Below are positions 1 to 63,642 of a stretch of 63,642 nucleotides of DNA, piece after piece. A program made the translations under genes and the position numbers. The notes below the pieces were generated by a model. It ran no database searches and was not told where the DNA came from. It worked only from the letters and a program-made list of their open reading frames with translations. How positions within the stretch are numbered: the stretch's first letter is position 1; each line of letters starts with the position of its first letter. Origin of the DNA: an uncultured SAR86 cluster bacterium (GTDB lineage: Bacteria > Pseudomonadota > Gammaproteobacteria > Magnimaribacterales > D2472); assembly GCA_902547295.1 (NCBI GenBank), contig CACCNJ010000007.1, positions 1-63,642 on the forward strand, written 5' to 3'.

Positions 1-636
1 ATATTTATCAACAAACATTATCTCAGCATATGCGATTTGATAAAGAAGAAAGTTGCTTATTCTTTTATCACCGCCAGTTCTAATTAATAGGTCTATGTTT
101 TCAACTGGAACGGATGATGCATTATGTATAACTTTTTCATTGATATCTTCTATTTTGATTTGTTTAGCCGAAACACCTGATGCTATTTTTTTAGTTATGT
201 CCACAATATCTTGTTTGCCACCGTATCCAAGGGCAACATTCAAGTCTAGCTTACTCTTTTTTATGTGTGTTTCTTGTTCTGCATAATCTATCTTATCAAT
301 AACTTTTTTTCCAAAGTCAAATGTGTGTCCAAAAAACTTTAGCCTTACTCTCTGCTCTTTTAGTTCGGGAACTTGATCATTGATTGCATTAACAACTAAT
401 TTTTTAATAGCGGTAACCTCAGCTTTAGGCCTTTTCCAGTTCTCAGCACTAAAAGCGTAGATTGTTAAAGATGATAGATCTTGCTTGACTGATTCCTCAA
501 CAATATCTTTTACAATGCTCACTCCTTTCTTGTGACCTTCACTAATTTTTAAAGAGTTTTTAATGGCCCATCTACCGTTGCCATCCATAATTATACCGAC
601 GTGTTTTGGTATATTAATTTTGCTAGAATTAGCCAT
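1..636 (-). CDS. uppS: Undecaprenyl diphosphate synthase (partial, 3' end outside window)
   Basis: This cis-prenyltransferase condenses isopentenyl diphosphate onto farnesyl diphosphate to make the C55 carrier lipid for peptidoglycan. The reading frame is open to the left edge, so about 40 C-terminal residues are missing compared with the usual ~250. The N-terminus has the family signature MDGNGRWA at residues 17-24, whose Asp is the Mg/diphosphate ligand. Near the edge, RTGGDKRISNFLL matches the second conserved block at about residue 186. The ATG lies 9 bases after the frr stop, so it belongs to the rpsB-tsf-pyrH-frr-uppS run, the classical order. Identification is firm. Confidence 0.96.
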   Translation of the reverse strand, partial: MANSSKINIPKHVGIIMDGNGRWAIKNSLKISEGHKKGVSIVKDIVEESVKQDLSSLTIYAFSAENWKRPKAEVTAIKKLVVNAINDQVPELKEQRVRLKFFGHTFDFGKKVIDKIDYAEQETHIKKSKLDLNVALGYGGKQDIVDITKKIASGVSAKQIKIEDINEKVIHNASSVPVENIDLLIRTGGDKRISNFLLYQIAYAEIMFVDKY

Positions 637-645
637 ATAAGGCCA

Positions 646-1200
646 CTAAATTTCGAGTAAGTCTGATTCTTTATTTTTTAAATCTGAATCAACAATTGAA
701 ATGAATTTGTCAGTTTCTTTTTGAATTAAATCTTCTATTCTTCTCAACTCGTCTTCTGAAATTTCAGATGATTGTTGTTTTTCTTTTGCTGCCTGGTTGG
801 CATCTCTTCTAATATTTCTAATTGAAACTCTTGAGTTTTCAGCCTCTGCTCTAGCTTGTTTTATGTAATCCTGTCTTGTTTCTTCTGTTAAAGCAGGCAT
901 GGTTACTCTTATTAAGTCACCACTTGTACTAGGATTAAGACCAAGGTCAGAGTTTAAAATTGCTTTTTCTATTTCAGGGATTAAATTTTTATCCCACGGT
1001 GATATAACTATAGACCTACCCTCTTCAATGCTTATATTAGATGTTTGATTAATAGGAGTCATATTCCCATAATAATCTACGTTCACATCATCAAGTATTG
1101 CTGGATTCGCTCTTCCAGTTCTTATTTTGTTAAAGGCGCTTCTGAGAGCGGATAGTGATTTATCCATTCTTTGCGTTACATCATTTAGTAAATTTTCCAT
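646..1200 (-). CDS. frr: Ribosome recycling factor
   Basis: RRF splits the post-termination ribosome together with EF-G. The 184-residue length is standard (E. coli 185). The conserved RTGRANP block is near residues 27-33, and the C-terminus is the charged helix typical of the tRNA-mimicking three-helix domain. The ATG lies 1 base after the pyrH stop, so translation is probably coupled. It sits in the usual place between pyrH and uppS. Nothing unusual was seen. Confidence 0.97.
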   Translation of the reverse strand: MENLLNDVTQRMDKSLSALRSAFNKIRTGRANPAILDDVNVDYYGNMTPINQTSNISIEEGRSIVISPWDKNLIPEIEKAILNSDLGLNPSTSGDLIRVTMPALTEETRQDYIKQARAEAENSRVSIRNIRRDANQAAKEKQQSSEISEDELRRIEDLIQKETDKFISIVDSDLKNKESDLLEI

Positions 1201-1201
1201 A

Positions 1202-1915
1202 TTAAGATATAAGTGTACCTACTTTTTTGCCACAAATTATGTCTTTTAATGCACTATGGTTATTTACATTAAAAACATTTATGGGTAATCCGTGATCTCT
1301 TGCGAGTGTAAGAGCTGTAGCGTCCATAACTTTTAAGTTTTTTGATATGGCATCATCAAATGATAAAGCATCAAAAAATTTTGCATCTTTATTTATTTCT
1401 GGATCAGAGTCATAAACTCCATCAACTCTTGTTGCTTTCAACATAAGGTCAGCCTGAGTTTCTATTGCTCTCAAGCACCCAGCTGTATCTGTTGTAAAAA
1501 ATGGATTTCCTGTTCCAGCTGTAAATATTACAACATACCCATCACTTAATAATTGAATGGCTAATCTTCTATCATAGTGTTCAACAATACCTGACATAGA
1601 TATCGCAGACATAACTCTTGTTTTAATTCCAGCTCTTTCGAGAGAATCTCTTAAAGCAATTCCATTCATAACAGTTGCTAACATTCCCATATGATCACCA
1701 GCAACCCTGTCCATTCCAGCTTTATTTAATTTTTCTCCCCTAAAAAGATTTCCACCACCAATAACAATGCCAATTTCTGCATCTATTTCTTTGCAAGACT
1801 TAACTGAGCCTGCCATTCCATCTAATATTTTTGGGTCAATGCCTTGTTTTTCATTTCCAGCAACAGACTCTCCACTAAATTTAAGAAGAATTCTTTTATG
1901 CTCTAACTTTGACAT
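1202..1915 (-). CDS. pyrH: Uridylate kinase
   Basis: This enzyme phosphorylates UMP to UDP as a hexamer of the amino-acid-kinase fold in pyrimidine nucleotide synthesis. The N-terminal LKFSGES motif (residues 11-17) is the phosphate-binding start of the fold, and GGGNLFRG (about 53-60) forms the UMP/ATP loop. At 237 residues it is full length (E. coli 241). It lies 3 bases downstream of tsf and 1 base upstream of frr in the conserved translation cluster. Confidence 0.97.
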
Positions 1916-1918
1916 ATT

Positions 1919-2776
1919 TTACTTTAACTGTTCTGCAACCTCTTCAGCGAAATCTTTTGTCTCAACCTCGATTCCCTCACCAACTTTTAATCTAGCAAAC
2001 TCAACAATTGTTGCACCACCCTTTTCTAAATACTCTTGAACTGTAATGTCAGGATCTTTAACAAAATTTTGAGAAATTAATGAAACTTCTGATAAGAATC
2101 TCTTAATCTTGCCATCAACCATTTTATCCATAATATCCTGTGGTTTACCAGAATCTTGAGCTTGATTTTGATATATTGCTTTTTCCCTCTCAAGTACTTC
2201 TTTATCTATATCATCTTGAGATAAGCATATAGGGTTAAAAGCCGACACATGCATTGCAATATCTTTTGCTATTTCATCACTACCGTCCTTAGTAACAACC
2301 AATGAACCAAGTTTTGAATCAGAATGGATATAGATGCCAATGTTCATAGTTGAATCAAATTCAAGAGTAACAACTCTTCTAATTTGAATATTTTCGCCAA
2401 TAGTTTGAACTAATGCTTTTCTGTCATCTTCCAATGAGGACTCTTTAAGAGCCGAAGCTTCAAAGATTTTATTTTTTGAAATATATTCTTTTACCTTTTC
2501 ACCAAAAGATAAAAAGTTTGCATCTTTTGCAGCAAAATCTGTTTCTGAATTTAACTCTACCAAGGTTGCATAATCTTCATTTACAGATACGACCAAGATT
2601 CCATCTGCTGCAACTCTTGAAGATTTTTTTTCTGCTTTAAGCGCACTATTTGATCGTAAAAGATCAAGAGCTTTTTCTATATCGCCTTCACATTCAACAA
2701 GTGCTTTTTTGCAGTCCATCATTGCAACACCAGTCATATCTCTTAACTCTTTTACTTGTGATGCTTTAATTTCCAC
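1919..2776 (-). CDS. tsf: Elongation factor Ts
   Basis: EF-Ts is the nucleotide exchange factor that removes GDP from EF-Tu. The N-terminal UBA-like domain carries the signature TGVAMMDCKKAL at about residues 15-26, and NSETDFAAKD near residue 76 is the core contact with the EF-Tu G domain. The 285-residue length matches gammaproteobacterial EF-Ts (E. coli 283), with both core subdomains and the C-terminal module present. It follows rpsB by 2 bases and is probably cotranscribed from the rpsB promoter. Confidence 0.97.
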   Translation of the reverse strand: MEIKASQVKELRDMTGVAMMDCKKALVECEGDIEKALDLLRSNSALKAEKKSSRVAADGILVVSVNEDYATLVELNSETDFAAKDANFLSFGEKVKEYISKNKIFEASALKESSLEDDRKALVQTIGENIQIRRVVTLEFDSTMNIGIYIHSDSKLGSLVVTKDGSDEIAKDIAMHVSAFNPICLSQDDIDKEVLEREKAIYQNQAQDSGKPQDIMDKMVDGKIKRFLSEVSLISQNFVKDPDITVQEYLEKGGATIVEFARLKVGEGIEVETKDFAEEVAEQLK

Positions 2777-2778
2777 TA

Positions 2779-3681
2779 TTACTTATCCTCTTCATTAGTA
2801 TCTTCAGGTGGAGTATCATCCGAAGTTTCTTCAACAGCCTCGGTTGATTCCTTATCAGCTTTAACTTCTTTTTTAGCCTCATCATCAGCACTTGATGCAT
2901 TTGAAACTTCTTCTTGATTATCTTCGACTGTTACTTCAGGATCATCTTTTTTAACTTTTTGAATAACTGGTGCATCAGATTTAGGAGCATATCCCTTTGC
3001 AGACTCAATACCTCTAGCGCAAGCATCAGCAATAACTTTTGTAATTAGCCTAATTGATCTTATTGCATCATCATTAGCGGGGATAATAGTATCGATACCA
3101 TCTGGATCAGAATTTGTATCAACTATTCCAATAACTGGAATACCCATTTTTTTTGCCTCAAGTACTGCAATCTTTTCATACTTAACATCAACAACAAAAA
3201 TTGCATCAGGCAAACCTTTCATATCTTTTATGCCGCCAACGCTAGCCTTTAACTTTGAATATTCTTTTTGAATCTCTACTGCTTCTTTTTTAATTAGCTT
3301 TTCAATTCTTCCTGAAGAAATCATTTCTTCAATATCTATAAGTCTTCTAATAGAACCTCTTATTGTCTTCCAGTTTGTGAGGGTTCCGCCTAACCATCTC
3401 TTATCAACATAAGGCAACCCTATTTGAGATGCCTCTTCCTTAATTGTCTTGCTTGCAGACCTTTTTGTACCAACAAATAAAATTTTATTACCCTTTGAAC
3501 ATATATCCTCAACTTTAGATGCAGCTGCACTTAAATGTTCTTGAGTAATCTCAAGGTTAATAATACTAATTTGCTTTCTGGTGTCAAAAATATACTCATC
3601 CATTTTTGGATTCCAGAATCTTTGTTGATGACCGAAATGAACTCCCGCTTGAAGCAGGTCTTTAATTGATACTATACTCAA
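2779..3681 (-). CDS. rpsB: Ribosomal protein S2 with long acidic C-terminal tail
   Basis: S2 is a late-assembling 30S protein that binds with S1. The body matches the family, including GVHFGHQ (about 13-19) and the RWNPKM block next to it. At 300 residues it is roughly 60 longer than E. coli S2. The extra part, from about residue 226, is rich in Asp, Glu, Ser and Thr and of low complexity. The start is TTG at 3679-3681, preceded by AGGAG at good spacing; there is no in-frame ATG at a sensible place. A promoter and probable S2-binding leader precede it (3682-3810). Confidence 0.97.
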   Translation of the reverse strand: MSIVSIKDLLQAGVHFGHQQRFWNPKMDEYIFDTRKQISIINLEITQEHLSAAASKVEDICSKGNKILFVGTKRSASKTIKEEASQIGLPYVDKRWLGGTLTNWKTIRGSIRRLIDIEEMISSGRIEKLIKKEAVEIQKEYSKLKASVGGIKDMKGLPDAIFVVDVKYEKIAVLEAKKMGIPVIGIVDTNSDPDGIDTIIPANDDAIRSIRLITKVIADACARGIESAKGYAPKSDAPVIQKVKKDDPEVTVEDNQEEVSNASSADDEAKKEVKADKESTEAVEETSDDTPPEDTNEEDK

Positions 3682-3777
3682 TTTTTATCTCCTTTGGGGT
3701 TATTCTCCAATTCATAGTAAAGCAAACTTTAAAAGCACCCCACTTTACAAAAAACAGAATCTTCGTGGTTAAAGTTT
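3682..3777 (-). promoter_or_regulatory. Probable rpsB leader (S2 autoregulatory mRNA region)
   Basis: About 100 bases separate the predicted promoter from the rpsB start, long for this compact genome. The transcript can fold: GGGGT pairs with AACCCC just before the Shine-Dalgarno AGGAG, and CCAC pairs with GTGG further upstream. S2 is known to repress rpsB-tsf through such a leader in proteobacteria. That this one does so is inference from position and pairing. Confidence 0.45.
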
Positions 3778-3781
3778 GTGT

Positions 3782-3810
3782 ATTCTATAGAAAAATTATT
3801 AATATTTAAA
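3782..3810 (-). promoter_or_regulatory. Predicted sigma-70 promoter for rpsB-tsf-pyrH-frr-uppS
   Basis: Read on the minus strand there is TTTAAA (3810-3805), a 17-base spacer, and TAGAAT (3787-3782). The -10 is good and the -35 weak. It lies between the dapB stop and the rpsB leader, where a new promoter is expected. Confidence 0.5.
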
Positions 3811-3818
3811 GCTTTGAT

Positions 3819-4469
3819 CTAATTAATAATCCTTTCAAAAGTATATAAATCCGGTTGAAGCTTAATTACTTTTTTAGCACAATATAGAGCTCCATTCCCA
3901 AAAATATCCCTAGAGATTGCCTTATGCGTAAAAGTGTATGTAACATTATTATCTGTAAAGATAACTTTATGTATCCCACTTATATCGTCTTTTCTATGAG
4001 AAACAGTTTTAGATAAGCTAATTAGATTGAGTGTATCTTCATCTTTAATTAAATTTTCAATTTCAATTGCAGTACCTGATGGCTTATCTAGCTTCTTTAA
4101 ATGATGAGTTTCTTCAATAGAACAATTAACTCTGTTTTTATTTTTTTTTATAAAGTTTTTTAAAGAATCTTTTAATTGATAAACACCGATACTCATATTT
4201 GCCGCGAGAACTATGGGCAATGTTTTTGAAGCAATATCTACATTCTCCAATACATCTTTATTTAACCCTGTAGTTCCAATGACCATAGGAATATTATGTT
4301 TTAAACAACTATTAATAATTTTCTCAGTGGATGAGGGATGAGAAAAGTCTATAACTACGTCTGCAGAGGTTAAATTGTCAGTAACGTTAAATTCATCATT
4401 TGCATTAACTAAATCATTTATAGTTGTGCCCATCCTTCCAGAACTTCCATTTATATACAATTCAATCAT
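3819..4469 (-). CDS. dapB: 4-hydroxy-tetrahydrodipicolinate reductase, compact form
   Basis: DapB reduces the dihydrodipicolinate precursor with NAD(P)H in lysine and diaminopimelate synthesis. The Rossmann start GSSGRMG is at residues 8-14, DFSHP at 41-45, GTTGL at 65-69, the catalytic pair His122-His123 with Lys126, and the substrate loop KPSGTA at 129-134. At 216 residues it is about 50 shorter than E. coli DapB. The loss is mostly between the glycine loop and DFSHP, where about 40 residues of the dinucleotide domain are missing. All catalytic motifs remain. It overlaps the dnaJ end by 8 bases, so it is the last gene of the grpE operon. Confidence 0.92.
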
Positions 4470-5568
4470 TTTTGATCTTAGAAATCGCTTTCAAGAAGGT
4501 ATCTGTACCTGGATAGTTTTTTGATTTATCTAAGGATGCGCTCAGTTGATTTAAAAGCTTCATTTGATCTTTATTTAAGTTAGAAGGTGTCTCAACAACG
4601 ACTCTACATAATATATCACCTCTTCTTCTATCTCTAACCACTGAGGCTCCCTTTCCTTTAATTCTAAAAACTTTTCCTGTTTGAGTGTTTGCTGGAATTT
4701 TTAATGAGATTGATTTCTCTAATGTTGGTATCTTAATAGAGCCCCCAGTTACAGATATTTCAAAAGGTATTGGTGCTTCTATATACAAATGCCTTCCATC
4801 TCTTTCAAAAATTGGATCATCGATAACTCTAATGGCAACATAAAGATCTCCTGATTGTCCTCCTTTAGCCCACTCTCCTTCACCAGATAATCTTACCTTG
4901 TCACCATTATCTACTCCTGAAGGAATATTTACTGATAAAGTCTTATTTTCTTTAATCGCGCCAACGCCATTACAAGTTCTACACTTATCTTTTATAACTT
5001 GTCCTGTCCCTGAGCAGACAGAGCAAGTTTGTTGAACAGAAAAGAAACCTTGTTGCATCCTTACTTGACCAGTTCCATTGCAGTTCATGCATGTTACCGG
5101 ACTAGTCCCCTTTGCTGCTCCACTTCCATGGCAATCTGGGCACTCTCTATGAGAAGGTATTTTTATTTTTTTCTGTACGCCAAGAACAGCATCTTTAAGT
5201 GTTAGATCAAGATTATATTGAAGATCTGATCCTCTTCTTTGTCTTCTAGATTTTGATCTAGTGCCAAATACATCTCCAAAAATATCACCAAAAATATCAT
5301 TGATGTTTATATCATTAAAGTTTGGTCCTCCTCCACCCATGCCTTCCACACCAGAGTGGCCAAATTGATCATAGGCAGATTTTTTTTGAGAATCTGATAG
5401 TACGTCGTAAGCTTCAGCAGCTTCTTTAAATTTTTCTGCTGCTTCTGGATTATCTGGATTTCTATCTGGGTGATATTTCATTGCCTTCTTTTTGAAGGCT
5501 TTTTTTAATTCATTTGATGAAGCATCACGAGAGACTTCAAGAGTTTCATAGTAGTCTCTCTTTGACAT
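4462..5568 (-). CDS. dnaJ: Chaperone DnaJ (Hsp40)
   Basis: DnaJ delivers unfolded clients to DnaK and stimulates its ATPase. The J domain has the HPD motif at residues 33-35, followed by a short Gly/Phe-rich linker. A zinc-binding region has four CxxCxGxG-type repeats at about residues 135-205, then the C-terminal substrate-binding domains. At 368 residues it is a complete class I DnaJ. It follows dnaK by 9 bases and overlaps dapB by 8, so expression should follow the sigma-32 promoter ahead of grpE. Confidence 0.98.
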
Positions 5569-5577
5569 TATAAATCT

Positions 5578-7494
5578 TTACTTTTCTTCTTCTTTTACTT
5601 CCTCAAATTCAGCATCAACAGTATTTTCAGAAGAACCGTCTTCATCTGTATTAGTATCAGATTGTCCTTCTGCGCTTTCCTGTTTATATAGTTTTTGAGT
5701 TAGTGGTGTTAGAACATCATTTAGATTTTTTGTTGCAGACTCAATTGTTTCTATATCTTCAGATGATATTGCTTCCTCTAATCCTTTGAGCGCCTCTTCT
5801 ACTTGATTCTTTTCTTCGTCTTCAAGTTTATCTTCTGATTCCTCAACAGTTTTTCTTGTGGCATGAACCAACATATCGGCATTATTTTTAGTTTTTACTA
5901 GTTCTTCAAATTTCTTATCATCTTCAGCATTCGCCTCAGCATCTTTTACCATCTTTTCAATATCTTCGTCTGATAATCCGCTAGATGCTTTAATAACAAT
6001 TGATTGTTCTTTACCAGTATTCTTATCTTTTGCTGAAACATTCAAAATTCCATTTGCATCAAGATCAAATGATACTTCGATTTGTGGAACTCCTCTTGCC
6101 GCGGCAGGTATATCAGTCAAATTAAATTGGCCTAAAGATTTATTCTGAGCAGCCTGAGTTCTCTCTCCTTGAATAACATGAACTGTAACAGCGGTTTGAT
6201 TATCTTCGGCTGTCGAAAATACCTGAGATTTTTGAGTTGGAATAGTAGTATTTTTTTCAATAAGTGGGGTAGCTACTCCACCTAGAGTCTCAATACCAAG
6301 TGTTAATGGAGTAACATCTAAAAGTAATACATCAGTAGTATCTCCAGATAAAACTGAACCTTGAATAGCAGCGCCAACAGCTACTGCTTCATCAGGATTT
6401 AAATCTTTTCTTGGATCTTTACCGAAAAAATCTGCAACTTTCTTTTGAACAAGTGGCATCCTTGTTTGTCCACCAACGAGCAAAATCTCATTTATGTCTC
6501 CCTTAGATATTTTTGCATCCTTAAGTGCAAGTTTAAGTGGCTCAAGGCTTTTATCAACCAAATCCTCAACAAGAGACTCTAATTTAGCTCTAGTAATCTT
6601 GTGAACAAAATGTTTTGGCCCAGAACTATCAGCAGTTATATATGGCAAATTAACTTCTGTTTGTTCAGATGAAGATAGCTCAATTTTGGCCTTTTCAGCA
6701 GCTTCTTTTAGTCTTTGTAGCGCAAGAGGATCACTTTTCAAATCAAATCCGGATTCCTCTTTAAATTTATCAACAAAATAATCAATCAATCTTAGATCGA
6801 AATCCTCACCGCCTAGGAAAGTATCTCCATTTGTAGATAAAACTTCAAATTGATGTTCTCCATCAACATCAGATATTTCAATAATAGATATATCAAAAGT
6901 TCCTCCTCCAAGATCGTATACTGCTACCGTTGAATCTCCCTTGCCTTTATCAAGACCATATGCAAGTGCTGCTGCAGTTGGTTCATTTATAATTCTCTTA
7001 ACATCCAAGCCTGCAATTTTTCCTGCATCTTTCGTTGCTTGTCTTTGTGAATCATTAAAATAAGCTGGTACAGTAATTACTGCTTCTTTTACTTCATGTC
7101 CAAGATAATCTTCAGCAGTTTTCTTCATCTTTTTAAGAACTTCTGCAGCAACCTGTGGTGGGGCTAATTGTTTTTTTGATGCTTCAACCCAAGCATCACC
7201 ATTATCTGCTTTAACAATTTTATAGGGAACCATGTCAGCATCTTTACTAACAACTTCATCATCGAATGTCCTACCTATTAATCTTTTAATTGCATACAAG
7301 GTGTTTTCAGGATTGGTAACAGCTTGTCTTTTAGCTGGCAGTCCAACAAGAACTTCATCGTTATCTGTATATGCAATCACAGACGGTGTTGTTCTTGCAC
7401 CCTCAGCATTTTCAATAACTTTTTGTTGTTGGCCTTCAACAACAGCAACACAGCTGTTCGTTGTTCCTAAATCAATTCCTATAATTTTTGACAT
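5578..7494 (-). CDS. dnaK: Chaperone DnaK (Hsp70)
   Basis: DnaK is the ATP-driven Hsp70. The N-terminal [13 protein letters not shown] block (residues 5-17), the DLGGGTFD phosphate loop and GGQTRMP identify the ATPase domain. The peptide-binding domain and the helical lid follow, and the C-terminus ends in the typical acidic EEVKEEEK. The 638-residue length equals E. coli DnaK. A Shine-Dalgarno GAGG precedes the ATG. It lies 10 bases after grpE in the order grpE-dnaK-dnaJ. Confidence 0.99.
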
Positions 7495-7504
7495 ACTTTT
7501 TCCT

Positions 7505-8074
7505 CTAATTTTTAATCACAGTCACTCTTGCCGGTCTTAAGACCCTAGAGTGCAGTTCCCAGCCCCTTTGAAAAATATTTCCAACAAAGCCGTCTTTCTT
7601 TTCTTTATCTTTCTCCATTGAAACAGCCTCATGTTTTTCTGGATTAAATTCCTCATTATCCGGATAGATAGGTACCATTCCGAATTTATCAAGAGTTGAC
7701 TCAAAAGATTTTAAAGTTAATTCAATACCTTCTTTGTCCTCTTTTGAAGAATTCTCAGACAAATTATTTAATGCATTCTCTAAGTTATCTATTATGGGCA
7801 AAAGCTCCATGAGCAGTCTCTCAGTTCCATATTTATGAGCTTTTTCAACTTCTGTTAATGTTCTTTTTAAAGCATTATCAAGGTCAGCATTAGCACGAAG
7901 TAATAATCCTTCGAGCTCCTCTTTTTTATCAACAAGCTCCTCATATGTTGGTGTACCAACGTTTTCAACTTCATCCTGAGAATCATCACTTACATCAGAA
8001 TCTTCCCCAGATCCATTTAATGAAAGCTCTTCATCAAGAGAATTTTCTTCAACAGATTTATCTTTTTCACTCAT
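7505..8074 (-). CDS. grpE: Nucleotide exchange factor GrpE
   Basis: GrpE dimerises and releases ADP from DnaK. The first ~45 residues are acidic and probably disordered. A long coiled-coil helix follows (about 45-100), and the C-terminal beta domain contains the [20 protein letters not shown] block that contacts DnaK. At 189 residues it is close to E. coli GrpE (197). It is the first gene after the sigma-32-type promoter at 8095-8126. Confidence 0.97.
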
Positions 8075-8094
8075 AAAATATCCCTATACCACCA

Positions 8095-8126
8095 TATATT
8101 GGGATATTAATTATCAGTTCAAGGGG
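8095..8126 (-). promoter_or_regulatory. Sigma-32 heat-shock promoter for grpE-dnaK-dnaJ-dapB
   Basis: On the minus strand CCCCTTGAA (8126-8118) is followed by a 14-base spacer and CCCCAATAT (8103-8095). This fits the gammaproteobacterial RpoH consensus (CTTGAA, 13-17 bases, CCCCATnT) almost exactly. It lies in the fur-grpE gap, 21 bases before the grpE start. The function agrees with the chaperone genes behind it. Confidence 0.88.
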
Positions 8127-8132
8127 TTTTAG

Positions 8133-8543
8133 CTAATCTAATTTTTTAACGTGAAGCACGAGATTATGATCAACTAATTGATATCCAGCATCTTTAGCAA
8201 TAGAGTTTAACCTTTCAATTAATTCATTATCCTGAAACTCTAAAACCTTCCCAGATTCTACATCAACCATATGCTCATGATTTTCTTCTACTACTTCATA
8301 AACAGCATGACTGCCTTCAAAGTGATGTTTTTTAACTATTCCAGCAGTTTCGAACTGAGTAAGTACTCTGTATACAGAAGCAAGACCAATATTTTCACCT
8401 CTGTTTAGAAGTTCTTTATATATATCTTCAGCACTAAAATGTGCTTCTTCTTGAATAGCAGTAGATTCTAAGACTTCCATAATTTTTATTCTAGGCAATG
8501 TAGCCTTGAGACCTGCTTTTTTCAGTTCTTTTGTTTGGTTCAT
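8133..8543 (-). CDS. fur: Ferric uptake regulator Fur
   Basis: Fur is the Fe(II)-sensing repressor of iron uptake genes. Residues 1-85 form the winged helix, with the recognition segment NIGLASVYRVLTQF. The dimerisation domain has the metal-binding NHEH at about residues 88-91 and a terminal VLHV. At 136 residues it is typical. There is no CxxC after the His cluster, where E. coli Fur holds structural zinc (here MVDVESGKV), so it resembles the cysteine-poor Pseudomonas type. It is divergent from bamE. Confidence 0.93.
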   Translation of the reverse strand: MNQTKELKKAGLKATLPRIKIMEVLESTAIQEEAHFSAEDIYKELLNRGENIGLASVYRVLTQFETAGIVKKHHFEGSHAVYEVVEENHEHMVDVESGKVLEFQDNELIERLNSIAKDAGYQLVDHNLVLHVKKLD

Positions 8544-8582
8544 TTAACTTTAGTATAGTACAGTTTTCAAAATTATATTATG

Positions 8583-8599
8583 CTCTTGCACTACAAGAG
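8583..8599. promoter_or_regulatory. Inverted repeat in the fur-bamE divergent gap
   Basis: CTCTTG and CAAGAG are separated by five bases in the 88-base space shared by fur (minus) and bamE (plus). A TATAAT suited to bamE lies downstream at 8615-8620, 11 bases before its ATG. The repeat could be an operator or chance symmetry. It does not resemble a Fur box. Confidence 0.3.
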
Positions 8600-8631
8600 A
8601 TAATATAAGGGAAGTATAATCAAATTCTGTT

Positions 8632-8976
8632 ATGAAAAGTATATTGATTAAAAATTTTTTAAATAAGTTTTTTGCCTACTTTTTAGTATTGATAATTGCA
8701 TCTTGTTCATCATTAACGCCTTACAAGGTCCCTATTTTGCAAGGAAATATTTTTGATGAAGATGATATGTCCAAATTGAGTGAAGGTTTAACTAAAGAGC
8801 AAGTTCAGTTCATATTTGGAACTGCTTTAATTAAAGATCCATTTCATTCAAATCGGTGGGATTATTATTACTCGATTCAAGTGGGTGATGAGCTTTTAGA
8901 TGAAATGAAATTATCTATAAACTTTAACATTGATGGTCTTGTAGATAATTGGACTATAGAAGATCTATCCGAATAA
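8632..8976 (+). CDS. bamE: Outer-membrane assembly lipoprotein BamE
   Basis: BamE is a small lipoprotein of the BAM complex that inserts beta-barrel proteins. The N-terminus is a lipoprotein signal with lipobox IASC, Cys25 being the predicted lipidated residue. The SmpA/OmlA fold follows: LSEGLTKEQVQFIFGTA matches the helix pair, and DPFHSNRWDYYY the conserved strand. The length (114 aa) matches E. coli BamE (113). It is divergent from fur and abuts the ratA stop, as in the gammaproteobacterial bamE/ratA/smpB neighbourhood. Confidence 0.9.
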   Translation: MKSILIKNFLNKFFAYFLVLIIASCSSLTPYKVPILQGNIFDEDDMSKLSEGLTKEQVQFIFGTALIKDPFHSNRWDYYYSIQVGDELLDEMKLSINFNIDGLVDNWTIEDLSE

Positions 8977-9474
8977 TTAAACCTTTGAGAGCCTATTCAA
9001 AAAGGCTTCTAATAAAATTTCACAAAAACTGTCAATTGCCTTCTCAGAGAGCAAATTATTCAACAATATAGGAAGTTCAAATTCTGCACTGAATTCAATC
9101 AGAGTTTCATAGTTATCTTTTTTAGAAATATTCCACTCTCCTTTAAAGGAATTAAAAGGACCATCAATTTGTTCAATTTTGATTTTATTTTCTAGCAAAA
9201 TGTTCTTTGATCTAATTTCATAATCCCTGAGCAAAAAACTAAATTCCAATTTGCCAATCTCAAATTGATCATTTTTTTCTATAAGCTCTGACTTTGAACA
9301 GCCAGGTATATATGAAGAATAGTTTTCAAAATTTGCTATTTGATCGTAAACTTTTGAAAAGTCTTCAGTCACTGACTTTAAAAAAATGAATCTTACGGGG
9401 CACTCTAAAGGATCTGTGAAATAAATATTGAAGCAACACTTATTGGAGCTATGAATTTTATAAAAAATCTCCAA
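8977..9474 (-). CDS. ratA: RatA-like START/coenzyme Q-binding domain protein
   Basis: The protein matches the COQ10/START-like fold of RatA: RFIFLKSVTEDFSKVYDQIANFENYSSYIPGC parallels the family's usual N-terminus. Members are linked to ubiquinone function and, in E. coli, to ribosome association; the role here is not certain. The start is unclear. The only ATG (9474) lies 70 bases inside the transporter gene and adds about 26 unfamiliar residues. No GTG, TTG or CTG occurs closer to the conserved start, only an ATT. Its context between bamE and smpB supports the identification. Confidence 0.8.
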   Translation of the reverse strand: MEIFYKIHSSNKCCFNIYFTDPLECPVRFIFLKSVTEDFSKVYDQIANFENYSSYIPGCSKSELIEKNDQFEIGKLEFSFLLRDYEIRSKNILLENKIKIEQIDGPFNSFKGEWNISKKDNYETLIEFSAEFELPILLNNLLSEKAIDSFCEILLEAFLNRLSKV

Positions 9475-10748
9475 AGCTTATAAATAATTTGATTAACATA
9501 ACCTACTTCATTAGTAATGAGTTCTTTTTTCATAAACCAACCAACAAATATTGCAATCATCATTCCGCCTAGAGGAAGCAAAATTTGATTAGCAATAAAA
9601 TCCATTGAATCTAAAAAATTTCTGCCAGGAGTGAGGTTAAATTCAGACAAAACATTAAAACTCAATGCGGTTCCAATGCCTAAACTCCAAGCGAAAAAAG
9701 AAATAGCTAAGGCAGAATATTTCCTTGATAAAAAGCCTTCTTCAGATAAGTAAGCCACACCAGGCTCAAGCAATGAAATGGAAGAGCTTAAGGCTGCAAT
9801 AGACAACAATATGAAGAAAAAAGCACCAATTATTTGACCAAATTGCATTTGGTTAAATGCAGATAACATTGATACAAAAACAAGTCCTGGTCCGCTATTT
9901 GGTTCTAAATTGAAAGCAAAAATAATTGGAAATATTGCTAAACCGGCTAACATAGCTACCAAGGTATCTAAAGATGCTACGGTAAAAGAAGTTGGAACTA
10001 CTTTTTGATCTTTGGGCATGTATGCGCCATAAGCCATAATTGAACCCATTCCCAAGCTCAAGCTAAAAAAAGCTTGGCCCATTGCACTCAAAAATGTCTC
10101 AGCTGTCACATTTGAAAAGTCTGGAGCAAATAAAAATTCCAATGTCCTTATAAATGCTCCATTAAACATTGCATAAATGACCATAAAGATTAATAAAAAT
10201 CCTAACATTGGCATTAAAATTTTTACCATTCTTCCAATACCATTTTTTACACCTGCAGAAACAATCAAAAAAGTTAAAAGCATAAAAACTGTATGCCAAA
10301 ATAAAAGATTATATGGTGACGCTATGACGGCACCGAACTGATCTGATGAACTTAAAGCATCGGAGGGTAATGCAGCAATAAAAATATAATTTAAACAAAT
10401 GCCCGCAATAACGCTGTAAAAAGAAAGTATTAATACTCCTGCTGTAATTCCACTCCATCCAACAAGTTTCCATAGTGGAGAAGTGTTTGATTGCATTGCA
10501 GTTCTTTTCATAGCATTGATTGGACTATTGCCAGCCCTCCTTCCAATAATGATTTCACTAATCATGATTGGGACTCCTATCATGACGATGCATAGTAAGT
10601 AGATTAATACAAAGGCGCCACCGCCATTAGTTCCGGCTTTATAAGGAAATCCCCAGATGTTTCCTAAGCCAACAGCAGATCCTGTAGCTGCAAGTATAAA
10701 TGTCCATTTTCCAATCCAGGCACCATGAGATTTTAGTTTTTTTTCCAT
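9405..10748 (-). CDS. Sodium-dependent transporter, neurotransmitter:sodium symporter (SNF/LeuT) family
   Basis: This 447-residue protein has about 11-12 hydrophobic segments and the LeuT-family N-terminus: WTFILAATGSAVGLGNIWGFPY at about residues 15-36, holding the unwound TM1 that binds Na+ and substrate. Bacterial members import amino acids or similar amines with sodium; the substrate cannot be read from sequence. The ATG lies 2 bases after the upstream DUF3429-like gene, suggesting one transcript. Its 3' end overlaps the ratA frame by 70 bases. Confidence 0.93.
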   Translation of the reverse strand: MEKKLKSHGAWIGKWTFILAATGSAVGLGNIWGFPYKAGTNGGGAFVLIYLLCIVMIGVPIMISEIIIGRRAGNSPINAMKRTAMQSNTSPLWKLVGWSGITAGVLILSFYSVIAGICLNYIFIAALPSDALSSSDQFGAVIASPYNLLFWHTVFMLLTFLIVSAGVKNGIGRMVKILMPMLGFLLIFMVIYAMFNGAFIRTLEFLFAPDFSNVTAETFLSAMGQAFFSLSLGMGSIMAYGAYMPKDQKVVPTSFTVASLDTLVAMLAGLAIFPIIFAFNLEPNSGPGLVFVSMLSAFNQMQFGQIIGAFFFILLSIAALSSSISLLEPGVAYLSEEGFLSRKYSALAISFFAWSLGIGTALSFNVLSEFNLTPGRNFLDSMDFIANQILLPLGGMMIAIFVGWFMKKELITNEVGYVNQIIYKLWRFFIKFIAPISVASIFISQIL

Positions 10749-10750
10749 AA

Positions 10751-11212
10751 TTATAAATAAGGGTTGCTGTATGGATTAATCCAATAACCAATTGATATTA
10801 AAAAAGATATACATACTAGTAAAGTTAAAATTTTTCTGAATTTCTGATAATCAATATCCTTTTTTTTGAAATCTTCTGTAGATCTCTCGAACACGAAAAA
10901 TAAATAAAAGCTAATTATCGACAAAAATAGAGAAATTAAAATTAGCTTTAAATAAGTTAGAAGTAGAATCAAACAACCCAATAAACTAAAACCAATTCCT
11001 ATAGATAAGTTTAATTTTTGATTTTTTTGATCATCTCTCCATCCCCAAGCAAAGCCGCCTAAAAATGTAATAATTATTGCACCATAGCCTAATTGAAAAT
11101 ATATAAGGGTCTTGCTGATCTCTCCACCAATAATCCAAGGTATAAGCGAAAATGAAGCAAATGGAAGAAAGCCAACATAGCCATAGGTAGATTTGATATT
11201 AGTTATATTCAA
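10751..11212 (-). CDS. DUF3429-like inner-membrane protein
   Basis: The product (153 aa) has about five hydrophobic segments and features I associate with DUF3429/TMEM69-like proteins: YGYVGFLPFASF near the N-terminus and GYGAIIITFLGGFAWGW at about residues 42-58. Function is unknown. The start is TTG at 11210-11212, since no Met codon occurs inside the frame. It ends 2 bases before the transporter ATG, so the two are probably cotranscribed. The family call rests on motif memory. Confidence 0.7.
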   Translation of the reverse strand: MNITNIKSTYGYVGFLPFASFSLIPWIIGGEISKTLIYFQLGYGAIIITFLGGFAWGWRDDQKNQKLNLSIGIGFSLLGCLILLLTYLKLILISLFLSIISFYLFFVFERSTEDFKKKDIDYQKFRKILTLLVCISFLISIGYWINPYSNPYL

Positions 11213-11263
11213 TTTATTTCTTTAAAGTTATTGCACTTAGCTCTTTAGAATACATAATAAAGT

Positions 11264-11734
11264 ATGCCTAAAGAAAAACCTTCTTTAATTGTAAAGAATA
11301 AAAATGCTTCTAGAAACTATAAATTAGATGAAAGTTTTCAAGCTGGAATTGTCTTAGAAGGTTGGGAAGTAAAATCGCTAAGACAGTCTAAGGTTGATGT
11401 AAAAAATTCATATGTAAATATCAAAAAAGGTGAGGCTTGGCTTATTGGAGTCAAAATTGATAGTCCAGCATCTTTAAAACAAGAAGATATAGATTTGACT
11501 AAATCAAGAAAACTTTTACTTCATAAAAAAGAAATTGAAAAGATAGAAAGATTGAAGGGTGAGAAAGGACTTACATGTGTTTTAACAAAAATTTACTGGA
11601 AAGATAATTTAATTAAATGTGATATTGCCATGGGTAAAGGCAAAAAGCATAGAGACCAAAGAGAGGATATCAAAAAAAGAGATTGGGAAAGAGATCAAGG
11701 AAGAATTCTTAAAAATTCAAGAAAATTCTCCTAA
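11264..11734 (+). CDS. smpB: SsrA-binding protein SmpB
   Basis: SmpB carries tmRNA to stalled ribosomes. Family blocks are visible: NKNASRNYKLDESFQAGIVLEGWEVKSLR in the N-terminal barrel and LLLHKKEIEKIE further on. The C-terminal tail, with GKGKKHRDQREDIKKRDW, inserts in the mRNA channel. The 156-residue length is normal (E. coli 160). The gene stands 41 bases upstream of its partner tmRNA on the same strand. Confidence 0.97.
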   Translation: MPKEKPSLIVKNKNASRNYKLDESFQAGIVLEGWEVKSLRQSKVDVKNSYVNIKKGEAWLIGVKIDSPASLKQEDIDLTKSRKLLLHKKEIEKIERLKGEKGLTCVLTKIYWKDNLIKCDIAMGKGKKHRDQREDIKKRDWERDQGRILKNSRKFS

Positions 11735-11757
11735 TCGAATCAAAAAAAATATTCATG

Positions 11758-11763
11758 TATAAT
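11758..11763 (+). promoter_or_regulatory. Predicted -10 element for tmRNA
   Basis: A perfect TATAAT lies 12 bases before the mature 5' end of tmRNA. No good -35 is visible 16-18 bases upstream. Confidence 0.5.
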
Positions 11764-11775
11764 GCTTTTCCTTAT

Positions 11776-12122
11776 GGGGGCGAATAGGGTTCGACGTTTC
11801 TACTGGACTCCGAAGCGCATGCCAAGATTGTAGTAATTCTTGTAAAACATACTACAAAAAAAATAGTTGCAAATAACGACAACTACGCTTTAGCAGCTTA
11901 ATGCTAACCGATGCAAGAATTGACTGTGGTTCGAAGCATCGGCTAAACACACAGTCTAGCCAAGCTATATTGCTTGGATATAGTTTGGTAAAACTTAATC
12001 AAGCTAGCTTTTATGCCCTGCTCTTCGGGTGATAAAAGTTAAAAATAATAGAATGAGCTATGCATGTAGAAGTTAGGCTGAAGGATTGACGGACGCGGGT
12101 TCAATTCCCGCCGCCTCCACCA
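11776..12122 (+). ncRNA. ssrA: Transfer-messenger RNA (tmRNA)
   Basis: One-piece tmRNA of 347 nt. The 5' GGGGGCG pairs with 3' CGCCTCC to give the tRNA-like acceptor stem, followed by ACCA encoded in the DNA. The T arm with GGTTCAATTCC is present near the 3' end. The tag reading frame runs from GCA at 11869 to TAA at 11899-11901 and encodes ANNDNYALAA, close to the E. coli tag ANDENYALAA and keeping the ALAA degron. Its protein partner smpB lies just upstream. Confidence 0.98.
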
Positions 12123-12144
12123 TTTTCATAATAATTCGTATAAA

Positions 12145-12163
12145 TATAGACATATTGTCTATA
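12145..12163. promoter_or_regulatory. Perfect 19-base inverted repeat between tmRNA and rpsT
   Basis: TATAGACA and TGTCTATA flank a 3-base centre. It lies 22 bases past the tmRNA 3' end and 25 bases before the rpsT ATG. No T-run follows, so it is not a standard terminator. It might be an rpsT operator or leader hairpin, or part of tmRNA 3' processing. Confidence 0.4.
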
Positions 12164-12188
12164 GATAATTAAACTACGCATCTAAATT

Positions 12189-13475
<1,287 letters not shown>

Positions 13476-13733
13476 TTATTGAGGAATAACGTTTGCTGTT
13501 TTTCTTTTTTTAGGGCCTTTGTAAGTAAATTGAACAATGCCAGCAGATTTAGCGAACAATGTATCATCTTTACCAATACCAACATTTAGACCCGGATGAG
13601 TATTTGTACCTCTTTGACGAATAAGAATTTCACCAGCTTTGACCAACTGACCACCAAATCTTTTTACACCAAGCCTTTTTGAGTTGGAATCTCTTCCGTT
13701 CTTGCTTGATCCACCTGCTTTCTTATGTGCCAT
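13476..13733 (-). CDS. rpmA: Ribosomal protein L27
   Basis: L27 reaches the peptidyl transferase centre with its N-terminus. [29 protein letters not shown] is the standard start, with no cleavable Firmicutes-type extension. The length of 85 aa equals E. coli. It shares one base with the rplU stop and stands 9 bases before obgE. Confidence 0.97.
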
Positions 13734-14053
13734 TATTTACTCTCTAATTTAATATTCTTAATTTCAACCTGAGAATGCTTTGCTCGATGCCCTATTTTTC
13801 TCATACTGTGCTTTCTTCTTCTGAAGCGCAAAATAGAGATTTTATCAGCTTTCACAGTATCTTTTATTTCAGCAGTTACCTTTACATTATCAAGGTATGG
13901 TTGCCCAACCTCAACATTATCACCGTCTACGTACAATAAAACATTATCAAAAGTAATCTTTTTACCAACTTCATCTTTTAAAAGATCAACTGATAAAATC
14001 ATACCCTTTTCAACTTTATGCTGTTTACCGCCTGTTTCTATAACTGCATACAT
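13733..14053 (-). CDS. rplU: Ribosomal protein L21
   Basis: L21 binds 23S rRNA and sits near L20. The start [14 protein letters not shown] and the basic block [21 protein letters not shown] are typical. At 106 residues it is standard (E. coli 103). It is the first gene of rplU-rpmA-obgE, driven by the promoter at 14078-14106. Confidence 0.97.
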
Positions 14054-14077
14054 AATATAATCCTAAAAAGCTCGCAA

Positions 14078-14106
14078 AATATACGCTTTAATGAAGAAAT
14101 TATCAA
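14078..14106 (-). promoter_or_regulatory. Predicted sigma-70 promoter for rplU-rpmA-obgE
   Basis: Read on the minus strand: TTGATA (14106-14101), exactly 17 bases, then TATATT (14083-14078). It lies 25 bases upstream of the rplU ATG in the gap shared with the divergent polyprenyl synthase gene. This is one of the best sigma-70 matches in the window. Confidence 0.7.
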
Positions 14107-14142
14107 TACTTAAACAGAATTTTGCATGATAAATAAGGCAAT

Positions 14143-15087
14143 ATGAAGAAAAATATCAATATTACAGAGGAATTAAAGGTTGTTGAAAAATATATAAAAA
14201 AAGACCTAAGCAAGGAAAAAACTATTTCAGGTTTATACAAATATATTTTTAGATCAAGTGGTAAAAAAATGCGAGCAAGATTAAGTCTTATTGCTTCATC
14301 TGTTAAAAAAAACAAAGACAGATTTAAACTTGCATCAGTAATAGAGCTTCTTCATACAGCTACACTCGTTCATGATGATGTTGTTGATAATTCTTCAGTC
14401 AGACGAGGAGTCAAATCTGTAAATAATGTTTGGACGAATTCACATGGAGTTTTGATTGGGGACTACATTTACTCAAAAGCATTTATTCTTATGGTTGAAA
14501 TCGGAAATAAGAATATTCTTGAAGAACTTGCCAATGCAACAAATGACATTTCTCAAGGAGAATTAATTCAACTAGATGCAATTAGGAACATCAAAATATC
14601 TCTAAATAAGCTTAAAAAAATTAGCTACTTCAAAACAGGCAGGCTTTTTGAAGCTGCAGCTAGGACAGGAGCAATTCTTTCTTCTTCAAATAGGAATTAT
14701 ATAAACAACGTAAGTGAATGTGCTAAGAATCTAGGAATATTATTTCAAATCCGTGATGATATGCTTGATTATTCTTCAGGTCTAAAAATTGGAAAACCGT
14801 CATATCAAGATCTTAGGGAAGGCAAAGTCACTTATCCATTTTTTTATGCATACAAAAATGGTAACACTAGAAATAAGAAGAATTTATTTGAGCTTCTTGG
14901 AAAAAATAACTTAAATAAATCAAAGGCAAAAAATCTTATTCAAAATTTGAATGGAATTCAAAAAACCCAGCAACTTGCTGAAAAATATCATGTCAAAACA
15001 GTCGACTGTGCTAATAAAATAAATGACCTATTTGTTAGAAAAGAAATGATAGAATTAGCCGATATAGCACTTAAAAGAGATAAATAA
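14143..15087 (+). CDS. ispB: Polyprenyl diphosphate synthase (octaprenyl-type)
   Basis: This trans-prenyltransferase builds the long side chain of ubiquinone from farnesyl or geranylgeranyl diphosphate and IPP. The first Asp-rich motif DDVVD is at residues 78-82, and the second, DDMLD, at about 205-209 with the [11 protein letters not shown] loop after it. The length (314 aa) fits IspB (E. coli 323). Divergence from rplU is as in E. coli. Chain length cannot be proven from sequence. The TAATG overlap with fabA suggests coupled translation. Confidence 0.9.
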
Positions 15088-15608
15088 TGTTTAATCCTAA
15101 AAGCTCCTATAACAAAGAAGAACTAATTGCATGTTCAAATGGAGAATTATTTACAAAAGAAGGTGATGGTCGATTACCCTCAGACCTAATGTTAATGTTC
15201 GATGAAATAGTTAATATTGATGATTTTTCAGGAAATTATAACAAAGGTTCAATTGAAGCTGTGCTAAACGTAAACCCTGATTTGTGGTTTTTTAAGTATC
15301 ATTTTAAGGAAGATCCTGTCATGCCAGGATGTCTAGGTCTTGACGCTATGTGGCAACTTCTAGGATTTTACTTGTTGTGGACTGGCTTACCAGGAATTGG
15401 AAGAGCTCTCGGAGCTGAAAATGTAAAGTTCTTTGGACAAGTTCTTCCAAAAGCAAAAAAAGTTGTATATAAATTAGATATTAAAAGGGTTATCAATAGA
15501 GGTGCAATAGTTGGTTTAGCAGATGGTGAAATGTTTGTTGATAATAAAAAAATCTATAGCGCTGAAAAGTTAAAAGTTGGTTTATTTAAGGATCCAAGTA
15601 ATTTCTGA
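15087..15608 (+). CDS. fabA: 3-hydroxydecanoyl-ACP dehydratase/isomerase
   Basis: FabA dehydrates 3-hydroxydecanoyl-ACP and isomerises the double bond, starting unsaturated fatty acid synthesis. The hot-dog fold carries the active-site block [20 protein letters not shown] with His72 and Asp86. The C-terminal [15 protein letters not shown] resembles E. coli closely, and the length (173 aa) is the same within a residue. It overlaps the preceding gene (TAATG) and fabB (TGATG) by one base each. Confidence 0.97.
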
Positions 15609-16816
15609 TGAGAAACGTAGTCATAACAGGAGTAGGTATTAAATCTTGTATAGGTAATGACTATGCAGAAGTACTTGCTAATCTTCAGAATGCTAAATCA
15701 GGAATTGTATTTAATGAGAAATATTCAGAGATGGGATTTAGAAGTTGTGTCTCTGGATCTGTCAATATTGATCTTTCAGAACATATTGATAGGAAATTAT
15801 TAAGATTTATGGGTGAATCTGCCGGATACGCTTACTTGGCTACTAAGGATGCCCTTAAAATGGCTGGAATTGATGAAAGTCATCTAGACTCTCCAAAAAT
15901 TGGTATTGTTGCAGGATCTGGAGGTGCTTCTACGAGAGTGATGTTAGAGAGCGGTGATATTGCAAGAGAGAAAGGCCCTAAAAGAATTGGACCTTATGGT
16001 GTTACAAAAAGCATGTCTAGTTCTATATCTGCAATCATAGCAACAGCACTCAAATTAAAGGGAATAAATTATTCAATTTCTTCAGCATGTGCAACCAGTG
16101 CTCATTGTATTGGTCATGCTGCAGATTTAATTAAAAGCGGCCAACAAGATGTCGTCATAGCTGGTGGAAGTGATGATGAGCATTGGAGCTCATCTTGCTT
16201 ATTTGATGCCATGGGAGCACTTTCATCTAACTTCAATTCAACTCCAACGATTGCATCAAGACCATACGATTCAAATAGAGATGGATTTGTTATTTCAGGT
16301 GGAGCTGGAATGATAATTTTAGAAGATGAAGAGCATGCAAAGAAAAGAGGCGCAAATATTCTAGCTAAGCTTTCTGGATATTTTGCAAATTCTGATGGAT
16401 ATGACATGGTAGCTCCTTCTGGTGAAGGTGCATCTCGATGTATGCAAGGAGCAATTGATAATTCAAAAATGAAAATCGATTACATTAATACTCACGGTAC
16501 AAGCACTCCTGTTGGAGATGTAGCAGAAATAAATGCAATCAAGACTCTTTTCACCTCTGAACAGCCAATGATAAGTTCAACTAAATCAATGACAGGACAC
16601 TCACTCGGTGCTACAGGTGCTCATGAGGCAATATATTCAATTATGATGATTAATGAAAACTTTATTGCGCCATCTATAAACATTGAGTCATTATGTGATG
16701 ATGCTGAAGGCCTCGATATCGTTACCGAAACAAGGAATATATCAATCAATAATGTTCTTAGTAATTCGTTTGGCTTTGGTGGAACCAATGCAAGTCTAGT
16801 AATCAGTAGGTATTAA
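15608..16816 (+). CDS. fabB: 3-oxoacyl-ACP synthase I
   Basis: FabB elongates the cis-unsaturated acyl-ACP made by FabA. The KAS triad is visible: Cys161 in SSACATSAH, His in [11 protein letters not shown] at about 295, and His in [15 protein letters not shown] at about 331. The C-terminal [10 protein letters not shown] loop is intact. The length (402 aa) matches E. coli (406). With fabA it forms the standard unsaturated-fatty-acid pair. It converges on the OYE gene with a 4-base overlap. Confidence 0.96.
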
Positions 16817-17892
16817 TAAAGATTTAGCAATGCGTCTTTTGTATACGGAATAACATCGTTAACTCTACCTTCCTTCATCTTTAAAACCCATTCATGATCA
16901 GATAATAATGCTCTGCCAACTGCTATAAGATCATATTTGTCATTCGTAATATCATCTATTGCTTTGTCAATACTTGTTGGTGTTGCTGGTGCAGTCATAT
17001 CAATAAAATCTGAATCCAGTCCTACGCTGCCAACACCAATCGTTGGGATCTTTGTTATTTTCTTAGTCCAATAGGCTAGGTTTTCCTTTGAGCCTGTAAA
17101 TTCGCTTTCCCAGAACCTTCTCATGCTTGAATGTAAATAATCCAAGCCAGATTCTACAGGTGAAGTAAGAATTGTTTTAAGTTCTTCAGGATTAGATGCA
17201 AGTTTAGCTTCAAAGTCATGTTGCTTCCATTGAGAAAATCTTAAGCCAACAATAAAATTTTCACTGACACTCTCTCTAACAGATTTAATAATATCTGAAA
17301 CAAATTGTGAGCGATTTTCTATTGAACCTCCATATTCATCCTCACGAATATTTGTACCGCTCCAAAAAAAATTATCTATCAAGTAACCATGAGCTCCATG
17401 TATCTCAACTCCATCAAATCCAATCTCTTCACATATCTTTGCATCCGATGCGTAAGCATCAATTGTTTCTTTGATATCATTTAAAGTCATCTCATGAGCT
17501 ACTTTTTTACCAGGTTTTACAAGTCCAGAGGCTGTATGACCAGGTACTTCAGGATTTGGTTGCATGCCTAACTTTCTAAAACCACCACAATGCCATAATT
17601 GTGCAATAACTGCCCCATTGTTATTTTTAATTCCCGCTACGACCTTTTTCCAAGCTTCTTTAGCCTCATTGCTATCCAATCTAGGAACATTTGGATATGC
17701 ACTTGAAGCCTTATGACTTACTTCAATTCCCTCTGTAATAATCAACCCAACTTCTGCTTTTGCTCTCCTTGAATAATATGAAATCACCTCCTGCGTGGGA
17801 ATCCCTCCAGGCGACTGATTTCTGGTCATAGGCGCCATTACAATTCTATTTCTCAGAGTAATATTTTTAAGTTTGTAATTTTCAAAGATCAT
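16813..17892 (-). CDS. Old Yellow Enzyme family NADH:flavin oxidoreductase
   Basis: This is an FMN TIM-barrel ene-reductase-like protein of 359 aa. It shows MAPMTRNQS at about 20-28 (FMN binding), QLWHCGG, the active-site [15 protein letters not shown] at about 172-186, and the phosphate-binding [11 protein letters not shown] near the C-terminus. There is no C-terminal Fe-S/NAD domain, so it is the short OYE class rather than 2,4-dienoyl-CoA reductase. The substrate is unknown. It lies 2 bases after the crotonase gene; the pair may act on enoyl-type compounds (inference). Confidence 0.88.
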
Positions 17893-17894
17893 AT

Positions 17895-18767
17895 TTATTC
17901 TTTATCAAACTTTGATTTTCTCCATGGGAAATCTTTTGGTAAATCTGAAGAAATCTTATTCTTAAAGTCTGGTTGTCTTTTCTCTAAAAATGACATTACT
18001 CCCTCTTTTGCATCATCAGAAGCTCCTCTTGAATCAATTAACTTACTTTCAATAATATGTGCATTTTCAGGACTATCATCTGCCGATAATGACCAAAGCA
18101 TGTGTCTCGTCATTGCAACTGACACAGGGGCACTTGAATCAAAGAATAAATTAGATATTTCAATAGCTTTATCCAGTAATTTATCTTCATCAACTAAATA
18201 ATTTACTAATCCAATTTTTGAAGCTTTTTGAGCATCTATAATCTCGCCGGAATAACACAGTTCAAGAGCATTTTGAATTCCCACAATTTTTGGTAAAAAC
18301 CAGCTAGCACAACCATCAGGAACAATACCTCTCTTGGCAAAAACAAAGCCAAATCTTGAATTTGTTGCAGCAATTCTTACATCTGCTGGCAATTGCATTG
18401 TTGCCCCAACACCCACAGCATCTCCATTACATGCTGCAATCACAGGCTTTAAAGAATTATAGATTTTTAGATTTAATATACCTCCAGCATCTCTCCTATA
18501 ATCTGATTCAAATTGTCCTTTAGTATCAAATTCTTTATCAAAAGTTTTCTCTCCAAAGGATAAGTCTGCTCCTGCACAAAAAGCTCTGCCAGAACCAGTA
18601 ATTACAAGCGATTTAATATTGTCATCATTATTAACAAGATCGATTGCATCGAGCATGTCATCAAACATCTGCATATTAAAAGCATTTAACTTTTCTGGTC
18701 TATTAAGTTTTAATATTGCAACTGAATCAACTTCGTCAAGAAGGATGGTTTTATATTCTTTCAACAA
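17895..18767 (-). CDS. Enoyl-CoA hydratase/isomerase (crotonase) family protein
   Basis: The crotonase fold is clear: SGRAFCAGADLSFG (about 57-70) and NGDAVGVGATMQLPADVRIAA (about 114-134) form the oxyanion hole. FGFVFAKRGIVPDGCASWFLPKIVG follows, where the usual catalytic Glu of PEA is PDG. The chemistry could therefore differ from simple hydration. The start is TTG (18767 or 18764); the first internal Met is after the first strand. It stands between ssb and the OYE gene. Confidence 0.86.
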   Translation of the reverse strand: MLKEYKTILLDEVDSVAILKLNRPEKLNAFNMQMFDDMLDAIDLVNNDDNIKSLVITGSGRAFCAGADLSFGEKTFDKEFDTKGQFESDYRRDAGGILNLKIYNSLKPVIAACNGDAVGVGATMQLPADVRIAATNSRFGFVFAKRGIVPDGCASWFLPKIVGIQNALELCYSGEIIDAQKASKIGLVNYLVDEDKLLDKAIEISNLFFDSSAPVSVAMTRHMLWSLSADDSPENAHIIESKLIDSRGASDDAKEGVMSFLEKRQPDFKNKISSDLPKDFPWRKSKFDKE

Positions 18768-18776
18768 AATTTAATA

Positions 18777-19214
18777 CTAGAATGGAATGTCGTCATCTGT
18801 AAGGCCTTCTCCACTATCATCCTCGGGGAAAGGTGTGTCAGAAGTGCTTTCCATTTGATTTGAGTTATCAGATGAGCCTCTTGAGCCAAGCATTGTAAGT
18901 TGATTGCCTAAAACTTCGGTTGTGTATCTATCATTACCATCTTTATCTTGCCATTTTCTTGTTTGTATTTTTCCTTCAACATAGACACTCGAACCTTTGT
19001 CTAAATACTTCTCAGCGATCTCAGCCAAATTACCAAAAAATACAACTCTATGCCATTCAGTCTTATCCCTATTTTCACCGCTTTCTTTGTCCTTCCATGA
19101 TTCAGTGGTTGCTATAGAAAGATTTGCTACAGCTGTTTGTGTAGCTGTATATCTCATTTCAGGCTTTTGTCCTAAATTACCAACTAAAATTACTTTATTT
19201 ACTCCTCTGCTCAT
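18777..19214 (-). CDS. ssb: Single-stranded DNA-binding protein
   Basis: SSB coats ssDNA in replication, recombination and repair. The OB fold spans residues 1 to about 110, with [22 protein letters not shown] at the start and [12 protein letters not shown] in the core. A flexible linker leads to the acidic tip GLTDDDIPF that docks partner proteins. It is 145 aa (E. coli 178), the linker being short. It is divergent from uvrA, as in E. coli, with a 67-base gap. No LexA-type CTG-N10-CAG box is visible there. Confidence 0.97.
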
Positions 19215-19281
19215 AATTACCTCTTATAATATATAAAAGTTTAACCTAATTTAATTTTTTCATCACGGAATTTTTAATTCA

Positions 19282-22101
19282 ATGGATAGTATTTTTATAA
19301 AAGGTGCGAGAACACATAATCTAAAGAATATTAATCTCGAAATACCTAGAAATAAAATCATAGTTATAACAGGGCTTTCTGGTTCAGGTAAGTCCTCTCT
19401 TGCTTTTGATACCTTGTACGCCGAAGGTCAAAGACGTTATGTAGAATCATTATCAACCTATGCAAGAAGATTTTTATCTATGATGGAAAAGCCTGATGTT
19501 GATCAGATTGAAGGCCTCTCACCAGCTATATCAATAGAACAAAAGGCCACATCTCATAATCCAAGATCAACTGTTGGTACGGTTACAGAAATATATGATT
19601 ACCTTAGACTTTTGTACTCAAGAATTGGCACCCCAAAATGTCCAGATCATGATGAGGAACTAAGTGCAAAAACTGTATCAGAAATCTGTGATGAGATTCT
19701 TAAGCTAAAAGAAGGCACAAAAATAATGATAATGTCGCCTATCATTAGAGATAAAAAAGGTGAACATTTAGGAATATATGAGGATCTTCGTAAAAGCGGC
19801 TACGTCAGAGTTAAAGTCAATGATGTGGTATATCCTATCGAAGAGTTTCCCAGCCTAGAAAAAAATAAGAAGCATAATATCTCGGCTGTTATAGATAGAT
19901 TAGTCATTAAGCCTGGAAATGACATTAGATCGCGCATATCTGAATCTATAGAAACATCTTTGATATTATCTGAAGGATTGATCGAGGTCGAAGAAATCGA
20001 TTCAAATTATGTTCATTTATATTCATCTAATTTTTCTTGTTCACAATGTGGATACTCAATTCCTGAGCTTGAGCCAAGAATATTTTCTTTTAATAATCCT
20101 CATGGAGCATGTCCCCGATGTGATGGCTTGGGTGTAATTCAATTTTTTAGTGAGAAGAAGTTAATTCAAGATGATGAAGTCTCGATTGCAAACGGTGCCA
20201 TTAAAGGCTGGACAAGGAGGAATAGATTTTATTATTACCAACTTAGATGTTTGAGCAATCATTTTGATTTTTCACTAACTACCAAATGGAAAGATTATCC
20301 ACAAAAAATTAAAGATATTATTTTATGGGGTACTAAAGAAAAAATTGATTTCTCTCATAGATTTAGAAGTGGGAGCAGAATTATAAGAAAGCATAGGTTT
20401 GAAGGCATTTTACCCTCTACAGAGCGAAGATTTAAAGAAACAGATTCTGAGTACATACGAGAGGAGCTCTCAAAGTTAACCTCAGAGAGCATTTGTGATG
20501 AATGCGATGGATCTAGATTGAATACATACGCCCGTAATGTTTTTATAAATAATACTCAAATTCACAATATTACTTCGATGAAAATTAGTGATTGTTTAGA
20601 CTTCATCAAAAATATGAAGTTAGAAGGTTCAAAAGAAAAAATTGCAGAAAAGATAGTGAAAGAAATCACAGATAGATTAACTTTTCTAAAAGATGTTGGA
20701 CTTAGCTATCTCACACTCGATAGAAGTGCTGAAACATTATCAGGCGGTGAGGCTCAACGAATCAGATTAGCAAGTCAAATTGGTTCTGGTCTTGTGGGAG
20801 TAACATATGTCCTAGATGAACCATCAATAGGTCTTCATCAAAGAGATAACACAAAACTAATTAGAACATTAAATAATCTTAAAGAACTTGGAAATACTGT
20901 GATTGTTGTTGAGCATGATGAGGAGGCAATCAGATCTGCTGATCATATAATTGATATTGGTCCTGGAGCTGGTAAGCATGGTGGTGAAATATGTGCCCAA
21001 GGAAATATCGATGCTATTTTAAAGAATAAAAATTCTATAACTGCAAAATATTTATCAGGTAAAAGGAAAATTAAAGTCCCTAAAAAAAGATTAAAAATAA
21101 AAAACGAAAAAATAAAAATAATTGAGGCTTTCGAGAATAATTTAAAAAAGGTTTCTGTCGATATTCCAGTAGGCCTATTTACGTGTATTACAGGAGTATC
21201 AGGATCTGGAAAATCTTCACTGATAAACCAGACTCTTCTGCCAATAAGCTCATTTATTCTTAATAAATCAAAGCTTTCAAAAGAAATAAAGTGTGAAAAA
21301 ATTGAGGGGCTAGAATATCTTGATAAGGTAATAAATATTGACCAATCTCCTATTGGAAGAACGCCAAGATCTAATCCTGCAACTTATACAGGGCTTTTTT
21401 CGCACATCAGAGATCTTTTGTCACAAACAGTAGAAGCTCGTTCAAGAGGATATAAGCCTGGTAGGTTTAGTTTTAATGTCAAAGGAGGAAGGTGTGAGGC
21501 ATGTCAAGGAGATGGCATGATTAAGGTTGAAATGCATTTCCTTGCTGATGTTTATGTTAAATGTGATGTTTGTGATGGAAAGAGGTATAACGAACAAACA
21601 CTAGAAATAAAATACAAAGATAAAAATATTAGTGATATTTTAGATATGACAGTTGAAGATGCTTTGAATTTTTTTGATGCGCATCCAGCAATAAAGAAAA
21701 AGTTACTAACGCTCAATGATGTTGGTCTTGGATACATTACACTTGGCCAATCTGCATTGACACTATCAGGAGGTGAGGCTCAAAGAATTAAACTTGCAAA
21801 AGAATTGTCAAAAAGAAGCACTGGTAAAACACTTTTCGTGTTGGATGAACCTACAACTGGATTACATTTTGCAGACATAGAACTTCTATTAAAGGTTCTT
21901 GGTCGCTTAAAAGAACAAGGTAATACTGTAGTTGTGATTGAGCATAATCTTGATGTTGTTAAAACAGCAGACTGGATTATTGATCTTGGTCCAGAAGGAG
22001 GTTCTGATGGGGGTGAAATTGTTGCAGAAGGAACACCTGAGGATGTTGCTAAAGTCAAAAAGTCTTTTACTGGAAAGTTTTTAAAAGATATTTTGAGTTA
22101 A
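19282..22101 (+). CDS. uvrA: Excinuclease ABC subunit A
   Basis: UvrA recognises bulky DNA lesions and loads UvrB. It is a tandem ABC ATPase: Walker [10 protein letters not shown] at residues 31-39 and GVSGSGKSS at about 641-649, with LSGGEAQRI signatures in both halves and two zinc modules (CSQCG/CPRCDG and [14 protein letters not shown]). The length of 939 aa is complete (E. coli 940). Its 3' end overlaps the convergent rplQ by 4 bases. Confidence 0.98.
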
Positions 22102-22514
22102 GCTGCTGTTTCCTCTTCCTTCAACTCTGGCTCAGCAGACTCTAATTCCTCTTCAAGTTTTCTGTCTACAAGTTCAATATAGGCCATATCAGCTTTATCT
22201 CCAGGCCTGAATCCAGCTTTTATTATGCGGGTGTAGCCACCTTTACGATCTTTTGAGTTTACTGAAACTTCAGTAAAAAGCTTTGCAACAGCAGAATCAG
22301 ATCTAAGTTTATTAAATACATGTCTTCTGTTTGCAACTGTATCAATTTTACCAATGGTTATTAGTGGCTCTATAAATCTTCTCAGCTCTTTTGCTTTTGG
22401 AAGAGTAGTCTTAATAATATCCCTCTCAATCAAAGCAATAGCAAGGTTCTTGAATAAAGCTTTTCTATGAGCTGAATTTCTATTTAATTTTCTTCCAGAT
22501 TTTTTATGTCTCAT
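22098..22514 (-). CDS. rplQ: Ribosomal protein L17
   Basis: L17 is a 50S protein near the exit tunnel. [25 protein letters not shown] is diagnostic. At 138 residues it is longer than E. coli (127) by an acidic tail (about 120-138). It is the last gene of the alpha operon and overlaps the convergent uvrA by 4 bases. No hairpin terminator fits in that overlap, so the end of this long transcript is undefined. Confidence 0.97.
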
Positions 22515-22518
22515 TTTT

Positions 22519-23484
22519 TTATCCTACTGGAGGCCAGTTCTCAACATTCATACCAAGCGATAAATCTTTAGAAGCTAAAACATCTTTAATTTCATTTAAA
22601 GATTTCTTACCAAGATTTGGAGTTTTTAATAAATCAAACTCAGATCTATGAATTAGGTCGCCAATAAGAAAAATACTCTCTGCCTTGAGACAATTAGTAG
22701 ATCTTACTGTTAGCTCAAGCTCTTCAATCGATCTTAATAAGATTGGATCAAAGTCATTTTGATCTTTTTTAGCCTCTTGTTCTGCTATTGCATCTAGATC
22801 AACAAACGCACCAAGCTGCTGTTGCAGAATTGTAGCAGAGTGTTCTATTGCCATCTTTGGATCTAATGTTCCATCAGTTTCAAGCTCTAATACTAATTTA
22901 TCTAAGTCGGTTCTTTTTCCAGATCTTGCGTTATCAACTGTGTAAGAAACTCTTCTAACAGGACTATATGATGCGTCTACTTTAAGAGCTCCAACTACCC
23001 TATCTTCGTCTTCTCTCAAGTCAGCTGGCTCATAGCCTCTTCCATTTCTAACAGTTAGAGTCATTTTGAGATTAACCTTATCAACAATAGTTGCGATATG
23101 AAAATCTTGATTAACAAGCTCTACATTTCCAGGAACATCAAAGGATGAAGCTAATACGTCACAAGGACCTTTTACATCTAGTGTTACTTCAGCTGAGTCT
23201 CCCTCAATTAGATTTATAGGCATGTCTTTAATATTTAAAAGAATATCTATTACATCCTCTCTTACTCCTTCGATAGTGCTATATTCATGAGATATTCCAT
23301 CAATTGCGACGTCTGTCACAGCAGCACCAGGCATTGAGGAAAGTAATATTCTTCTTAGAGCATTTCCAAGTGTATGTCCAAAACCTCTTTCCAATGGCTC
23401 AAGTGTTACCTTTGATAATGTTGGTGAGACATCATCAACCTGAATTTCGGTTGGTACTAATAGATCTATTACTGATGTTTGCAT
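22519..23484 (-). CDS. rpoA: RNA polymerase alpha subunit
   Basis: Alpha dimerises to nucleate RNA polymerase assembly, and its C-terminal domain contacts UP elements and activators. I place the start at the ATG at 23484 ([11 protein letters not shown]), preceded by GGAG; the longer open frame would overlap rpsD and adds 15 unrelated residues. The NTD has [26 protein letters not shown], and the CTD has [13 protein letters not shown] with the DNA-contacting Arg and [12 protein letters not shown]. The product is 321 aa (E. coli 329). Confidence 0.97.
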
Positions 23485-23506
23485 AATTTTCTCCGCCTTT
23501 ATACTT

Positions 23507-24127
23507 TTATTTTGAGTAAAGCTCAACAATAAGATTTTCGTTAATTTCTGTACTTAGATCAGTCCTATCAGGAACTGATTTAAATACCCCTTTAAAATTT
23601 TTTTCATCTACCTCTAACCAGTCACATTCTTCCCTTGTTGCAGCAATCTTTAGAGCTGCTGCAATCCTCAAGTGACCTCTTTTTGATTCTCTTACTTCAA
23701 TTTCATCTCCAGGTTGAACCTGATATGAAGGTATGTTCACAACCTTTCCATTAACCATAAATGCTTTGTGAGATACCATTTGACGAGCTTCAGCTCTTGT
23801 TGAACCAAAACCCATTCTATAAACAACATTATCTAATCTTTTTTCTAAAAGAGATAGGAGGTTTTCCCCAGTATTTCCTTTTGAGGAAGCAGCTTTTTTA
23901 TAATAATTTCTGAATTGTTTTTCTAAAATGCCATACATTCTTCTAACTTTCTGCTTTTCTCTTAATTGAAGTCCATAATCTGATAACCTTCCCCTTCTAG
24001 CTCCATGAACGCCAGGAAGTGTATCCATGTTGCACTTAGATTCTATAGCTCTAACTCCACTTTTTAGAAGCAGGTCTGTTCCCTCTCTTCGTGAAAGTCT
24101 TAGTGATGGTCCTCTATATCTAGCCAT
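23507..24127 (-). CDS. rpsD: Ribosomal protein S4
   Basis: S4 nucleates 30S assembly and, in gammaproteobacteria, represses the alpha operon. [16 protein letters not shown] starts the protein. The S4 RNA-binding domain (about 94-160) includes [31 protein letters not shown]. The zinc knuckle found in some S4 proteins is absent, as in E. coli. The length is 206 aa, identical to E. coli. It lies 11 bases after rpsK. Confidence 0.97.
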
Positions 24128-24138
24128 TTATTTCTCCG

Positions 24139-24516
24139 TTATACTCTTCTTTTTTTAGATGGTCTGCATCCGTTATGAGGAAGTGGTGTTACATCAGTTA
24201 TGCTTTTTATTTTTAAACCACATGCATTAAGTGATCTAATAGCAGACTCCCTACCACCACCTGGTCCTTTTACTTTTACATCAAGATTTATCATTCCAAA
24301 CTCTTTAGCTGCATTACCAGCTTTATCAGCAGCAATCTGAGCTGCAAATGGAGTACTCTTCCTAGAGCCTTTAAAACCTGATCCTCCCGAAGTTGCCCAA
24401 CAAATTGTGTTACCTTGTTTATCAGTGATAGTAACAATAGTATTGTTAAAGGAGGAATGAATGTGAGCCACTCCGTCAGTCACAACCTTTTTATTCTTTT
24501 TTCCTTTTGCTGCCAT
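24139..24516 (-). CDS. rpsK: Ribosomal protein S11
   Basis: S11 lines the platform of the 30S near the E site. It has [15 protein letters not shown] in the core and ends in the conserved [10 protein letters not shown]. The protein is 125 aa (E. coli 129), and the gene is 2 bases after rpsM in the alpha operon order rpsM-rpsK-rpsD-rpoA-rplQ. Confidence 0.97.
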
Positions 24517-24518
24517 AA

Positions 24519-24875
24519 TTATCCTCTCATTGGTTTTTTAGGGCCTTTTCTAGTTCTTGCATTATTTTTTGTATTCTGTCCTCTAGTAGGAAGCTTTCTT
24601 CTATGTCTAATACCTCTGTAACTTGCTAAATCTTGTAATCTCTTAATATTAGTACTTATATTTCTTCTAAGATCTCCCTCAACAACATAATTACCAATTG
24701 CATTTCTTATATTTTCAATTTCTTCTTCGCTTAGGTCTGATATTTTTCTTGTGTAATCTATCTTAAGTTCAGCACAGATGTTTTGAGCTGTTTTTCTGCC
24801 TATTCCAAAGATATGAGTAAGAGAAATTTCAATATGTTTATTCTCTGGTACATTAACTCCTGCAATCCTAGCCAT
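24519..24875 (-). CDS. rpsM: Ribosomal protein S13
   Basis: S13 sits in the 30S head and contacts tRNA and the 50[27 protein letters not shown] is the family start, and the basic tail [25 protein letters not shown] reaches the P site. At 118 aa it equals E. coli. It opens the alpha operon, right after rpmJ with a 2-base gap, so spc and alpha genes appear cotranscribed. Confidence 0.97.
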
Positions 24876-24877
24876 AA

Positions 24878-24994
24878 TTATCCTTGCCTCTGTTTGTGTT
24901 TAGGATCTGCGCTGCAAATTACATATAGCACACCATTTCTTCTTACTATTTTGCAATTTCGACAGATTTTCTTTACTGATGCTTTAACTTTCAT
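24878..24994 (-). CDS. rpmJ: Ribosomal protein L36 (zinc-ribbon form)
   Basis: A 38-residue gene too short for most ORF cutoffs: [21 protein letters not shown] and onward to KHKQRQG. Cys11, Cys14, Cys27 and His33 form the zinc-binding C+ type. It begins 1 base after the secY stop and ends 2 bases before rpsM, the standard place between the spc and alpha operons. Confidence 0.97.
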
Positions 24995-24995
24995 A

Positions 24996-26294
24996 TTACC
25001 TTCTATAATTTTTTAAATTAGCTTTTTTCATTAACGAAGCATATTGGGAGGACATCATGTGGGACTGAACTTGTGACATGAAATCCATAAGCACTACAAC
25101 AATAATTAAGACCGAAGTGCCCCCAATTGAAATTGTTGGTGATATTCCAGCAAAATTAATTAGGGCAAGCGGAAGTAAGCAAATCAATGTTAAATAGATA
25201 GCTCCAAAAACAGTCAACCTTGCTAAAACTGAATCAATGTAGCTTGCTGTTTGTTCACCTGGCCTAATTCCAGCTATATAGGCACCTGAACGCTTTAAGT
25301 TATCTGAAACGTCTTTAGTATTAAAAGTAAGAGCTAACCAAATGAAACAAAAGCTAATTATTAAACCTGCGAACACTAATATATAAAGTGGTTGACCTGG
25401 ATTAAGAGCTAATGAAAAACTTTGTAAAAAACTTAAGGATTCGTATTCTCCAAACCATGTAGATAAAGACGCAGGGAAAAGTAAAAAAGTACTTGCAAAA
25501 ATTGCAGGTATAACACCAGCCATGTTGACTTTAAATGGTAAATGACTTGCCTGAGCTTGCATCAATCTTCTTCCTTGTTGTCTTTGTGCATAGTTAACAG
25601 TTATTCTTCTTTGGCCCCTCTCAATAAATACAACTACTGCAATAACTGCCATTGACAATAAGCCTATAGCAATTAAAAGAAGTATACTCAAGTCACCTTG
25701 TCTTGATTGTTCTAGAGCTTGTCCAATAGCACCAGGTATTCCAGTTAAAATGCTAGTAGCAATAATTATAGAAATTCCATTTCCAATACCTCTCTCAGAG
25801 ACTTGCTCACCTAACCACATTAAAAACATAGTTCCTGCAACAACTGAGAAAACTGCAGAAACAAAAAATGCTGTTCCTGGAACATATGCAAGACCACTTG
25901 CTGAAAGAGTAACTGCTAGTGCAGATGCCTGAATTAAAGCTAAGACGGCTGTGCCGTATCTTGTATATTGAGTAATTTTATTTCTACCGGCCTGTCCATC
26001 TTTTTTAAGCTCAATCAAATATGGAATCGAATTTGAAAAAAGTTGCATAATAATTGCAGAAGAAATGTAGGGCACTACGTTTAGTGCAAATATACTCATT
26101 CTCTCTAAGGCACCACCTGAGAACAAATTAAACATTTCAATTATTGTTCCTTGATTCTGCTGAAAAAGTGAAGCTAATCTGTCTGGATCAATTCCTGGTA
26201 TAGGTATATGAGAACCAATTCTATATACAAGAATAGCAAAGAAAACAAATCGTAATCTTTTCCAAAGATCGCTCATGTTACCTTGATCAGCCAT
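24996..26294 (-). CDS. secY: Protein translocase subunit SecY
   Basis: SecY is the channel of the Sec translocon, with ten membrane segments in 432 residues. Visible landmarks are the N-terminal [25 protein letters not shown], the plug region following it, and the large cytoplasmic loops with [11 protein letters not shown] and [26 protein letters not shown]. It lies between rplO and rpmJ. The partner SecE is at 49412-49774; SecG is not in the window. Confidence 0.98.
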
Positions 26295-26296
26295 TT

Positions 26297-26803
26297 TTAA
26301 TCATTGTCCTCATTATTTGATTTATCTTTTGTACCTTTATTATTTTGCTTTTCCAAATCAACTACTTTTCCACCTGCATTTTCAATAGCTTGTTTGGCAC
26401 CCTTTGTAAGAGAAATTCCTTCAACAGTAATCTTCGAATCAACTTCTGTGTTTCCAAATATTTTTACTTTTTTAACAGACTTGGTTATTAATTTTTTTTC
26501 CTTTAAAGTTTCTAAATTTACAACTTTCATTCCGTTTATATTTTTAATATTAACTTCTTTGAAATTGTTATTAATTCTTGAAGAGAATCCAAACTTTGGG
26601 AGTCTCATCTGAAGTGGCATTTGTCCACCCTCAAACCCTTGTCTAATATTGCCGCCTGACCTTGACTTTTGACCTTTATGACCTCTCCCGGCAGTTTTTC
26701 CAGTGCCAGAACCAATCCCTCTTCCAACTCTTTTTCTATTTTTAGAAGTGCCAACGCTTGAAAGCGAATTCAAAGTCATTGAAGTTTTTGTTTCTTTAGT
26801 CAT
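26297..26803 (-). CDS. rplO: Ribosomal protein L15
   Basis: L15 is a 50S assembly protein. RKRVGRGIGSGTGKTAGRGHKGQKSRSGG near the N-terminus is diagnostic. The frame as given has 168 aa, longer than E. coli (144). Part of the excess is a hydrophilic C-terminal tail, and the rest could be a start at Met9 (26779), which matches the family N-terminus MTLNSL better. Neither start has a strong Shine-Dalgarno. It sits between rpmD and secY. Confidence 0.95.
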   Translation of the reverse strand: MTKETKTSMTLNSLSSVGTSKNRKRVGRGIGSGTGKTAGRGHKGQKSRSGGNIRQGFEGGQMPLQMRLPKFGFSSRINNNFKEVNIKNINGMKVVNLETLKEKKLITKSVKKVKIFGNTEVDSKITVEGISLTKGAKQAIENAGGKVVDLEKQNNKGTKDKSNNEDND

Positions 26804-26804
26804 T

Positions 26805-26993
26805 TTATTTTTCCGTTATCTCTAACATATCTGAAATTTTATTAATCATTCCTCTATTACTTGGGGTATCTAAAACTGTTACGGTTTGATTAAGTTTCTT
26901 AAATCCTAAACCTTTGATGCAAAGTTTGTGATTCTCCATTCTACCAATACCACTTTTCACTAACTTAATACTAATTGTCTTATCTTTACTCAT
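26805..26993 (-). CDS. rpmD: Ribosomal protein L30
   Basis: L30 is a small 50S protein. [30 protein letters not shown] matches the family. It has 62 aa (E. coli 59). It overlaps the rpsE stop by 4 bases (ATGA type) and ends 1 base before rplO. Confidence 0.96.
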
Positions 26994-27499
26994 GATATTT
27001 CTTCAACTTTTTTGCCCCTTCGAGCTGCTACAGTCTCCGGGGACTCCATTGCACTTAAAGCATTAATAGTCGCTCTGACAACATTCACAGGATTTGTAGA
27101 TCCGTAACATTTAGCCAAAACATTTTGAACGCCTGCTAATTCAAGAACAGCTCTCATTGCTCCTCCAGCAATAATTCCAGTACCCTCAGAAGCAGGTTGC
27201 ATGTATACATTAGCTGATCCATGTTTTGCTTTTATTGGATACCATAATGTTGTGTTATTTAATTCAACCTCAACCATGCTTCTTCTGGCATTTTCCATTG
27301 CTTTTTGTATTGCAATTGGAACTTCTTTAGCTTTGCCTCTTCCAAAACCAACTCTTCCGTTACCATCTCCGACTACAGTTAACGCTGTAAATCCAAAAAT
27401 TCTTCCACCTTTAACAACTTTAGCAACTCTATTAACTTGAACTAGCTTTTCTTCAAGAGCGTCAACTTGCTGAGTGTTCATTGCATTTTCTTGATTCAT
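26990..27499 (-). CDS. rpsE: Ribosomal protein S5
   Basis: S5 helps shape the mRNA entry site and decoding fidelity. [40 protein letters not shown] is the conserved RNA-binding core. The C-terminal domain carries [20 protein letters not shown]. The length is 169 aa (E. coli 167). Met1 or Met7 could be the start. It lies in spc order between rplR and rpmD. Confidence 0.97.
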
Positions 27500-27502
27500 A
27501 TA

Positions 27503-27850
27503 TTAAAACTCCAATCCTGCTTCTCTTGCAGAGTCCGCTAATGCTTTGATGCGACCATGATATTTATAACCTGATCTATCAAAAACAACTTTTTTAATTC
27601 CACTTTCCAGCGCTCTTTCAGCTACTTTTTTACCAACGGCAACAGCTGCATCAAGATTATTAGATTTAGCATCTATATCTTTCTCCGCAGTGGAAGCTGA
27701 AACAATTACTTTAGATCCAAGATTATCAAACACTTGTGCATAAAAATGTCTTGAAGACCTGAACACAGTTAATCTGGGAGACTGTTGAACTTTTATGTTA
27801 GCTCTAGTTTTCTTTGCTCTTCTCAATCTAGATGTATTTTTAATATTCAT
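27503..27850 (-). CDS. rplR: Ribosomal protein L18
   Basis: L18 binds 5S rRNA with L5. The [19 protein letters not shown] block and C-terminal [21 protein letters not shown] are standard. It has 115 aa (E. coli 117). Its ATG overlaps the rplF stop by one base. Confidence 0.97.
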
Positions 27851-28401
27851 TACGCAGCTCCTGCACCTGCAGCTTTCTTAGCTTCTTTTCTCTTAACCTG
27901 TTCATCAGCATATCTAACGCCCTTGCCCTTATATGGCTCTGGGGGTCTAAATGCTCTTATTTCTGCGGCAGCTTGGCCCAAAATTTGTTTATTGTGGCTT
28001 TTTAATACAACCTCTGTTTGAGACGGAGTCTCAACATCTACTTCTTCTGGCAGTTGATATTTTATAGGATGAGAAAAACCTAAAGTTAATTCTAATAATT
28101 TACCTGAGGCTTTTGCTCTGTAACCAACACCTTTAAGTTCTAACTTCTTTTCAAATCCTTCTGAGACACCAATAATCATATTATTTACAAGGGATCTAGT
28201 TGTTCCGGCTAAAGCTACAGATTGTTGATTGGCTTCATCATATTTAACATTGATAACATTTTCCTGCACCTCAATAGATACGGATTCAGGTAAAGAAAAT
28301 TCAAGCTCTCCTTTGCTTCCTTTGACCTTAACAATATTCTCATTCATGCTAAATTCAACATTATCAGGAATATTAATTGGACTTTTTGCTACTCTTGACA
28401 T
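27850..28401 (-). CDS. rplF: Ribosomal protein L6
   Basis: L6 lies near the sarcin-ricin loop and the factor-binding site. Two related alpha/beta domains are present, with the signature [24 protein letters not shown] at the C-terminus. The length is 183 aa (E. coli 177). It shares one base with each neighbour (rpsH before, rplR after). Confidence 0.97.
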
Positions 28402-28796
28402 TAAAAAACCTCACACAAAATTTCACCACCAACATTTTTAGCCTTGGCATCTCTGTCAGTCATTAAGCCTTGATTTGTTGATACTATAAATGAACCTAAT
28501 CCACCTTTGACCGAATCTAAGTCTGAAGCACTAGAATATTTTCTTAAACTTGGCTTACTCACCCTTTTGAGTTCTTTGATAACTGGCGATTCATTGAAGT
28601 ATTTAAGTCCAACCTCTATTATTTGTTTGTTATTTTCTTCAGACTTATCACAAGATTTTAGGTAGCCCTCATCAACCAAAACATTTACTAATTCAAATTT
28701 TAGTTTTGAGTATGGAATATTCACCTGATCTTTGCCTCGCATAAGACCATTTCTAATCCTTGTTAAACAATCTGATATTGGATCTTGAAAACTCAT
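28401..28796 (-). CDS. rpsH: Ribosomal protein S8
   Basis: S8 is a primary 16S binder and the known translational repressor of the spc operon in E. coli. MSFQDPISDCLTRIRNGLMRGKDQV and the C-terminal SNQGLMTDRDAKAKNVGGEILCEVF are diagnostic. It has 131 aa (E. coli 130). It follows rpsN by 4 bases. Confidence 0.97.
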   Translation of the reverse strand: MSFQDPISDCLTRIRNGLMRGKDQVNIPYSKLKFELVNVLVDEGYLKSCDKSEENNKQIIEVGLKYFNESPVIKELKRVSKPSLRKYSSASDLDSVKGGLGSFIVSTNQGLMTDRDAKAKNVGGEILCEVF

Positions 28797-28800
28797 AATA

Positions 28801-29106
28801 TTACCAACTTGATTTTACTAATCCAGGTATGTCACCTCTCATAGCAGCTTCTCTTAATTTAATTCGACTTAGGCCAAACTTTCTATAAACAGCATGTGGC
28901 CTCCCTGTAACTTGACATCTTCTTACAACTCTTGATGGGCTAGCATTCCTTGGAAGCTTCTGAAATTTAATCCTAGCTTCATACCTTTCCTCACTAGTTA
29001 AAGATTGATCATTCATCATTTTCTTTAGTGCAGCTCTCTTTTCAGCAAATCTTTCAACTGTTTTAATTCTTTTAAATTCTCTTGCTATCATTGATTTTTT
29101 TGCCAT
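28801..29106 (-). CDS. rpsN: Ribosomal protein S14 (long, zinc-free form)
   Basis: S14 sits in the 30S head. The 101-residue length and the absence of CxxC pairs mark the zinc-independent long form. [44 protein letters not shown] is the conserved C-terminal half. It lies between rplE and rpsH. Confidence 0.97.
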
Positions 29107-29115
29107 ATTTTGTAC

Positions 29116-29655
29116 CTATTGTTTAAAAGGAAAATCAAGAGCTTTAAGTAATGCCTTAGCATGCTCAGTTGATTTAGCCGAAGTATTAATACAAACATCC
29201 ATACCTCTAATGTTGTCTATATTGTCATAATTTATTTCAGGAAAAATAATCTGCTCTTTTATGCCAAAACTATAATTCCCTTGTTGATCAAAGGACTTTG
29301 GATTGAGTCCTCTAAAGTCTCTTTCCCTTGGAATCGCAATATTGATAAGCCTTTCAATGAAGTCATACATTTTATTGCCTCTTAATGTAACCTTGCATCC
29401 AAGTGGCCAGCCTTCTCTAATCTTAAAACTTGCAACAGACTGTCTAGCTTTGGTTACAACCGGTTTTTGTCCAGCAATAACAGTGAGGTTTTCTAAAGCA
29501 GATTCAAGATGTTTTTTATCATTTGCAGCTTCTCCAACTCCCATATTGATAACAACTTTTGTGAGTTTAGGAACTGCCATAATATTATCTATTCCAAGCT
29601 CTTCTTTTAAAGCTGGTCTTAGCTCATTGTTATATTTTTCTTTTAAATTAGCCAT
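29116..29655 (-). CDS. rplE: Ribosomal protein L5
   Basis: L5 binds 5S rRNA and contacts the P-site t[55 protein letters not shown] and [18 protein letters not shown] are conserved blocks. At 179 aa it equals E. coli. Its ATG shares one base with the rplX stop. Confidence 0.97.
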
Positions 29656-29990
29656 TATTTGATTTCAACTCCATCTGACTTATAAAGTCTTATTTTTTTG
29701 CCATCTTTATTAGTAGAGTAAGAAATTTTATCTTTTGATTTACTCTTTGGATTCCATATTGCTAAATTTGATAAAGATATTGCAGCCTCTTGTTCAAGTA
29801 CACCACCAGTGACGCCCATTTCTGGATTTGGTTTAGTATGTTTCTTAACCATATTGATACCAGTTACTATTGCTTTATTCTTGCTTCTAACAATTTCTCT
29901 AAGAGTTCCTTTCTTACCAATATCTTTACCAGCAATTACAATTACTTCATCTCCTGATCTTAATTTTGTTGGTATTAAATTCTTGCTCAT
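29655..29990 (-). CDS. rplX: Ribosomal protein L24
   Basis: L24 initiates 50S assembly. I take the start at 29990 ([23 protein letters not shown]) because the open frame upstream of it lies inside rplN and adds only seven unrelated residues. The KOW motif with [13 protein letters not shown] is at about residues 16-28. The protein is then 111 aa (E. coli 104). It begins one base after the rplN stop. Confidence 0.96.
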
Positions 29991-29991
29991 C

Positions 29992-30360
29992 TTACAAAAC
30001 CTCAGGTGCAAGCGATAATATTTTCATATGCTTACCATCTCTTAATTCTCTTGTTACAGGTCCAAATACTCTTGTCCCAATTGGGGCTTTCTGAGCATTA
30101 ATAAGAACTGCTGCATTTTCATCAAACTTTATAAGAGAGCCATCACGCCTTCTCACACCCTTTTTTGATCTAACAATAAGTGCATCAACGACTTGCCCCT
30201 TCTTGACCTTTCCAGTAGGGATTGCCTCGCGAACTGCAACTTTTATAACATCGCCAATATTTGCATATCTTCTTTTTGATCCGCCTAATACCTTTATACA
30301 CATAACACTTCGTGCACCGCTATTATCCGCGATTTTTAATAGTGATTGCATTTGAATCAT
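29992..30360 (-). CDS. rplN: Ribosomal protein L14
   Basis: L14 lies at the subunit interface. The start [33 protein letters not shown] and the later [24 protein letters not shown] are diagnostic. It has 122 aa (E. coli 123). It opens the spc gene order directly after rpsQ with a 1-base overlap, and no separate promoter is visible. Confidence 0.97.
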
Positions 30361-30626
30361 TATTTATCCTCCACGGTTTGGGGCATTTCATTAGATACTA
30401 ATACCCATGTTTTTGTTTTTGAAATAGGTCTGCATTCTTTTACTGAGACAATGTCTCCTATTGAAGCTGAATTGTTTTCATCATGAGCATGAACCTTGCT
30501 AGCTCTCTTAACGACTTTTCCATATAAAGGATGTTTTACTTTTCTTTCAATTTTCACTGTAATAGTCTTATCAGCTTTGTTGCTGGTAACTACTCCAGTT
30601 AAAATTCTTGGATTAGTTGATTTCAT
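30360..30626 (-). CDS. rpsQ: Ribosomal protein S17
   Basis: S17 is an OB-fold primary 16S binder. [35 protein letters not shown] and [13 protein letters not shown] match the family. It has 88 aa (E. coli 84). One-base overlaps join it to rpmC and rplN, ending the S10 gene order. Confidence 0.97.
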
Positions 30627-30832
30627 TATTTTTCATCCTTCAATTTCATTTCATTAATAAGTGTCTTAATAACAGCAATTTTTTTTCTTACTTTTACTAA
30701 ATCACTGACTTCATTAAGTTGGCCCGTTTTATGTTTTATCCTTAGACCAAATTGTGTTTCTCTTGCAGACATAAGCTCAGCACTTAACTGTTCAACATTT
30801 TTTTTTCTTAAATCTGCTAGTTCTTTATTCAT
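30626..30832 (-). CDS. rpmC: Ribosomal protein L29
   Basis: L29 is a two-helix protein at the tunnel exit that contacts SRP and trigger factor. The [20 protein letters not shown] segment and the terminal basic helix are typical. It has 68 aa (E. coli 63). It directly abuts rplP and overlaps rpsQ by one base. Confidence 0.95.
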
Positions 30833-31243
30833 TTATAGATCCTTCTTTATAAAATGAGTTTTAATTGGAAGTTTTGCTGATGCAAGTCTAAATGCTTCTC
30901 TTGCAAGTTCTTCTTCAACTCCTGCCATTTCAAACATTATTTTTCCAGGCTGAACAAGCGCTACCCAATATTCAACGTTACCCTTACCTTTTCCCATTCT
31001 TACTTCTAAAGGTTTTTTTGTAATTGGTTTATCTGGAAAAATTCTTATCCATATATTTCCACCTCTTTTAATGTATCTAGTCATTGCTCTTCTAGCAGCC
31101 TCGATTTGTCTAGCAGTAATTCTTCCTCTGCCAGAAGCAACCAATCCAAATCTACCAAACGCAATAGTATTTCCATTTTGTGCAAGACCACGGTTGCGAC
31201 CTTTATGCATCTTTCTAAATTTTGTTTGTTTTGGTTGTAGCAT
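30833..31243 (-). CDS. rplP: Ribosomal protein L16
   Basis: L16 organises the A-site side of the peptidyl transferase centre. [51 protein letters not shown] and the basic C-terminus are standard. At 136 aa it equals E. coli. It lies 5 bases after rpsC. Confidence 0.98.
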
Positions 31244-31248
31244 TTTAC

Positions 31249-31908
31249 TTAACTAGCTCCCTGGTCATTCTTATATGGATCTTCAGTAATTTCTCCTCTG
31301 TAAACCCAAACTTTTACACCAATAATTCCATAAGTTGTAAGAGCTTCAGCTGTCCCGTAATCTATGTCAGCCCTGAGAGTATGAAGAGGAACTCTTCCTT
31401 CTCTATACCACTCTGTTCTAGCAATTTCAGCACCATTAAGTCTCCCAGATACTTCAATCCGAACACCTTTTGCGCTTTGCCTTAATGCACTTTGTACAGT
31501 TCTTTTCATAGCTCTTCTGAACATAACTCTTTTTTCAAGTTGCTGCGCCACACCTTCTGCTAAAATTTGTGCATCTAAATCTGGTTTTTTTACTTCTTTA
31601 ATATTTATTTGTGATGGGCCTTTAACTATTTTTTCAACAGCTTTTTTTAGATTTTCTATTTCCTCACCACGTTTACCTATAATTATTCCTGGTCTTGCAG
31701 TGTGTATATTTACAATGAAAGTATCTGCAGTTCTTTCTAATTCAATCTTACTAATTGAAGAATTTTTTAACTTTGTATTCAAATGGTCTCTTACTTTAAG
31801 ATCTTGAATTAAATTACTAGAAAAATCTTTACCTTTGGCATACCAATTAGCATTTTGTTTCTTAGAAATACCTAATCTAAATCCATTAGGGTTTACTTTT
31901 TGTCCCAT
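31249..31908 (-). CDS. rpsC: Ribosomal protein S3
   Basis: S3 forms part of the mRNA entry helicase with S4 and S5. [14 protein letters not shown] starts it, a KH domain with [12 protein letters not shown] follows at about residues 73-84, and the C-terminal domain has [32 protein letters not shown]. The length is 219 aa (E. coli 233). It shares one base with the rplV stop. Confidence 0.98.
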
Positions 31909-32246
31909 TAGTTAGTTTCCTCCACCAATATGATTTCTATGTGACATGTTGGTTTTATAATTCTGTCTGCTCTTCCTCTTGCCCTTGCTTTCATTCTTTT
32001 TAATCTCATTCCTTGATTAACAATTACAGATTTGACCGACAACTTGTCAATATCTGAATTATTATTATTCTCAGCATTAGCAATTGCTGACTCTAATAAT
32101 TTCTTAATTACTGCAGAGCCTTTTTGTTTATTAAAAACTAGAAAATCCATAGCCTCATCTACACTCTTTCCTCTAATTTGATCCGCAACAAGCGCTGCCT
32201 TTTGTGGGGATAGTCTTGTTCCTTTTAAATAAGCTCTAGTTTCCAT
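31908..32246 (-). CDS. rplV: Ribosomal protein L22
   Basis: L22 lines the peptide exit tunnel with its beta-hairpin loop, seen here as [18 protein letters not shown] near residues 80-97. The start [23 protein letters not shown] is typical. It has 112 aa (E. coli 110). It is 2 bases after rpsS. No tunnel-loop deletion of the macrolide-resistance type is seen. Confidence 0.97.
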
Positions 32247-32248
32247 GA

Positions 32249-32518
32249 TTAAGCCTTCCTATCTCCAGAATGCATTTTAAAAGTTCTTGTCATTGCAAAC
32301 TCGCCTAACTTATGTCCAACCATATCTTCGTTAATAAATACGGGAACATGTTGTCTACCGTTATGAACAGATATTGTTAATCCAACCATAGAAGGGATTA
32401 TCATTGATCGTCTTGACCAAGTTTTAATTGGTTTTTTATCGTTATTTGCATTAGCTTCATCGACTTTCTTTGAAAGAGATAAATCTACAAAAGGTCCTTT
32501 TTTTAGTGATCTTGGCAT
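32249..32518 (-). CDS. rpsS: Ribosomal protein S19
   Basis: S19 lies in the 30S head near S13. [19 protein letters not shown], the [30 protein letters not shown] block and [12 protein letters not shown] are diagnostic. It has 89 aa (E. coli 92). It ends 2 bases before rplV. Confidence 0.97.
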
Positions 32519-32519
32519 C

Positions 32520-33344
32520 TTACTTCTTACCTCTTCTTCTTATAATAAGGTCATTGGTTCTTTGATTTTTTCTTGTCTTATAGCCTTTTGTAGGAACTCC
32601 CCATGGTGTTGACGGATGTCTTCCACCAGAAGTTCTTCCTTCACCTCCACCATGTGGGTGGTCTACTGGATTCATAGCAACACCTCTGACAGTTGGTCTG
32701 ACACCCCTCCATCTTTTAGCACCAGCTTTTCCAAGAGACTTAAGATTATTTTCTTGATTGGAAACTGTTCCAAGTGTGGCTCTACATTCCCATAACACTT
32801 TTCTTGTTTCACCAGACTGCAATCTTAGAGTTGCGTATATACCCTCTTTAGCAACAAGTCTTGCAGATGTTCCGGCGCTTCTTGCAATTTGAGCTCCCTT
32901 CATTGGCTTCAACTCAACACAATGGACATTTGTTCCTAATGGAATATCCTTTAACTTCATTGAATTACCAACTTTGATCTCACAATTATCTGAGGATATT
33001 ATTTCATCGCCAATTTTCAATTTTGATGGAGCTATAATATATCTTCTTTCGCCATCAAGGTATTTCAATAGCGCGATATGAGCTGATCTGTTTGGGTCAT
33101 ATTCAATCCTCTCAACAATTGCAGGTATATCAAACTTATTACGTTTAAAATCTATGACTCTATAGTGTTGCTTGTGGCCTCCGCCTTGATGCCGCACTGT
33201 AATTCTTCCATTACTATTTCTTCCACCATTCTTAGATTTTGGTTCAATCAGAGACTTGTGAGGTTTGCCTTTATATAAATCAGACTTAACTGAGATAAGA
33301 CCCCTTCTACCTGGACTAGTTGGTTTTGACTTAACAATTGCCAT
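32520..33344 (-). CDS. rplB: Ribosomal protein L2
   Basis: L2 is a large 23S binder needed for subunit joining and peptidyl transfer. [30 protein letters not shown] and the C-terminal [30 protein letters not shown] (with the essential His) are present. It is 274 aa (E. coli 273), between rplW (1-base overlap) and rpsS (1-base gap). Confidence 0.98.
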
Positions 33345-33640
33345 TAGTTAATACCCTCAAATTGAATGTCAGAATCTTCGCTTATAGAAACAAAAGCTTT
33401 TTTGTAATCTGATTTTTTATAAGCCCCAAATCTATTTCTTTTTGTTTTTCCTTTCATAATAGAAGTAGTAACATTTAAGACTTCTACTTTGAATAATTCT
33501 TCAACTGCTTGTTTTATCTCTCTTTTATTTGCTGAAAGATCAACTTTAAAAACAACTTGCTTCATTTTTTCTCCAAGCTGCGCTGTTTGCTCTGTAATTA
33601 TTGGAGATTTAATTAATGTATATAGTTTTTCTTTACCCAT
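33344..33640 (-). CDS. rplW: Ribosomal protein L23
   Basis: L23 sits at the tunnel exit and docks trigger factor and [22 protein letters not shown] and the basic loop [23 protein letters not shown] are characteristic. It has 98 aa (E. coli 100). Its start overlaps the rplD end by 8 bases. Confidence 0.96.
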
Positions 33641-34247
33641 TAATCCACTCCTCTATTTGTTTTAAAGCTTCTCCAGTTACAGCAACTTTTTGAGGTTTTA
33701 AAAGATTAATTGGATTTATTTCTCTCACAGTTATTACATCGACATTAGGTATGTTTCTAGCTGAAAGATATAAATTCATATCAAGTTCATCTGTAATAAT
33801 TAAAACTTTACTAAGAGAGAATTCATTTAAAAAATTAGCAACTTCCTTGGTTTTAGGTTTCTTTAAAGTTGGTTTTTCAATGGCGACCAGTCTATTTTGT
33901 CTTACTAATTCAGAAAAAATTGATTTGATAGCAGCACGATACATTTTTTTATTAATTTTTTTACTGAAATCTCTAGGTCTTGATGCAAATGTTACACCTC
34001 CGCCTCTCCACAATGGACTTCTAATGGTACCCGCTCTTGCTCTGCCAGTACCCTTTTGCCTGTATGGTTTTTTACCTCCACCTCTAACTTCAGACCTATT
34101 TTTTTGTTTTGCACTGCCTTGTCGCGATGATGCCATGAAACTCACAACGGCTTGATGTATTAAGGATTCATTAAACTCCTTACTAAAGACATCATTAGAT
34201 ATAGAAATATCTTTATTTTTTGTATTTGATAGAAGCTCTATTTTCAT
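33633..34247 (-). CDS. rplD: Ribosomal protein L4
   Basis: L4 lines the exit tunnel and in E. coli represses the S10 operon by acting on its leader. The extended loop has the diagnostic KQKNRSEVRGGGKKPYRQKGTGRARAGTIRSPLWRGGGVTF. It has 204 aa (E. coli 201). It overlaps rplC by 4 bases and rplW by 8. Confidence 0.97.
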   Translation of the reverse strand: MKIELLSNTKNKDISISNDVFSKEFNESLIHQAVVSFMASSRQGSAKQKNRSEVRGGGKKPYRQKGTGRARAGTIRSPLWRGGGVTFASRPRDFSKKINKKMYRAAIKSIFSELVRQNRLVAIEKPTLKKPKTKEVANFLNEFSLSKVLIITDELDMNLYLSARNIPNVDVITVREINPINLLKPQKVAVTGEALKQIEEWING

Positions 34248-34873
34248 GATTTCTTATTAGATGGTTTAATTTTTAGTTCTGAGCCATTGAAACCAGGAAC
34301 AGCACCTTTGATATAAATAACATTATTTGCAACGTCCATATCAACTATCTTTAAACTTTGCACAGTTTTTTGCACATTACCCATGTGACCTGACATTTTC
34401 TTTCCCTTCCAAACTCGCCCAGGAGTTTGGCATTGCCCAATAGAACCATGAGCTCTATGAGCTAGCGAGTTTCCATGAGTAGCATCTTGCATAGAAAAAT
34501 TATGTCGTTTAATGACACCGGCATAGCCTTTACCTTTAGATGTTCCAGTAACATCAACGTACTGACCAACCTCAAACATATCAGCTGTGAGATGAGCTCC
34601 TATTTCATAATTTTCGATATCATCAGACTTGAACTCAGCAAGGCTACCTGGATTAATATTAATTTTCTTAAAAAATTCAGATTGTGATTTTGGTAAATTG
34701 TTAGATTTTGTTGCTTTGGATACTAGAAGTGCGTTATAACCATTTTTGTCAGTAGTTTTTTTGCCGGCAACAAAATTGCCACACACAGAAACTGCAGTTA
34801 CAGGAACTGATTCACCGTCTTCAAGAAAAAGACGTGACATACCAGATTTTTTTCCTATCAAGCCTATGCTCAA
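34244..34873 (-). CDS. rplC: Ribosomal protein L3
   Basis: L3 is an early 50S assembly protein whose loop nears the peptidyl transferase centre. IGLIGKKSGMSRLF starts it and GVIKRHNFSMQDATHGNSLAHRAHGSIGQCQTPGRVWKGKKMSGHMG is the conserved loop. It contains the Gln that is methylated in E. coli, within GQCQTPG. It has 209 aa. The start is TTG at 34871-34873 behind an AAGGAG. Confidence 0.97.
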   Translation of the reverse strand: MSIGLIGKKSGMSRLFLEDGESVPVTAVSVCGNFVAGKKTTDKNGYNALLVSKATKSNNLPKSQSEFFKKININPGSLAEFKSDDIENYEIGAHLTADMFEVGQYVDVTGTSKGKGYAGVIKRHNFSMQDATHGNSLAHRAHGSIGQCQTPGRVWKGKKMSGHMGNVQKTVQSLKIVDMDVANNVIYIKGAVPGFNGSELKIKPSNKKS

Positions 34874-34928
34874 TTTCTTCTCCTTTTACGGGGCTACAAA
34901 CCCTCTATGGCCGCATTCGCGTTAAAAT

Positions 34929-35243
34929 TTATTGTCCTAAGCTTATTTGAACGTCTACCCCAGAAGATAGATCAAGTTTCATTAAAGCATCAACTGTTTT
35001 ATCAGTTGGTTTGACAATGTCCATCAATCTTTTATATGTAACAATTTCGTATTGATCTCTAGCATCTTTATCTTTATGCGGTGATATCAGTACTGTTGTT
35101 CTTTCTTTTTTAACTGGCAATGGGATAGGTCCGTTAATTACTGCTCCTGTTTTTTTTACAGTTTCAACAATTAGTTTTGCAGATGCATCAATTAATCTGT
35201 AATCAAAAGCCTTAAGCCTAATTCTTATTGATTGATTCTCCAT
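34929..35243 (-). CDS. rpsJ: Ribosomal protein S10
   Basis: S10 is a 30S head protein that also joins NusB in antitermination. [38 protein letters not shown] is diagnostic. It has 104 aa (E. coli 103). It is the first gene of the S10 order, behind its own promoter at 35308-35337 and a leader of about 55 bases. A 55-base gap separates it from rplC. Confidence 0.97.
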
Positions 35244-35307
35244 TTACCCTATTTTTATACCTTTTTTAAAAAAACTTTTACATCCTACAAATCGCAAAAT
35301 GTGGCGT

Positions 35308-35337
35308 ATTCTAAGCCCCTAAGAGCAGTACTGTCAA
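35308..35337 (-). promoter_or_regulatory. Predicted sigma-70 promoter for the S10 operon
   Basis: On the minus strand TTGACA (35337-35332), an 18-base spacer and TAGAAT (35313-35308). It lies between the fusA stop and rpsJ, the classical S10 promoter position. A transcript from here has a leader of roughly 55-60 bases, much shorter than the E. coli L4-controlled leader. Confidence 0.72.
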
Positions 35338-35367
35338 CTTTATTGAACAGTTTTATTTATATTGTTT

Positions 35368-37470
35368 TTAGGATGTTTTTAGCTGTTCAGCAATATTATT
35401 TGGAACTTCGCCATATTTTGTAAATTCCATAGTAAAAGTTGCTCTGCCTTGGGTCTGTGATCTTAAATCAGTAGCATATCCAAACATTTCAGCTAGCGGC
35501 ACTTCAGAAGAAACTTCTTTACCAGAAGTGATGTCATCCATACCAAGAATGATTCCCCTTCTTCTGTTTAAATCACCAACAACATCACCCATATGCTCCT
35601 CTGGTGTAACAACAACAACTTTCATTATTGGTTCAAGCAAAGCTGGTTTAGCTTTTGAGGCCCCATCTTTTAACGCCATTGAGCCTGCAATCTTGAATGC
35701 CATTTCGTTTGAGTCAACATCATGGAAGGAGCCATCATATAAAGTTGCTCTCAATGCTAATAGAGGATATCCAGCGATTACTCCATTTTGCATTTGCTCC
35801 TGAATTCCTTTATTAACAGCGGGTATATATTCCTTAGGAATAACTCCGCCTACGATCTTATCAACGAATTCATATTCGTCATCTAAGCCTAAAGGCTCTA
35901 ACTTCAGCCAAACATGACCATATTGACCTTTACCGCCACTTTGTCTAACAAATTTACCTTCAATTTCTACTGTTTCTTTTATAGTTTCTCTATAAGCTAC
36001 CTGAGGTTTCCCTATATTGGCTTCGACTGAAAATTCTCTTTTCATTCTATCGACAAGTACATCCAAATGAAGCTCACCCATGCCTGAAATTATTGTTTGT
36101 CCAGATTCTTCATCACTTGCAACGCGGAATGACGGATCCTCTTGTGCAAGTTTACCTAGAGCCAAGGACATTTTTTCTTGGTCTTGCTTTGACTTTGGTT
36201 CTACAGCAACTGAGATAACCGGTTCAGGGAAATCCATTTTTTCAAGGATAATCGGTTTGTTTGCATCAGATAAAGTATCTCCAGTTGTAATATCTTTTAG
36301 TCCAATACAAGCAGCAATATCTCCAGCCCTTACCTCTTTAATTTCTTCTCTGTTATTTGAGTGCATCTGGACCATTCTTCCCACACGCTCTTTCTTCGAC
36401 TTAGTTGTATTTAATACGCCGTCACCAACATTTAAAACACCAGAATAAACTCGAATGAAAGTAAGGGTTCCTACAAACGGATCAGTGGCGATCTTAAATG
36501 CTAGTGCAGAAAAAGGTTCATCGTCAGATGATGATCTTGAATCAATTTCATCATCTTCATCTGAATTGTTTGGTATAACCCCCTCTATAGATTTAACTTC
36601 ATCAGGAGCCGGAAGAAAGTCAATAACCGCATCTAAAACAGCTTGAACACCTTTATTTTTAAATGCAGAACCACATAGCGCTAATATTACTTCGTTTGCA
36701 AGAGATCTAATTCTTAATCCTTCTTTAATTTGATCTGGTGTTAATTCTCCTGACTCTAAATATGCATCCATAAGATCTTCTCTTGCCTCGGCTGCAGCTT
36801 CTAACATTTCTTCTCTTAATTTTGAGCATTTATCTATTAAATCATCTGGTATATCTTTTGAATCAAATGTAAGACCTTGATCATCTTCATTCCAATAAAT
36901 AGCTCTCATATTTATCAGATCAACAACGCCCTTAAAATCATCTTCAGCTCCGATGTTATATTGAATTGGTATTACATTTGCTTGTAATCTGTCTTTAATT
37001 TGATCAACTACCCTTTCAAAGTTAGCGCCTGCTCTATCCATTTTGTTAACAAAAACAATCCTAGGCACCTCATATCTATTAGCTTGTCTCCATACCGTTT
37101 CCGATTGAGGCTCAACACCAGAAGTTCCACAAAAAACAACTACAGCCCCATCCAATACTCTTAAAGATCTTTCTACCTCAATAGTAAAATCTACGTGACC
37201 TGGTGTATCAATAATATTTATTCTATGTTGAGGATATTGCTGCTCCATACCACTCCAAAAACAAGTGGTAGCCGCAGATGTAATTGTTATTCCCCTTTCC
37301 TGCTCCTGTTCCATCCAATCCATTACAGCAGCACCATCATGCACTTCTCCAATTTTATGAGAAAGACCTGTATAAAATAAAACTCTTTCAGTAGTAGTAG
37401 TCTTTCCAGCGTCAACATGGGCACATATGCCAACGTTTCTATATTTGTTTAAAACAGTATCTCTAGCCAT
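35368..37470 (-). CDS. fusA: Elongation factor G
   Basis: EF-G is the translocase GTPase. G1 [13 protein letters not shown] at about 18-30, DTPGHVDF and NKMDRAG mark the G domain. Domains II to V follow, including the domain IV segment GGKGQYGHV. It has 700 aa (E. coli 704). It follows rpsG by 12 bases. tufA, which usually follows, is missing; rpsJ comes next after a promoter-containing gap of 124 bases. Confidence 0.98.
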
Positions 37471-37482
37471 AATTACTTTTAA

Positions 37483-38327
<845 letters not shown>

Positions 38328-38381
38328 ATTAATTTCTTTTATAGGCGGCGATTTTATATAGCATAAGGTTAATGGTCAACA

Positions 38382-41300
38382 TTATTCTTCATCATTTTCT
38401 TGAAGCTCTTGTCTTAATGCTGCTTCAATATCTTCGTCTGATAAAGTGCTTTCTTCAAACTCTCCTAATTTTTTCTCTCTAAGTTTGTCATGGAATTCCA
38501 TACCAGTTCCTGCAGGAATGAGTCTTCCAACAACAACATTTTCTTTAAGTCCTCTTAGATCATCTTTTTTACCAGTAACAGCAGCCTCAGTTAGTACTCT
38601 CGTTGTTTCTTGGAAAGATGCAGCAGATATAAATGAATCTGTTGCTAATGATGCCTTTGTTATACCAAGTAATACTCTTTCATATTCAGCTGGCTTCCTT
38701 CCATCAGCCTCAGCTTTTGAATTTTCTTCTTTCAATTCTGCATAACTTACTTGATCACCCTGTATGAATTTTGTATCGCCGCCCTCAATGATTAGTGCCT
38801 TTCTAAGCATTTGTCGTAATATAGTCTCAATGTGTTTATCATTAATAGAAACCCCCTGAAGTCTGTAAACATCTTGAATTTCATTTACTATGAAGTTTGT
38901 TAACTCAGGTATGCCTTTCAGCCTCAAAATATCATGAGGACTATAGGGTCCTTCCGAAATGACATCTCCTTTATTAACTCTCTCTCCTTCAAAAACATTT
39001 AAGGTTCTATGTTTTGGGATTAGCATTTCTTTATTTTGTGTCTTTTTTGTTGCTCCTTCAGGAGTTATTACAAGCCTTACTTTACCTTTTGTCTCTTTAC
39101 CAAATGAAACAACTCCAGATTCTTCAGCAAGAACTGCTGCATCTTTTGGAGTTCTAGCTTCAAATAGATCTGCAACTCTTGGAAGTCCGCCTGTAATGTC
39201 TTTAGTTTTGGATGCTACAAGAGGCATTCGAGCAATAACTTCACCAGCAGTAATTTTTTGACCATTTACTAAATTTACAAGTCCGCCAGCTGGTAATGGA
39301 TATACAGCTGGTTGTTTAAATTCACCAATTAAAACTGGTTTACCTTTTGAATCTACAATTTCAATTGTTGGACTCATATCTCTTCCTGCTGAAGTTCTGT
39401 CTGCAACTTCAATTATTTCAACACTTGATAATCCAGTTAACTCATCAAGTTGTTCTCTTACAGTTACTCCATCCTGTATGTCAGTAAATTTAACTTTTCC
39501 TGAAGTTTCAGAGATTATAGGCCTAGTGTATGGATCCCATGATGCTATTCTGATGCCTTCTTCAAGATCAGTTGAATTAGCAACATCCAAGGTAGCTCCA
39601 TATGGCACCTTATATTGTTCAATGATTTTTCCGTTAGAATCAGATATTGAACACATAGCATTTCTTGATACAACAACTTCAAGTTTGTCTTTGTTTGTAA
39701 CTGTTTTAATATCATCTGAAAAATTCACAACTCCAGAATTTTTGTTAAAAATTGCATTCTCTTCAGACGAGCTCGATGCGGCACCACCTATATGGAATGT
39801 CCTCATAGTTAATTGAGTTCCAGGTTCTCCAATAGATTGTGCGGCCACAACTCCAACAGCCTCTCCTCTATGAACTAAATGACCTCTAGCAAGATCTCTT
39901 CCATAACATTTAGCACAAACACCAATATGAGCATCACATGTCATTGGAGATCTTATTTTTAAACTTGATAAGTTTAGTTCTTCAATTACATCAAGTGCAT
40001 CTTCGTCAAGCATTGTGTTCACTGGAAAAATTTCTTTTCCATCAGCATCAACTATTGGCTCTGCAATTACTCTTCCTAAAATTCTATCAGTAAGAGGTTG
40101 AATAATTTCTCCACCATCGATGATTGAAGTAACCGTTATTGACTCAGTTGTTCCACAATCATCAATGTTTATTACTGAATCCATTGATACGTCACATAAT
40201 CTTCTTGTTAAATATCCTGAATTGGCTGTCTTTAAAGCAGTATCTGCTAAGCCCTTTCTAGCTCCGTGAGTTGAAATAAAATATTGTAGAACTGACAAGC
40301 CTTCTCTAAAGTTTGCGGTAATAGGAGTTTCAATAATTGATCCGTCTGGTTTAGACATCAGTCCTCTCATTCCTGAAAGCTGTCTAATTTGAGCAGGTGA
40401 TCCCCTTGCACCAGAGTCTGCATAAATGTATACAGAATTAAATGATGACTGATCAACATTTTCACCATCAGGATTTTTAACAGTTTCTGAGCTAATCTTT
40501 TCCATCATTGCTTTTGCAACCTGTTCATTGGCTCTAGACCAAATGTCGATTACTTTATTATATCTTTCTCCTCTTGTGACTAGACCAGAGTCGAATTGTT
40601 TTTCAATTGCTTTTACCTCTTTTTCCGATGATTCAATAATACTTGCCTTTTCTTGAGGTATTACAAAATCATTAACACCAATAGAAGAGCCAGACCTAGT
40701 TGAGAAATCAAAACCAAGATACATTAGTTGGTCTGCAAATATTACTGTTTTCTTTAGTCCTGCTTTTCTGTATGAAGTATCAACTAATTTTGATACTGTT
40801 TTCTTATTTAAAACGGTATTAATATTTTTAAAACCTACTTCAGCAGGAGTTATTCTCCATATTAAAATTCGGCCAACAGTGGTTTCTTCAATTGATGTCT
40901 CACCATTTTCGTGAGTGATTCTTACTTTAACAGGTGAGTGAATTTCTAAATTCTCTGTTTCGTATGCTCTCAAAACCTCGTCAGGATTACTAAAAATTCT
41001 TCCGCCGCCAGATGCATTAGCGTTATCTCTTGTCATGTAGTAGAGTCCAAGAACTACATCCTGAGTCGGGTTAATAATAGGAGATCCGTCTGCTGGAGAT
41101 AGAATATTATTGGTTGACATCATTAAAGCTCTGGCTTCCAGCTGCGCCTCTAATGTTAATGGAACATGGACAGCCATTTGGTCGCCATCAAAGTCTGCGT
41201 TGAATGCAACGCAAACTAAAGGATGTAATTGGATTGCTTTACCCTCAATTAATTTCGGTTCAAAAGCTTGTAGTCCAAGCCTATGAAGAGTTGGCGCTCT

Positions 41301-42566
41301 GTTTAATAAAACTGGGTGTTCTCTAATTACTTCTTCTAGTACTTCCCAAACTTCAGGAGTTTCTCTTTCAACTAGTTTTTTTGCAGCTTTAATTGTAGTT
41401 GCAAGCTCTCTGTTTTCTAACTTTCCATATACAAAAGGTTTGAACAATTCTAAAGCCATCTTCTTTGGAAGCCCACATTGATGTAATTTCAAATTAGGGC
41501 CAGCAACGATTACAGATCTGCCTGAATAATCAACTCTTTTTCCAAGTAAGTTCTGTCTAAATCTTCCGCCTTTACCTTTGATCATATCAGCAAGAGATTT
41601 TAAAGGTCTCTTATTTGTGCCTGTTATGACTCTTCCGCGTCTTCCATTATCTAGAAGAGCATCAACTGACTCTTGGAGCATCCTTTTTTCATTTCTTACG
41701 ATAATTTCTGGAGCATTCAACTCCAATAATCTTTTTAATCTGTTATTTCTATTTATAACTCTTCTATATAAATCATTAAGATCAGAGGTAGCAAACCTTC
41801 CACCTTCTAGAGGCACCAAAGGTCTTAAATCAGGAGGTAAGACTGGAAGAACATTCATTATCATCCATTCAGGCTTATTTCCGGAATTTTTAAAAGCTTC
41901 TAAGAGTTTTAATCGCTTGGAAAATTTTTTAAGTTTCGTTTCTGAATTTGTTTGTGGGATTTCTTCTCTAATAATTCTTATTTCATCATCTATATCAAGC
42001 TCTTCAAGCAATATTTGCACTGCTTCAGCGCCCATTCCAGCAGAGAATTCGTCTCCAAACTCTTCGTATTTTTCTACCCACTCCTCTTCAGTAAGGATTT
42101 GTCCTTTTTCTAATTCCGTAAGTCCAGGATCAGTAACTATATAGCTTTCAAAATATAAGACTCTTTCTATTTCTCTTAAAGTCACATTAAGTAACAAACC
42201 AATTCTTGACGGCAAAGATTTAAGAAACCAAATATGTGCAACAGGCGCTGCAAGATCAATGTGACCCATCCTTTCCCTTCTGACTTTTGTTAAAGTTACT
42301 TCAACACCGCATTTCTCACAAACAACACCTCTATGTTTCATTCTCTTATATTTACCACAGATACATTCGTAATCTTTAACAGGCCCAAATATCTTTGCAC
42401 AAAATAAACCATCTCTCTCAGGCTTAAATGTTCTATAGTTTATTGTTTCAGGTTTTTTTACTTCACCAAATGACCAAGACTTAATTACTTGAGGAGAGGC
42501 TAAACCTGCAGAAATTGTAGTAAAGTCCTCTTGGCCAGTTCTTAAAGAATTTAGTAAGTCTTTCAA
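38382..42566 (-). CDS. rpoC: RNA polymerase beta' subunit
   Basis: Beta' carries the catalytic Mg in [14 protein letters not shown]. The N-terminal zinc finger is [22 protein letters not shown] and the second zinc site [13 protein letters not shown]. It ends in an acidic helix. It has 1394 aa (E. coli 1407). The start is TTG at 42564-42566, preceded by AGGAG; the encoded [11 protein letters not shown] fits the family. It follows rpoB by 9 bases. Confidence 0.99.
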
Positions 42567-42575
42567 TTTATTCTC

Positions 42576-45500
42576 CTAATTTTCTAGATCTAATTCGATG
42601 TTAATTCCTAAAGATTTTATTTCTTTACTCAAAACGTTAAATGATTCTGGAACATTAGCATCCATTTCATAACTTCCATCTACGATATTTTTATACATTT
42701 TTGTTCTTCCAGAAACATCATCAGATTTAACAGTAAGCATTTCTTGAAGGGTATATGAAGCTCCATAAGCTTCTAGCGCCCAAACTTCCATTTCTCCAAA
42801 TCTTTGGCCTCCAAATTGAGCCTTACCACCCAATGGTTGCTGAGTTACAAGGCTATATGAACCCGTTGATCTGGCATGCATTTTGTCATCAACTAAATGG
42901 TTTAATTTAATCATGTACATATAACCAACTGTTACAGGCCTATCAAATTTTGAACCAGTTCTTCCATCGTAAAGAATTATTTGACCAGATTCCGGTAGTT
43001 CAGCAAGCTTAAGAAGATTCTTAATTTCACTTTCTTTAGCGCCGTCAAATACAGGAGTAGCAATTGGTAAGCCATCTCTAAGATTTTCAGCAAGCTCATT
43101 AATTTCAGTATTGTTAAGTGATTGAATATCTTCTTTGTTTGCAGCATTTTGGTTATAAAGTTTGTCTAGATAACTTTTGAGTTCTGCAGGCTTTGCATTC
43201 TCTTTAATCATATCATCTATTTTTTTTCCTATACCTTTTGCAGCAGAACCCATATGCGTTTCAAGTATCTGTCCTACATTCATTCTTGAAGGTACTCCTA
43301 AAGGGTTTAAGACAATATCAACTGGATTTCCTTTTTCATCATATGGCATATCTTCAACAGGCATGATCTCTGAAATAACACCTTTGTTTCCATGTCTTCC
43401 TGCCATCTTATCTCCAGGCTGAATTCTTCTTTTGATAGCCAAGAAGACTTTAACAATTTTAATTACGCCAGGTGCTAAATCGTGACCCCTAGTAATTTTT
43501 TCAACTTTTTCTTCATACCTTGCTTTGATATCTTTGATGTATTGCTTATAAGAACTTTCTGTTTCTTCAATAACATTATTTATCGAATCATCGTTGGTTC
43601 TTAGAGAGAAAATATCATTAAGTTTAAGGGGTTTTAGTTTTTCAGCTGAGAGAACCTCTCCTTTTTTTAAACCATTTCCTTTAACGGCTTTCTTAGACTT
43701 TAATAACTCACATAATCTTGTTTTAGTTGCTTCCTCAACAACACTCGCCTCCTCATCAGCATCTTTTTTTGATTGATCAAGATGATCTTGCTCAATAGCT
43801 TGGGTCCTTTCATCCTTTTCAACACCATCTCTTGTGAAAACTTCAACACCTATTACAGTTCCTTTAGAGCTTGATCTCTGAGATGTATCTTTTACATCGG
43901 ATGCCTTTTCTCCGAAGATTGCTCTTAACAATTTTTCTTCTGGTGAAAGTTGGGTTTCTCCTTTAGGTGTAATCTTTCCAACTAAAATGTCACCTGGCTC
44001 AACTTCAGCGCCAACATAAACTATTCCGCATTCATCTAGCTTATTTAGTGAGCCCTCTCCAACATTCGGAATGTCTGCCGTAATTTCTTCAGAACCAAGT
44101 TTTGTATCTCTTGCAATACAAACTATTTCCTGTATATGAATCGATGTAAATCTATCTTCTCTTGCAACTTTTTCGGAAATTAAGATTGAGTCTTCAAAGT
44201 TATATCCGTTCCATGGCATGAAAGCAATTCTAATATTTTGTCCAAGTGCTAGCTCTCCATTATCAACAGATGGACCATCAGCAAGGATATCATCTTTTTT
44301 GACAACATCGCCTGCCTTTACAATCGGGCGTTGATTTATACAAGTGTTCTGATTTGATCTTGTATATTTAATTAAATTATATACGTCTGAAGCGGTTTTA
44401 GACTTCTTATCAGTCACTCGAACAACAATCCTTGAAGCGTCAACGCTTTCTACAACTCCTGAATTCCTAGCAACAATACATACTCCTGAATCTCTTGCCA
44501 CAACAGTTTCTAATCCAGTTCCTACTAATGGCTTCTCAGCTCTCAGAACTGGAACTGCTTGACGTTGCATGTTAGATCCCATTAGAGCTCTATTAGCATC
44601 GTCATGCTCTAGGAAAGGTATTAAAGAAGCAGCAACAGAAACAACTTGTTGTGGAGATACATCCATTAAATCAATTCTGTCTGGAGACATTAACTCAAAT
44701 TCATTTGCATGTCTTACGGCAACAAGATCATCTACAAATCGATTGTTTTTGTCTAGCATTACATTTGCTTGAGCAATAACGTGTTCGGCCTCATCAATAG
44801 CTGACAAATATATAATTTCGTCTGTAACCTTACCTTTTGATACTTTTCTATATGGAGTTTCAATAAAACCATATTGATTTGTTCTTGAATATGATGCAAA
44901 AGAATTAATTAATCCAATATTTGGTCCTTCAGGAGTTTCAATTGGACAAACTCTTCCATAATGAGTTGGATGAACGTCTCTCACCTCAAATCCAGCTCTT
45001 TCTCTTGTAAGCCCTCCAGGCCCAAGTGCGGAAACCCTTCTCTTATGAGTAATTTCTGATAAAGGATTATTTTGATCCATAAATTGTGATAATTGACTAG
45101 AACCAAAAAATTCTTTAATAGCTGCAGTTACTGGTTTGGCATTAATTAAATCTTGCGGTCCAAGTTCATCAGCTTCAGCCATGCTTAATCTTTCTCTTAC
45201 TGCTCTTTCAACTCTAATAAGACCAACTCTAAATTGATTAGCAGTCATTTCACCAACAGATCTAACTCTTCTATTTCCAAGATGATCAATATCATCAACA
45301 ATATCATGTCCATCACGAATATTAACAATACCTTTCATAACCTCGATTATGTCTTGCTTGTCTAGGACATGTGGATTATCTTTTTTAGCATCTAGCTTAA
45401 GTCTTCTATCAAATTTCATTCTACCGACTTCAGATAAATCATATCTTTCTTCATTAAAGAACAAATTATTAAATAAGGTTTCTGCCGAATCTTTTGTTGG

Positions 45501-46637
45501 CGGCTCTCCTGGCCTCATCATTCTGTATATTTCAACCAAAGCTTCTAATTTATTAGTTGTAGGATCAGCTCTCAAAGTATTTGATATGTAAGGACCTTTA
45601 TCTAATTCATTAATGTACAAGCATTTAATTTGATTGATGTCATTATTTTTAATTTCTTCCAAAATCACTTCGTCAATTTCAGTGTTTGCAGAAAATAAAA
45701 CTTCACCAGTCTCTTTATTAAAAATGTCTTTCGAAAGAACTTTACCGTATAAAAATTCTTGGGCTAATGATATTTCAGAGGCTTTAGAACCTGTAAGCTC
45801 TTTAATGTGACGAGCAGTAATTCTCTTACCAGCTTCTACATAAACTTTGCTTTTAACTTTTATGTCAACTGATAGAGTCTCACCACGAAGTCTCTCTGGA
45901 GCTAATGGTACCTTTACATTATCTTTATCAATAGTAAAAATATCTTCTTCATAAAACTCGGATAATATTTCTTCAGTGCCCATATCGAGAGCTCTAAGCA
46001 TAATAGTGGCCGGAATTTTTCTTCTTCTATCTATTCTGCTAAATAGAATGTCTTTTGGATCAAACTCAAAATCTAACCAAGAGCCTCTATATGGAATAAT
46101 TCTTGCAGAGTATAAAACCTTTCCTGAAGAATGAGTTTTACCCTTATCGTGATCATAAAAGACGCCTGGAGACCTATGTAATTGAGATACAACAACCCTT
46201 TCAGTTCCATTAATAATAAATGAAGCATCATCAGTCATTAATGGCACTTCGCCCATAAATACTTCACCTTCTTTAATATCTTTTACTTCTTCAAAATTAG
46301 AATCTCTATCAAATAAAACTAATTTAACTTTTATTCTTAACGGTGCAGAATATGTCAATCCTTGTATTAAACATTCTTGAACGTCGTATGTATTTTTACC
46401 AAGTTCATAAGATACATACTCTAAGGCTGCATTACCTGAAACACTTTTAATTGGAAACAAGGATTGAAAAACTTCCTCAAGTCCTTGTTTCTTTCTTGCC
46501 TCAGGTGCTACATCAGCTTGCAAAAATTCAGCATAAGAATTACTTTGGGTTTCAATCAAGTTTGGTAGATCCATCACCTTAGCGAAGGTACCAAAATTCT
46601 TTCTTATTCTTTTCTTTTCTGTATAGCTATATGGCAT
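42576..46637 (-). CDS. rpoB: RNA polymerase beta subunit
   Basis: Beta forms the other half of the polymerase active cleft. The rifampicin pocket block [30 protein letters not shown] is wild type at the Asp, His and Ser positions where resistance arises. [13 protein letters not shown], the [12 protein letters not shown] active-site loop and C-terminal [18 protein letters not shown] are intact. It has 1353 aa (E. coli 1342). It follows rplL by 32 bases. Confidence 0.99.
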
Positions 46638-46669
46638 AAATGCTTCCTTGTTAATTTAATATGATTGTT

Positions 46670-47053
46670 TTACTTAAGTTCGCCAGTAGCACCAGCTTCA
46701 GTAAGCTTAGCTAACATCTCTTCGGCTTCCTCTTTTTTAACACCCTCTTTTAAAGTACTAGGTGCTCCATCAACCATATCTTTTGCTTCTTTTAAACCAA
46801 GTCCAGTTATAGCTCTTACAGCTTTAATAACTTGAACTTTTTGATCACCTGCTGCTGCTAAAACAACATCAAATGCATCTTTCTCTTCAGCTGCTGGAGC
46901 GTCACCATCTCCACCTGCTGCTGCTGGTGCTGCTGCAACGGCTGCTGCTGCTGTAACACCAAATTTTTCTTCAATAGCAGAAATAAGATCTACTAGATCC
47001 ATAACTGACATTTCCTCTATTGCTTTTAAGATATCATCTTTATTAGTTGCCAT
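46670..47053 (-). CDS. rplL: Ribosomal protein L7/L12
   Basis: L7/L12 forms the mobile stalk that recruits translational GTPases. The N-terminal dimerisation part is joined by an Ala-rich hinge (about 33-52) to the C-terminal domain with [31 protein letters not shown]. It has 127 aa (E. coli 121). It follows rplJ by 18 bases; both come under the L10 leader. Confidence 0.98.
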
Positions 47054-47071
47054 TTTTATTCTCCTTATAAT

Positions 47072-47602
47072 TTAGGCTGACGCCTCTTTGTTGTCTCGAA
47101 CTGCTGTTAGTACTCTTGCAAGCTTGCTCGGAACTTCATTTAGTAAAGTTGCAAACTTACTTACTGGAGCCTGTAATACATTGGCAATAAGTCCATATGC
47201 TTCTTCTTTAGATGGAAGTTTTGCCAAAATATCAATTTGGCTTCCATCTAATAATTGCCCTTCAACTACTAAAGCCTTAATTTCAAGTTCATCAAAATTT
47301 TTAGCATAAGTCTTGAGCAATTTTGCAGCTGCACCTGGCTCTTCGAAAGAAAAAGCAAATAGTGAAGGTCCAAAAAGAACTTCGTCAGAACATCCAAAAT
47401 CAGTTCCTTCAAAAGCTAATTTAGCCAATGAATTCTTAATCACTTGAATATGAATACCTGACTGGTTTGCTTTAGTTCTAATCTCAGAAAGTTCAGATAC
47501 TTTTAAACCTCTAGCATCAGAAATAACTAATGAAGAAGCATTTGATGCAACTTCTTTAACATCCTGAACTATTTTTTCTTTTTCACTCTTAGATAATGCC
47601 AC
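47072..47602 (-). CDS. rplJ: Ribosomal protein L10
   Basis: L10 anchors the L7/L12 stalk and represses its own mRNA by binding the leader. ASSLVISDARGLKVSELSEIRTKANQSGIHIQVIKNSLAKLA matches the family, and the C-terminal helix for L12 dimers follows. It has 176 aa (E. coli 165). The start is GTG (47600-47602) preceded by GGAG. Confidence 0.96.
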   Translation of the reverse strand: MALSKSEKEKIVQDVKEVASNASSLVISDARGLKVSELSEIRTKANQSGIHIQVIKNSLAKLAFEGTDFGCSDEVLFGPSLFAFSFEEPGAAAKLLKTYAKNFDELEIKALVVEGQLLDGSQIDILAKLPSKEEAYGLIANVLQAPVSKFATLLNEVPSKLARVLTAVRDNKEASA

Positions 47603-47763
47603 AGCAATTCTCCAATTAAAGCCTTTCGGCTATTTGGCGACAAATTGCAAAAATTACAATTTGAACACCCCCTACGTAGGCAATTAAGTCTTTCGACACC
47701 TACGGTCTTCGACGGCTGCGTAAAACGCAACTATCTAGTTTTACATCGCTGTAAAACTAAAAC
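47603..47763 (-). ncRNA. L10 leader of rplJL-rpoBC
   Basis: A 161-base gap between rplA and rplJ, by far the longest inside this block. On the minus strand it folds into nested hairpins capped by GAAA: GTC-GAAA-GAC enclosed by CGTAGG/CCTACG, and GCC-GAAA-GGC close to the Shine-Dalgarno. This is the layout of the known L10 leader, where L10(L12)4 binds to repress translation. A separate perfect hairpin stands at its 5' part (47736-47759). Confidence 0.78.
47736..47759 (-). repeat. Perfect 10-bp hairpin with GCGA tetraloop after rplA
   Basis: TAGTTTTACA and TGTAAAACTA pair around GCGA (minus-strand sense), 4 bases past the rplA stop. There is no U-run after it, so it is not a normal terminator. 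It might be an RNase processing site, an attenuator, or a 3' stabiliser of rplKA mRNA. Confidence 0.55.
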
Positions 47764-48456
47764 TTATCCCAACTCGCCAGGGTTTATTTTTATACCTGGT
47801 CCCATAGTGCTACTGATGGCGATATTACCAATATAGACACCTTTAGCAGATGCTGGTTTTAATTTTTTTAATTCTTCTAATAACGCTGAAGCATTTGCTT
47901 TAATTTTGTCTCCATCAAAGGATACTTTGCCAATACTTCCATGAATAATTCCATTTTTATCTGTTCTAAATCTTACTTGTCCAGCTTTCACATTTTTAAT
48001 AGCTGTTTCAACATCGTCAGAAACTGTTCCAGTTTTTGGATTCGGCATTAGTCCTTTAGGTCCTAGTACCTGGCCCAATTTACCAACCACTTTCATTGCT
48101 GCATTTGATGAAATAACAACATCAACACTAATTTCTTCTTTTTGAAACTTTTCTGCTAAATCATCCATTCCGATGAAGTCAGCTCCTGCTTTTTCAGCTT
48201 GACTGGCATGATCGCCATCTGCAAATACTGCTACCTTAACTTCTTTACCGAGGCTATTTGGTAAAGTAACAGCTCCTCTAACATTTTGATCAGATTTATT
48301 AGGATCCACCCCAAGTTTCACAGATATATCAATCGATTCATCAAACTTTTCAGACTTAACTGATTGAATGATTTCCATCGCCTCAGTAACAGAATAAGTT
48401 TTTTCAGGATCTAGCTTTTCCTGAATAATTTTTTGTTTTTTAGTTAAGCTACTCAT
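47764..48456 (-). CDS. rplA: Ribosomal protein L1
   Basis: L1 forms the mobile E-site stalk and in E. coli represses rplKA. The blocks [45 protein letters not shown] and the [20 protein letters not shown] segment are diagnostic. It has 230 aa (E. coli 234). Its start overlaps the rplK end by 4 bases. Confidence 0.98.
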
Positions 48457-48881
48457 AAATCTGTTTCAACACCCATGCTTCTTGCTGTTCCTGCAATGAT
48501 CTTTACTGCAGCATCCATATCATTTGCATTTAAATCTGGTTCTTTTGCCTTTGCTATGTCCTCTAATTGTGCTCTAGTTAATTTTCCAACCTTTTCTCTG
48601 TTAGGTTCACCGCTGCCTTTTTGAATATTTAGGGCTTTTCTAATTAAAACAGCTGCTGGTGGAGTTTTTACAACAAAATCAAAAGATTTATCTTCATATA
48701 CGTTTATAACAACTGGAAGCGGCATGCCTTTTTCAGATTCTTGAGTAGCAGAATTAAATGCATTACAAAAGTCCATTATATTAAGCCCAACTTGGCCCAA
48801 AGCAGGACCTACTGGAGGACTAGGATTTGCGCCTCCAGCTGGAATTTGTAACTTTAATACATTAACTACTTTTTTTGCCAT
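48453..48881 (-). CDS. rplK: Ribosomal protein L11
   Basis: L11 forms the base of the GTPase-associated centre with 23S r[36 protein letters not shown] carries the thiostrepton-region prolines, and [16 protein letters not shown] is near the C-terminus. It has 142 aa as in E. coli. It shares one base with nusG. Confidence 0.98.
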
Positions 48882-49408
48882 TATGTTTTCTCAATTTGCA
48901 TAAAATCTAACTCAACTGGAGTTGCCCTACCAAGGATTTGAACAGAAACTTTAACCATATTTCTCTCGTAATCAACGTTTTCAACCACTCCATTGAAATC
49001 ATTAAATGGTCCGTCACAAACTCTTATAACTTCTCCAGGCTCATAAATTGTTTTTGGAGCTGGTGCATCTTCGCCAACTTCAATTCTATTAATAATATTA
49101 TTAACATCTTCCTCAGATATAGGTAGAGGCTTATCTCTAGTTCCGCCTACAAAACCTGAAACACGAGGAGTAGATTGAACTAACTGCCATGAGTCATCTT
49201 CTAAATTCATTTGAACTAATATGTAACCAGGGAAAAACTTCCTCTCTGTTGTTTTTTTCGCACCGCCTTTTAATTCTACAATTTGCTCAGTAGGTATAAG
49301 GATTTCTCCAAACTTTTCAGATAGGTTATTTAATGCAATTCTCTCCTCAAGAGCAGCTTTAACTTTTTGCTCATACCCAGAATAAGCTTGTATCACATAC
49401 CAATCCAT
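48881..49408 (-). CDS. nusG: Transcription termination/antitermination factor NusG
   Basis: NusG links RNA polymerase with Rho or ribosomal S10. The NGN domain has [22 protein letters not shown] and the [10 protein letters not shown] strand. The KOW domain has [33 protein letters not shown]. It has 175 aa (E. coli 181). It is 3 bases after secE. Confidence 0.97.
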
Positions 49409-49411
49409 TAA

Positions 49412-49774
49412 TTATCCTAAAACTAAACCTGTTAAAAAACTAAGAAGGGATTCAAGTCCCCAAAAAAATAAACATAAAACAACAATTGCACCAAATACGA
49501 TCATAAAAGTTTGTGTTGTTTCCATTCTTGTTGGCCAAACAACTTTTCTTATCTCCGTTCTAGATTCTCTCATTAACTTAAGAGCATTTGTGCCGAAACT
49601 TGTAATAGCAATTATTCCAAGCCCAATAATGAAAAGAAGTAGCACACCAAGAACTCTATACAAGAATGCAACCTCGACAAAGTAGCTATTTCCAACAACA
49701 GCTGCAGCAAATACAGCTAATGCTAATAACCACTTTAGGTTATCAAGAGTTTTTGAAGTAGACCCTTTATTCAT
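49412..49774 (-). CDS. secE: Protein translocase subunit SecE (three-TM form)
   Basis: SecE clamps the SecY channel. Two extra N-terminal membrane segments (about 13-31 and 37-58) precede the conserved amphipathic stretch ESRTEIRKVVWPTRMETTQT and the essential third segment. The 120-residue, three-TM form is the gammaproteobacterial type (E. coli 127). It follows tRNA-Trp by 29 bases and starts the nusG-rpl-rpo run. Confidence 0.95.
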   Translation of the reverse strand: MNKGSTSKTLDNLKWLLALAVFAAAVVGNSYFVEVAFLYRVLGVLLLFIIGLGIIAITSFGTNALKLMRESRTEIRKVVWPTRMETTQTFMIVFGAIVVLCLFFWGLESLLSFLTGLVLG

Positions 49775-49803
49775 AATTCAACTCTCTACCAGCTCGTTCC
49801 TCA

Positions 49804-49879
49804 TGGCAGGCCAGGAGGGACTCGAACCCCCAACCCCCGGTTTTGGAGACCGATGCTCTACCAATTGAGCCACTGGCCT
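49804..49879 (-). tRNA. trnW: tRNA-Trp (CCA anticodon)
   Basis: A 76-nt tRNA including an encoded CCA. The acceptor AGGCCAG pairs with CTGGCCT; D arm GCTC/GAGC; anticodon stem TCGGT/ACCGG with loop CTCCAAA giving CCA; T arm with TTCGAGT. It lies between tuf and secE, the arrangement seen in Pseudomonas. Confidence 0.96.
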
Positions 49880-49904
49880 ATAATTTTTCATTTTCCTCAA
49901 AGAC

Positions 49905-49931
49905 AAACAAGCCGAGGCATATAGCCTCGGC
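49905..49931 (-). terminator. Intrinsic terminator after tuf
   Basis: On the minus strand GCCGAGGC, loop TATAT, GCCTCGGC, then TTGTTTGTCTTT. It lies 14 bases past the tuf stop and before tRNA-Trp, so some or most tuf transcripts should end here. Confidence 0.8.
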
Positions 49932-49945
49932 CAAAAAGTCTTATG

Positions 49946-51136
49946 TTACTCTACTATTTTTGATACTACGCCAGCACCAACAGTTCTTCCACCCTCTCTA
50001 ATTGCAAATTTCAAACCTTCGTCCATCGCAATTGGAGCAATTAATGAAACAACCATTTTGATATTATCTCCAGGCATAACCATTTCAGTACCTTCAGGTA
50101 ATTCACAAGCGCCTGTTACATCAGTTGTTCTGAAATAAAACTGAGGTCTGTAGTTATTCATAAATGGAGTATGTCTTCCACCTTCATCTTTACTTAAAAC
50201 ATATATTTCAGCTTCAAATTTTGTATGAGGTGAAATTGATTTAGGTTTTGCTAAAACTTGTCCTCTCTCAACAGCATCTCTTTCGACTCCTCTCAAAAGA
50301 ATACCGCAATTCTCACCAGCTCTTCCTTCATCTAGAGATTTTCTGAACATTTCAACACCGGTACAAGTTGTATCAGTTGTTTCTTTAATACCTACGATCT
50401 CAAGAGGATCTCCAGTATTGACAATGCCAGTTTCAATTCTTCCTGTAACAACAGTACCTCTTCCAGATATTGTGAAAACATCCTCAATCGGCATCAAGAA
50501 ATTACCATCAACAGGTCTTTCAGGCTCAGGAACATATGTATCTAAAGTCTCAATTAATTTTTGTACTGAAGGTACACCAATATCTGAAGTATCTCCTTCA
50601 AGTGCTTTTAAAGCACTTCCAACAATAATAGGTGTATCATCTCCAGGGAAATCATATTCATTTAAAAGCTCTCTAATTTCCATTTCAACTAATTCAATCA
50701 TTTCAGCATCATCATTTTGATCAGCTTTGTTCATGTATACAACGATATATGGAACACCAACCTGTCTTGCAAGAAGAATGTGCTCTCTTGTTTGAGGCAT
50801 TGGTCCATCAGCAGCACTTACAACAAGAATTGCACCATCCATTTGTGCAGCACCAGTGATCATATTTTTAACATAGTCAGCGTGACCTGGACAGTCAACG
50901 TGTGCATAGTGTCTCGCTGTTGATACATACTCTACGTGAGAAGTTGCGATTGTAATCCCTCTTTCTCTTTCTTCTGGAGCATTATCGATGTTAGCAAAAT
51001 CAACTGCATCACCACCATAAACCTCTGCAGCTACTTTCGTTAAAGCAGCAGTAAGAGTAGTTTTACCGTGGTCGACGTGACCAACAGTACCCACATTAAC
51101 GTGAGGTAAGGTTCTCTCGAATTTTTCTCTAGCCAT
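49946..51136 (-). CDS. tuf: Elongation factor Tu
   Basis: EF-Tu delivers aminoacyl-tRNA. [16 protein letters not shown] (about 16-31), [25 protein letters not shown] and NKAD mark the G domain; domains II and III follow. It has 396 aa. This is the only tuf copy in the window, in the tufB position with tRNAs upstream and secE downstream. The place after fusA where tufA usually sits is empty. Confidence 0.99.
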
Positions 51137-51165
51137 TTTTATGCCTCTCTTAAATTGTTATAAAT

Positions 51166-51240
51166 TGGAGCTCATAACCGGACTTGAACCGGTGACCTCT
51201 TACTTACCAAGCAAGTGCTCTACCGCTGAGCTATATGAGC
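51166..51240 (-). tRNA. trnT: tRNA-Thr (GGU anticodon)
   Basis: A 75-nt tRNA including CCA. The acceptor GCTCATA pairs with TATGAGC; anticodon stem CTTGC/GTAAG with a G-U pair; loop TTGGTAA giving GGT; T arm ACCGG-TTCAAGT-CCGGT. It precedes tuf, as E. coli thrT precedes tufB. Confidence 0.96.
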
Positions 51241-51347
51241 CCGTTCATAAGCATCCTATTTTTGGTGGCGTATTATCCCTCTAAAAGACTATAAACTCAA
51301 CCTTTTTTAAAAGATATTTTAAGCGCACTTTTTATTATACAAATCAA

Positions 51348-51431
51348 TGGTGGAGAGGGTAGGATTCGAACCTACGTAGCCGAAGCGGCAGATTTACAGT
51401 CTGCTGGTATTAACCACTCACCCACCTCTCC
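51348..51431 (-). tRNA. trnY: tRNA-Tyr (GUA anticodon)
   Basis: An 84-nt class II tRNA including CCA, with a long variable arm (CGCTTCGGCTACG). Anticodon stem GCAGA/TCTGC, loop CTGTAAA giving GTA; T arm GTAGG-TTCGAAT-CCTAC. It is 107 bases upstream of tRNA-Thr(GGU). In E. coli a tRNA-Gly lies between them; that space here holds none. Confidence 0.96.
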
Positions 51432-51460
51432 ATTTAAAGGTAGCTATTTTTGTTCTAGAA

Positions 51461-51473
51461 TGACTTTAAGTCA
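51461..51473. promoter_or_regulatory. Short palindrome in the tRNA-Tyr/birA divergent gap
   Basis: TGACTT-T-AAGTCA, a perfect 13-base symmetry in the 56-base space between tRNA-Tyr (minus) and birA (plus). It may be part of the tRNA promoter region (a TTGACT lies here on the minus strand) or an operator. The evidence is symmetry and position only. Confidence 0.25.
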
Positions 51474-51487
51474 ACTAATTTCTTACA

Positions 51488-52234
51488 TTGAGCAAGTTAA
51501 ATAAAGACATAATTTTGAAGGATTTGCCAACAAATAGGCTTAATCTTCATATTTATGATGAAATTGACTCTACAAACGACGAGGCTAAAAGAATAGAAGG
51601 CATAGAAGACTTTCATATTTTTATTTCAGAAAAACAAACAAAAGGAAGAGGAAGGCATGGTAAAAAGTGGTCTAGCCCCAATTCTGGCAATATATACATG
51701 ACAATAAGTACGAATCAAAATACCTCACAAATAAGCCCAGTTAGCTTAATTTCTGGTCTTATATGCAAAAAAGCCATTGATAAATTAATAAAATCATCTT
51801 CAATAATGCTTAAATGGCCAAATGATATTTTGTTAAATGATAAAAAAATTGGTGGGATTTTGGTTGAAACTGAGAGAAACAAGGAAAATATCAAAACCAT
51901 TATAGGAATAGGCATAAACTTAAATATAAGTAAAAAAGAATCATGGTGGGGTGATTTATCTAAATTTGCTCTTGAATCAAAAAGAAATGAACTTATTAAT
52001 TTAATACTGACCGAGTTTTTAAACATTTTTGATAATTCCTATGATAATTGGCTTGATGATTGGAAAAAGAGTTGTATGCATATAAACAAAGAAATTGAAA
52101 TATTCGATGGAGAACATCTTCAAAAAAAAGCTATCTTTAAAGATATAGATGCTCAAGGAAATGCAATAATTGAATCTAAGGAAGGTGAAGAAGTTATTGC
52201 AACTGGTCAAATAAGCATAAAAGGAGTTTATTAA
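51488..52234 (+). CDS. birA: Biotin--protein ligase, catalytic domain only
   Basis: This enzyme makes biotinyl-AMP and biotinylates the AccB carrier protein. GRGRHGKKWSSPNSGNIYMT holds the biotinyl-AMP loop, KWPNDIL is the ATP/biotin motif, and a small C-terminal SH3-like domain follows. At 248 aa it lacks the N-terminal winged helix that lets E. coli BirA (321 aa) repress the bio operon. No ATG is available: an in-frame TAA at 51476 is followed by TTG (51488) and later TTGs, so the exact start is uncertain. It lies 2 bases before msrA. Confidence 0.9.
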   Translation: MSKLNKDIILKDLPTNRLNLHIYDEIDSTNDEAKRIEGIEDFHIFISEKQTKGRGRHGKKWSSPNSGNIYMTISTNQNTSQISPVSLISGLICKKAIDKLIKSSSIMLKWPNDILLNDKKIGGILVETERNKENIKTIIGIGINLNISKKESWWGDLSKFALESKRNELINLILTEFLNIFDNSYDNWLDDWKKSCMHINKEIEIFDGEHLQKKAIFKDIDAQGNAIIESKEGEEVIATGQISIKGVY

Positions 52235-52236
52235 AC

Positions 52237-52809
52237 GTGATTCATTTTGTTAAAAATATTCCCATTGATGAAAATGTTCCAGAAAATTATAAAGAGATAG
52301 TATTTGGCGCTGGATGTTTTTGGGGAGTTGAAAGAAAGTTTTGGGATTTACCAGGTGTTTTTTTAACCTCTGTTGGATATTCAGGTGGGGATGCAGAAAA
52401 TCCCTCATATGAAGATGTGTGTTATAGAGATACAAATCATGCCGAGGTTGTAAAAGTTACATATGACTCAAATGTAATAGATCTAATGGATTTATTAAAA
52501 ATTTTTTGGGAGTGTCATGACCCTACTCAAGGCATGAGACAAGGCAATGATATTGGAACTCAATACAGATCGGTCATTTATACAAACAATGATGATGATC
52601 TTAAAGTAGCATTGGAATCAAAGGACATATATCAAAAAGAACTAGTCAAAAATAATTTTAAAACTGATAGCCTTGAAAGCATTACCACTGAAATAGAGCC
52701 CGTTAAGAATTATTATTTAGCAGAAGAGTATCATCAACAATATCTAGCTAAAAATCCTAATGGGTATTGTGGTATTGGTGGAACTGGATGCTCTTTCCCA
52801 AAAGAATAA
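52237..52809 (+). CDS. msrA: Peptide methionine-S-sulfoxide reductase A
   Basis: MsrA repairs oxidised methionine. The active-site GAGCFWGVERKF is at about residues 25-36 with catalytic Cys28. GYSGG, HAEVVKVTYD and the YHQQYLAKNPNGYCGIGGTGCSFP tail, with possible resolving cysteines, are present. It has 190 aa. The start is GTG at 52237, ten bases after AAGGAG, immediately downstream of birA. Confidence 0.94.
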   Translation: MIHFVKNIPIDENVPENYKEIVFGAGCFWGVERKFWDLPGVFLTSVGYSGGDAENPSYEDVCYRDTNHAEVVKVTYDSNVIDLMDLLKIFWECHDPTQGMRQGNDIGTQYRSVIYTNNDDDLKVALESKDIYQKELVKNNFKTDSLESITTEIEPVKNYYLAEEYHQQYLAKNPNGYCGIGGTGCSFPKE

Positions 52810-52815
52810 TTTGTA

Positions 52816-52821
52816 TATAAT
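52816..52821 (+). promoter_or_regulatory. Predicted -10 element for tRNA-Thr(UGU)
   Basis: A perfect TATAAT lies 10 bases before the tRNA 5' end, just past the msrA stop. The -35 region is not convincing. Confidence 0.5.
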
Positions 52822-52831
52822 ACATCTCGTT

Positions 52832-52908
<77 letters not shown>

Positions 52909-52928
52909 TATAATGATATTATTATTAG

Positions 52929-53066
52929 ATGGACACTTCCGATAATCAAAACAACCAAACTACTACTAAAGATACTAAACTCAAAAAAGATTTTAAGATT
53001 GCTCAGTATGTATATGTATCTATATATATTGTTTTAATAATTTGTTTAGTAGTTTTTTATGCATAA
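52929..53066 (+). CDS. Possible 45-residue single-pass membrane protein
   Basis: An open frame after tRNA-Thr: a polar N-terminal half rich in Asn, Thr, Lys and Asp (residues 1-26), then one hydrophobic segment YVYVSIYIVLIICLVVFYA to the end. That amphipathic layout looks like a real small membrane protein, but no Shine-Dalgarno is clear and I recognise no family. It could be chance. Confidence 0.4.
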   Translation: MDTSDNQNNQTTTKDTKLKKDFKIAQYVYVSIYIVLIICLVVFYA

Positions 53067-53076
53067 CTAAAAACTA

Positions 53077-53157
53077 ATGGATTTAACAACTTATATCATT
53101 GGAAATGTAATTTTGATTGGTCTTTTGTATTGGGTTGTTATAAACAAAGATAATTAA
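53077..53157 (+). CDS. Possible 26-residue membrane peptide
   Basis: A short frame 10 bases after the previous one: MDLTTYIIGNVILIGLLYWVV ending INKDN. One hydrophobic helix with a charged end. Its last 4 bases overlap the convergent amidohydrolase-fold gene. No ribosome-binding site was seen. Reported because the two tiny hydrophobic frames sit together. Confidence 0.3.
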   Translation: MDLTTYIIGNVILIGLLYWVVINKDN

Positions 53158-54425
53158 TTTCTATATCCGTTAGGCTTATCTTTATTTTTTGTATATCTAT
53201 CTGTTAATCTCGACATCCTGGATGTTAAATCAATATCTTTGCCATTAATAAATACTTTTTCAGGCATTGAAGAAGGTTCTAAAGGATCAGCATCCCAAAT
53301 AATTAAATCTGCTATATTTCCTTGAGCGATCTGTCCTCTATTCCCTAAATTAAAAATTTCTACTGGTGATAAAGTGATTGCTTTTAGAGCGCCTTCATAT
53401 GACATTCCATTTGCTACCGCAACGCCCGCTCCCTGCCTAATTAGATGATAATTATGGCTTCTTGGAGCATTAAACATCAAAGTAATTCCTATTCTTTCTA
53501 GATTTCCTGCTAACTCAATGTTAGCTGCTAACTCATCAAAAGACTCAGGAATGTTATTAATTGGATTTATTATCAAAGGTATATCACTTTCTGCAATTTT
53601 GTTTGCAACCAAGCCTGCTTCCTGTGCTCCGATAATTATTAAATTTAAATCATATTTTTCTTTTATGTTGATAAGTTTTAATAAATCTGAGGCCCTATTT
53701 GCTTTAATAATTAGAGGAAGATCATCATTAATCAATCTATAAAGTGCTTTCAAATCTCTTGGATGAAGCTCCATTGTTTCTGCAATTGGAGAATCATCAA
53801 TCAAGTCAGCTGCATCCTGGTATGACTCAATATCTTTAGAATCTATAGATGATGCAAATTCCAATAAGTCTTCCATAATAGAAAAAGTTTCAGATCTAGA
53901 TTCTCCTCCTGATCCTCCAACTCGACCTATCATTACATTATCTTTTATACCTGTAATTTCAAGATTGCTATCAAGGACAAAAAAAGATCCAAGTCCTCCT
54001 ATTGGACTATCTGTATTTTGAGGTAGCGTCAGAGTTGATGTGATGCCATTTGACCTATTCCATGGAATTAAAACTGAGTTTGGATTAAAAGCATCATAAA
54101 TGCTGAATCCTATTTTATATAAATCTGATGAATCATCTCTAGTTACACTTAATGCGCCTATCTCTACAATTCCAATATCAGTGTCAGTGGATATTATTCC
54201 TGGAGTTAGTATTTTTCCTGTTGCATCTATTACCTTATCTCCTCGGAGATTAGAAGTTGAGACTCGAGATATTTTGTTTCCGTCAACTAAAACATTTCCA
54301 ACAAAAGGATTATTATTTTTTCCGTCATAAATTGTAACGTTTTGAATAAGGATACTTTCAGAATTTATAATTCCATTAAAGAAAATAAAAAATAAAAAAA
54401 GAACTTTCTTTGATTGGCTTATCAT
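53154..54425 (-). CDS. Secreted amidohydrolase-fold protein, metal site degenerate
   Basis: This 423-aa protein has an N-terminal signal peptide (about 1-23) and the amidohydrolase frame: ILIQNVTIYDGKNNNP at the start of the composite domain and GNIADLIIWDADPLEPSSMPEKVFINGK at the end. The HxH of active enzymes is replaced: GIISTDTDIG (DTD at 81-83) aligns with GIIDIHSHMG of the upstream paralogue. The region of the catalytic Asp reads LMFNAPRSH in place of IVHSDDAIG. It is probably inactive as a hydrolase or uses other chemistry. It overlaps the upstream gene by 4 bases. Confidence 0.82.
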   Translation of the reverse strand: MISQSKKVLFLFFIFFNGIINSESILIQNVTIYDGKNNNPFVGNVLVDGNKISRVSTSNLRGDKVIDATGKILTPGIISTDTDIGIVEIGALSVTRDDSSDLYKIGFSIYDAFNPNSVLIPWNRSNGITSTLTLPQNTDSPIGGLGSFFVLDSNLEITGIKDNVMIGRVGGSGGESRSETFSIMEDLLEFASSIDSKDIESYQDAADLIDDSPIAETMELHPRDLKALYRLINDDLPLIIKANRASDLLKLINIKEKYDLNLIIIGAQEAGLVANKIAESDIPLIINPINNIPESFDELAANIELAGNLERIGITLMFNAPRSHNYHLIRQGAGVAVANGMSYEGALKAITLSPVEIFNLGNRGQIAQGNIADLIIWDADPLEPSSMPEKVFINGKDIDLTSRMSRLTDRYTKNKDKPNGYRN

Positions 54426-55792
54426 TCTTCTGTTCTATTTTTTTCTGGACTAATTATTCCAACATCAAAATCACTTGCAGGTTGGAAATTATTTTCTCTG
54501 TTATAAGCTGTTGCGCCGTCAATAAAAACTCTCTCAACAAGTGCATAAACACTAAATGGGTTTTTTGACCAAATGACGACATCAGCATTTTTGCCAACTT
54601 TTAAAGATCCAGTTTGATCATAAATACCCGCAGCCTTTGCTGGATTGGAGGTAATCCAATTCATAGCTCTTGCTTTTGATATATCAAAACCAGCTCTCAA
54701 ACCAGCAGCTAAAGCTTTTGATGCTTCTTGATTGAGATGCTGAATTCCTATGGCATCATCAGAGTGAACAATTGCACATCCTTTGCCACCAAGAGCTTGA
54801 TCAACAATAGCTATATTAGCCTGAACCATATCATATGCCTCATGTTTAAAGCCCCACCAATCAGCCCATAAAGCTCCACATATATTATTTTCAGCTAATA
54901 AATCTGCAATTTTGTATGCTTCGACACCATGATGGAAAGCTGTAATTTTATAATTAAATTCATTTGCAATATTTATCATTGTTGCCATTTCCTCAGCTCT
55001 GTAACAATGATTGTGAACTAATATTTCACCTCGAAGCACTCCGGCAAGAGTATCCATCTCAAGATCTCTCTGAGGAGCATATCCTATTTCTTTGGCTTCA
55101 TCTGATTTGGCTTCGTATTCATCTAACCGACTTAAATAAGCTTGAGCTTGAATCCATGATTTTCTATAGCCTGCTGCATTACCCATTCTTGTAGAAGGAG
55201 CTTGTTGTCTATTTCCATAAACTCTTTTTGGATTTTCTCCACAGGCCATTTTTAAAGAATGAGGTGCATCTGGAAATTTCATAGAATTGATGGTATTTCT
55301 TTGTAGATTTTTAACAGTTACTCCTCTACCACCAATCAAATTTGCTGATCCCGGCAAAATATGAAAAGCAGTTATCCCTCCTTTTAAAGCAAGAGCATAC
55401 TGAGGGTCTTGAACCCAAATTGAATGTTCAGCCCATACATCTGCAGTAACAGGACTCGTTGCTTCATTTCCATCAGAACTTGTGCTTACCCCAGGAGCTG
55501 GGTAAACACCCATATGAGAGTGAATATCTATAATTCCAGGAGTTACCCATTTATTAGATGCATCAATGATCAAAAATTCATTACCAACTGGTAAATCTTT
55601 ACCAATAGCAACAATTTTTCTTTCCTGAATTAAAAGATCTGTTTCTTTAAATTCATTTCCTTCTCCATCATAAATATTTGCGTTTCTAATAAGAATATTC
55701 TCTGAAGGTAAAGGTTCATAAGTTGATTCAAATGGCTTTGCTTCAATAAAGCATGCAAAAATTAAAAAAGAGTATTTTATTAACTTGGTCAT
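54422..55792 (-). CDS. Secreted amidohydrolase (imidazolonepropionase-like)
   Basis: A 456-aa exported metallohydrolase. A signal peptide covers about residues 1-18. The metal motif HSH is at 91-93 in TPGIIDIHSHMG, with later His in VHNHC and FHHG and the catalytic Asp in IVHSDDAIG. The C-terminal GSLKVGKNADVVIWSKNPF completes the composite barrel. The substrate is unknown; relatives cleave amide or ring C-N bonds of peptides or hydantoin-like compounds. It forms an operon with the degenerate paralogue downstream. Confidence 0.88.
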   Translation of the reverse strand: MTKLIKYSFLIFACFIEAKPFESTYEPLPSENILIRNANIYDGEGNEFKETDLLIQERKIVAIGKDLPVGNEFLIIDASNKWVTPGIIDIHSHMGVYPAPGVSTSSDGNEATSPVTADVWAEHSIWVQDPQYALALKGGITAFHILPGSANLIGGRGVTVKNLQRNTINSMKFPDAPHSLKMACGENPKRVYGNRQQAPSTRMGNAAGYRKSWIQAQAYLSRLDEYEAKSDEAKEIGYAPQRDLEMDTLAGVLRGEILVHNHCYRAEEMATMINIANEFNYKITAFHHGVEAYKIADLLAENNICGALWADWWGFKHEAYDMVQANIAIVDQALGGKGCAIVHSDDAIGIQHLNQEASKALAAGLRAGFDISKARAMNWITSNPAKAAGIYDQTGSLKVGKNADVVIWSKNPFSVYALVERVFIDGATAYNRENNFQPASDFDVGIISPEKNRTEE

Positions 55793-55843
55793 ACAATGAA
55801 TAATATAATCTATAATAATTAATTAAAAAACAAAAAATACATT

Positions 55844-56974
55844 ATGCAGTTAAATTATTTTAATAGGCCTTATTTCGAAAATGGAGCAATAAATAAAATA
55901 TCTGAAATTTTAACAATTCATGGAATAAAAAATCCTCTTATTTGTACTGATCCAGGGCTATCTTCAATAGGAATGACCTACAAAATTAGAAATCTTATAT
56001 CTGATAATTTTTCTTCATCATTCTATGAAGAGACTCCTGCCAATCCTACAGAAAAAGCTGTGAACGAAGCTTTAGAGATGTATAAATTAAATGGTTGTGA
56101 TGGCGTTGTTGGTTTTGGAGGTGGATCGAGCATAGATTTAGCTAAAGCTGTAGCGCTTATGGCTAATCATGATGGTAATCTCATAGACTATTCAGTAAAT
56201 GAAGGTGGTTATGGGAAAATAGCTGAGACCGTTCCTATGATTGCTATTCCTACTACTTCAGGTACTGGAAGTGAGGTATCTGTTGGTTCTTTAATTACAA
56301 TGAATGATGGAAGAAAATTAATTTTTGCAAGTCCGCATCTAATGCCTACTGCGGCAATTTGTGATCCAGAACTTACATTTGGTTTACCACCAATCCTTAC
56401 TGCCGGAGCAGGAATGGATGCTCTAACCCATTGCATAGAGGCAATTCTATCTCCGATTAATGACCCTCCTGCTGAAGCAGTCGGCATAGATGGAATTGAA
56501 AAAATTATTAAGGAAGAAAGTCTTATCAGGGCTTGTGAAGATGGTCAGGATAAGGAAGCAAGATGGAACATGATGATGGCATCTACTGAGGGTGCTATGG
56601 CCTTTTCAAAAGGTCTTGGAGCAGTTCATTCAATGAGTCATGCATTAGGAGCTAATCAAGAACTTAGACTCCACCACGGGACACTCAATGCAGTTATATT
56701 GCCATCAGTATTAAGATTTAATCAAAATCATGTTGAAAATAAATACACAAGAATTGCGCGTGCAATGGGAAATAAAGTAACAACTGATTTAGCAAATGAA
56801 ATTGAGAAATTAAATGAAAAGATTGGAATGCCTAGCAGCCTTAAAGAAATGGGTGTGACTGAAGATATGATTCCACAGCTGGTTGCGCATGCTGCAACCG
56901 ATCCCAGTAATCTAACTACACCAAGGCTGCCTTCTTTAGAAGAATGGGAAAAACTCTTTCTTGAGGCTATGTAG
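55844..56974 (+). CDS. Iron-containing alcohol dehydrogenase family protein
   Basis: A group III NAD(P)-dependent alcohol dehydrogenase of 376 aa. GGGSSIDLAKA (about 95-105) binds the dinucleotide, PTTSGTGSEVS follows, and metal ligands appear in AGMDALTHCIEA (Asp, His) and in HSMSHALGANQELRLHHG. The substrate alcohol or aldehyde cannot be told. Two TATAAT hexamers (55804-55809 and 55811-55816) lie in the gap shared with the divergent amidohydrolase operon. No Shine-Dalgarno is evident. Confidence 0.92.
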   Translation: MQLNYFNRPYFENGAINKISEILTIHGIKNPLICTDPGLSSIGMTYKIRNLISDNFSSSFYEETPANPTEKAVNEALEMYKLNGCDGVVGFGGGSSIDLAKAVALMANHDGNLIDYSVNEGGYGKIAETVPMIAIPTTSGTGSEVSVGSLITMNDGRKLIFASPHLMPTAAICDPELTFGLPPILTAGAGMDALTHCIEAILSPINDPPAEAVGIDGIEKIIKEESLIRACEDGQDKEARWNMMMASTEGAMAFSKGLGAVHSMSHALGANQELRLHHGTLNAVILPSVLRFNQNHVENKYTRIARAMGNKVTTDLANEIEKLNEKIGMPSSLKEMGVTEDMIPQLVAHAATDPSNLTTPRLPSLEEWEKLFLEAM

Positions 56975-57027
56975 AAATGGCTTGAAAAATTGTATGATTA
57001 ATGTTCTAGTATGCTTCATATATAACC

Positions 57028-57291
57028 ATGAATAAAAAATATCTACTATATTCGTTCTTATTTGTAGCAAGTTTATCATTTCACAGCTTTGCGGATCATC
57101 ATGATCATTTCAGCTTTGAAGAAGAGCATTTGGCTGAATGCCAAGCTTGTGAAGAAAATGTTGAAATTAAAATTGCTTCAACAAAAAATAAAAGCAATTT
57201 TATCAAAGAATCCCCTGAAACAAATCTAATTAATAGATTTGTAAGTCAAAAACAAAAATCAAATCTATCAAGAGCTCCACCTTTAAATTAG
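57028..57291 (+). CDS. Small secreted His/Cys protein, possible metal chaperone
   Basis: An 87-aa protein with a clear signal peptide (about 1-22, cleavage after SFA). The mature N-terminus begins DHHDHFSFEEEH, followed by CQAC at residues 38-41. The rest is polar and ends SRAPPLN. The His cluster plus CxxC suggests binding of Zn or a similar metal. It ends 42 bases before the ZnuD-like receptor on the same strand, so the two are probably cotranscribed. I recall short periplasmic proteins with a terminal RAPP-type motif beside such receptors, but cannot name a family with certainty. Confidence 0.75.
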   Translation: MNKKYLLYSFLFVASLSFHSFADHHDHFSFEEEHLAECQACEENVEIKIASTKNKSNFIKESPETNLINRFVSQKQKSNLSRAPPLN

Positions 57292-57333
57292 TTAATTATT
57301 AATTTTTAACTAATTTTTCATAAAGGAGGAAAT

Positions 57334-59595
57334 ATGAAAAAATTTTTTAACGCAATTATTGTTTTAATTGCATTTCATTCGAACAGTTTAATATCGCAAG
57401 AAGTCGAAGAAACTGTCGTCGTTACGTCAGCATTAGTTGACACGTCAGAAATCACAAACCCTCTGTATGTTATAGACGGAGAAGATGTTACTGATGATGC
57501 AACAACTAGCTTAGGAGATGCCATAGATAGCTATCTTGGTGTTTCAATTGCTGATTACGGTGCTGCTGTAGGGCAGCCTATTATTAGAGGAATGTCTGGT
57601 CCTAGAGTAAAAATCCTTAAAAACGGTATGGTAAATCGTGATGTTTCAGGACTTGGAGTAGACCACCTTAATGATGTTGATTTAAACGATATTGGACAAA
57701 TAGAAATTGTTAAAGGTCCCTCTTCTTTACTTTATGCCAATGGAACAATTGGAGGAATTATAAATGTTGTCGATGACGTTATATCTCCAGTTGATTTTGA
57801 CACTAGAGAAATAAAAGTTGGGTATGAGGATCAATCTGTGAATGATGGAGATTCAAAGACTATCAATTATAGAAATAACATTGGTGGTTTTAATTTCAAT
57901 TTTGGTTATAAAGACACTGATTTTGGAAACTATGATATCCCTAATGGAGCAATAATTCATAGTGAAGAAGAGCATCATGATGAAGATGAGCACGAGGACG
58001 AGGATCACGGTGAAGAACATCATGATGAAGATATGGGATATGTAAATAATTCAGATTTTGCTGTTGAAGCAACAAAATTTGGTATCTCTAAAACAGGCGA
58101 TTGGGGTTATCTTGGTTTTTCATTTGATAACTTAGAAAGTCTTTATGGAATACCTTTTCATGGTGACGAACATGGAGATGAGCATGGAGATGAACACGGT
58201 GATGATCATGATGAAGATCATGATGAAGATCATGAGGACGAAGGTCATGATGAGCACGGAGAAGAAAGAATTTTCTCAACTACTGATTCAGAAACTTTTA
58301 ACATTAAAGGTTCATATAACTTAAATGGAACTTTAGTTAATTCAATTGATTTTAATTTCCGAAATTCTGATTACACACTTACAGAAGCTCATGAAGAGGA
58401 AGAAGGTCATGATGATCATGGTGATGAAGAAGAAGGTCATGCTCCAACAGTATTCGCAAATGAGGCAACCGAATATGGTGCATCTTTTGATGTGTCTAAT
58501 GAAAATCTGTCACAAAATGTTGTTGTAAATTTTGTTGATGAAGACAACTCAATTGTTGGTGAGGAGGCTTTTATGAATCCAGCCAACAGTGAAGAATTTA
58601 CAATTGGATATTATATGAGTAAAGACTTTGATTCATTTAATGTCGATATGGGAATGAGAATAGATCAAATTGAAAGATCAGGAAGTGTAACTGACGAAGA
58701 TCATGGTGATATAGATCAATATAGTATTGATGATACAACTAATAGCTTTGCAGTTAGCATTGGTACTGACATAACTGATAGCCTTAATATCAGCGCTGGC
58801 TTTGCAAGTGTTGAAAGATTGCCATCAGTTATAGAGCTATTTATGAATGGTCCTCATATGGCAACAGGAAGATTTGAAGTTGGTAATCCAAATTTGAATA
58901 GCGAAACCTCAGAGAACTTTGATATTAGCGTAAATTATCAAAACGACGGATTTTATGCAAATGCTAGCTTTTATATTACCGATGTTGATAACTATATAGC
59001 TCTTATCGACGAAGAAGAAGATCATCACATGGATGAAGATGAGCATCATGAGGATGAGGAAGATCATCATGAAGGTGAAGATGAGCATCATGATGAAGAT
59101 GATCATGATGAACATGAACATGGTCATGGAAATCTAATTCATGCTAATTATGTTCAAGAAGACGCTGAATTTGATGGTTATGAATTTGAATTTGGTAAAG
59201 CTTTTGAAATGAATTCGGGTGTATTAGATCTATCTTTTGGAAGAGATGTGGTAAATGCGGAATTTTCAGATGGACATTATGTTCCAAGAATCAATCCATC
59301 AAGAAATGTTTACTCAATGTCTTATAGTACGAATGACTTGATTTTCAAGCTACAACTAAAAGATGTTGATAAACAAAAAGAGATTGGTGAAGGCGAAACT
59401 GAAACTGATGCATACAAAATGTTAGATTTAAGAGTCACTAAAACATTTATTCTTGCTGATAATAGTGAATTGAAGATTTCACTCTTTGGAAGAAACCTTC
59501 TTGATGAGGTTGCAAGAAATCATTCTTCTTTTGTTAAAGATGAGGTTCCTCTGCCAGGTAAAAATGTTGGAGTTAAATTCAGTTTAACTTTCTAA
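57334..59595 (+). CDS. ZnuD-like TonB-dependent receptor with His/acidic loops
   Basis: A 753-aa outer-membrane receptor. Signal peptide about 1-21, TonB box EETVVVTSA, then a ZnuD-type plug: GQPIIRGMSGPRVKIL (about 81-96) and EIVKGPSSLLYANGTIGGIINV (about 128-149). A 22-strand barrel ends VGVKFSLTF. Four segments rich in His, Asp and Glu lie at about residues 210-234, 276-311, 351-369 and 559-599, probably in extracellular loops. ZnuD imports zinc or zinc-haem-type substrates, so zinc uptake is the likely role. A perfect AAGGAGG precedes the start, unlike neighbouring genes. Confidence 0.92.
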   Translation: MKKFFNAIIVLIAFHSNSLISQEVEETVVVTSALVDTSEITNPLYVIDGEDVTDDATTSLGDAIDSYLGVSIADYGAAVGQPIIRGMSGPRVKILKNGMVNRDVSGLGVDHLNDVDLNDIGQIEIVKGPSSLLYANGTIGGIINVVDDVISPVDFDTREIKVGYEDQSVNDGDSKTINYRNNIGGFNFNFGYKDTDFGNYDIPNGAIIHSEEEHHDEDEHEDEDHGEEHHDEDMGYVNNSDFAVEATKFGISKTGDWGYLGFSFDNLESLYGIPFHGDEHGDEHGDEHGDDHDEDHDEDHEDEGHDEHGEERIFSTTDSETFNIKGSYNLNGTLVNSIDFNFRNSDYTLTEAHEEEEGHDDHGDEEEGHAPTVFANEATEYGASFDVSNENLSQNVVVNFVDEDNSIVGEEAFMNPANSEEFTIGYYMSKDFDSFNVDMGMRIDQIERSGSVTDEDHGDIDQYSIDDTTNSFAVSIGTDITDSLNISAGFASVERLPSVIELFMNGPHMATGRFEVGNPNLNSETSENFDISVNYQNDGFYANASFYITDVDNYIALIDEEEDHHMDEDEHHEDEEDHHEGEDEHHDEDDHDEHEHGHGNLIHANYVQEDAEFDGYEFEFGKAFEMNSGVLDLSFGRDVVNAEFSDGHYVPRINPSRNVYSMSYSTNDLIFKLQLKDVDKQKEIGEGETETDAYKMLDLRVTKTFILADNSELKISLFGRNLLDEVARNHSSFVKDEVPLPGKNVGVKFSLTF
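58159..58266 (+). repeat. Tandem His/Asp/Glu/Gly codon repeats, second loop of the ZnuD-like receptor
   Basis: Imperfect units of about 9-12 bases (CATGGAGATGAG and CATGATGAAGAT types) encode HGDE and HDED repeats, residues 276-311. Repeats in frame like these can expand or contract without a frameshift. Confidence 0.8.
59008..59130 (+). repeat. Long His/acidic codon repeat, fourth loop of the ZnuD-like receptor
   Basis: Encodes about 41 residues (559-599) made almost only of Asp, Glu, His and Gly, from units such as GATGAGCATCATGAG. It is the longest of the four clusters. Confidence 0.8.
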
Positions 59596-59617
59596 TTAAT
59601 TTTTACATTAAAAATTT

Positions 59618-59647
59618 CACTGGCCCTTACTGGGCCAGTGTCTTTTT
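59618..59647 (+). terminator. Intrinsic terminator after the ZnuD-like receptor
   Basis: CACTGGCCC, loop TTACT, GGGCCAGTG and TCTTTTT: a perfect 9-bp GC-rich stem with a U-run, 23 bases after the stop codon. It separates the two TonB receptor genes into different transcripts. Confidence 0.92.
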
Positions 59648-59661
59648 AGATTAAAAAACCT

Positions 59662-59691
59662 TTGTTATCTTTTTAAAGAAAGCCATATAAT
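59662..59691 (+). promoter_or_regulatory. Sigma-70 promoter of the second TonB receptor (leaderless layout)
   Basis: TTGTTA (59662-59667), 18 bases, TATAAT (59686-59691). The -10 ends only 7 bases before the ATG at 59699, so transcription should begin at or within a base or so of the start codon. No Shine-Dalgarno is present. Confidence 0.65.
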
Positions 59692-59698
59692 TATTTAT

Positions 59699-62266
59699 AT
59701 GTTCAACAGAAAAGTATTTTTTTATCTAATATTTTTCTCTTTTTTTAGTTTTGCAGATGATTTTGAAGAAACAGTTATTACTGGTTCTTTAATAAAGAAT
59801 GCCGAGAATGATTTATCTCCGATTCAAGAAATTAAAGAAAGGGATCTAAAAAATTTCAATGTCACTAATATTGGTGAAATAAGTAAATATTTGAACGTAA
59901 GCTCAGGATCTAGATTTCAAACAAATGCACTTGAGGGAGTTGATCAGGGCATGTCATCAATTACCTTAAGAGGTTTGGATGCTTCCGCAACTTTATTACT
60001 ATTAAATTCTAGAAGACATACCTTTTCAGGAACACCATCAAATAACGGAAATGGTTATATTGATGCGAATATTGTTCCAGAAATTGCTATTGAAAAAATA
60101 GAAATTCTAAAAGAAGGTGCAACATCAATATATGGCTCAGATGCAATTGCTGGAGTTATTAATTTTCTTACATTTAGAGAATTTGAAGGATTCAGGGTTA
60201 AAGCCGGTAAACAAGCCACCACAAACTATAATCAAGATGATAATAGTTTTGGTATTTTATTTGGAACAAAAATCCTAGATGGAAAACTTGTAATTGGTTT
60301 CAATGCGCTTGAGAGATCTCCGTTATCTGCAAGTGAAATAGATGGGATTGCTGAATTGGGATTAAGTGGTCTTGGTAAAACCTTCAAGGTGCTTGGTCCG
60401 GACACTGTTTCATCTGGACTTTTTGCTGGAGTTTACCCAAAAGCAAGTCAATTTGTTCCAGATCCAAATTGTGAAGAAAATGGCGGCGTTCTTGATGGAA
60501 GTTTTTGTAGATTTTTATATGGAGAAAGGTTCAATATTGTAAATGATGAGGATCATCAAAAAATTTATTTGAATTTTTCAAAAGAAACGGAAGTTTTAAA
60601 ACATAATTTCCATTTCATATCATCTAAAGTTGATGTAAATGATAATCCTCAATCTCCTTCATATCCTGCTCTTCCTTTTTTATCAAGAAACATTGAGCCT
60701 GGTGAGGGAGGCAGCCCTTTCAATGTTCCGGTTATATGGTATGGCAGACCGCTTGGTTCAGAATTTAAGTCACCCTTCTCACCAAAAAACATCGAACAAT
60801 ATAATATTAATTACAATCTTTCCTTTTTAATCAATCAAACAACTGATGCCGAAATTTCAATAACAATTAGTGAGCACTCTAATGATCACTTTAGGCCTGA
60901 TATTATTGATTCAAAATTTCTTGCTGCAATAAAAGGAAATGGTGGTCCTGAGGGAAATCTTACTTGGAATATATTTGATTCAACTCAAAATCCAAAATCT
61001 CTTATTGATTATGTTAGAGGCGCAGAAGTTTCATCAAAAGTAGCTGACCTAATTTCTGTAGATGGAATATTTAATAGGAAATTAAAAAACCTTAATTTAG
61101 CTTATGGGTTTCAACTAAATAAAGAAAGTTTAGATATTTATTACGATGAAGTTAGTAGAGCTGAGTTTGATAAGGATGGAAAGTTAATAAAAACAGCTGA
61201 CCTTTTCTTTCTGGGTGGAGGAATTAATTTATCCAAATCAAGGACTAGCAATGCATTATTTGTAGAAATAGAAAAAAGTATTCAAGAGGCCTTAGATTTA
61301 AGAATCGCAGCAAGATATGAATCTATGAAGAATGAATCATCATTCGATCCAAAGATTTCGTTGAAATATAGAGTAGCTGATGCTCTTACAATAAGATTTT
61401 CTAAAGGAACTGCTTTTTCTGCGCCATCTATGGCACAAATGTACTCAAGTGAAATTAATCTTGGAAGTGTAAGAGACATTAATGATTCTGTTTTTGTAAG
61501 ACAAGCTTCAGCAGGTAATCCAAACTTGAAGCCAGCTACCTCAACAAATTCAAATATTGGACTAATATTTCAAAGAAATGATCTTAGAATTAGCTTGGAT
61601 GTTTGGGAAATAGAATATGAAGATAGAGTCGAGGTCGAAAGTGCTCAAGCAATATTATCTTCAAATCCATTTGGACCAAGTATTACAAGAAATGAATTTG
61701 GTGATCTTATAGGAGTTACAACTACCTACTTCAATGAAGATAATACTTTGGTAAAGGGGACTGATCTTCAAATTCAATATCTTATTAATTTGAAGCAAAG
61801 CGATCTGTCTATAAATTTGATGGGTACTAACTTATCTGACTTTAAAACTCCTAGCCTCACAAATCAAAACTTAATGATTAATCGTGTTGGAAAGTTTAAT
61901 TTTGATACTCATACTTTTTCTCTGCCAAAGAAAAGAATTAATTCCTTTGTAAGCTGGAACTTCAAAGACTTAAGCATAAGCTTAAACTCAAGATATTTGG
62001 ATGGATATATTAATGAAAGAGCCATTACCGGATTAGGACTAACTTATGGGTATTCCAATCAAGTTAAATCTTTCTTTGTTCATGATATATCACTCAACAA
62101 AAAGCTATTCGTTTCGAGTGGTCAACTTGATTTAAGAATATATCTTTCAAATATATTCGATAAATTAGCTCCAAGGTTATATGATGCACCTGATTTTAGT
62201 TTTGATACGAGATTGCATGATCCAAGGGGAAGAATTCTAGGATTAAATGTTGAGTATAATTTCTGA
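59699..62266 (+). CDS. TonB-dependent receptor, substrate unknown
   Basis: An 855-aa outer-membrane receptor. Signal peptide about 1-19, TonB box EETVITGSL, plug with SSITLRGLDASATLLLLNSRR and EKIEILKEGATSIYGSDAIAGVINF. A large barrel ends RILGLNVEYNF. Two cysteines about ten residues apart near 257-267 (PDPNC and GSFC) probably form a loop disulfide, as in related proteobacterial receptors. There is no His-rich loop. The substrate is not deducible. The stop TGA is in the same frame as the following nuclease gene, 21 bases away. Confidence 0.92.
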   Translation: MFNRKVFFYLIFFSFFSFADDFEETVITGSLIKNAENDLSPIQEIKERDLKNFNVTNIGEISKYLNVSSGSRFQTNALEGVDQGMSSITLRGLDASATLLLLNSRRHTFSGTPSNNGNGYIDANIVPEIAIEKIEILKEGATSIYGSDAIAGVINFLTFREFEGFRVKAGKQATTNYNQDDNSFGILFGTKILDGKLVIGFNALERSPLSASEIDGIAELGLSGLGKTFKVLGPDTVSSGLFAGVYPKASQFVPDPNCEENGGVLDGSFCRFLYGERFNIVNDEDHQKIYLNFSKETEVLKHNFHFISSKVDVNDNPQSPSYPALPFLSRNIEPGEGGSPFNVPVIWYGRPLGSEFKSPFSPKNIEQYNINYNLSFLINQTTDAEISITISEHSNDHFRPDIIDSKFLAAIKGNGGPEGNLTWNIFDSTQNPKSLIDYVRGAEVSSKVADLISVDGIFNRKLKNLNLAYGFQLNKESLDIYYDEVSRAEFDKDGKLIKTADLFFLGGGINLSKSRTSNALFVEIEKSIQEALDLRIAARYESMKNESSFDPKISLKYRVADALTIRFSKGTAFSAPSMAQMYSSEINLGSVRDINDSVFVRQASAGNPNLKPATSTNSNIGLIFQRNDLRISLDVWEIEYEDRVEVESAQAILSSNPFGPSITRNEFGDLIGVTTTYFNEDNTLVKGTDLQIQYLINLKQSDLSINLMGTNLSDFKTPSLTNQNLMINRVGKFNFDTHTFSLPKKRINSFVSWNFKDLSISLNSRYLDGYINERAITGLGLTYGYSNQVKSFFVHDISLNKKLFVSSGQLDLRIYLSNIFDKLAPRLYDAPDFSFDTRLHDPRGRILGLNVEYNF

Positions 62267-62287
62267 TTTTTAAAATTTTTCAAAAGT

Positions 62288-63642
62288 ATGGATAACCTTA
62301 CTAATTCTATTGATCAAGTAGTTGAAGAAAATGCTTTGCCTCATGAATGGTCAAAGGAAGTACTTGCTGAGTTAAAAGACTTAGGAGTAAAAAATAATAA
62401 AAGGGATGACCTTAGAAAAATCCCATTTGTAACTATTGATGGTAAAGACGCCAAAGATTTTGATGATGCAGTGTTTTGCGAAGCCAATAAAGACGGATTT
62501 GTTCTTCAAGTAGCTATTGCTGATGTGGCTGAGATTGTTGAACCTAGTTCATCTATCGACAAAGAGGCTTTATCAAGAGGAACTTCTATTTACTTTCCTA
62601 AGAGGGTTATTCCCATGCTTCCTGAAGAGATTTCGAACAACTTGTGTTCATTAATTCCAAATGAAGATAGAAATGTTTTGGTATGTAAAATGAATTTTAC
62701 TCAAGAAGGAGAAATTAATTCATATGATTTCTCAGAGTCAGTAATAAATTCTCATAAAAGATTTACTTATAATGAAGTTGAATTCTTAAAGCAAAGTAAA
62801 GACACTAATCTTAGTGCTGACATTCTTAACTCAATAAATGCTCTTGAAAAGCTTACAAAACAACTTCTTCATAATAGATCAAAAAGATATGCATTAGAAA
62901 TAGAATCTTCGGAACCAACTCTTTCTTTTGGAAATGAGGGTAATATTTCAGAAATATTTATTCCAAAAAGACTATTTGCACATCAGATGATTGAAGAAGC
63001 AATGATATCTGCAAACATCTGTGCTGCTAAATTCATAAAAAAACATTTAGGGTTTGGTGTTTATAGAGTTCATGAAGAGCCTGAACATTTAAAACTTGAA
63101 AACTTGAAAAGGTTTTTTTCTTTAAAAGGTCTATCAACAAAATCTTTTTCAAGTCCCTTAGAAATGATTAATAGCTTTATCAAACATGTTAATAAAGATG
63201 AAAAAAATAAAATAATGAATGTTTTAATTCTTCAATCGCTCAAGAGAGCATGTTACTCAACTAAGGATATTGGGCACTTTGGACTTCAATTAAAAGAATA
63301 TTCTCATTTTACTTCTCCAATAAGACGGTATCCTGACTTAATATCTCACAGGTTTATCAAAAATGTTCTAAATAAAAAACAACTTAATTCTAATCAAGAG
63401 GATCTTGATATGACACTTAATGATCTTTCAGACTTAGAGCAAAGAGCAGAAAGATCTTCTAGACAAGTTATTCAACGACTTATTTGTCATCATCTCGAAG
63501 GATCTATTGGAGAAGAATTTTCTTCAATAGTTGTTGGGATTACAGAATTTGGACTTTTTTGCGAAATTGAAAATCACTTTATATCAGGCCTGGTTCATGT
63601 ATCTGATTTAAGTCGTGATAGATATATTTTTGATAAAGAAGC
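62288..63642 (+). CDS. rnr: RNase R/II-family exoribonuclease without cold-shock domains (partial, 3' end outside window)
   Basis: A 3'-to-5' exoribonuclease of the RNB family, cut by the right edge after 451 codons. Catalytic acidic motif TIDGKDAKDFDDAVF at about residues 48-62, SLIPNEDRNVLVCKMNF, and EYSHFTSPIRRYPDLISHR mark the RNB domain. A C-terminal S1 domain begins at the edge with EEFSSIVVGITEFGLFCEI. E. coli RNase R has some 220 residues of helix-turn-helix and cold-shock domains before RNB. Here only about 46 precede it, and an in-frame TGA (the receptor stop) 21 bases upstream rules out a longer start. The gene symbol is by closest resemblance. Confidence 0.88.
   Translation, partial: MDNLTNSIDQVVEENALPHEWSKEVLAELKDLGVKNNKRDDLRKIPFVTIDGKDAKDFDDAVFCEANKDGFVLQVAIADVAEIVEPSSSIDKEALSRGTSIYFPKRVIPMLPEEISNNLCSLIPNEDRNVLVCKMNFTQEGEINSYDFSESVINSHKRFTYNEVEFLKQSKDTNLSADILNSINALEKLTKQLLHNRSKRYALEIESSEPTLSFGNEGNISEIFIPKRLFAHQMIEEAMISANICAAKFIKKHLGFGVYRVHEEPEHLKLENLKRFFSLKGLSTKSFSSPLEMINSFIKHVNKDEKNKIMNVLILQSLKRACYSTKDIGHFGLQLKEYSHFTSPIRRYPDLISHRFIKNVLNKKQLNSNQEDLDMTLNDLSDLEQRAERSSRQVIQRLICHHLEGSIGEEFSSIVVGITEFGLFCEIENHFISGLVHVSDLSRDRYIFDKE

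Follow-up and report, generated by a model that had tools for sequence, protein, structure and literature searches.

What is the role of a short ORF, coding for a hydrophobic N-terminus followed by a His/Cys head, that stands directly before the gene of a ZnuD-like TonB-dependent receptor in a SAR86 bacterium? Both ORFs lie where the original prediction had placed them in the window (the whole stretch of 63,642 nt analysed here), and a scan recovered the terminator that had been proposed to close the unit (Table 1). The small product had been taken for a secreted partner of the receptor, its mature part starting with HHDH and carrying a CxxC; indeed, this part would begin DHHDH and contains CQAC. 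The ORF also ends in SRAPPLN, the sole RAPP or RGPP end among the 434 ORFs of at least 30 aa in the window, and its last codons are linked to the receptor Shine-Dalgarno (SD) sequence by a predicted hairpin, two features that the original prediction had not mentioned. Like CruR and CutF, the small ORF is probably a cis-acting arrest uORF that senses a metal, most likely zinc.

Table 1. Features of the two-gene unit, in positions of the window
Feature	Positions	Strand	Basis
Candidate metal-sensing arrest uORF, 87 aa (export signal, His/Cys site, spacer, RAPP)	57028..57291	+	ORF; RAPP-ended counterparts in 35/35
Hydrophobic N-terminal export signal codons, aa 1-22	57028..57093	+	judged by eye; pN/pS 0.31
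Putative metal site DHHDHFSFEEEHLAECQAC codons, aa 23-41	57094..57150	+	C38 invariant, CxxC conservation, pN/pS 0.01
Arrest motif RAPP codons, aa 82-85	57271..57282	+	invariant in 24/24 rows; 35/35 genomes
Predicted RNA hairpin, uORF last codons with receptor SD	57276..57330	+	folding predictions
Receptor SD, AGGAGG	57324..57329	+	read from sequence
ZnuD-like TonB-dependent receptor, 753 aa	57334..59595	+	Pfam Plug and barrel
His/acidic segment 1, aa 210-234	57961..58035	+	putative extracellular loop
His/acidic segment 2, aa 276-311	58159..58266	+	aligned at its start to metal-sensing loop 3 of ZnuD
His/acidic segment 3, aa 351-369	58384..58440	+	putative extracellular loop
His/acidic segment 4, aa 559-599	59008..59130	+	putative extracellular loop
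Terminator-like hairpin closing the two-gene unit	59618..59640	+	terminator scan: 9-pair stem, 7 G-C pairs, T tail

The receptor is classed as ZnuD-like only, since the NCBIfam ZnuD model NF038289 recognises it with an E-value of 3.9e-60 but with 204 bits, below the 950 bits that the full label requires. The likeness itself is borne out: among solved structures the nearest is ZnuD of Neisseria meningitidis (4rdr; E 4.4e-33 in a PDB search, 1.7e-57 with a profile), which shares the plug and barrel and a His/acidic loop 3 (PMC4557270), and whose zinc-site His, H100 and H499, correspond in the alignment to H111 and H508 of the SAR86 protein, both unchanged across 14 SAR86 receptors; E340 of ZnuD falls in an unaligned stretch. 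Zinc is, on this sequence likeness, a plausible substrate. The four His/Asp/Glu segments of the original description reappeared as exactly four (205-237, 274-314, 348-371 and 557-603) in a window scan with independently chosen thresholds; they make up 121 of the 753 residues but hold 31 of the 39 His, whereas ZnuD has two clusters in loop 3 (PMC4557270). Is so much His unusual even for ZnuD, as had been suggested? Broadly it is, with a median of 36 (10-47) in 33 distinct other SAR86 receptors against 20.5 (13-44) in 30 ZnuD-like receptors of other Gammaproteobacteria, but it is not unique to this protein; many His/acidic segments are the rule within SAR86 receptors (4 or 5 in 29 of 33, range 0-5), compared with 0-2 segments in 28 of the 30 from elsewhere (range 0-5). 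All four segments would lie outside the cell, as had been supposed: alignment sets segment 2 in the outer loop 3 of ZnuD, and the others were placed by strand order in an AlphaFold2 model built from 11 close sequences, which is poor (pLDDT 51, pTM 0.43), so that strand order speaks only weakly for their position.

The presence of the small gene beside the receptor in related genomes had been set in advance as a test, and it proved general: a RAPP-ended small ORF stands 36-54 nt upstream of the receptor in all 35 SAR86 genomes in which a receptor was found, across four families. Searching with the small-protein sequence retrieved relatives in 21 of 40 genomes (its own included), with 10 loci in a contig search; the remaining uORFs came to light only when the DNA ahead of each receptor was read, and Pfam and NCBIfam searches of the uORF gave no match above cut-off. 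A survey of ten SAR86 genomes for further RAPP ends, confined to AGA-coded Arg and TAA, yielded L122, an ORF of 29 aa with no ORF longer than 100 aa within 400 nt. In the genus, a TTGAAA...TAGTAT-like block with a spacing of 16-19 nt is seen upstream of the uORF; it is absent from the promoter-scan listing.

This constant neighbourhood, together with the signal-like N-terminus, DHHDH and CxxC, would suit an exported metal chaperone whose His/Cys head passes metal to or from the receptor. What, then, has selection kept? Across 24 aligned uORF rows only C38 and R82-A83-P84-P85 are invariant; RAPP occurs in 35 and CxxC in 33 of the 35 SAR86 genomes with a receptor, the second Cys being absent from L052 and L053. 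Among 19 genus members pN/pS is 0.01 for the Cys block, 0.18 for the RAPP end, 0.31 for the signal and 0.74 for the spacer, and mean spacer identity is 17% (55 pairs, 15 representatives) against 8% expected from composition. The spacer drifts almost freely while its length stays fixed: the first Cys precedes the Arg by 44 residues in 27 of 34 cases and by 45 in the other 7, and the Met-to-Cys distance varies from 36 to 47. A chaperone would have to tolerate near-free drift, at kept length, in half of its mature part, and to owe its best-kept part besides the Cys to a near-terminal RAPP with no evident chaperone role, encoded by codons predicted to pair with the receptor SD; moreover, among relatives, CruR peptides went undetected (PMC9426467) and exported CutF is quickly degraded (PMC9973294). 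We regard this explanation as highly improbable, and the idea of a secreted partner handing metal over in the periplasm was probably wrong. One invariant Cys and RAPP, a near-free spacer of fixed length, an arrest motif and a predicted SD hairpin together give the small ORF the anatomy of a regulatory uORF.

Precedents for such an element exist. CruR of Bordetella pertussis, a DUF2946 uORF, is likewise the first gene before a TonB-dependent receptor, combines an export signal, a CxxC, a length-constrained spacer and a near-terminal RAPP, and is needed in cis (PMC9426467). Its arrest has been documented by a published toeprint. The two differ in the spacer between CxxC and RAPP (45 residues in CruR, 40-41 in SAR86 uORFs) and in the intergenic region, which at the studied locus is 42 nt with an SD hairpin and in CruR 162 nt with Rho termination (PMC9426467). 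The SAR86 uORF also has a His cluster before the Cys, precedes a receptor that, unlike CruR's, is nearest to ZnuD, and carries no DUF2946 by HMM (PF11162 had no match at E<=1 in any of 40 SAR86 genomes and none in 24 aligned uORFs; of 143 gammaproteobacterial genomes sampled, a single one gave a member). CutF of Rhodobacter capsulatus is also a short exported ORF with a metal motif and a C-terminal Pro motif, and has a stem-loop masking the downstream SD, as predicted for SAR86; however, it does not end in RAPP, its downstream gene encodes an oxidase rather than an uptake receptor, and copper strengthens its stall, whereas metal would release the one proposed here (PMC9973294). CutF-like proteins were collected as ORFs below 150 aa with PP within the last 15 residues, a same-strand downstream gene within 1000 nt and a predicted signal peptide, and fall into 29 similarity clusters (PMC9973294); the SAR86 uORF resembles them in its 87 aa, its PP at 84-85 and the same-strand gene next to it.

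A C-terminal RAPP and a localisation signal are further shared with ApdA/ApdP and other RAPP/RGPP arrest peptides, as described in the portions of PMC10951233 and PMC12992588 drawn on here. Could the arrest, then, report export capacity rather than metal, as in SecM or ApdP? Sec/YidC monitors are built in this way, from an export signal and a RAPP-like motif at the C-terminus, and SecM too has a hairpin over an SD, at least in the parts of that literature used here; but the downstream gene encodes a metal receptor and no Sec or YidC component, and a Cys block at pN/pS 0.01 is unneeded for monitoring secretion, which makes a secretion monitor the faintest of prospects. RAPP/RGPP uORFs before TonB receptors are already a reported class, which the same portions of PMC12992588 frame as metal homeostasis with copper examples, in contrast to the ZnuD-like receptor found here; zinc and SAR86 are absent from its main text.

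How might a stall be conveyed to the receptor? In 31 of 35 SAR86 genomes (all but L052, L053, L068 and L069), folding predicts base pairs between the SD and the last codons of the uORF, and opening the SD would cost 6.5 kcal/mol in free RNA against 2.3 with the stalled footprint removed, a drop that exceeds 1 in 31 of 35. The hairpin could nevertheless be a by-product of Pro codons and a strong SD, the two genes being merely translationally coupled: shuffling the intergenic stretch leaves the opening cost as high (mean z 0.2), since GGAGG finds partners in CCNCC codons in any case, and 3 of 42 window ORFs (the receptor among the 42) reach 4.9 kcal/mol. By contrast, whole-hairpin stability exceeds that of shuffles on average (mean MFE z -2.2), albeit not in 7 of 35 genomes (L049, L052, L053, L055, L067, L068 and L069; z -0.5 or higher), and in L044, L045 and L075, where the SD pairs with other codons, 0 of 60 shuffles reach the opening cost. 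Also against a by-product, the arms match within lineages: when exchanged among 12 groups, native arms beat swapped ones (5e-5 for opening, 0/20000 for MFE), with the groups drawn by ourselves and three of them, inside the genus, split by stem type after the sequences had been viewed. Support weakens with cruder grouping, to 82/20000 and 11/20000 with the genus as one group and, with the four families alone, to 799/20000 (about 1 in 24), native being the best possible pairing; in 3 of 10 lineages native arms do worse than foreign ones. On balance, a mere by-product seems quite unlikely.

Co-occurrence, the conservation pattern, constant spacing, the predicted hairpin and partial arm matching are computed; arrest, metal binding, the direction of the switch and the identity of the metal are inferred. 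In the proposed arrest-uORF mechanism, the ribosome would make the export signal, the His/Cys site, the near-free spacer of fixed length and finally, 1-4 codons ahead of the stop, RAPP. When metal is scarce it would stall there, its footprint covering the codons that otherwise pair with the receptor SD, and the receptor would be translated. The His/Cys site would then have just cleared the exit tunnel, some 46 residues away from the peptidyl-transferase centre; metal bound there would, through folding or capture, pull the arrest loose, upon which the ribosome would depart, the hairpin close and the receptor be shut off. A zinc finger is known to release SecM arrest in a zinc-dependent manner, pulling best at a tether of 24-26 residues; by this analogy, the uORF Cys, lying farther out, would count against the scheme.

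Which metal would be sensed? Outside SAR86, RAPP/RGPP uORFs precede ZnuD-like receptors in 20 of 30 places in Gammaproteobacteria, and Zur-box-like sites accompany 8 of these 20 units, all in the order of G293; on these grounds, and on SAR86 gene content, zinc is likelier than other metals. A Cys precedes the Arg by exactly 47 residues at all 16 uORF places of an order other than that of SAR86. In the order of G293 the second Cys is absent from 14 of 16 uORF places, the single Cys following His residues. The SD latch is not general, as pairing of at least 0.5 with the uORF end occurs in 6 of the 20 (L079, L080, L085, L086, L099 and L106); this and gaps above 60 nt in 17 of 20 suggest that the units outside SAR86 may rely on another mechanism, Rho-type or otherwise. 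The SDs of these units are weak and their choice uncertain.

The same uORF could instead sense copper, perhaps also the cargo, as in CruR-CrtA. Most SAR86 uORFs keep the CxxC, which CruR, a copper sensor, also has and which by analogy speaks against zinc; CruR and most Cys-bearing CutF-like proteins adjoin copper genes; no Zur-box-like site passed the scan in 33 regions upstream of SAR86 uORFs; and ten SAR86 genomes each gave one Fur-family gene, no identified Zur, and neither ZnuA nor ZIP, the lack of the last two, which bears on the fate of zinc past the outer membrane, counting against zinc. Set against copper are the conserved ZnuD zinc-site His of the receptor, the loss of the second Cys in the two SAR86 genomes and the order of G293 named above, and the Zur-box-like sites of that order; copper sensing is rather unlikely. 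For His-only CutF-like relatives, nickel or cobalt has been suggested (PMC9973294). The most specific version of the zinc-sensing arrest uORF, in which a His/Cys zinc site, kept at a set distance from RAPP, folds at the tunnel exit and frees the stall, having assumed zinc control of the ZnuD-like receptor in SAR86, where Zur, ZnuA and ZIP were not detected, with the Pro-Pro codons doubling as anti-SD, can be offered only tentatively, at somewhat less than even confidence.

In the literature surveyed, copper is the only metal for which metal-sensing arrest uORFs have been characterised in detail. If the present reading is true, zinc would join the metals sensed by nascent chains, through a uORF family that sits at ZnuD-like receptors in Gammaproteobacteria both with Zur boxes and without them, and the natural series of these uORFs, with near-neutral spacer sequence and rigid length, would offer a test of force release by co-translational folding of a metal site. 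Rather than a metal-carrying partner, the small SAR86 gene resembles an in-built metal gauge, one that would jam its own ribosome at scarcity and so switch the receptor on; as such it would show how a streamlined marine lineage without a detected Zur could control metal uptake.

The small ORF is followed, after a gap of 42 nt, by the ORF of a 753-aa TonB-dependent receptor whose plug and barrel domains are both clear. The top NCBIfam model for the receptor is ZnuD (E 3.9e-60, far under the 950-bit cut-off), as is its top solved structure (4rdr, E 4.4e-33), and a profile of 14 SAR86 receptors matched 4rdr alone at 1e-20 (E 1.7e-57). According to PMC4557270, the crystallographic zinc sites of ZnuD are D90/H100/E340/H499 and H241/H243/D246/E347, with zinc clamped by two His residues, one from the plug and one from outer loop 6. 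If the chain numbering differs from that of the paper by 14, as loop 3 suggests, receptor H111 and H508 are the aligned counterparts of H100 and H499. Both are invariant among the 14 SAR86 receptors; E340 falls in an unaligned stretch. The four His/acidic segments read in the receptor by the original prediction (residues 210-234, 276-311, 351-369 and 559-599) lie exactly there and contain 31 of its 39 His residues. Segment 2 starts at the ZnuD loop-3 position, and the strand order of a poor AlphaFold2 model (pLDDT 51) places segments 1, 3 and 4 on the same side, between long strands. Since the long loops of TonB-receptor-type barrels face outward, all four segments would be extracellular.

Features of the small ORF-receptor region and the Fur-family gene
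Feature	Position	Strand	Remarks
Fur-family gene	8133-8543	-	sole match in this genome (77% complete); NCBIfam Fur, 143.1 bits vs cut-off 146
TTGAAA...TAGTAT block	56982-57012		upstream of the small ORF; found again throughout the genus, spacing 16-19 nt; may be a promoter; absent from the promoter-scan output
Small ORF (uORF)	57028-57291	+	87 aa
Predicted hairpin	57276-57330		last uORF codons with receptor SD
Shine-Dalgarno (SD) sequence	57324-57329		AGGAGG
TonB-dependent receptor	57334-59595	+	753 aa
Terminator-like hairpin	59618-59640		after the receptor; from scan
Second TonB-dependent receptor	59699-62266	+	begins past the terminator; 7/10 compared loci (L057-L066) also have an 855-870 aa ORF downstream

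What, then, is the small ORF for? It had been taken for a secreted His/Cys protein that could capture metal with the receptor and hand it over in the periplasm, and it does indeed accompany the receptor in related genomes. The receptor is present in 35 of the 40 SAR86 genomes searched, this one counted (four of the other five are 66-85% complete and one 93%), and in 35/35 the receptor is preceded, at a distance of 36-54 nt, by an ORF that stops 1-4 residues after RAPP, the 35th case being locus L075, where the receptor runs off the contig; all ten named loci matched in the small-protein search belong to the SAR86 cluster. A role as an ordinary partner protein is nevertheless not borne out, as only the Cys and RAPP are invariant (C38 and R82-A83-P84-P85 in a 24-row alignment) and the spacer between them drifts in sequence at fixed length. 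The first Cys precedes the Arg by 44 residues in 27 of 34 uORFs and by 45 in the other seven, the Met-to-Cys distance spans 36-47, and mean spacer identity is 17% versus 8% from composition (15 representatives, 55 equal-spacing pairs). Among 19 genus members, pN/pS is 0.01 in the Cys block, 0.18 at the RAPP end, 0.31 in the signal, 0.51 in the His stretch and 0.74 in the spacer, values that are rough because some regions are close to synonymous saturation. Few other ORFs end in RAPP/RGPP: of 3469 distinct ORFs with no long ORF downstream, 23 do. Eighteen are the same uORFs at loci without a recognised downstream receptor ORF of >500 aa, and the remaining five, which run antisense to a ZnuD-like receptor in another order (loci L093, L096, L100, L106 and L107), probably result from a conserved stretch on the complementary strand.

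The last uORF codons, CUCCACCUUUAAAUUAGUUAA, are predicted to pair with the receptor SD side (MFE -15.4, z -2.6), and such pairing is predicted in 31 of the 35 genomes folded (probability 0.47-1.00), all except L052, L053, L068 and L069. The mean SD opening cost is 6.5 kcal/mol for the whole stretch and 2.3 once the part covered by a RAPP-stalled ribosome is removed, the drop exceeding 1 in 31/35 genomes; over 42 ORFs of the window, receptor counted, the cost averages 2.05, and the receptor's own 4.9 is reached by three. Pairing is weaker when 5' and 3' arms are exchanged between 12 groups (5e-5 for opening, 0/20000 for MFE). As three of these groups had been drawn inside the genus by stem type, the test was repeated with coarser groups: with the genus as a single group, 82 (opening) and 11 (MFE) of 20000 permutations were as good, native arms doing worse than the mean foreign arm in 3/10 groups by either measure, and with four families the native pairing was the best possible (799/20000, about 1 in 24). 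On the other hand, shuffles of the intergenic stretch alone do not alter the opening cost (mean z 0.2), as the Pro-Pro codons fit GGAGG in any case; whole-hairpin stability does exceed such shuffles (mean z -2.2), except in 7/35 genomes. At loci L044, L045 and L075 the SD partner has shifted to the Ser/stop codons, with an opening cost reached by 0/60 shuffles.

Beyond SAR86, a class-wide sample of 274 genomes held 14 ZnuD-like places, six with a RAPP or RGPP uORF having His and Cys. In the order of the gammaproteobacterial genome G293, the uORF occurs at 16/19 places (15 of the 18 genomes with a match), with a Cys exactly 47 residues ahead of the Arg in 16/16 and no CxxC in 14/16. Zur-box-like sites (at most three mismatches to the Zur-box consensus TGTTATANTATAACA, at most 10/200 mononucleotide shuffles as good) lie upstream of 8/20 uORF units and 6/10 uORF-less units at 30 distinct non-SAR86 places. 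The eight uORF units are not independent, since all belong to the order of G293; their sites are still at 0/200 shuffles in a wider region. Two further units, L107 and L108 (10 and 16 of 200 shuffles), have the GTTA-N5-TAAC core of many proteobacterial Zur sites (PMC4176598). This ties the uORF-receptor unit to zinc in that order. Zur-box-like sites were found in 0/33 SAR86 regions scanned; in each of ten SAR86 genomes the search for Fur-family members gave exactly one match, and ZnuA and ZIP were found in none of the ten.

How much of this is known? According to the cited papers, RAPP is ribosome-arresting (PMC10951233; PMC12992588), RAPP/RGPP uORFs ahead of TonB receptors form a known class and the CruR toeprint is located at the two Pro codons (PMC12992588), CruR senses copper via CxxC, depends on RAPP and accepts no more than small changes in spacing (PMC9426467), CutF acts by a stem-loop covering the following SD (PMC9973294), and SecM arrest is released by a zinc finger that folds inside the tunnel, only with zinc (PMC4571824). 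The most fitting name for the SAR86 uORF is an arrest uORF of CruR/CutF type. Membership in DUF2946, the CruR family, was rejected, the HMM giving no match; the 143 gammaproteobacterial genomes sampled contained a single DUF2946 ORF ending in RAPP (L120), with another ORF beginning 69 nt on. We found no publication tying a RAPP/RGPP uORF to zinc, ZnuD or SAR86, in searches covering mainly open-access literature; 'zinc' is absent from the main texts of PMC9973294, PMC10987492 and PMC12992588, whose supplementary lists may include these ORFs.

By analogy with RAPP arrest, CruR, CutF and the zinc finger-SecM precedent combined, the small ORF most likely serves as a metal-responsive stall/hairpin switch on the receptor. 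When metal is scarce, the ribosome would stall, the hairpin would open and the receptor would be made; bound metal would free the stall, letting the hairpin shut and turning the receptor off. The second uORF Cys is missing from only two SAR86 genomes, L052 and L053. Both also lack the SD hairpin, which would fit a switch that is decaying or works in another way in these genomes. With the uORF Cys some 46 residues away from the P-site, just clear of the tunnel, sensing is expected on the cytosolic side, at the surface of the ribosome, as has been proposed for CruR, and not in the periplasm, the site suggested for CutF.
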